From positions 1 through 25,634 of IMG/VR virus record IMGVR_UViG_3300033153_001599: a stretch of 25,634 nt of DNA; one strand, given 5' to 3'. Each line of letters opens with the position of its first letter. Position 1 is the stretch's first letter. The DNA is from a virus. The notes under the pieces are model-generated. The model was not told where the DNA came from and searched no databases. It saw only the letters and a list, made by a program, of their open reading frames with translations. A program made the position numbers and the translations under genes. Of the stretch, positions 1 through 25,634 are shown piece by piece.

Positions 1-49
1 TATCGCCTACTTGTTTCGGTGAGAAAGTAATCAGTTCGTTGTTACCCAT
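1..49 (-). CDS. 5' end of the next replication-block gene (partial)
   Basis: An ATG at 49-47 opens a frame that runs off the left edge of the window. It begins MGNNELITFSPKQVGD. It overlaps the stop of the replication initiator gene by 8 bases (ATGGGTAA), and a strong Shine-Dalgarno (AGGAGG, 5 bases before the ATG) lies inside the end of that gene, so translational coupling is likely. Sixteen residues are too few to assign a function. Its position right after a lambda O-like initiator suggests a helicase, helicase loader or other replication gene, but that is inference only. Confidence 0.6.
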   Translation of the reverse strand, partial: MGNNELITFSPKQVGD

Positions 50-827
50 CCCAGCCTCCTGATGATTTAGTGTTCTTTGTCCCCCAAGTTTTTCCTCTAT
101 TCTTTGCTAATACTGACGACGCATAGTTAGCTAGTGAACCAAGATTAGAGACTGCCCAAGTAGCGTTCTCTGCGGCGTAGCGCTTCTTCACCATACGCAA
201 AACCTCCCTCGGGTCTTTCCACTCGCATGATTTCATGAAGTGATAGACTCTCGCAATATGAGTACGCTGTGATGTTCCAGTGAATAAAGGAATATTCACC
301 TTAAATAAAGTGGCAAACTCAGCCAACAGTTCCGCTAAGTTATTCGGCTCTTTGCACGGATAGTATCTACGGAGCGCACCATCCCACTCTGCTTTAGGCA
401 GGGAAAGAAGGTAAAGGTCATCCTCGGATACTTTTTGTTTACCGTTTTCTTTACTAGATGGCGTATCGGTTTTCGATACAACTGTGGCGATTATCGCTAC
501 ACCATCGTTATGGAGTAATAGTCCGTAACGATTCACACCCTTCCCCCTCTTCACATATATCAGGTTTTTATCGAGAAGTTTCTTTACTGCTTTTTGAACA
601 GTCGATGTAGATAGACCAGTTACCTTCGCCAATCTTCTTATGGATATTCTTGATTCTCTTTTATGCCAGCCGACAGTAATTCTAGTTATTATTAGAAAAA
701 CCTTTAGCTCACTTCCGTCCATGTCTGGAAGCAATCCTACCTCATCGTCTCCCCCGTACGGATTCCCTAATACGAAGTTAGGCACTTGCGTATAATTAGG
801 AACTTCCAGTTTTTTACTTACCACCAT
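42..827 (-). CDS. phage replication initiator, lambda O N-terminal-like winged helix protein
   Basis: This 261-residue protein probably binds the phage origin and recruits replication proteins. Residues 11-22 (NYTQVPNFVLGN) and 35-56 (DMDGSELKVFLIITRITVGWHK, in part) match the pattern at the N-terminus of lambda O-type and related phage replication proteins. Residues 57-95 form a winged helix-turn-helix (ISIRRLAKVTGLSTSTVQKA around 61-80, then a wing). The C-terminal half is helical, without a recognised domain, and may be the partner-binding part. The ATG at 827 has the Shine-Dalgarno GGAG five bases away. The gene has its own promoter at 894-922 and a terminator-like hairpin in its leader. 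The fold class is fairly sure; the initiator role comes from the N-terminal match and phage gene order. A transcription regulator is a less likely alternative. Confidence 0.75.
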   Translation of the reverse strand: MVVSKKLEVPNYTQVPNFVLGNPYGGDDEVGLLPDMDGSELKVFLIITRITVGWHKRESRISIRRLAKVTGLSTSTVQKAVKKLLDKNLIYVKRGKGVNRYGLLLHNDGVAIIATVVSKTDTPSSKENGKQKVSEDDLYLLSLPKAEWDGALRRYYPCKEPNNLAELLAEFATLFKVNIPLFTGTSQRTHIARVYHFMKSCEWKDPREVLRMVKKRYAAENATWAVSNLGSLANYASSVLAKNRGKTWGTKNTKSSGGWDG

Positions 828-828
828 A

Positions 829-854
829 CTCTCTCCTTTATGTGAAAAAGAGAG
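829..854 (-). promoter_or_regulatory. possible Shine-Dalgarno-sequestering hairpin in the replication gene leader
   Basis: On the minus strand CTCTCTTT (854-847) can pair with the ribosome site GGAGAGAG (836-829) of the replication gene: six Watson-Crick pairs plus two G-U pairs around a 10-base loop. The upstream arm overlaps the last three bases of the terminator-like stem at 852-877, so the two structures compete. This could couple readthrough and translation of the gene. It is a short pairing and only a hypothesis. Confidence 0.25.
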
Positions 855-877
855 GGAGCTGAAACAAAAGCTCCCTC
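841..877 (-). terminator. Rho-independent terminator or attenuator upstream of the replication gene
   Basis: A perfect 9-bp stem (GAGGGAGCT at 877-869 and AGCTCCCTC at 860-852) with an 8-base loop is followed on the minus strand by TCTTTTTC, the classic shape of an intrinsic terminator. It would end late transcripts coming through the holin gene. The promoter at 894-922 starts transcripts at about 887, upstream of this hairpin, so it also sits in the replication gene leader and could act as an attenuator. On the plus strand the stem is followed by GGTTTT, so weak activity in that direction is possible. Confidence 0.8.
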
Positions 878-893
878 GGTTTTACCTATATGT

Positions 894-922
894 AGTTTAC
901 CACAATCCCATACCCGTGTCAA
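894..922 (-). promoter_or_regulatory. sigma-70-type promoter for the replication gene
   Basis: The -35 box TTGACA (922-917) is a perfect match. The spacer is 17 bp, and the -10 box TAAACT (899-894) matches 4 of 6 and is preceded by TGG, an extended -10 element. The expected start is near 887. An imperfect dyad overlaps the -35 box (907-931). The promoter points leftward into the replication gene through the hairpin at 852-877. Confidence 0.75.
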
Positions 923-931
923 GGGTTAGGG
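907..931. promoter_or_regulatory. imperfect dyad over the -35 box, candidate operator
   Basis: CCCATACCC (907-915) and GGGTTAGGG (923-931) are inverted copies matching at 7 of 9 positions, separated by 7 bases that contain most of the -35 box. The placement is typical of a repressor site that blocks polymerase. No candidate repressor gene lies in the window. Confidence 0.35.
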
Positions 932-961
932 TGCTAAACATTATTTATTTTTACTTCTGTA

Positions 962-1339
962 CTATTTGCTAAACGATTTACCAATCACAGGCGTACCTTT
1001 TATTCTATCGTAAATCGGTTGTTTCAGCTTCATTACCAGATATATGTCTATCATTCCAGTAATAATCGCAAGCACTTGCCCTACTTTCTCGCCGTACTCT
1101 GGTAATACTTCTAGCAGAAATCCAGGGTCGTAGAACTGCCCTGCGGTAAACATGAATACGAACAGAGTAATTATCATCCAGTTTACGATTCCACCAATCT
1201 TACCATTCAGCTTCTCTGCTCCAGGAACGTTTTTAATCAGGTTTCCTATAAAAACAGGAATACCAGCGTTACCAAGAATCAGGATTGCTTGCCCTAGTAG
1301 CCCTACGATTAGGGGGTAGTCATTCAATAGCTCTTCCAT
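962..1339 (-). CDS. putative holin with three membrane spans
   Basis: This 125-residue protein has three hydrophobic segments at about residues 9-33, 48-66 and 85-104, with a short charged C-terminus. It directly follows the lysin gene. Size, topology and position fit a class I holin, which makes the inner-membrane hole that releases the lysin, but no family motif was recognised. The ATG at 1339 has an excellent Shine-Dalgarno (AAAGGAGG, about 6 bases away). A likely promoter with an extended -10 box lies in the 66-base gap to the lysin gene, so holin could be timed separately. A plain small membrane protein of other function cannot be excluded. Confidence 0.65.
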   Translation of the reverse strand: MEELLNDYPLIVGLLGQAILILGNAGIPVFIGNLIKNVPGAEKLNGKIGGIVNWMIITLFVFMFTAGQFYDPGFLLEVLPEYGEKVGQVLAIITGMIDIYLVMKLKQPIYDRIKGTPVIGKSFSK

Positions 1340-1384
1340 AATTATCCTCCTTTCATTAGAATATATTACAAACTAACTAATAGT

Positions 1385-1402
1385 ATTATAACAGAAATTG
1401 TA
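1385..1402 (-). promoter_or_regulatory. extended -10 promoter candidate upstream of the holin gene
   Basis: TATAAT at 1390-1385 is preceded by TGT, giving an extended -10 element, in the gap between lysin and holin genes. No good -35 box is seen. The 17 bases ACAATTTCTGTTATAAT match the same segment of the capsid promoter (ACAATTTGTATTATAAT) at 15 of 17 positions, which supports a shared promoter type. Confidence 0.5.
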
Positions 1403-1405
1403 GCT

Positions 1406-2371
1406 TTATGGATACCTTTCAGTCCATCTACTTCCTGCCGAGACAAACCCGTCTCGGTTATCTAACTCGACGTGCCACCAGTTTATGCCGTCCATTGGTA
1501 TTTTATCTGGTTCGACTAGCTTCATTACTACACCCCTCCCTACTGCAAGAGTATCGCCTGGGTATAGTAACGGCGTCGTTCTAAACCTTAGGTGGTCAGA
1601 AGACATGATTGGCAGAGTTCTGACATACTTGTCTTCACCTGCCCCGTTATTCGGGGGCTCTGTCCCACCATTCAGATACTTAATATCAAAGTCCGTTTGC
1701 GTTCCATTGAACACGTTCAAATCAAAACCTTTGCTTTCCGCACCGTAAAACATCCCGTCACCAACCCACGTAAACTGCCAGAACAAAGCAGGTACTTCAT
1801 AATTCTCCCAAGTATTAGGAAGCTCTGGTTCGTCCATTAGACTGGCAGGAATACCCCGTACTGGCGATTGTAAGCTCACGTCTGGATAAGACATCCATAA
1901 AGGATACTGAAGTACCCAGGTGGCATCAGAGCTACCCATAAGGTCATCCCAATAACTCTGCCCTGTGTAGAGGATAGGAGTATGCTTGCTTCTCTCGTCT
2001 ATATACTCAAGGAAGTATTTAATAAACGATAGACCTATGTTTTCCCTTGCTTCAAAGTCCAACACAGGTGGCAATTCCCCCTCGTCAAAACTAATCGTAT
2101 TCCAGAAATTCTCTGCTTGTTGTTTAGCAGTTCCGTAACTCTTATCGGCAAAGTGGTAAGCACCGCGCGGGATGCCTGCTTTCTTAGCATTGCTCCAGTT
2201 ATCGTAGAAGTCAGGGTCTTTAGCAAACCCCTGCGTTGCTTTTATGAATATAAACTTTATCCCGTTGTCATGGGCTATCTTCATATCCATCATCTCAGGC
2301 GTTGCGTTATTATCCTGCCATTTAGAGACGTCCCCGCCCAACACTTCCTTTATTGGAAACATGTTAGCCAC
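1406..2371 (-). CDS. endolysin: GH25 muramidase with C-terminal SH3-like domain
   Basis: This 321-residue enzyme should cleave the N-acetylmuramic acid to N-acetylglucosamine bond of peptidoglycan at the end of infection. Residues 12-235 are a GH25 domain: GGDVSKWQ (12-19), FIKATQG (42-48), GAYHFA (70-75) and the catalytic PVLDFEA (102-108, with D105 and E107). Residues about 249-321 look like a bacterial SH3 domain used for wall binding. There is no signal peptide, so export would rely on the holin. The chosen start is GTG at 2371, which overlaps the fibre gene stop (GTGGCTAA) and has GGGAG six bases upstream; the ATG at 2362 is an alternative but lies too far from that ribosome site. The family call is secure. 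Confidence 0.93.
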   Translation of the reverse strand: MANMFPIKEVLGGDVSKWQDNNATPEMMDMKIAHDNGIKFIFIKATQGFAKDPDFYDNWSNAKKAGIPRGAYHFADKSYGTAKQQAENFWNTISFDEGELPPVLDFEARENIGLSFIKYFLEYIDERSKHTPILYTGQSYWDDLMGSSDATWVLQYPLWMSYPDVSLQSPVRGIPASLMDEPELPNTWENYEVPALFWQFTWVGDGMFYGAESKGFDLNVFNGTQTDFDIKYLNGGTEPPNNGAGEDKYVRTLPIMSSDHLRFRTTPLLYPGDTLAVGRGVVMKLVEPDKIPMDGINWWHVELDNRDGFVSAGSRWTERYP

Positions 2372-3575
2372 TTATAGCTCCCTCAAATAGCTGTTTGACA
2401 CCACCGTAGAAATCTACTGTACCAACGCCAACTTTTTCAATCGGCGCAAGGTAATGAGAGCCAACGCCAGGAAAACCGTTGTAGTTTGAGCTTATAGAGT
2501 TAACTCTTGTATTCGCATCAGTGTGCTTGTGGCGACCTTCCCTTGCGTCCGTAGCAAGAGCATCAACCGCATCCAGCCCAATCCCAATAGTAACGTCCTC
2601 ATTGGCAATGGAAACGATTTCCATATCCGAATGTACCTTGACGGGCTCTTCGCTCACCCCAATGACAAACTCTACCTTGTTAGCAGCCGTCGCTCTCATC
2701 TGCCTCCATGTAGCAGTGCTGTAATCCCACGTAGACGTAGCGTCTTTCACTATGACTCCCCTTGGAAGCCTATTGTGATAGTTCCATACTCCCCTGTGAA
2801 GCTTAGTGTCACTGCACTTCTGGGAAGCATCTATACGAATCGTACCAAGATAACGGTACTCTAGTGCGCCTGATTTTACATAGATACCACCTTGTTTGAC
2901 TATCGCGGTAGCTCTTGTTGTTGCGTTAGTCCACTCAACCGCCGTTAGAGTGAGCCCCCCAGAGTTACTTATGAATATGTCATGGGGTTTCGAGGCAGTA
3001 AGTAAAGTCACGTCCAGTGTGGGCTCAGAGAAAGTATACTCTACCCACGCTGCGCCATTGTAAATAGACACCCTGTTGCCAGTGTGGGGGGTGAAGTAAA
3101 GCATAGTTTTGTCTGCTTGGTCTGATACCGAAACAGATACTCCAGTTTCAAGCGAGAGCCTCCCCTCGCACACAGTATTAGCAGTAACGCTTCCAGCATA
3201 CGATGACCTCCACTCTAAGCCATTGGATATAAACCATCCCGTACCGCCTTGACCAACATAACCGATAACGTTAGCCGCGTCATCTTTTATTGTTAGCATC
3301 TCACCCGCATCTGAGGTATTTAGTATTAGATACCCGTGATTGCTTTCAGCCTCTGCTGGTAGGGTAACGATTCTGTCAGAGCCACCAGGGTTCATGAACT
3401 GCATAACTGTGTCTCCGTCCACAAGAGTCACGTCGTCTGTGAGAGTTGCCGTAGTTGACTCGCTGGCGTCCAACCTCTGGCGAATCCCTACATCAAAGTC
3501 GGCTATCTCCATAACAGTTACTGGGTCGTATATTTCTAGTGTTTCATAAAAGTTGTCTTCAATTATAAGCTTCAT
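2364..3575 (-). CDS. tail fibre / receptor-binding-like protein
   Basis: This is a 403-residue beta-rich protein. The N-terminal part (about 1-130) is built of short Gly/Thr/Asp-rich strands, as in fibre stems. Residues about 134-270, starting VCEGRLSLETGVSVSVSDQ and including YFTPHTGNRVSIYNGAAW and YRYLGTIR, match a domain I know from many fibre genes of uncultured phages. The C-terminal part has a Gly/Asn/Ser-rich segment (HKHTDANTRVNSISSNYNG) and no intramolecular chaperone motif that I recognise. The gene starts at ATG 3575 with a one-base TAATG overlap with the upstream gene and runs into the lysin gene. Position just before the lysis genes supports a role in host recognition. The receptor is unknown. 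Confidence 0.75.
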   Translation of the reverse strand: MKLIIEDNFYETLEIYDPVTVMEIADFDVGIRQRLDASESTTATLTDDVTLVDGDTVMQFMNPGGSDRIVTLPAEAESNHGYLILNTSDAGEMLTIKDDAANVIGYVGQGGTGWFISNGLEWRSSYAGSVTANTVCEGRLSLETGVSVSVSDQADKTMLYFTPHTGNRVSIYNGAAWVEYTFSEPTLDVTLLTASKPHDIFISNSGGLTLTAVEWTNATTRATAIVKQGGIYVKSGALEYRYLGTIRIDASQKCSDTKLHRGVWNYHNRLPRGVIVKDATSTWDYSTATWRQMRATAANKVEFVIGVSEEPVKVHSDMEIVSIANEDVTIGIGLDAVDALATDAREGRHKHTDANTRVNSISSNYNGFPGVGSHYLAPIEKVGVGTVDFYGGVKQLFEGAISG

Positions 3576-3934
3576 TATATAGTTACCCTCCGTGTTACTA
3601 TGATTTTACCACACAAAAGGTACGTAACTGTGTCAGCTCCGCTAGTGAGCTTTACATCAAACACGCCCTCTACGAAATCAAACGCAGCGGTTTGCGCTGC
3701 TGTCATGGTAAAGTCCATCTGACCAGAAGCCCCAGTCAGGACAATACCGTTCCCGTCTGAGTCAAGGTCGAGGAAAGACTCTCCGCCAACATGCTTCCTG
3801 ACAGACATCTCTACCGTATAACCAGAGAGATTCTTAGCTACGTCGTTATTGTCAGTCAGCTTCAATGTGAACTGACGCGTAGCTCCCTGATGAACGAAAA
3901 AATCTCTTACGCTTACTTTATTTATTTTAGCCAT
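3575..3934 (-). CDS. small beta-sandwich tail-associated protein
   Basis: This is a 119-residue protein with an alternating strand pattern. The sequence from QFTLKLTDNNDVAKNLSGYT through GIVLTGASGQMDFTMTAAQT to GKIIVTRRVTI follows the pattern of small immunoglobulin-like proteins often found beside tail and baseplate genes (BppU N-terminal-like in style): a polarity-of-input phrase, an 'l..G..G...~l' turn and a closing 'G.i.V...VT' strand. A structural role in the tail or fibre attachment is inferred. It starts at ATG 3934, overlapping the previous stop by one base (TAATG), and overlaps the fibre gene in the same way. Confidence 0.6.
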   Translation of the reverse strand: MAKINKVSVRDFFVHQGATRQFTLKLTDNNDVAKNLSGYTVEMSVRKHVGGESFLDLDSDGNGIVLTGASGQMDFTMTAAQTAAFDFVEGVFDVKLTSGADTVTYLLCGKIIVTRRVTI

Positions 3935-4329
3935 TAGAATAGCACCTCTCTTATAACCTTGTTTGCTTTCTCCTGTGTATCAACGTCTTCAGCATCTATG
4001 TCTACCACCTCAGCAGAACCTTTATACTCCCTTAGGAGTTTTTGCTTCATTATAACATCTTCTAGCTTCCTTCTGTCATGCCAATGCTTTCCGTTGATTC
4101 TAATTATAATCGTCTTTGGAGGCACATCGCAGACAAAATCAAGTACCGCGCCACCCCTCCTGTAAAAACCACCAAGAAAAGAGTCTTGGTACTCAAAGTC
4201 TACTTTCAGCATCAGAAGAGCTTGTATTACAAACCACTCTTCCTTGAATCTTACTTCTTGCCCGTCGTAAACTCCCCCAACCTTAGATTCTGGGGTTTCA
4301 AGTTTAGCAAACTCGTATGCGTCAGCCAT
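3934..4329 (-). CDS. Vsr/DUF559-like endonuclease-fold protein with altered catalytic positions
   Basis: This 131-residue protein has the layout of the small PD-(D/E)xK endonucleases of the Vsr/DUF559 type: a helix (EEWFVIQALLM, 30-40), strands, AVLDFVCDVP (61-70) carrying the conserved Asp (D64), a strand IIIRINGKHWH (74-84), then a helix (RKLEDVIMKQKLLREY, 87-102) and a final strand VVDIDAEDV (108-116). In active members the strand reads roughly I-E-x-D/K-G-x-x-H; here R77 and N79 stand where the acidic residues are expected, while G80 and H84 remain. It is therefore probably not a nuclease. It sits between tail genes, abuts the tail hub gene (TAG-ATG) and has a GAGG ribosome site. I recall similar proteins in tail blocks of uncultured phages, but did not search. 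Confidence 0.6.
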   Translation of the reverse strand: MADAYEFAKLETPESKVGGVYDGQEVRFKEEWFVIQALLMLKVDFEYQDSFLGGFYRRGGAVLDFVCDVPPKTIIIRINGKHWHDRRKLEDVIMKQKLLREYKGSAEVVDIDAEDVDTQEKANKVIREVLF

Positions 4330-6933
4330 CTAGACCTCTAATAACACCAACGAATTTACATACTTTATCCTCTCGTGTGCAGTCGGTTGTAATGGTTGTG
4401 GGTCAATATAGACCCGCTTATTGTCATACGGCTCTTTCGTAGAGCGCATGATTAGCGGAGTCAAACCCTCAGCCCAGCCATCAATAACATGGATAACATC
4501 AGCCGCATCTCTGCGAAGAGGGTTCTCGACTGCCTCTAAGTCAATGTCGCCGTCCACTGCCCTGTAATTAGTCGTATAATTATACTTTACGTCAACTCTA
4601 GCTATGGCTTCAATAACAGCCGCCTTCACGGTAGGGCTAATGTAAGAATCTTCTGTCATCAATCTCAGCCTGTATCTAAGTCTCTTCGCAGAAACGCTAA
4701 ATATATCGCCGAACAACAGTTCCTGGGAAGGGGATTCGTAGAATACGTTCTCGTCCAGGGTAGTCCACGTCGTTTCCTCGTTTATCTTATAGTCGAACTC
4801 TACTGTTTGCTCGTCCTCTGTGAGATTCTCTGTAAACAACTTCAGAGAGTTATAGATTTTGTAAACATCAAACAAGTTAGCGTACACGTAACCGCTCTCG
4901 ATAGCACCCTCGTGTGTATACGCATATCTTGAGTCTTTGGTAGGGTCTACTGTAGCCGATGGGAAGTTTAGGGTTAGTATGTCTCCCCCGACGTACACCA
5001 TCATCCTGTCTGGGGCAGAGCCAGGTACTGCCTGGAAGTGCGTGTCTAGTATACGCTCGCCCTCTACGTATCCCCTGAACACCTCGTACCAAGCCTCACT
5101 ACCATCGCAAGCCATTATAGAGCTGTAATTAGAGCTCCCTCCGTCAATCGAGGCGTAGTATTCTCCAGGTCTACCCAACATCGAGGAGACTATGCCCTGC
5201 CTGTTAACTGGCATACCCTCGTTTCTGTTCATGCCAACGTCATCAAGAGAAGATTCGTAGTATCTCTCAATGCCGCTACCAAGAGTAAAGAACAAGAACA
5301 CGTTATGGATTAGAGTAGCAGAACCATTGTTATCATCCATCATAGTAGCCATCTCCTCAAGAGGAATCTTTATAGGAATACCATCACTTAAGTAGAAAAC
5401 AATTCCCTCCCTCATAACCCACAGCGTATTTTCTGTACCGTACTCTAGTAGATTTGTTATCTTCCCATAGCTATCTTTGAATACGATATCGTCACCAAAT
5501 ACAAGGTTCACTGCCCAGCTCTGAGAATCTGCCTTGTCGATAAGGGGGACACCCACAACAGAGTACTCATTCCTGGCTCTCCATATTGAGTAATCATCCG
5601 TCCCGTTAAAGACAGCGCATAGGTAGTTTGCCCTATTAGTTCCGTCATCAGCCCACGCGTATCCAGCTGAGTTATATCTCCCCCTCCTTATAGCAGCATC
5701 TTCGCCTACTGCGAAATACATTATGTTGTTGTGAACAAGAACATCGCTAACTGGCTCTGTTATCCCATGCCCAGCTACTTCCTCCCACGTGTCTGCGCCT
5801 AGTATCACGTACTCTGTTGTCGTATCGTGTTCTATTGTCCAATCTTCCGATAGAGTTAGCGTAGTGTCTGTGTTTGAGTCTATCACACGCCATCTTTGGG
5901 GCTCGTTTATACCATCGCCAGATATAATAATGGCGATTGCCCCTGCGAATTGGTTTGTTTCCCATGTTTTTGTCCCGTCAATTAATGTCGAGAGCACACC
6001 TGTGTTCGCGTCGGCAAATCCCCTGTCACCGTTTATATAAATAGTAGGCGCTCCAGACGGACTTGATAGAACAACATAATCAGCTCTCCTATACTTGAAA
6101 AATATCGGACTGTACTGTGTTACATCCTCAGCTACGTAATAATACATCTGGTTTGCCAGCGAAACCCACGTAACTTCGCTCTCCGACCTATAAGTCGTAG
6201 AACCAGAATAGTCGTTATCCATTCCAACCAGCCAACAGTTCTCACCGTCACCGTCCGCTGCCCATACCTTCACCCAGTAATCCGTAGTGGCAGTAAGGGA
6301 TGACGAGGTTATCGTTGCTCTTAGCTTGATTGCTAGAATATCGTCAATGTCAGTCGTATCAAATGAAGCCGAGTTTATCTCCGTTCCAGGCACACCGCCA
6401 TCATCGTTGAATAGACCAGCGTATAACGAACCTTGCGGAGTTCCTTTCCTCTTTATTTCGAGATAAACATTTACAGCGTCGTAGTCCTCATCAGCCGTAA
6501 ACTTTACCGCTGTATACGCACTCTCCCCAAAAAGCCCAACCCAGGATAACCCAGTGCCTTTGTTCTGGTGTATGTCCCCTTTCCGTAACCCAGAATGCAT
6601 TCTTTCCAAAGCACCAAGAATAACCTCATCCCCTAGTACTATCGTCCTAAAGTTATCAAAGAAGCTTCCCTTATCAGTGTCAAGGTCATCTTCGCCCCTG
6701 CCGTTAGCCCATGAAGTCTGAGCAACAGAGACCCAGGGTTCTTCGAGGTCAGAGTACGCTAAGCTACCTTGTGAAGTTTTCAGAGCTGTTCTGTTCACTG
6801 GGTTTCGTTTTAAAGCGTTAGCATCCATGTTACCGCTTTTATTACACAGATTTAACCCTATCGTTGTCTCGCCGTCAGACAAAGACAAATGATGCGAAGG
6901 TCTTGCTAAATCGTATCCTACTCGTACATCCAT
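4330..6933 (-). CDS. large tail hub / nozzle-like protein with inserted beta domain
   Basis: This is an 867-residue, beta-rich protein. Residues 1-130 carry DxxxARPS-like and polar segments, and about 136-245 form a separate beta-sandwich with the phrases YAGLFNDDGGVPGTEI and TATTDYWVKVWAAD, a pattern seen in carbohydrate-binding-like modules. About 280-720 has repeated short strands with Trp/Gly turns (WRARNEYSVVGVP, FGDDIVFKDSYGK, EYYASIDGG) that suggest a beta-propeller, and the rest is mixed alpha-beta. Large propeller proteins after the adaptor form the nozzle or tubular part of short tails in podoviruses, and this is my reading here. The ATG at 6933 follows the previous stop by two bases with GGGAG as ribosome site. 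No enzymatic motif was found. The exact tail role is inferred. Confidence 0.6.
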   Translation of the reverse strand: MDVRVGYDLARPSHHLSLSDGETTIGLNLCNKSGNMDANALKRNPVNRTALKTSQGSLAYSDLEEPWVSVAQTSWANGRGEDDLDTDKGSFFDNFRTIVLGDEVILGALERMHSGLRKGDIHQNKGTGLSWVGLFGESAYTAVKFTADEDYDAVNVYLEIKRKGTPQGSLYAGLFNDDGGVPGTEINSASFDTTDIDDILAIKLRATITSSSLTATTDYWVKVWAADGDGENCWLVGMDNDYSGSTTYRSESEVTWVSLANQMYYYVAEDVTQYSPIFFKYRRADYVVLSSPSGAPTIYINGDRGFADANTGVLSTLIDGTKTWETNQFAGAIAIIISGDGINEPQRWRVIDSNTDTTLTLSEDWTIEHDTTTEYVILGADTWEEVAGHGITEPVSDVLVHNNIMYFAVGEDAAIRRGRYNSAGYAWADDGTNRANYLCAVFNGTDDYSIWRARNEYSVVGVPLIDKADSQSWAVNLVFGDDIVFKDSYGKITNLLEYGTENTLWVMREGIVFYLSDGIPIKIPLEEMATMMDDNNGSATLIHNVFLFFTLGSGIERYYESSLDDVGMNRNEGMPVNRQGIVSSMLGRPGEYYASIDGGSSNYSSIMACDGSEAWYEVFRGYVEGERILDTHFQAVPGSAPDRMMVYVGGDILTLNFPSATVDPTKDSRYAYTHEGAIESGYVYANLFDVYKIYNSLKLFTENLTEDEQTVEFDYKINEETTWTTLDENVFYESPSQELLFGDIFSVSAKRLRYRLRLMTEDSYISPTVKAAVIEAIARVDVKYNYTTNYRAVDGDIDLEAVENPLRRDAADVIHVIDGWAEGLTPLIMRSTKEPYDNKRVYIDPQPLQPTAHERIKYVNSLVLLEV

Positions 6934-6935
6934 CG

Positions 6936-8069
6936 TTAGCTCCCTAACCTAGGCGTCCTAGCCATGTTCCTTGTAACTCTACCCTGTACCCTTATTCGCT
7001 CCATAGCCTCATTCTGTACCGCCTCGTTCATAAGCTGAACCTTGTGTGGGTCAGCTTCACCATACTGAGAATAGTAACTTCGATAAAGATTTACTGAGGC
7101 AGCCCACTTCAACCACCTGTCGTCAATCTCCGTATCAATCCCATCGTCGTCGTCGACTAGTTCTGGGTGAGTTCCAATATACCAAAGCCTTATCTTCATA
7201 TCGCCAGTACCAGGCTCTTTGCCAGCCTTGAAATAAATGTAACCACTGTTCTCGTCCCAGTAGTATTGCTCCTTATAGTCGTAAGGCGAGTCTTCGGACT
7301 GGGCGGTTTCAAACTTCTTTACGTTAAGAACATTGTCTGGCAGAGTATAAATCTGTGCATCGGAATCAGTAGTTAGGGTTTCGTCGTGCTGTAGGTAATC
7401 TCCAAAATCAAGTAAAGCCGTGTTTATAGCAGAAACAATATCCTCTTTACTAAATAAGTAGGGGACTACTGCATATCTATCGCCACCGATAATAGCCCCT
7501 GTCAGTGCGTCAAACGTAAACACTCCCTCCGCGTATGAGGTTACAGTTCTCATCTTCCCGACATTAGCTCCAGAGAGCATAATAATGAACCCTCTGTCCC
7601 ATGTTTCTGCTGGCTCTAGTCTTCTCTTTATGTCCGTGAGGGTTGTTGTGCTGCCTGAGGTAGCCAGCCCCTCCTTTACTCCGCCAAGTATCTTCGCTAC
7701 TTGCAAAACAATACCAGAGAGGCTTCTTGAGCTACCAGGGGTAGCGTCAGCTGGAACAGACGGAGACTCATTCTCTTGGAGGATGTACAAATCCTCAAAT
7801 ACTGGCAATGCGCCAGCCACGTGTACTGCAAGCCTTAGTAAACCAGGAGTATTCGTATCTGTTGTGTCCAAACTACAGGTGTAATACCCCAAAGAATCGT
7901 TTACTGGTGCAGTTGCCTCATGTTTACTAGCTAAAGCGCCACCGTTTTTCGATAGCTTAACGTCCGTATACGCTATTGATAAACCATTCTCAGCCGTCTT
8001 ACCGTCAGACTCATCGAGGAAAGCGCCTATTAGGATATCTATAGCTGTGTTCTGTTTTATCGTTATCAT
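6936..8069 (-). CDS. head-tail connector / neck adaptor-like protein fused to a beta domain
   Basis: This 377-residue protein is built of two parts. Residues 1-105 (ITIKQNTAIDILIGAFLDES, KLSKNGGALASKHEATAPV, LGYYTCSLDTTDTNTPG) form a small beta-sandwich of a type common in phage neck and tail proteins. After a linker with a short helix, residues about 140-200 make a beta unit (ETWDRGFIIMLSGANVGKMR) and 205-377 a mainly helical part with two strands (EDIVSAINTALLDFGDYLQ, IRLWYIGTHPELVDDDDG, KWAASVNLYRSYYSQYGEAD) that resembles head-tail adaptor proteins. Start ATG 8069 overlaps the previous stop by one base. It precedes the tail hub gene, as adaptor genes of short-tailed phages do. The fusion of the two parts is unusual, and the role is inferred. 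Confidence 0.55.
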   Translation of the reverse strand: MITIKQNTAIDILIGAFLDESDGKTAENGLSIAYTDVKLSKNGGALASKHEATAPVNDSLGYYTCSLDTTDTNTPGLLRLAVHVAGALPVFEDLYILQENESPSVPADATPGSSRSLSGIVLQVAKILGGVKEGLATSGSTTTLTDIKRRLEPAETWDRGFIIMLSGANVGKMRTVTSYAEGVFTFDALTGAIIGGDRYAVVPYLFSKEDIVSAINTALLDFGDYLQHDETLTTDSDAQIYTLPDNVLNVKKFETAQSEDSPYDYKEQYYWDENSGYIYFKAGKEPGTGDMKIRLWYIGTHPELVDDDDGIDTEIDDRWLKWAASVNLYRSYYSQYGEADPHKVQLMNEAVQNEAMERIRVQGRVTRNMARTPRLGS

Positions 8070-9406
8070 TATTCCTTTATCCTTTTTGCTCTATATTGGT
8101 ATACTTTATTAGCGATGTAGGTCTTTATAAGCTCGCTTAGTACGCTACCACTGCTAGTAAGTGTGCCAGCAAGCAACTTGAGCACCTTTTTAGATATACT
8201 ACCAGCACTAGTGAGAGTTCCTGCTAACGCTTTCATAGACTTCTTGCTTACAGCGCCAGCACTGGTTAGAGCTCCAGTAAATAACATAAACACCTTCTTG
8301 GCTATAGTACCTGCCGAAGTCAGTGTACCAGCTAGTGCCTTCATAGTTTTCTTACCCACGTTGCCAGCGCTAGTTAGCGTACCAGCAAAAGACCCAAACA
8401 TCTTCTTGGCTATAGTACCAGTAGGAGTTAACGTGCCAGCAATAGACTTATAGTATAAAGTGCCAGTATCAATAAGGTCACCGATTACACTACCTATAGA
8501 AGTTAGTGTACCTACTAATGTCTCGAACATCTTTTTAGCTATAGTACCAGTGCTAGTGAGTGTCCCAGTAAACGACTCGAACATCTTCTTGGCTACAGTA
8601 CCAGCCGAAGTCAAAGCTCCAGATAACGATACTGATGTCTTTCTTACAATCGTACCAGCAGATGACAATACACCAGAAAAAGCTTTCTTTGCCTTCTTTG
8701 TTATTACCCCAGCACTGGTGAGTGTTCCTGCGCACGCTTGTTGGTAAGTAGTAATTTTAGCTTTGAGTGAAGCTCCAACCTGTACCCAGTATTCGTCATT
8801 ATCCGAATCAGTCCAAAACATTGTTTGGGATTCGGCAGCGCTGACAATCTTATAAGAGGCTAGGGCTACGTCAGCGCCAAGGTCCTTCAGATGAGCTTGT
8901 GTTTGTCCAGCACCAATAGTAAGTCTATTAGGAAGGGATTGGTTAGTAAGGGAACACTCAATTAGAATTACATCTGCTTCGTCATTGGTCCATGAAATTG
9001 AAGGTGAACCGTTGCCTGATTGCTCTGTGGCTACAACGTCTACTTCAAGCTTCGCTCCATTTATCTCAATAAAAGAAGCCTGTAAGTGTGTGACTAAACC
9101 GCCCTGCGTAATCCTAAAAGCACGTGATACGCTAACTTCTGGGTCATTTAAAAACCAGATTGAAACGTGCCCATCACAGGTAGCGTCATAATACTCATCT
9201 ACCTTCGTGAACGCTAAGGTAGTGTAATCACTTCCGTTATACTGCCCAACGGCAGATATGACCCCATCAGATGAGCTTGCATCGTAAATAACGATTGGTA
9301 AGACAACCGCAAGGGTACTAGCGCCTAGCGTTTTTCCGCCAGTAGTGATTGGCGTAGAACCTGAAGCTTTGTAGAAGTCGTGAATAGTCCCAACAGTAAT
9401 TGCCAT
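8069..9406 (-). CDS. structural protein with jelly-roll-like N-terminus and eleven 18-residue repeats
   Basis: This 445-residue protein is probably a virion surface or tail component. Residues 1-220 are a beta-rich domain (TLGASTLAVVLPIVIYDASS, VSIWFLNDPEVSVSRAFRIT) of a type common in phage structural proteins. Residues 227-431 are about eleven copies of an 18-residue unit, consensus G-T-L-T-S-A-G-T-I-A-K-K-x-x-x-x-[FL]-[AT]; copy 5 (299-323) is longer by seven residues. The last 14 residues are basic. Such GTLTxxG...KK repeats occur in fibre-like proteins I know from uncultured phages. An in-frame TAA lies just before the ATG at 9406, so the start cannot be further upstream; the ribosome site is weak. 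It overlaps the next gene by one base (TAATG). Confidence 0.65.
   Translation of the reverse strand: MAITVGTIHDFYKASGSTPITTGGKTLGASTLAVVLPIVIYDASSSDGVISAVGQYNGSDYTTLAFTKVDEYYDATCDGHVSIWFLNDPEVSVSRAFRITQGGLVTHLQASFIEINGAKLEVDVVATEQSGNGSPSISWTNDEADVILIECSLTNQSLPNRLTIGAGQTQAHLKDLGADVALASYKIVSAAESQTMFWTDSDNDEYWVQVGASLKAKITTYQQACAGTLTSAGVITKKAKKAFSGVLSSAGTIVRKTSVSLSGALTSAGTVAKKMFESFTGTLTSTGTIAKKMFETLVGTLTSIGSVIGDLIDTGTLYYKSIAGTLTPTGTIAKKMFGSFAGTLTSAGNVGKKTMKALAGTLTSAGTIAKKVFMLFTGALTSAGAVSKKSMKALAGTLTSAGSISKKVLKLLAGTLTSSGSVLSELIKTYIANKVYQYRAKRIKE
8114..8728 (-). repeat. eleven coding tandem repeats of 54 bp
   Basis: The region codes for residues 227-431 of the repeat protein as head-to-tail 54-bp units, with one unit lengthened by 21 bp. 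DNA copies have diverged at many third positions while the protein consensus stays close, which points to selection on the protein. The repeat also creates long open frames on the plus strand, which are shadows. Confidence 0.9.
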
Positions 9407-9467
9407 TTAGATACCCAAATGCCCCTTGACTTCGTTTGAGAAATCAATTAAGTAGAGCTTCACAAGT

Positions 9468-9776
9468 TTATCCGCCAGCCGAAACTGTCAGCTCGTAAGT
9501 GAATTCGATTTGGTCTGTGTCTTCTACGTTTATGGCAGAAAATACATGTCTGTCTAGCAACGTAGTACCAGTTGATTGGCTGAAAAGACCGTGCTCAGTA
9601 ATAGCTAAGCTTGAGCCATAAGTTATAGTACCAACCGATGTATAGACATTGGCAGCACCGTTCTGGTCTCCAGTTGCACGACCTACAGCATCAGTTGTTT
9701 CAATGTCGGTATCAGAGACATTGGCGGGAGTTGTGCCCACACCTGAGTCGTGGTATTTGAAGTCTCCAATTTCGGT
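9468..9776 (-). CDS. 3' part of a frameshifted beta-rich phage structural protein
   Basis: This frame codes 102 residues beginning TEIGDFKYHDSGVGTTPANV and ending QIEFTYELTVSAGG. The pattern (KYHDSGxGTT, then ITYGSSLAITEHGLFS, then TLLDRHVFSAINV) is the C-terminal part of a family I know from tail/neck blocks of uncultured phages, where it is fused to an N-terminal part ending in TTAFVNFLV. That N-terminal part lies directly upstream in another frame (see the next gene and the junction at 9774-9780). The frame has no strong start of its own; a GTG at 9740 is available but cuts off conserved residues. Expression as a separate protein is therefore unlikely, and the full product would be about 197 residues. 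Confidence 0.65.
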   Translation of the reverse strand, partial: TEIGDFKYHDSGVGTTPANVSDTDIETTDAVGRATGDQNGAANVYTSVGTITYGSSLAITEHGLFSQSTGTTLLDRHVFSAINVEDTDQIEFTYELTVSAGG

Positions 9777-10062
9777 GGACCAAGAAATTCACAAAAGCAG
9801 TCGTAATTAAACCATGAGCTACTACCCCATAATCAACTACCTGCCCGTTGTGAATCAGTTTAGCACTCAGTCTGCCAGTTGACGAAAGAACGCTAGTCAA
9901 CTTTGAGGCGAACTGCATCACGTGATACGTGAAGAAGTTTCGCAAGTAACTAAAACTCAGTACGTTCTTTAGCGTCCATATGAAAGGAGCTTTCACGTAG
10001 CCTTTTATCAGCTTCGTTTTTAGTCTGCCCTTCATCTTTGTTCTATTATTTTTGATTTTCAT
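9712..10062 (-). CDS. 5' part of the same frameshifted structural protein
   Basis: The ATG at 10062 has a good ribosome site (AGAGGGAACA before it). Residues 1-95 (MKIKNNRTKMKGRLKTKLIK, then LSAKLIHNGQVVDYGVVAHG and LITTAFVNFLV) are the N-terminal part of the protein whose C-terminal half is in the next frame. After FLV the open frame continues for 21 more residues (HRNWRLQIPRLRCGHNSRQC in part) that do not look like a natural C-terminus, then stops at 9712. Either the sequence carries a one-base error or indel, the gene is truly broken, or a +1 ribosomal frameshift is used. A hairpin at 10084-10103 separates it from the decoration-like gene. Confidence 0.65.
   Translation of the reverse strand: MKIKNNRTKMKGRLKTKLIKGYVKAPFIWTLKNVLSFSYLRNFFTYHVMQFASKLTSVLSSTGRLSAKLIHNGQVVDYGVVAHGLITTAFVNFLVHRNWRLQIPRLRCGHNSRQCL
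9774..9780 (-). other. frame junction (+1) between the two halves
   Basis: On the minus strand the reading goes ...TTC TTG GTC | C | ACC GAA ATT GGA. Skipping one C at 9777 joins FVNFLV directly to TEIGDFKYHDSG, so a single +1 change restores one protein. There is no long homopolymer and no zero-frame stop at the junction, unlike known stop-driven +1 sites. Confidence 0.6.
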
Positions 10063-10083
10063 TGTTCCCTCTGTTATAAAGAA

Positions 10084-10103
10084 GGGGGGCTGTTACGCCC
10101 CCC
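10084..10103 (-). terminator. GC-rich hairpin after the capsid cassette, probable weak terminator
   Basis: A 7-bp all-GC stem (GGGGGGC, loop GTAACA, GCCCCCC on the minus strand) is followed by TTCTTTATAA. The stem is strong but the T-tract is short and interrupted, so partial termination or RNA-end protection fits best. It lies between the decoration-like gene and the neck/tail genes. Confidence 0.6.
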
Positions 10104-10122
10104 ATTCAGTCTAAAGTCTCGT

Positions 10123-10473
10123 CTAGAACTTGGTGTGTCGTCCAGCTGGCACTACGTTTATGTGCATAGTGAATGAGGGGTTCGTGCCGCCAATCGTAGC
10201 ATAGTATCTTCGATACCGTGCATCAGATTTAGCAGTTACCCGTTCAATACCAACTCCCGTCATCTGCTTGAAATTCGCAAAATCACGCCAAGATGAGTTA
10301 TCGTCCGATTCCTGGATTTTTACGTCCAGCGTCGGACCTGTCCCTGAAGCCACCGTAACATTCAAGCGGTAGCATAGGGGTTGCAAGTCTGCGCCATCAA
10401 AGTCCACGCCAGTCGCGTTAGTGACTGTAGTAGTCTTAGTTGCGCTTGCTAAAAGATATAAATTTGCATCCAT
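10123..10473 (-). CDS. capsid decoration / head-associated beta-sandwich protein
   Basis: This is a 116-residue protein directly after the major capsid gene. The pattern LNVTVASGTGPTLDVKIQES, then DDNSSWRDFANFKQMTGVG, then ARYRRYYATIGGTNPSFTMH follows small beta-sandwich proteins that are very common just downstream of phage capsid genes and are thought to decorate the head surface. It has no signal peptide or membrane span. It starts 12 bases after the capsid stop, with GGAG as ribosome site. A neck protein is the main alternative. The recurring family pattern is recognised; its exact virion place is inferred from gene order. Confidence 0.6.
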   Translation of the reverse strand: MDANLYLLASATKTTTVTNATGVDFDGADLQPLCYRLNVTVASGTGPTLDVKIQESDDNSSWRDFANFKQMTGVGIERVTAKSDARYRRYYATIGGTNPSFTMHINVVPAGRHTKF

Positions 10474-10484
10474 TGTAATTCTCC

Positions 10485-11456
10485 TTATGCTGCCTGAATG
10501 TTGTAGAGCCTAGCAACTGAGCGAGGGTTGTAGAAGTACATTCCAACACCCCAGTCAATCATCGTTCTATAGGATACACCATTCTCCAACAAGCCCATGT
10601 CTACGGTATCTATGTTGTCAAACTGCCAACCCTTTAGATAGGGTTCGCCAAGTTTTAGAGCATAGATGCTCGTGAACGTCGCGCCTGTGGTGGCTGTGCC
10701 GTTTGCTAATTCAGTGTTAGGCATTATGAGTGTGCTCTGGTCTTTCTTCACACCAATGTCTACGATTTTCGGTCCGCCTTCGCCAAAAGTCGCTAAGCTT
10801 CGACCAAAAGTATCTTTCGTCGATGCATAGTAACCCAGTGCTCGAAGGGCAGAGAGTAACCGTAAGTATAGTGTTGAGTTCGTGAGCAGCACGTCACACT
10901 TATGTCCATCCACTGTGTGGATTAATTCTTCAATTCCGTCAACCAATGTTGCCTGGTCAGCAGCTAGTGTACCACCGTCTGCTGAAACGTCAGGTCCACC
11001 AGCGTCTATGGATTGGGCAGCGTCTAAATCATTAATGAATCTGTAGTGTAGACCTACCATTTCCTTATCGTTGCTGGTTGGATTGCCATTTATGAACATG
11101 TCGTTGAACTTGTATGCCATTGAGGTCACAAACATTTCTGTCTGTAACGCCCGCTGGTTAACTACCTGATTCTTCGCTTTGATGTACTCTTTAGGAATAT
11201 CAATATAGCCACCTAAGAAGGCGACTCTTTCCTGCAAGTTCTCCGTGAGACCTTTTGATTCCGTGTAGGATTCGCCGATTTCACGAGCTGTAATCGTAGG
11301 CAGAGTTTTAGTTCTGAGCATTTCGATGTTCAAAGTACCTGGAGTCTCAAAAGAGAGAGTTTCCAGCATAAATGATTCACGTCTGAAGATGTCAATAACC
11401 GCTTTCTTAAGCGGTTGCGTCGCTAAGCGACTGAAATCTGCAAGTGTAAAACTCAT
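10485..11456 (-). CDS. major capsid protein, HK97-type fold
   Basis: This 323-residue protein is the shell subunit. It directly follows the scaffold-like gene. Features typical of HK97-type capsid proteins without a fused scaffold are an N-terminal helix (FSRLATQPLKKAVIDIFRRE), an extended E-loop-like strand region (38-80, LSFETPGTLNIEMLRTKTLP and the following YTESKGL), a long spine helix with NQRALQTEMFVTSMAYKFND, and a C-terminal A-domain with DVLLTNSTLYLRLLSALRAL and the closing strand SYRTMIDWGVGMYFYNPRSV. No protease gene is seen nearby, so cleavage of the N-terminus is not expected from the sequence. Ribosome site CGGAG precedes the ATG. The call rests on size, position and fold pattern. 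Confidence 0.85.
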   Translation of the reverse strand: MSFTLADFSRLATQPLKKAVIDIFRRESFMLETLSFETPGTLNIEMLRTKTLPTITAREIGESYTESKGLTENLQERVAFLGGYIDIPKEYIKAKNQVVNQRALQTEMFVTSMAYKFNDMFINGNPTSNDKEMVGLHYRFINDLDAAQSIDAGGPDVSADGGTLAADQATLVDGIEELIHTVDGHKCDVLLTNSTLYLRLLSALRALGYYASTKDTFGRSLATFGEGGPKIVDIGVKKDQSTLIMPNTELANGTATTGATFTSIYALKLGEPYLKGWQFDNIDTVDMGLLENGVSYRTMIDWGVGMYFYNPRSVARLYNIQAA

Positions 11457-11494
11457 TGTTTATCTCCGTTTAATTTTATTTTGTTTGCTACCCT

Positions 11495-12238
11495 TTATTT
11501 AGGTATAGGGTGAGCAATATTCAGTAATTCGTTCGGCGATTTGCCCTTCATATTATCGGGCGTACTTCCTACTATTGGAGTAGGTAATCTGCTCGCCGCA
11601 CTTTGCGCTACGGAGTCATCGGATTGTCCTTTGCCAGCCTTAGCCTTCATGGCTGATTCAATCTGTGGTAATAGTTTCAAGTGGTCTTGTTCGTTCCAGT
11701 TGACTGTCTTGTTTTCTTCGTCTTCCTCGAGCAAACGTACACCGTACTTTATCTCCATCACCTGAACCTTGCTGGCGAACTCTTGCTGGGCTTCTAGTGA
11801 GGGTTTAAACACATCACTCTCCTGAGCATCTGTATTTACCTCTGAGCTGGTACGAACCTCTTCTCGAATGCCACCTTCGAGCACAGTCTTTTCCTTTGTG
11901 GTCAAGTCGCGCCCTATAGTTTTCTCCATCCGAGCCTCGTTATCCGAAATCAGCTGTTTCACCCTAGCTTCCGATTTGTCGCTCATACTCTGGAATTGTC
12001 GCATACCTTCTTTTACTTCTCTCGCAACGATTTCCGAAATACTCGCTTCTGTCAAAACTTCTTGTTTTTTGCCTTCTCCTGGTACTTGCTCCTGAGATTC
12101 CTGACCATTACCCTGCTCTCCAGTAGGAGTCTGCTTATCATCAGCATTCTCGCCTGAAGGTGGCTGGTAAAGATTGCCACCGTTCTCAGAAACTTTCTCT
12201 TTTGCACCAGAATCAGCGTTTTCAATTTTTTCTGTCAT
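11495..12238 (-). CDS. scaffolding protein
   Basis: This 247-residue hydrophilic protein should guide capsid assembly. Residues 1-60 are disordered, rich in Glu, Gln, Gly and Asn. Residues about 62-130 are helical and charged (SISEIVAREVKEGMRQFQSM, then ARVKQLISDNEARMEKTI), likely a coiled coil. The C-terminal third is mixed and ends ELLNIAHPIPK. Position just before the major capsid gene, size and acidic helical character are the evidence; sequence motifs of scaffold families are weak, as usual. The gene has its own promoter at 12263-12291, related to the late promoter, and the ribosome site AAGGAG about 8 bases from the ATG. The separate promoter suits the large demand for scaffold and capsid. 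Confidence 0.75.
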   Translation of the reverse strand: MTEKIENADSGAKEKVSENGGNLYQPPSGENADDKQTPTGEQGNGQESQEQVPGEGKKQEVLTEASISEIVAREVKEGMRQFQSMSDKSEARVKQLISDNEARMEKTIGRDLTTKEKTVLEGGIREEVRTSSEVNTDAQESDVFKPSLEAQQEFASKVQVMEIKYGVRLLEEDEENKTVNWNEQDHLKLLPQIESAMKAKAGKGQSDDSVAQSAASRLPTPIVGSTPDNMKGKSPNELLNIAHPIPK

Positions 12239-12258
12239 TACAATATCTCCTTAATTAG

Positions 12259-12280
12259 GACAATTATAATACAAATTGTC
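12259..12280. promoter_or_regulatory. dyad over the capsid promoter -10 region, candidate operator
   Basis: GACAATT (12259-12265) and AATTGTC (12274-12280) are perfect 7-bp inverted arms around an 8-base spacer. The dyad covers the -10 box and the spacer of the capsid promoter. The flanking TTAGGA to its left is also found next to the late-promoter palindrome. Confidence 0.5.
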
Positions 12281-12291
12281 TTATTTTACAA
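12263..12291 (-). promoter_or_regulatory. promoter for the scaffold-capsid cassette
   Basis: The -35 box is TTGTAA (12291-12286) and the -10 box TATAAT (12268-12263, perfect) with a 17-bp spacer; the start is expected near 12256. The -35 box lies inside the last codons of the giant protein gene. The segment from the -35 box through GACAATT is nearly the same as in the late promoter at 25044-25072. Confidence 0.7.
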
Positions 12292-15200
12292 GTAGCGTGT
12301 AGTTTGGAGCGATTTCATAGTTTAACCATCTTTTGAAGTCTTTTCCAGGTTTACCCGCTGTTATCCACCAATCCTCTAATGCCATTAGAGCACCAGCCCC
12401 TAAAGGTTGGTTAAAGGTGAAGTGGGCAATCAAGCTATCTGACAACAAGGCAGGAACATCTTTCATCTCCTCTTCTGTCAAATGACCTTTCAGCCCATCT
12501 TTAGTCTCGTAGTTTATAGAACCAGACTCTACCACCGAAGAGATACCTGGTTTTTTCTCCAGATAATCTGCTTTCCAGTCTCGGTATTCCTGGAATTGCG
12601 GAAAGTCTCTTGTAAACTGATACCTCTCGCTTTCGGGTAGGTCATAGTATTTCCCTTGTAGGACGTACCAAGTCGGGAATAGTTTTTCCCTCTCTTCGAT
12701 GAAAGCTCCGTAGTCCTTGGCATGTTGGTCGTCCCACGCATCTAATTCTTGTACTGGTTCTTCCAAGAACGCTTCTTGTGCTTCTGGGATAGATTCTGGG
12801 ATTGAAGAGCCCAACATCTGTGCCCATCTAGCGAGCGTGTTTACGTCTACAGAGTATTCATCCTTCGTCGCGTCTTGAAGGAAGGCTCTCTGGAAATCTT
12901 CTCCGAACGCCTCTATGGCTACTGTTTGGTTAGCTTTATCCAAGCCTGTGAATAAGTCCCATATATTAGTTATCAGTAGGCTCTTAGCTTGTAGCTTTGG
13001 GTCGTTTATAAAGATATTAGCGCGTAAACGATACTCTGGGTGGTCATTGTAGAATTCATTCATAGCGGTCTTGTCTCCAGTAGCGTTATAAATCTCCCAC
13101 GCTCTGTTGTTTTCCCTCTGGTGTCCTCTGTATTCGAGTTCGCCCTGAGAGATTACGCCGTGCGGGAACATAGACACAAAAGTCGTAGCCCCTATAACAG
13201 CTAGATTAGCTCCTCCTTTTTCAGCCATAAAACCCAGATACCCTGGTTGCTTCAGGTTTACTTCCTCTAGAGCTCTCGCATAAGCCATGTCGTATACCTC
13301 AGAATCGTACTTCCCGTTACTCATATCCAATAACGCCTTCGAGTAGTCCTCTGGACTTATCTCGCTCATAGTCATCATTCCAGAAAGCGCTCTTTTTACG
13401 TAGTAGTCACCGAAAGAACCGAACTGCGCTTGCGCTGGTGTCATACCATAGGCTTGGCGAACTTTGCCTTCTGCCCAAGCTGGAGCACCAACTATCGCCC
13501 CAGCAGCGCTACCTTCACCTAATACTCCCTCTACCATGCCCTTCATTTCTCTAGATAAGTTCAGTATGGGTGTCGGCGGTATCTCCTCTGGAGAACCTGT
13601 CAACAGATTCCAACCAATGTCTATGTTCATAGCTGGTTGCATAAACTGGGAAGCGAGAGTGTACGGGTCAGAAAAACCAGTGTTCTTGTTTGCCCATTCA
13701 AGAGCCATGTCCCACACATCACCCTCTCCCGTTTCTCTAGCCTCCATAGCCTGCTCTTCTGTAATCTCTCCGAGATGCGCCATGTCTTTCAAGTGATAAT
13801 AAGCAGCCGTGTAGAGTTGGGTCTTGTCGTCATTGAATACGTCTAGCATTGAGAATAGAGAACTAGGCGGGAAGAATTGCGAGTATGGGTCGAAATACGT
13901 TGACCCTCCAGCCCACTTCGGTAAGAATGCCCAAGGAATGCGTAGTTTATTCTCCATCCTGCTCGGAACTCCAGTTTTACCCATCTCTTTCTGGGCATTT
14001 CTAAACCTATAGAATGAGGTGAACATGCTTGTGTTATCAAAAACTCTCATAGCCCAGTTCCTAAACGAGTGTGTGTACCAGAATTGGTACGGGAAGACCA
14101 CCGAATAAGCCTCGTCCATCCCAGTTCTGTTGGTATAATCAAGCATCGTGTAATCCTTCATAGCTTCACCATACTTCACTGCTTGGAACTTGTTTGACCT
14201 CATGTTCTGGTCAACTTGGTTCAGCCACGAGTTTATTTGTTTAGATTGGTCTACCGTTAACTGAGACCCGTCGTACAGCGTATTGCTTCTAATATCACTA
14301 GAAATCTCTGCGCCTATGCCGTCCAGCATCGGATTCAAGTGGTTCATGTACGCTTCCATACTCATGATGCTGTCGTTATTGATTTGGCTAGGAACTCTCC
14401 CCTTTGAGGATACAGCAAACATAGCGCCCTCAATTTCGGCGTTATGTAGCTCCATAATCAGTAAAGTATACTCTTTGTTATAGAACTTACTGTTTCTAGC
14501 CAAGCGGTCTCCGTAGCTCTCTGGCGGGTCGTCTACCATGCTTTTTCTGTGATTTCTTACAGCCTCAATCATCTTTTTTCTTACGTTCTTGACGTGTTCT
14601 ATCCACGTCTTTACAACCTTAGTGTGTGATTCTGGCATAGTACTGCCATCCATCCTAGTATAGGGCATCTCGATACCTTCGACGTCTGCTATCCTCCGAG
14701 ATTCCGAGGCTAGGTCTTTTATCATTCCCCAGTCGTTTTCGCTTATCTCTACGTAGACCTCTCCCCCGCCAGCAGACCTTGTCTTCGTTTCGATACCCAT
14801 AGCTTTTAGTTTTTCCGTCAAAACCCCCGCTGTCTCTTCCTTCCACGCTCTTTCCGACCTAACGATACCGTTATCGCCTACTTCCTTGAACCATCTGTCT
14901 GCCTGTTGAACAGTGTTGACTTCTTGGATAGTCATATTTCTAGGAAGACCGCTATCTACTGGTAAGTCTTCAAGTGGGTATTTATCAAGGAATTCTCTTG
15001 ATGACGCTACATCATACTTTGCTCGCGATTCTTCTGGTGTCAAAAACTTCCCACTAGACGTCTCGTAAAAACCAAACTCACCGTCATCAAGAATACTGAA
15101 TTCTTTGCCATCGCTAAGTCTACGAATTGTACCCACATCAGGCTGGTCATAACCCCCGCTTTGCTTAGCGGCATTTATCGCATCAACGTGCAAAACACCA

Positions 15201-18200
15201 ACAAAAACGTCTTCACCAATCCTATACGCTGGTTTTACAGGAGCACCCGCCCTAAAACGCTTAAGAGTCCCAGCGTCGTATATATAGGGGGATTCTAGCG
15301 AACCAATTTCTGGTTGAGCCTCACCGTCAACAGCTTTGATTCCAGCAAGCTCTTCCACAGAGGTTGGTCTCTTACCGCCGAACAGAGCCTTAATAGACCT
15401 ATCGTACATCCTCATCTCGAAGTCGTAGGCAGTATCAGCAAACCCGTCGACTTCCGCCCTTGCCGCATCAAAAGCCAAGTTCTTAGCTTCGACGTCTGCG
15501 TACTCCGCATTGAAAGCTCTGCGCCATACAGTACCGCGTTTCTTAATAAATCCCGTCCACTTTTCTTCTAGCATATTCATTGAAGTAGTGTATGTGTCAT
15601 ACCTTGCTCTCGTTTCTGGATTCATCTCCGCAAAAGCACCGAAAAGACCTTTAGTTGTCTCCTTCCGCCACTTATTAATGTACTCGAAGCGCTTACCCTC
15701 GGATACGTCTATTGCATCCCACACCTTACTTCTTTGCTTGTTAGTCATCCCTTCCATAGAAGATATGGCAGCGTCAATAGCTCTGAAGTGGGCTATATGT
15801 TCCTGCTGATAATAGATTTGCATGTCGACATACTCTTTCGCAGCAGTATAAGCACCAGCATCCCTCATACGTGCCCGAATATCAGCTCCCCTCGTCTTGA
15901 AGTCTTGGTCCATCTTCCTTCTTATGAAGTCCAGCGCACCAGTTTTTACCCTATCGATAGCACGAACAACATCGTCAACCGTCTGCGCACCAGCTAACTC
16001 TGTCTTCAAAGACCGTAGGACACTTTCATCAATTACCTCTCTAAGAATTTCTGGCGTGAGAAAGTCCCTAGCCATATTCTCAGCAACTCTTCTTGTGTAG
16101 ATATTAATATCTATCTCTTCAGGATTACCTTTGAATATACCAGTCCTCACCTCGTCCATGTTCAGAGAGCCTATCACTTTAGCCATGATAGATTTCTTTA
16201 TGTTCTCTGGCAGGTTGATATTGTCCATACCTGGAATAGCACCAGCCCACGTATTGTCCCAATACTTCTTTAAGCCGTTCATGTAGGATTTTCTAGCGTG
16301 CGCAGACTCTATGTTGTTGGATAGTTTCTTGAAAACAGAAACTGCGTTAGCTCCTCTTGAGAGTTTTTCCATCCACTCGTGCTCGAATTTATAGTTAATG
16401 TCGTCAATTTTTATCTTGGTTCTCTGAATATCCATCCCCTTGCCCTCGAATTTCCAGTCACCAAAGTCGATTGCGTCATTCCAAGTCGCAAATCCGAACC
16501 TCTTGTTATAAGTATCTATATCAGTCATCTTCATGTAACCAAAGTTATCAGAGGCGACACGGGTCACAATGTTGTTTATAGCGTTATAAATAGCGTATCT
16601 TGGGTTCAGTCCAAGAACTAGAGCACCTTGAATCTGCCTTTGGATATTCGTATATCTAATTAGCTTTGTTATGGCGCTTTTTTCGGTCAACATGTACCTA
16701 TTCGTAGCGTATTCACCAACGAATTTGGAAAGCTTATTCAGCATGTTAACATGGAATAGCTCGTCGTTCCAGGGCATCTTCCCAGGGTTCTCTCCTTCCC
16801 ACGTAAACGTCTTCAACAAACTACCTATCGAAGACGTAGCATCGTTGTCGCTCATAGCGTAGAACCTATCAAACCCAGCTACTGGTTCTTCCGCCGTCGC
16901 GTCCCTGAACTTTTTCCAGAGAGTAGCCGTATCGTTTTTCTCAACGTAACCTAGAACATCTTCAGCCTCTATCCCCAGGGCTTTAGCCATCTGGTACAGT
17001 TTAGACCTGGAGTCTCCAGTCGCAAACCATTTCTGGAGCTCAGTCCCAGGGATACCTTTAGAAATAGCCTTCCTAATAGCGTCCCGAAACACGTACGAAA
17101 CCTGTGAACCGTAGGCAGCTGGGTCTACCACTATCTTTTGCAGAGCACTCCTGTGCACTTCACCACCAAGCTCTGCGCCTAAGGGTATGTACTCTCCTTT
17201 AAGCTTATTCAAGCCGTTCAGCTTGGCTTCGATTTTTATAAACCCGTCCCCAGGCTCTAGCATTCCCATCCTATAAAGGATACCAACCTGAGCCTCTGGC
17301 GTTTTCCCAGTCATCATCCCAGATACATGCGTCATCATGTTTTGGGCGAATTTGATAGACTTAGAGCTATTTGTTTGGCTAGAAAGGTAAATAGAGAGCT
17401 TCTTTAGTAAACCAGCTCCCTCAGGTATAATCGTCGGGTGATACCAACTAGGCATACCATCCTTGCCTATACCACCTAGCCATCTCTCAATAGGAGACCA
17501 CGTAGGAGGTGCGTAGAAGTTTTTCACCTTGCCAGTCTTCGTGACTATCTGTCTTGCAGCGTTCTGTGCATACCCATCAGTATAAGTTCTCCTCAGGTTC
17601 TCAAATACAGCCGCTGCCCCACCGTAAGAACCAGACTCTCCTTTTATTAGCTTGTATATGCTCCCAGCGACCATGTTAACTGGGAACGGCATCGCGTCGA
17701 TAAACGCATTACCTCTAGCGTTCTCGGCAGCTATAGATATGTTAGCCGATAGACGCATATCGTCCATCTTCCCATAGATTTTCAGGAAGTCAGCGCCTTC
17801 TGGGGTTGCTTGTAGCTTCGCCATAAGGTCCGCAGAGTCTACCTTGCTGAAAGCCTCTATGAACTTGTTTATATCAGAAGCATCATCAGCATAATCCATA
17901 GCCTTAGTAAGAAACTTCAAATCACCAGCGGCATCCATAGCCTTTAAAGCTTTTGAAACCTTACCGTCAGCTATCCACTTTGGTATTCTGTTTGACATCA
18001 TTGGCAGGACATTCAATGGGTCTACTATGTTCTGCATGACCAAGTCGGACAACACGCCTTGGAATCCAAACTCCTCTTCCCAGTGTGTTATGACTTCGTC
18101 AAGTTCAGCGCCAGCTAGTAGCTCGTCCTGTATAGCGTTAACAGCTTCCTTGCCCCACTTCCAGCTTTTGGGCACTTTCACTGTGGTAGGAACACCCTGT

Positions 18201-19417
18201 TCGATTCTCCATATCTCGTCTGGGTCAGTTACCCTACTCTCAAACAAACCCTCCGCACCAGCGTAATCGAGGATAGTGCTCTGTTGTCTGACATCCCAGC
18301 GCAGTTGACTAGCCTGCCACGCAGACTTCATATACTCGCTCATGGTGTAGTCACTAGCCCCATCCAGAACTTCCTTAAACTCTGGGTCTGTTGCAGCTAG
18401 TTCGAGAGTTCCTAGCACCTGCTCCGAACCTCTGGATAGAGTCGAAAGCACGCTACCAGCCCACGTGTTTACTGACGCCATAGTTGGGTTATCTAGTTCA
18501 TAGTGTCTATCGGCGTAACTTGCTAACCCAAAAGCAGCTATGAACGGAAGCATAAAAGTAGCTATCCCCACGCTTGGTATCAAAATACCAGCTGCAATAG
18601 CAGCCATTGGCGCTACTGTAAACGCAGCCATAGCACTGCCACCAACATCCCTCCAGAACATCTTATCCTTCTGTTCTTTCGTCATCTCTTGTCTGGGTTG
18701 TTCCATCCAAGGCTGTGAGTAGAATGGGGACATGAGGAGCTTCTGTTTTGCATTCAGGCTATCAATTCCACCAGCATTGTATTTTCTCCTGTACTCCTCG
18801 TCAGCAGCTTCATTCATGTACTGGTGAGGGAACAACATATCAGCTGGGGGTAACTCTAAACTACTCAAATAGTTGTATATGTCGCTGTTCTTGTCGATTG
18901 TCCAATCTTCGACAGGCTTGTCTTTGTTTGTGTAGGATAGGAATTTGTAAGCTTCTTTGATATCGTTGATAGGAAGCCACTCTGGTAGCATCTCTCTCGG
19001 GGTGTTCTCAATGATAGTGTTGTAGGTGTCTAATGTCAGAGGGTCTGTATAGTACCTAAACTCCCCACGACCTGAGTATATGACCCTATTTGGGTCTATA
19101 CCTTCCGCCTTATTGAAGTATTTATCAAAATAACCTGCGGCTTGAGCGTTATACGGCACGTCCATACCAGAGGGCGTAACCATAGTCGAGTACGGTCTTC
19201 CTGGTAACGGGTGCGCTTTCTCCTTACCGCCGTATCTCCTTAGCTGCTCAAGCTGGGTTATATCGCCTCCCTTATACCCAGGATAAGGCATTCTACCACC
19301 GCCGCCTATAGGTGCTTGCGCAGCGAGCGATTTTATTCTATTCTGTACTATAGCGCTTTTGCTGCCAGTGCTAGTACCTTTCCCATAGCTCTTTATTTCA
19401 AAGGTCTTTTCGGGCAT
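12281..19417 (-). CDS. giant 2378-residue virion protein, probable internal/ejected protein
   Basis: This is the largest gene, between the Gly/Trp-rich gene and the scaffold gene. Its N-terminus (1-60) is basic and Gly-rich. A long hydrophobic stretch lies at about 258-302 (AMAAFTVAPMAAIAAGILIP and on), long enough for one or two membrane passes. Most of the rest is predicted helical with many Trp, Tyr and Asp. Recognisable phrases are GEDVFVGVLHVDAINAAKQS near 1401 with GFYETSSGKFLTPEE near 1449, and FPYQFWYTHSFRNWAMRVFD near 1770, with a Pro-rich 'IPW..LP' segment after it. I know similar phrases from giant proteins of uncultured phages. No polymerase, protease or lysozyme motif was found. 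An ejected core protein like T7 gp16 or N4 gp50 in role is the best guess; a tape measure is unlikely from position. It overlaps the upstream gene by one base. Confidence 0.55.
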   Translation of the reverse strand: MPEKTFEIKSYGKGTSTGSKSAIVQNRIKSLAAQAPIGGGGRMPYPGYKGGDITQLEQLRRYGGKEKAHPLPGRPYSTMVTPSGMDVPYNAQAAGYFDKYFNKAEGIDPNRVIYSGRGEFRYYTDPLTLDTYNTIIENTPREMLPEWLPINDIKEAYKFLSYTNKDKPVEDWTIDKNSDIYNYLSSLELPPADMLFPHQYMNEAADEEYRRKYNAGGIDSLNAKQKLLMSPFYSQPWMEQPRQEMTKEQKDKMFWRDVGGSAMAAFTVAPMAAIAAGILIPSVGIATFMLPFIAAFGLASYADRHYELDNPTMASVNTWAGSVLSTLSRGSEQVLGTLELAATDPEFKEVLDGASDYTMSEYMKSAWQASQLRWDVRQQSTILDYAGAEGLFESRVTDPDEIWRIEQGVPTTVKVPKSWKWGKEAVNAIQDELLAGAELDEVITHWEEEFGFQGVLSDLVMQNIVDPLNVLPMMSNRIPKWIADGKVSKALKAMDAAGDLKFLTKAMDYADDASDINKFIEAFSKVDSADLMAKLQATPEGADFLKIYGKMDDMRLSANISIAAENARGNAFIDAMPFPVNMVAGSIYKLIKGESGSYGGAAAVFENLRRTYTDGYAQNAARQIVTKTGKVKNFYAPPTWSPIERWLGGIGKDGMPSWYHPTIIPEGAGLLKKLSIYLSSQTNSSKSIKFAQNMMTHVSGMMTGKTPEAQVGILYRMGMLEPGDGFIKIEAKLNGLNKLKGEYIPLGAELGGEVHRSALQKIVVDPAAYGSQVSYVFRDAIRKAISKGIPGTELQKWFATGDSRSKLYQMAKALGIEAEDVLGYVEKNDTATLWKKFRDATAEEPVAGFDRFYAMSDNDATSSIGSLLKTFTWEGENPGKMPWNDELFHVNMLNKLSKFVGEYATNRYMLTEKSAITKLIRYTNIQRQIQGALVLGLNPRYAIYNAINNIVTRVASDNFGYMKMTDIDTYNKRFGFATWNDAIDFGDWKFEGKGMDIQRTKIKIDDINYKFEHEWMEKLSRGANAVSVFKKLSNNIESAHARKSYMNGLKKYWDNTWAGAIPGMDNINLPENIKKSIMAKVIGSLNMDEVRTGIFKGNPEEIDINIYTRRVAENMARDFLTPEILREVIDESVLRSLKTELAGAQTVDDVVRAIDRVKTGALDFIRRKMDQDFKTRGADIRARMRDAGAYTAAKEYVDMQIYYQQEHIAHFRAIDAAISSMEGMTNKQRSKVWDAIDVSEGKRFEYINKWRKETTKGLFGAFAEMNPETRARYDTYTTSMNMLEEKWTGFIKKRGTVWRRAFNAEYADVEAKNLAFDAARAEVDGFADTAYDFEMRMYDRSIKALFGGKRPTSVEELAGIKAVDGEAQPEIGSLESPYIYDAGTLKRFRAGAPVKPAYRIGEDVFVGVLHVDAINAAKQSGGYDQPDVGTIRRLSDGKEFSILDDGEFGFYETSSGKFLTPEESRAKYDVASSREFLDKYPLEDLPVDSGLPRNMTIQEVNTVQQADRWFKEVGDNGIVRSERAWKEETAGVLTEKLKAMGIETKTRSAGGGEVYVEISENDWGMIKDLASESRRIADVEGIEMPYTRMDGSTMPESHTKVVKTWIEHVKNVRKKMIEAVRNHRKSMVDDPPESYGDRLARNSKFYNKEYTLLIMELHNAEIEGAMFAVSSKGRVPSQINNDSIMSMEAYMNHLNPMLDGIGAEISSDIRSNTLYDGSQLTVDQSKQINSWLNQVDQNMRSNKFQAVKYGEAMKDYTMLDYTNRTGMDEAYSVVFPYQFWYTHSFRNWAMRVFDNTSMFTSFYRFRNAQKEMGKTGVPSRMENKLRIPWAFLPKWAGGSTYFDPYSQFFPPSSLFSMLDVFNDDKTQLYTAAYYHLKDMAHLGEITEEQAMEARETGEGDVWDMALEWANKNTGFSDPYTLASQFMQPAMNIDIGWNLLTGSPEEIPPTPILNLSREMKGMVEGVLGEGSAAGAIVGAPAWAEGKVRQAYGMTPAQAQFGSFGDYYVKRALSGMMTMSEISPEDYSKALLDMSNGKYDSEVYDMAYARALEEVNLKQPGYLGFMAEKGGANLAVIGATTFVSMFPHGVISQGELEYRGHQRENNRAWEIYNATGDKTAMNEFYNDHPEYRLRANIFINDPKLQAKSLLITNIWDLFTGLDKANQTVAIEAFGEDFQRAFLQDATKDEYSVDVNTLARWAQMLGSSIPESIPEAQEAFLEEPVQELDAWDDQHAKDYGAFIEEREKLFPTWYVLQGKYYDLPESERYQFTRDFPQFQEYRDWKADYLEKKPGISSVVESGSINYETKDGLKGHLTEEEMKDVPALLSDSLIAHFTFNQPLGAGALMALEDWWITAGKPGKDFKRWLNYEIAPNYTLLVK

Positions 19418-20193
19418 TAGATTCTCCAGTTCACTAGCTTTCTGTACCAGTTAGAGTACGAGCCACCGCCACCGCCCCATCCACCGCCCCATCCACCGCC
19501 CCATCCACCGCCACCGCCCGAACCAGTACCCCATAAGTCCCAACTATAACCGCTGGGATTTAGCCCTGGCTCATACCCCCCATCCCAGCCAAGTAGGTCT
19601 TTCCATCTATCGGTTTTTCTTCTCATCGCGTCCTCACGGAGGATATCCATTGCCTCATCACTCATCCTCCCTCCCCCTCCAGATGAGCTTACTGGATTAT
19701 ACTTATTTCCGCCGCCAAGCGGGGTATAGCGAGGGTCTCCGCCAGCAGGATACGCGTACCTATCCCTACCGCCACCGCCAAGTGGTGTATAACGAGGGTC
19801 GCCTGTTTCTGGCACGTAATACCGAGAGTCTCCACCAGTAGGAACGTACCTATTTGGGTTAGTTGCGTAATCAGTATTTCCCCAACCTCTACTGAACACG
19901 GAATTGCCCAAACCCCCCAGGATATACTCAGGGTTAGTCTCCCACGTAGCCTGGGGATTGGGGCGAAAATCCCACGAGCCCTGCGCGCGGGCACGCATAT
20001 TCGTAAAGAAAGCCCTCCAGTCAAACGGCTGCCGCTTAGTTGGCGACAACCCACCTGTTTTTCTAATGGTGACTACTCCAGGAGTACCAGTCCCAGTTGC
20101 GCTAGACACAACGTTAGACTGGTCACTTATTAGGGCTGGTACTGCCTCTGGTTCATCTAATCCACTACCAACAATTCCAATATCAACACCCAT
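19417..20193 (-). CDS. Gly/Trp-rich low-complexity protein of unknown function
   Basis: This 258-residue protein has no recognised domain. Residues 1-60 are ordinary. Residues about 115-175 hold repeats of the type GGD/GDP-RY-x-P-L-G-G-G (DPRYTPLGGG occurs twice). Residues about 176-205 form a charged helix (SDEAMDILREDAMRRKTDRW). The C-terminal region has three GGGW units flanked by further Gly and closes with YSNWYRKLVNWRI. It lies between the 72-residue gene and the giant gene with one-base TAATG overlaps on both sides, so it is translated together with them and may work with the giant protein in the virion. It looks intrinsically disordered. A flexible linker or core-associated protein is possible but not shown. 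Confidence 0.6.
   Translation of the reverse strand: MGVDIGIVGSGLDEPEAVPALISDQSNVVSSATGTGTPGVVTIRKTGGLSPTKRQPFDWRAFFTNMRARAQGSWDFRPNPQATWETNPEYILGGLGNSVFSRGWGNTDYATNPNRYVPTGGDSRYYVPETGDPRYTPLGGGGRDRYAYPAGGDPRYTPLGGGNKYNPVSSSGGGGRMSDEAMDILREDAMRRKTDRWKDLLGWDGGYEPGLNPSGYSWDLWGTGSGGGGGWGGGWGGGWGGGGGSYSNWYRKLVNWRI
19477..19512 (-). repeat. three tandem 12-bp coding repeats (GGGW units)
   Basis: On the plus strand CCATCCACCGCC occurs three times in a row, flanked by further CCGCC copies. It codes the GGGWGGGWGGGW stretch. Such short arrays change length easily by slippage. Confidence 0.9.
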
Positions 20194-20411
20194 TACGCAC
20201 CTCCTCCATATCTCTCATTCATAGTCTTATATAGTTTAGGTTTCTGAGCCTTCAAGCTTTCCTTTATCTCGGCAGGCATCGAGCTCCAAATACCTTGTTT
20301 GGTCGCTTCGATTTGCGGCGCACGCCATGTTTTTGTGAACTGTCTGCTAAATTGGGCGAACCTTGTCTGCCCCTTCAAAATCGAGTCATTCGCATTACTA
20401 ATGTTTAACAT
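20193..20411 (-). CDS. small basic helical protein, unknown
   Basis: This 72-residue protein (net basic) begins MLNISNANDSILKGQTRFAQ and has one helical core (PAEIKESLKAQKPKLYKTMN) ending GGGA. No family was recognised. The ATG at 20411 has GGAGGG five bases upstream and follows the portal stop by one base; the stop overlaps the next gene (TAATG). Its place between portal and the Gly/Trp-rich gene suggests a virion or head-assembly accessory protein, nothing more. Confidence 0.6.
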   Translation of the reverse strand: MLNISNANDSILKGQTRFAQFSRQFTKTWRAPQIEATKQGIWSSMPAEIKESLKAQKPKLYKTMNERYGGGA

Positions 20412-20412
20412 C

Positions 20413-22305
20413 TTATCCCTCCATCATATTCCCTAGAGGAGAATTGACCATTCCACTAGCTCCCTGCATCGGCATACCGCCATCACCAGGCATCATCTGG
20501 GGAACTCCAGGAACTCCAGGTTGAGCCGTAACATTGCCGAGCTGATTGTTCATAGCTTGCATCTCACCAGGCATCATCTGGTTTGGGTCTCCAGGCATGG
20601 GTTGTTGAGGAAGCATAGGCTGTCCAGGCATCATAGGAGGCGCTCCACCAGGAGGTGCTCCACCAGGAGGCATACCTTGTTGCTGTTGCGCCATCATCTG
20701 TTGCTGCGCCTGTGCTTCCATCTGTTGGTCTATCATCATCTGTTGTTGTGCTAGTATCATTTGTTGTTGCGTGTAAGCCATCTGAGCTTCCTGGTTTGAG
20801 AACCGTTCGCCCCAGATTTCTTCCTGCATCTCATCTGACTGCCCAACCTTCATCCAGCGTTCTCTCGCGTATTTCTTTGAAACAAGCGGGTCTTCTCCAA
20901 ATGTAGCTTGTGTAGCCATGATAACCTGCTGTCGTTCGTCTTGTGGCATCGAGATGTCTAGATTAGCAAATATCTCAAATACCTCTGGGATTTCCTTAGC
21001 GACTAGTGTTTCCATTCCATCTTCACCAAGGATTTCTTTTGAGCCACCTTCTAGTTTTATGAGCTCAAACGCCATTCTCATACCATCGGATATGGCGAAG
21101 TTTGTAAGTCTCTGATAAGGAACAAGAGGTAATCGTCCAGCCTGCGAAAGCAGGGACACCATTGAGAATGGAGCATTAGCCCCTAGCGGTTGTCCTAGCG
21201 TCTGCTTGAATATTGTTGCTTCTTCTGTAAGCCTGTCTGATATTTCCAGCCCCTGAAGAATACTATCGTCAATAACATGCTTAGCAAGAGAACCAAAATC
21301 CTCATCTGCTTCAATTTCGATGATTCCACCTGGTCTACTCCAGTCAACTTCGATGTGCTTCTCTGGATTCTTCCGCTTATATAAGAACAGCGGGTTTGTA
21401 CCGATAGCATTCATCATGGAGTAGAGAACCGTCAACGACAGGTTTCTTCTCTTCCAAAGGTTAGATTTATATAAAGTATATAGGAACGGTTGTATCTTAT
21501 CCTGGTCACTTTCAACGAACAAGTTAGAACCCTCAGTAATCTGGGCAACAATAGGAATGAACGGAAGACCGTGCTCATTTGCTAACACTGGGTCATCCGC
21601 GTACTCAGAGAACCATACCGCATGATTTGTATTATTCCAGTACTCGTTTAGCTCAACAGTATCGTAATCTTTCCTATCCTCTAACATCTTTGAAACAGCA
21701 TCGCCATAGCGAGTCCTCGCGTCGTAGACCCCAATCTCTTGCTTCATCGCATAAGCGGCTAATCCGAGTCTATCATAGCTCGCATAGCCTAGCTTAGGAT
21801 TGATGACATCAAATAGTATCGGAGTCATCTTCATGGCTCGTTCTGCTCTAGACTTCTCGGCAGGCGTAGAAGCCGTGTCGTACATATCCTTAGTGGACAT
21901 TATGAACATATGCTCTTCACCGTATAGAAGTCCAGATAGAGCTAAATCGTAGTGTAACGGTTTCTTGCGAATCCGTGAACTTGCGTACCATATAGCTTTC
22001 GCTGCTTTTTCTAGCGGAGAAGACTTCTTCCTGACTTCCGCTGAATTGAATTCATTTGGTACTGAGAATTCAGGGTCAGCCGCAGTCAATAACCTAACCG
22101 CACCCAAAAGCGTGACCCGTGGGTCTGGCGCTAGTGTCTCTTTTATATATGAATCATCTGGAAGGTTTGAATCCTCTAGAAGAAACATGGATTCCATCTC
22201 TGTGTATAGCGCATCTCGCGTCGAATAGTTCTCAGCAATCTTCTCTGCGTGTACTTTTATATCCTCGAAGTCCGAATCTGCTATCTTTTTTCCTGGTGTA
22301 CCCAT
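20413..22305 (-). CDS. portal protein
   Basis: This 630-residue protein forms the dodecameric portal through which DNA is packed and ejected. Residues 1-440 have the usual layout: an N-terminal wing (HAEKIAENYSTRDALYTEME), core strands and the long stem/crown helices (DSILQGLEISDRLTEEATIF, then RMAFELIKLEGGSKEILGE). The order small terminase-TerL-unknown-portal supports it. From about 515 to the end the sequence is a Gln/Met-rich, then Pro/Gly/Met-rich tail (QQQMILAQQQMMIDQQ, PPGGAPPGGAPP, MMPGDGGMPMQG), a type of tail seen in several portal proteins of short-tailed phages. The ATG at 22305 has GAGG as ribosome site and overlaps the preceding gene by 25 bases. The tail is unusual in length but not in kind. 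Confidence 0.85.
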   Translation of the reverse strand: MGTPGKKIADSDFEDIKVHAEKIAENYSTRDALYTEMESMFLLEDSNLPDDSYIKETLAPDPRVTLLGAVRLLTAADPEFSVPNEFNSAEVRKKSSPLEKAAKAIWYASSRIRKKPLHYDLALSGLLYGEEHMFIMSTKDMYDTASTPAEKSRAERAMKMTPILFDVINPKLGYASYDRLGLAAYAMKQEIGVYDARTRYGDAVSKMLEDRKDYDTVELNEYWNNTNHAVWFSEYADDPVLANEHGLPFIPIVAQITEGSNLFVESDQDKIQPFLYTLYKSNLWKRRNLSLTVLYSMMNAIGTNPLFLYKRKNPEKHIEVDWSRPGGIIEIEADEDFGSLAKHVIDDSILQGLEISDRLTEEATIFKQTLGQPLGANAPFSMVSLLSQAGRLPLVPYQRLTNFAISDGMRMAFELIKLEGGSKEILGEDGMETLVAKEIPEVFEIFANLDISMPQDERQQVIMATQATFGEDPLVSKKYARERWMKVGQSDEMQEEIWGERFSNQEAQMAYTQQQMILAQQQMMIDQQMEAQAQQQMMAQQQQGMPPGGAPPGGAPPMMPGQPMLPQQPMPGDPNQMMPGEMQAMNNQLGNVTAQPGVPGVPQMMPGDGGMPMQGASGMVNSPLGNMMEG

Positions 22306-22595
22306 TCCTCACCTCTATATTCCTTTTTTATTGGTAATGTTGGTATTACCTTTGCTTTTATTAGTAATTTTTTTAGATTTCTGATTACTGTAATATCATC
22401 CTTTCCGAAATTTTTTACAAAAGCTATAATTTTTTCGGCTTTTCTATCCAAAATCCTCATTCTTAGGTCGTTCCTTTCCAGCTCCGCTAGTACAAAATCC
22501 AGAATCTGGGCGTTGGTAGCTCCCTCCACCTGACTCCTTATGCTAATCCACCGTAATTCAACGGTAGTTACTAAATCGTCGTAATTCTCTCCCAC
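22281..22595 (-). CDS. small charged helical protein between TerL and portal, unknown
   Basis: This 104-residue protein is mainly helical (ATNAQILDFVLAELERNDLR, then RKAEKIIAFVKNFGKDDIT) with a basic C-terminus. No family was recognised. The start is GTG at 22595, which has the strong ribosome site GGAGG five bases upstream and overlaps the end of TerL by 25 bases; the end overlaps the portal start by 25 bases. The tight overlaps on both sides and coding character make it a real gene. A role in packaging or head assembly is likely from place alone. Confidence 0.6.
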   Translation of the reverse strand: MGENYDDLVTTVELRWISIRSQVEGATNAQILDFVLAELERNDLRMRILDRKAEKIIAFVKNFGKDDITVIRNLKKLLIKAKVIPTLPIKKEYRGEEWVHQEKR

Positions 22596-23920
22596 GGAGA
22601 CCTCCTCATAGCAACGTTGTCGTCCTGAAACTTTCCTCTTGCGGAACTTAGAGCGTACCTAAGAGCGTCGTAGAGGTGGTCATCCTGGTCTGTGTCGACG
22701 TCTTCCACCTTCTTCTCGTCCAAAACAAGATACTGTAACTCTGCTATAAGCCCTTTACATGACTCATGAACCTGCAATCCTGGTTTCATGTCTGGCAGAT
22801 TCATCAGAAGTCTGTCAATCTTCCTCTTTCCGCTGACTCTCTTGTTATCTGCGCGGGTGAGGTATACACCTTCATCAGCGAAGTTATCGGCAGTCGATGT
22901 GAGCCCCTTCTTCTCGTCGCTCTTAGTATGCCACATGGAGGGGTCTCCATAGCGTACGTGGATTTTATCGAGAGCCGTAATCTCCTGTACATACCGCGCC
23001 TGCTGGCTATCAGACAGCCTAGCCTGCTTTATTTCCTTATATACTATGTATCTGCCAACGTCGGGGTCTCTAGCAAGCCATACAGCCGCGAAAGGCTTGG
23101 TATAACCGCTATCAATTCCGACAATCTTTATCCAATTAGGGGGAATTACCAAGTTTCCACTTACGATATGGTCATCGCCAAATCCAGGGAATGCCTGCCC
23201 AGAGAATACTTCCCAGTCCCCCTCGAGCCAAGCCTTCCTCAGTTTTTCTGGTAACGCCTTCAAATCTTCGTAATACTGTTGGTCAAGGCTCTTGTTATCC
23301 TGCGGGAGAGCCTGAACAAACGCGAACTGGTCTGATAATGGCTTCAACTCATCTGAGAAATTCCTGTCAATCCACAACTTCTTCACCCACTGGTGTCCTT
23401 TGCCTCCAGGGTTAGCTGTGCATAAGAACTTCGTATTAGAGACTCCTGGATAGCGAAGGTTTCCGCGAAGAATATCGAATACTTCTTTGTTTACCTTCTC
23501 AATCTGGTCTATACCAATGGCTGCGTATTCAGCACCCAGGTACTTGGAGGGGTCGTCTAAGTTTCGTAGCACCATGACTCCGCCACCAAACTCGTCTCTG
23601 AGTACAAAAGCTAAACCATCTGCCTGCGTCTTCTTCACTTCGCCTAACCAGCGAGGCATCTCAATATTTATCTTTGATATCTGCCTATCAGCAAGAACAG
23701 GATAGGACTCGCAACCTAAGAACACGTGTGGTTTGTTTATGCCCTTCTTATGAAGCTCTAACATAACCTGAACAAGCCACCACCTCAACAGGTATGACTT
23801 ACCACCGCCACGAGCGCCTCCGTACATTACAAAGCGCTTACTCCTTAGCGTCTTTAGACATTCCTTCTGTTTCGGATGGAAGTTTGTCATTTCCGTCCAT
23901 CTCAGTAGTTCTGGAGTCAT
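22571..23920 (-). CDS. terL: terminase large subunit (packaging ATPase and nuclease)
   Basis: This 449-residue motor pumps DNA into the head and cuts it. In the ATPase part, Walker A is GGARGGGKS (34-42), the Walker B-like strand is AAIGIDQIE (133-141) with Asp138 followed by Gln139 rather than the usual Glu, and TANPGG (168-173) fits motif III. In the nuclease part, VGIDSGY (267-273, Asp270), YGDPSM (324-329, Asp326) and DDHLYDALRY (413-422, Asp418) provide the RNase H-like acidic residues. I chose the ATG at 23920, three bases after GAGGAGG; a TTG at 23932 would add four residues but would include that ribosome site. It overlaps the small terminase-like gene by 83 bases. Length is normal for the family. 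Confidence 0.95.
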   Translation of the reverse strand: MTPELLRWTEMTNFHPKQKECLKTLRSKRFVMYGGARGGGKSYLLRWWLVQVMLELHKKGINKPHVFLGCESYPVLADRQISKINIEMPRWLGEVKKTQADGLAFVLRDEFGGGVMVLRNLDDPSKYLGAEYAAIGIDQIEKVNKEVFDILRGNLRYPGVSNTKFLCTANPGGKGHQWVKKLWIDRNFSDELKPLSDQFAFVQALPQDNKSLDQQYYEDLKALPEKLRKAWLEGDWEVFSGQAFPGFGDDHIVSGNLVIPPNWIKIVGIDSGYTKPFAAVWLARDPDVGRYIVYKEIKQARLSDSQQARYVQEITALDKIHVRYGDPSMWHTKSDEKKGLTSTADNFADEGVYLTRADNKRVSGKRKIDRLLMNLPDMKPGLQVHESCKGLIAELQYLVLDEKKVEDVDTDQDDHLYDALRYALSSARGKFQDDNVAMRRSPWERITTI

Positions 23921-24290
23921 CGTCCTCCTCAATCATAGTATCTAAACCATCAAAGTAGATTGATGACCTTATAGAAGCATCAACCGCTTGCACGGGCTTA
24001 CCTTCAACGCGGTCAAACAACCACTTAATACACTCGTACCAATCTCTAGGTGAGAACAGCATCACAGGAGCTTTGTTTTCTTCTTTCCTGGGTAAAAGCT
24101 GCACCTCTCCAGTAAGAGCAACAGTAACAATCATATCAGCAATGAGCTCTTCAGCTGATTGGGATTGTCCCCTCGGGACTATCTTCAGCCTATTAGTCAG
24201 AGCAGTCATCAATGCCCTCTTCTGTAGAGCCCCGCCTTTCTTATTCTCTACGAGATTTTCTGTTGTAACCTTGTCTGTATTCTCCGTCAT
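23838..24290 (-). CDS. probable terminase small subunit
   Basis: This 150-residue acidic protein precedes TerL and overlaps it by 83 bases. The N-terminal half is basic and helical (KKGGALQKRALMTALTNRLK); residues about 80-105 carry SPRDWYECIKWLFDRVEGKP, a phrase like the W-x-x-x-x-x-x-L-x-D-R-x-x-G-K-P pattern common in small proteins just before TerL; the C-terminus is Asp/Glu/Ser-rich and likely disordered. This would recognise the packaging start in phage DNA. The ATG at 24290 is chosen over a TTG at 24326. A weak AGGAG lies about 12 bases upstream. It overlaps the preceding gene by 50 bases. The family call is from position and pattern, so moderate. Confidence 0.55.
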   Translation of the reverse strand: MTENTDKVTTENLVENKKGGALQKRALMTALTNRLKIVPRGQSQSAEELIADMIVTVALTGEVQLLPRKEENKAPVMLFSPRDWYECIKWLFDRVEGKPVQAVDASIRSSIYFDGLDTMIEEDDDSRTTEMDGNDKLPSETEGMSKDAKE

Positions 24291-24663
24291 CGTATTCGCT
24301 TTCTCCTGGGAAACATGAAACCACAATCAAGCCTCCCTTAGTCAGTTCATATATTCCTGTTAGAATCTCATATAAATCTTCAAATTTCTTAGTCGGATAC
24401 TGAAGTACAACCAACTGCCCTTTGTCTCTAGTAGTACCAACTTTATAAATCTTAGCGTAAAACTCAATTCTATCTTCGTATCCCTCAGCGCCTGCTATAA
24501 CAACGTCTACTCTCCTACTGGCGTCTCTCCACTTCATGAGTTGACCAGCCTGCAATCCATACCCAGAGTTTATAGTAAAGTACACCCGCGCCTGTGGTGA
24601 GTTCGGTACTGTTGCTATATCACTTACTATCGCTGGGAATGTGACGTCAGATACTATATCCAT
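24241..24663 (-). CDS. unknown 140-residue protein of the packaging block
   Basis: This protein starts MDIVSDVTFPAIVSDIATVP and continues with an alternating strand pattern (ARVYFTINSGYGLQAGQLMK, VDVVIAGAEGYEDRIEFYAK), then a helix (KKFEDLYEILTGIYELTKGG), a strand LIVVSCF and a charged, Tyr-rich C-terminus. No family was recognised. It starts at ATG 24663, overlapping the upstream stop by one base (TAATG), with a weak AAGG ribosome site, so coupling to the upstream gene is likely. Its end overlaps the small terminase-like gene by 50 bases. Function unknown. Confidence 0.6.
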   Translation of the reverse strand: MDIVSDVTFPAIVSDIATVPNSPQARVYFTINSGYGLQAGQLMKWRDASRRVDVVIAGAEGYEDRIEFYAKIYKVGTTRDKGQLVVLQYPTKKFEDLYEILTGIYELTKGGLIVVSCFPGESEYDDGEYRQGYNRKSRRE

Positions 24664-24995
24664 TACGCCTTTGGGGTAATACCTAGTTTTCTTAGCTGGT
24701 CCCGAAGCCTGTCACGAATACCTTCCAACCTGTCGATAATACTTTGCTTTATCTTCAGCTCGTCTTCAAGTTTCCTAACCCTTTTCTCCAGCCTAGCAAA
24801 TCGTTTCAAGACACTAGTTATTCTCTTTTCGTAAGCGTTTACCATCTTCTCGTATGCCTCCGATGTATTCAGCCTTGACTCCGAATCTACCTTACGTCTA
24901 TTCGCAGTTAGCATATAAATGGCAGTCACGCTTCCAAGGAGACCACCTATCCAACCCATTATGTTAGAAAGCTCAGATACCGTTAATCCAAACAT
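24663..24995 (-). CDS. small membrane-anchored coiled-coil protein, first gene of the late operon
   Basis: This 110-residue protein has one hydrophobic span at about residues 8-30 (ELSNIMGWIGGLLGSVTAIY in part), then a long charged coiled coil (residues 45-103, with RFARLEKRVRKLEDELKIKQ). This is the shape of phage spanin-like, holin-like or membrane-tethering proteins, but no family was recognised. It is the first gene after the late promoter (5' leader about 42 bases) with GAGG six bases before the ATG. Being first in the operon and membrane-bound, a role at the cell envelope is possible; a lysis role is less likely given the lysis pair far downstream. Confidence 0.55.
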   Translation of the reverse strand: MFGLTVSELSNIMGWIGGLLGSVTAIYMLTANRRKVDSESRLNTSEAYEKMVNAYEKRITSVLKRFARLEKRVRKLEDELKIKQSIIDRLEGIRDRLRDQLRKLGITPKA

Positions 24996-25034
24996 TGTTT
25001 CCTCTTATTACCTTACTGCCGTATATTAAATAAT

Positions 25035-25055
25035 TTAGGATAAATTGTATCCTAA
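25035..25055. promoter_or_regulatory. perfect palindrome over the late promoter -10 box, candidate operator
   Basis: TTAGGATA (25035-25042) and TATCCTAA (25048-25055) are perfect 8-bp inverted arms around AATTG. The -10 box (25049-25044) overlaps the right arm and the spacer, and the expected start (about 25037) lies in the left arm. A protein bound here would block polymerase. Confidence 0.6.
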
Positions 25056-25072
25056 TTGTCTTTATTTTGCAA
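25044..25072 (-). promoter_or_regulatory. main leftward late promoter
   Basis: The -35 box is TTGCAA (25072-25067; 4 of 6 to TTGACA), the spacer 17 bp, and the -10 box TACAAT (25049-25044; 5 of 6). The expected start near 25037 gives a leader of about 42 bases to the first late gene. The stretch between the boxes (AAAATAAAGACAATT) is nearly the same in the capsid promoter. Confidence 0.75.
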
Positions 25073-25093
25073 GGGGTCTTTTCGGTGTACTGA

Positions 25094-25108
25094 TGACATA
25101 GGATGTCA
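25094..25108. promoter_or_regulatory. upstream dyad, candidate activator site
   Basis: TGACAT-AGG-ATGTCA has perfect 6-bp arms. Its centre lies about 64 bases before the expected late start, a distance typical of upstream-bound activators. Confidence 0.35.
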
Positions 25109-25157
25109 CAGGTTATCTAGAAAGCTGAGATTTATCGTTGCGGTATGTGCTGATATG

Positions 25158-25198
25158 TGGGTGGAAGAGAGGGGGGTATGATGTGGGGGGTGAAGGGC
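25158..25198 (+). other. G-rich tract with quadruplex potential
   Basis: On the plus strand four runs of at least three G (GGG, GGGGGG, GGGGGG, GGG) are separated by about 9, 8 and 4 bases. A loose G-quadruplex is possible. About 95 bases further right a C-rich stretch (CCCCCCTACCCCCT) and CTCTCTTC partly mirror the tract. Confidence 0.35.
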
Positions 25199-25208
25199 AT
25201 GATGACGA

Positions 25209-25222
25209 TTGAATTTATTCAA
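25209..25222. repeat. 14-bp palindrome
   Basis: TTGAAT-TT-ATTCAA has perfect 6-bp arms in an AT-rich patch between the G-rich and C-rich tracts. It could be a protein binding site. Confidence 0.5.
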
Positions 25223-25539
25223 AGTAAACAAATATTAGTAGACAGCGAGCAAGCAGAGCAGAGTCTCGTCAGCTCGTCCCTCACTGACACCCCCCTACCC
25301 CCTCGGTCTCTCTTCTGTTGACTCAGGCAGAGACGATGAGTGGACATGAGCCCAACAGTGTCAGAAGTCAGCCAGCTTCCATCGTTAGCAAAGGGTATCC
25401 GACATTGTTTAGCATGTAGAACTACCTCAGAACCACTGTTCTAGCCCTCTTGTTAGCCCTCAGACAGCCTAAAAGCAGTCAACTGTACCCCAGAGTCCTT
25501 GTCTATGCTTACCTGTTACAGGCAGGAACAAGGAGTGAA

Positions 25540-25554
25540 TGGCAAACTTTGCCA
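25540..25554. repeat. 15-bp palindrome
   Basis: TGGCAAA-C-TTTGCCA has perfect 7-bp arms around a single base. The form is that of a protein-binding site rather than a terminator, because no T-tract follows. Confidence 0.55.
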
Positions 25555-25567
25555 CTTTCCCAGCTTC

Positions 25568-25597
25568 CAGATACTCGAAAGAACATCCGAGAATCTG
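25568..25597. repeat. hairpin with 10-bp arms, one mismatch
   Basis: CAGATACTCG (25568-25577) and CGAGAATCTG (25588-25597) pair at 9 of 10 positions around a 10-base loop. No T-tract follows on either strand, so it is not a classic terminator. Confidence 0.5.
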
Positions 25598-25634
25598 TTC
25601 AGCTGTCCCTGTTATAGCGACACACAGATTACAA

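Follow-up and report, generated by a model that had tools for sequence, protein, structure and literature searches.

What does a protein of 2378 residues do between the portal and scaffold genes of a virus? The question is raised by a 25,634-nucleotide stretch of viral DNA, here called the window, of which a single ORF, the giant, takes up 27.8% (28 percent in an earlier note made from the letters alone). The ORF placed there at 12281-19417 is confirmed, but on the minus strand, running from 19417 down to 12281; the plus strand of this interval contains many stops. Its start codon lies in TAATG, overlapping the stop of the preceding gene, with GGAG six bases upstream. The same ORF is present in independent assemblies and, over its length, shares 80.2% amino acid identity with the homologue in a close relative, L002 (dN 0.128, dS 0.611). 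With dN/dS of about 0.2 in this comparison, the giant appears along its whole length as a real ORF under purifying selection. Sequence searches with the giant alone against Pfam, PHROGs, NCBIfam and the PDB were empty, which agrees, at the sequence level, with the note's remark that it carries no known catalytic motif.

In the order of minus-strand transcription, the genes are TerL (PHROG 2, E 4.5e-31), a putative portal, proteins of 72 and 258 residues, the giant, a putative scaffold and the major capsid protein (MCP), followed by small genes, an SU10-type adaptor (PF24175, 5e-8), an 867-aa protein, tail/fibre genes, a GH25 lysozyme (profile match, 6.6e-29), a 125-aa protein that we take to be holin-like, and a replication protein O-like gene (Table 1). 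The putative portal had no match among profiles or in the PDB; portal and scaffold are named by position, size and synteny, and so named they do enclose the giant, as had been proposed. The earlier note considered this gene order unusual. Within the lineage it is instead fixed as TerL-portal-(small genes)-giant-scaffold-MCP-adaptor. Of 37 loci with sufficient flanking sequence, 35 have the portal upstream of the giant, and in 60 of 65 the scaffold or MCP follows it downstream.

Table 1. Features of the giant and of its neighbours in the window
Feature	Coordinates	Strand	Basis or remark
Giant protein, whole ORF, 2378 aa	12281..19417	minus	ATG start, without internal stops
N-terminal shell, residues 1-1324, almost all alpha-helical	15446..19417	minus	N-shell HMM and AF2 model
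Conserved hydrophobic / glycine-zipper-like segment, residues 258-302	18512..18646	minus	uncharged run and hydropathy; recurs in homologues
Lineage-specific insert in exchange region, residues ~1325-1595	14633..15445	minus	the window's only "cargo"
Compact domain, residues 1494-1580	14678..14938	minus	model, pLDDT mostly 84-93
Last helical N-shell piece, residues 1597-1686, after insert	14360..14629	minus	N-shell HMM
C-terminal shell, residues 1687-2378, helical	12281..14359	minus	motif PYQFWYTxSxxNWAxR
Major capsid protein (MCP)	10485..11456	minus	PF20911 4.6e-14, phrog_212 4.7e-46
Putative scaffold, 247 aa	11495..12238	minus	position and synteny; homologous in 67 loci
258-aa Gly-rich protein	19417..20193	minus	translationally coupled to giant; similar-size protein in most relatives
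72-aa protein	20193..20411	minus	same-size counterpart in many relatives
Putative portal, 630 aa	20413..22305	minus	position and synteny; homologous in 41 loci

Two other genes of the window are recorded here in their own right. The 131-aa protein encoded at 3934-4329 (minus) contains a 'LDFVCDVPPKTIIIRINGKHWH' stretch, similar by eye to Vsr/DUF559-type PD-(D/E)XK nucleases; in 36 related loci a homologue comes after the 867-aa gene of the tail module, an odd place for a conserved nuclease-like gene. Between the capsid genes and the adaptor, at 8069-9406 (minus), is a protein of 445 aa in which units of ~20 residues (GTLTSAGTIAKKMF...) are repeated in tandem to make up the C-terminal half.

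A first search returned two near relatives of the giant and Podoviridae sp. ctzlq274 (MW202725, Manatee Spring); a profile of the common C-terminal ~690 residues then gave about 80 distinct contigs, mostly from IMG/VR. The ctzlq274 genome is circular, complete at 41.8 kb and filed as a podovirus. Its giant is 24% identical to ours and stands in the same gene order, with a LysM protein upstream, unlike the window, and is annotated just as "hypothetical protein", the only description found in the sole GenBank phage record set. Intact homologues measure 1628-3865 aa (median 2639). The C-terminal shell of ~690 aa is common to all of the ~80 contigs, and an N-terminal shell of ~1300 aa occurs in nearly all homologues whose 5' part is present; an HMM of ~1300 positions, built in three rounds, recovered the N-shell at 63 of 83 loci, many of the remainder being 5'-truncated. 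Between the shells is a slot of about 100-2800 aa (median ~850). The family is thus one of two conserved helical shells framing one exchange slot, and it is large, almost undescribed and largely unannotated. Judged by these alignments, both shells of the window member are intact. Residue 1324 was dropped as the slot border since the N-shell tail resumes farther on, HMM positions 1246-1310 aligning to window residues 1597-1665, so that the window's insert sits just inside the end of the N-shell.

Both halves of the giant were modelled with AF2 from alignments of 53 and 71 homologues. The models are nearly all helical, with mean pLDDT of 70 (N-shell model, residues 121-1320) and 75, and pLDDT mostly exceeds 85 over the final ~590 residues. 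Foldseek and VIA-align searches with both half models found nothing above background in the PDB or BFVD (best Foldseek E 0.2 and 0.0075, respectively, TM <0.1); as the models are long and of medium confidence, an absent match is not evidence of a new fold. Structure prediction, proposed in the earlier note as a check on the giant, provided helical models of both halves and no significant PDB or BFVD match.

The length of the giant would suit a tape measure protein or a fusion or assembly artefact, and one of 24 shell pieces, an isolated case from one relative, gave a weak PHROG tape-measure match (2.4e-4). Gene context rules the tape measure out, as the earlier note had argued: the giant precedes the scaffold and lies outside any long-tail genes, no tape-measure or tail-tube genes were recognised in the window, the adaptor is of the SU10 podovirus type and the complete relative is a podovirus by filing. 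Lengths also vary about twofold, mainly through the slot, and selection along the whole ORF and its recurrence in independent assemblies speak against an artefact. We give this explanation next to no weight.

It is the slot that sets the members of the family apart. Pfam searches on the slots of 73 relatives (a few of these pieces are 5'-truncated, so they include shell sequence) matched ddrB-ParB in 19, ART-PolyVal in 13, GGDEF in 6, strawberry-notch-type AAA_34 in 4 and PBECR5 in 2, with single matches to zeta toxin, LPD1, LPD5, RadC, GNAT, SNF2, FtsK-gamma and DUF6908. A zincin motif (S/T-S/T-x-x-HExxH) is present in 29 of 54 complete slots. Several domains may share one slot, as with ParB, ART and GGDEF in L085, ParB, zeta toxin and the zincin motif in L008, and ParB, ART and PBECR5 in L007. 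We also note that GGDEF domains are found in the giants of L055, L085, L094, L010 and L017, that those mapped on the C-shell tree fall on different branches, and that the GGDEF motif is intact in L010, L017, L055 and L094. In L050, a close sister of the window, the slot (9452-9994) has no Pfam match; its sequence 'IIFGHGTGTGD...FVIACDD' is reminiscent of a cysteine peptidase of clan CD (caspase/CHAT/C80-like), possibly an unlisted type of cargo.

Closely related giants can differ sharply in their slots. L037 and L055 are 67% identical in their N-shells up to residue 1408/1349 and 78.5% identical in their C-shells from residue 1575/2306 on; the middle is unalignable, with 166 aa in one and 957 aa, holding zincin and GGDEF, in the other. 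The triple slot of L085 is reduced to ParB alone in its relative L086, and 149 aa of L002 are absent from L005. Mapped on a 54-row tree of the C-shell, the zincin must have changed state 12 times or more, and GGDEF 4 times for 4 carriers. Together, these pairs and the tree changes show repeated gain, loss and replacement of slot content within a conserved frame.

The slot of the window member is nearly empty. Pfam matches nothing in its insert of ~250 aa, and the model is of low confidence over the first ~150 residues of this insert. About 149 aa of the insert are absent in L005, and its homologues are confined to L001, L002 and L005. What the model does predict is a compact alpha/beta domain of 86 residues, in the order helix-strand-strand-helix-strand-strand-helix, which is the sole candidate effector. 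The earlier note's suggestion that an enzyme domain could be hidden in the giant holds for the relatives, which carry enzymes in this very protein; in the window member none was recognised. Since the window's sister clade on the C-shell tree includes L116, with an ART slot (E 3.7e-14), a degenerate ART was considered for the window slot and rejected, there being no ART signature and a different predicted topology.

Conceivably, the window giant is a complete polyvalent effector with an enzyme that has diverged beyond recognition, and its insert, above all the 86-residue domain, acts as an injected nuclease or other toxin. All recognised slot contents in relatives are enzymes or effector-type domains, and the compact domain is kept in L005 at 40% identity while adjoining sequence has been gained or lost. 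Its topology also matches the LAGLIDADG fold, with a Z of 7.3 to I-DmoI (rmsd 3.2 over 80 residues), although by the tool's own note values below 8 are not diagnostic, and with further resemblances to several I-DmoI, I-SceI and WhiA entries. Against this, the LAGLIDADG motif is absent, no LAGLIDADG family matches in sequence even at E 10, no catalytic signature was identified in the domain, and the insert is restricted to three loci. LAGLIDADG is a weak lead only, because neither motif nor sequence supports it, and we consider an active divergent effector unlikely here. The near-empty slot suggests that the window giant probably serves mainly the entry step.

A role in entry is consistent with the N-shell. 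Its stretch at 258-302, picked out as hydrophobic in the earlier note, is the longest D/E/K/R/H-free run of the giant (45 residues), and its 40-residue Kyte-Doolittle mean is 1.79 versus 0.48 at the giant's next best place. An uncharged run of at least 24 residues falls within residues 140-340 in 33 of 47 homologues with an intact N-shell, compared with 44 of 536 control stretches of 200 residues taken elsewhere in these proteins. On sequence criteria the hydrophobic segment is conserved across the family, and it may insert into a membrane. In several relatives the giant has peptidoglycan-related proteins as neighbours, in keeping with a role in entry: the counterpart of the 258-aa protein is LysM in L004 and LysM/tail-X-like in L011, and GH25 lysozyme genes lie between portal and giant in L014 (3390-4565) and downstream of the giant in L030 (12604-13830) and L129 (12068-12829). 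Also between portal and giant in L014 (2465-3421) is a calcineurin-like phosphoesterase-like protein (weak, E 0.004).

We consider it probable that the giant is an internal protein of the virion, located near the portal, which leaves together with the DNA, anchors in the membrane by its N-shell and delivers the content of its slot, and that the window holds a cargo-poor version; the same judgement takes in a lineage of short-tailed phages with at least one member a prophage in Anaerolineaceae. That the giant could be an internal, ejected protein had been put forward in the earlier note, and gene order, the hydrophobic segment and the effectors of relatives make this likely. The invariable position of its gene, after the portal and before the scaffold, suggests that the giant would be packaged in the head, close to the portal, as the virion assembles. 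At infection, it would exit through the portal with the first DNA, its glycine-zipper-like segment entering the membrane and its helical shells forming or lining a conduit, by analogy with T7 gp16. Slot-encoded content would thereby reach the cytoplasm, where the enzymes of relatives would presumably target the defence and physiology of the host; the zincin peptidase, often adjoining them, could cut them free.

A head component that is not ejected, such as a giant portal-binding protein or an internal scaffold or core protein that stays in the capsid, could also be helical, could be encoded between portal and scaffold, and need have no homology to known ejection proteins. Yet ART, zeta toxin, and ParB-like and PBECR nucleases would serve no purpose without access to the host, and the conserved membrane-like segment likewise argues against retention, which we regard as improbable. 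The type of host envelope matters for ejection as well: the GH25 endolysin here could suit a Gram-positive-type wall, which would count against the ejection reading. According to a review of ejection proteins (PMC8954989), phi29-like phages, which infect Gram-positive hosts, lack them.

Searches with the giant gave no sequence or significant fold match to ejection proteins, MuF or the N4 virion RNA polymerase. The place between portal and scaffold is that of the MuF head protein in SPP1- and Mu-like phages. The giant shares this position with SPP1 gp7 and Mu gpF (portal and scaffold by synteny), and the idea is the same, a portal-associated head protein fused to effector domains; it is, however, several times longer, and its effector is internal, not a terminal fusion. 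A search for the MuF domain PF04233 in the window and 10 related virus records was empty at E <= 10. The ejection proteins of T7 (gp14-15-16) and P22 (gp7-16-20) include a large one, gp16, that becomes inserted into the inner membrane (PMC8954989). The giant is likewise helical with a membrane-like segment, in a size-graded trio of adjacent genes (72, ~250 and 2378 aa). Unlike theirs, its gene lies before the scaffold, not after the tail genes, and there is no detectable homology, neither sequence nor Foldseek searches relating its long helical models, of medium confidence, significantly to either trio. The N4-like virion RNA polymerase is also a giant protein of a short-tailed phage, and the N4 class shares the zincin with many relatives of the giant; single-sequence and profile searches gave no PDB match to it, and no polymerase homology was detected in the shells.

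In content the family is akin to the polyvalent proteins (Iyer et al. 2017, PMC5512222), which include P1 DdrB/DarB. The domains in relatives' slots, GGDEF included, are those of polyvalent proteins. For the proposed delivery, the internal Dar/Ddr proteins of P1 and MuF-effector fusions (PMC5512222) are precedents, as are the T7/P22 ejection proteins. Relatives combine the class-defining DdrB-ParB, ART, PBECR, zincin, helicase, GGDEF and zeta toxin in one giant late-gene product, encoded between portal and scaffold/MCP among the late virion genes, and L085, L008 and L007 have two or more disparate domains per polypeptide. The window protein has no recognisable Pfam, PHROG or NCBIfam domain, and we therefore treat it as a cargo-poor homologue and do not file it as a polyvalent protein. 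The family differs from polyvalent proteins as catalogued in that its one exchange region is enclosed by two long conserved shells, to which no known fold was matched, and that its locus, between portal and scaffold, is fixed.

Some evidence on hosts comes from two MAG contigs among the homologues, one from Anaerolineaceae and one from another member of Chloroflexota, which were the only ones confirmed in a scan of 84,980 species genomes; the C-shell was not found in a plasmid collection. In the Anaerolineaceae contig, L008, ordinary chromosomal genes lie on both sides of the phage genes and a tyrosine-recombinase-like gene adjoins them at one border, which together indicate a prophage integrated in an Anaerolineaceae (Chloroflexota) chromosome. 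Of 396 genomes of the class of this host, 4 gave a match. The prophage is a host lead for an uncultivated lineage, and the window phage's own host may differ.

The surprise is the fixed-shell, swappable-payload family, not the window protein alone. It is tempting to speculate further, and we do so tentatively, that this is an undescribed, widespread chassis of two fixed, structurally novel helical shells and a single slot, with which short-tailed phages deliver interchangeable enzymes, cyclic-dinucleotide synthases included, through a membrane conduit of their own making; the window member would then represent the form without cargo, and its small domain would have a new effector fold. Polyvalent proteins have so far been catalogued by their effector domains, and the giant's family separates the shells from the payload: the unchanging shells should hold the packaging and translocation functions, and the slot the payload. 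A natural cargo-poor member such as that of the window shows the part needed for entry and may serve as a minimal chassis for delivery tests. The GGDEF domains of relatives, in giants encoded at a virion locus, are candidate injected cyclic-dinucleotide synthases. Finally, the family provides a common marker by which a large set of uncultivated podoviruses can be searched for, and it links one or more of these to Anaerolineaceae.
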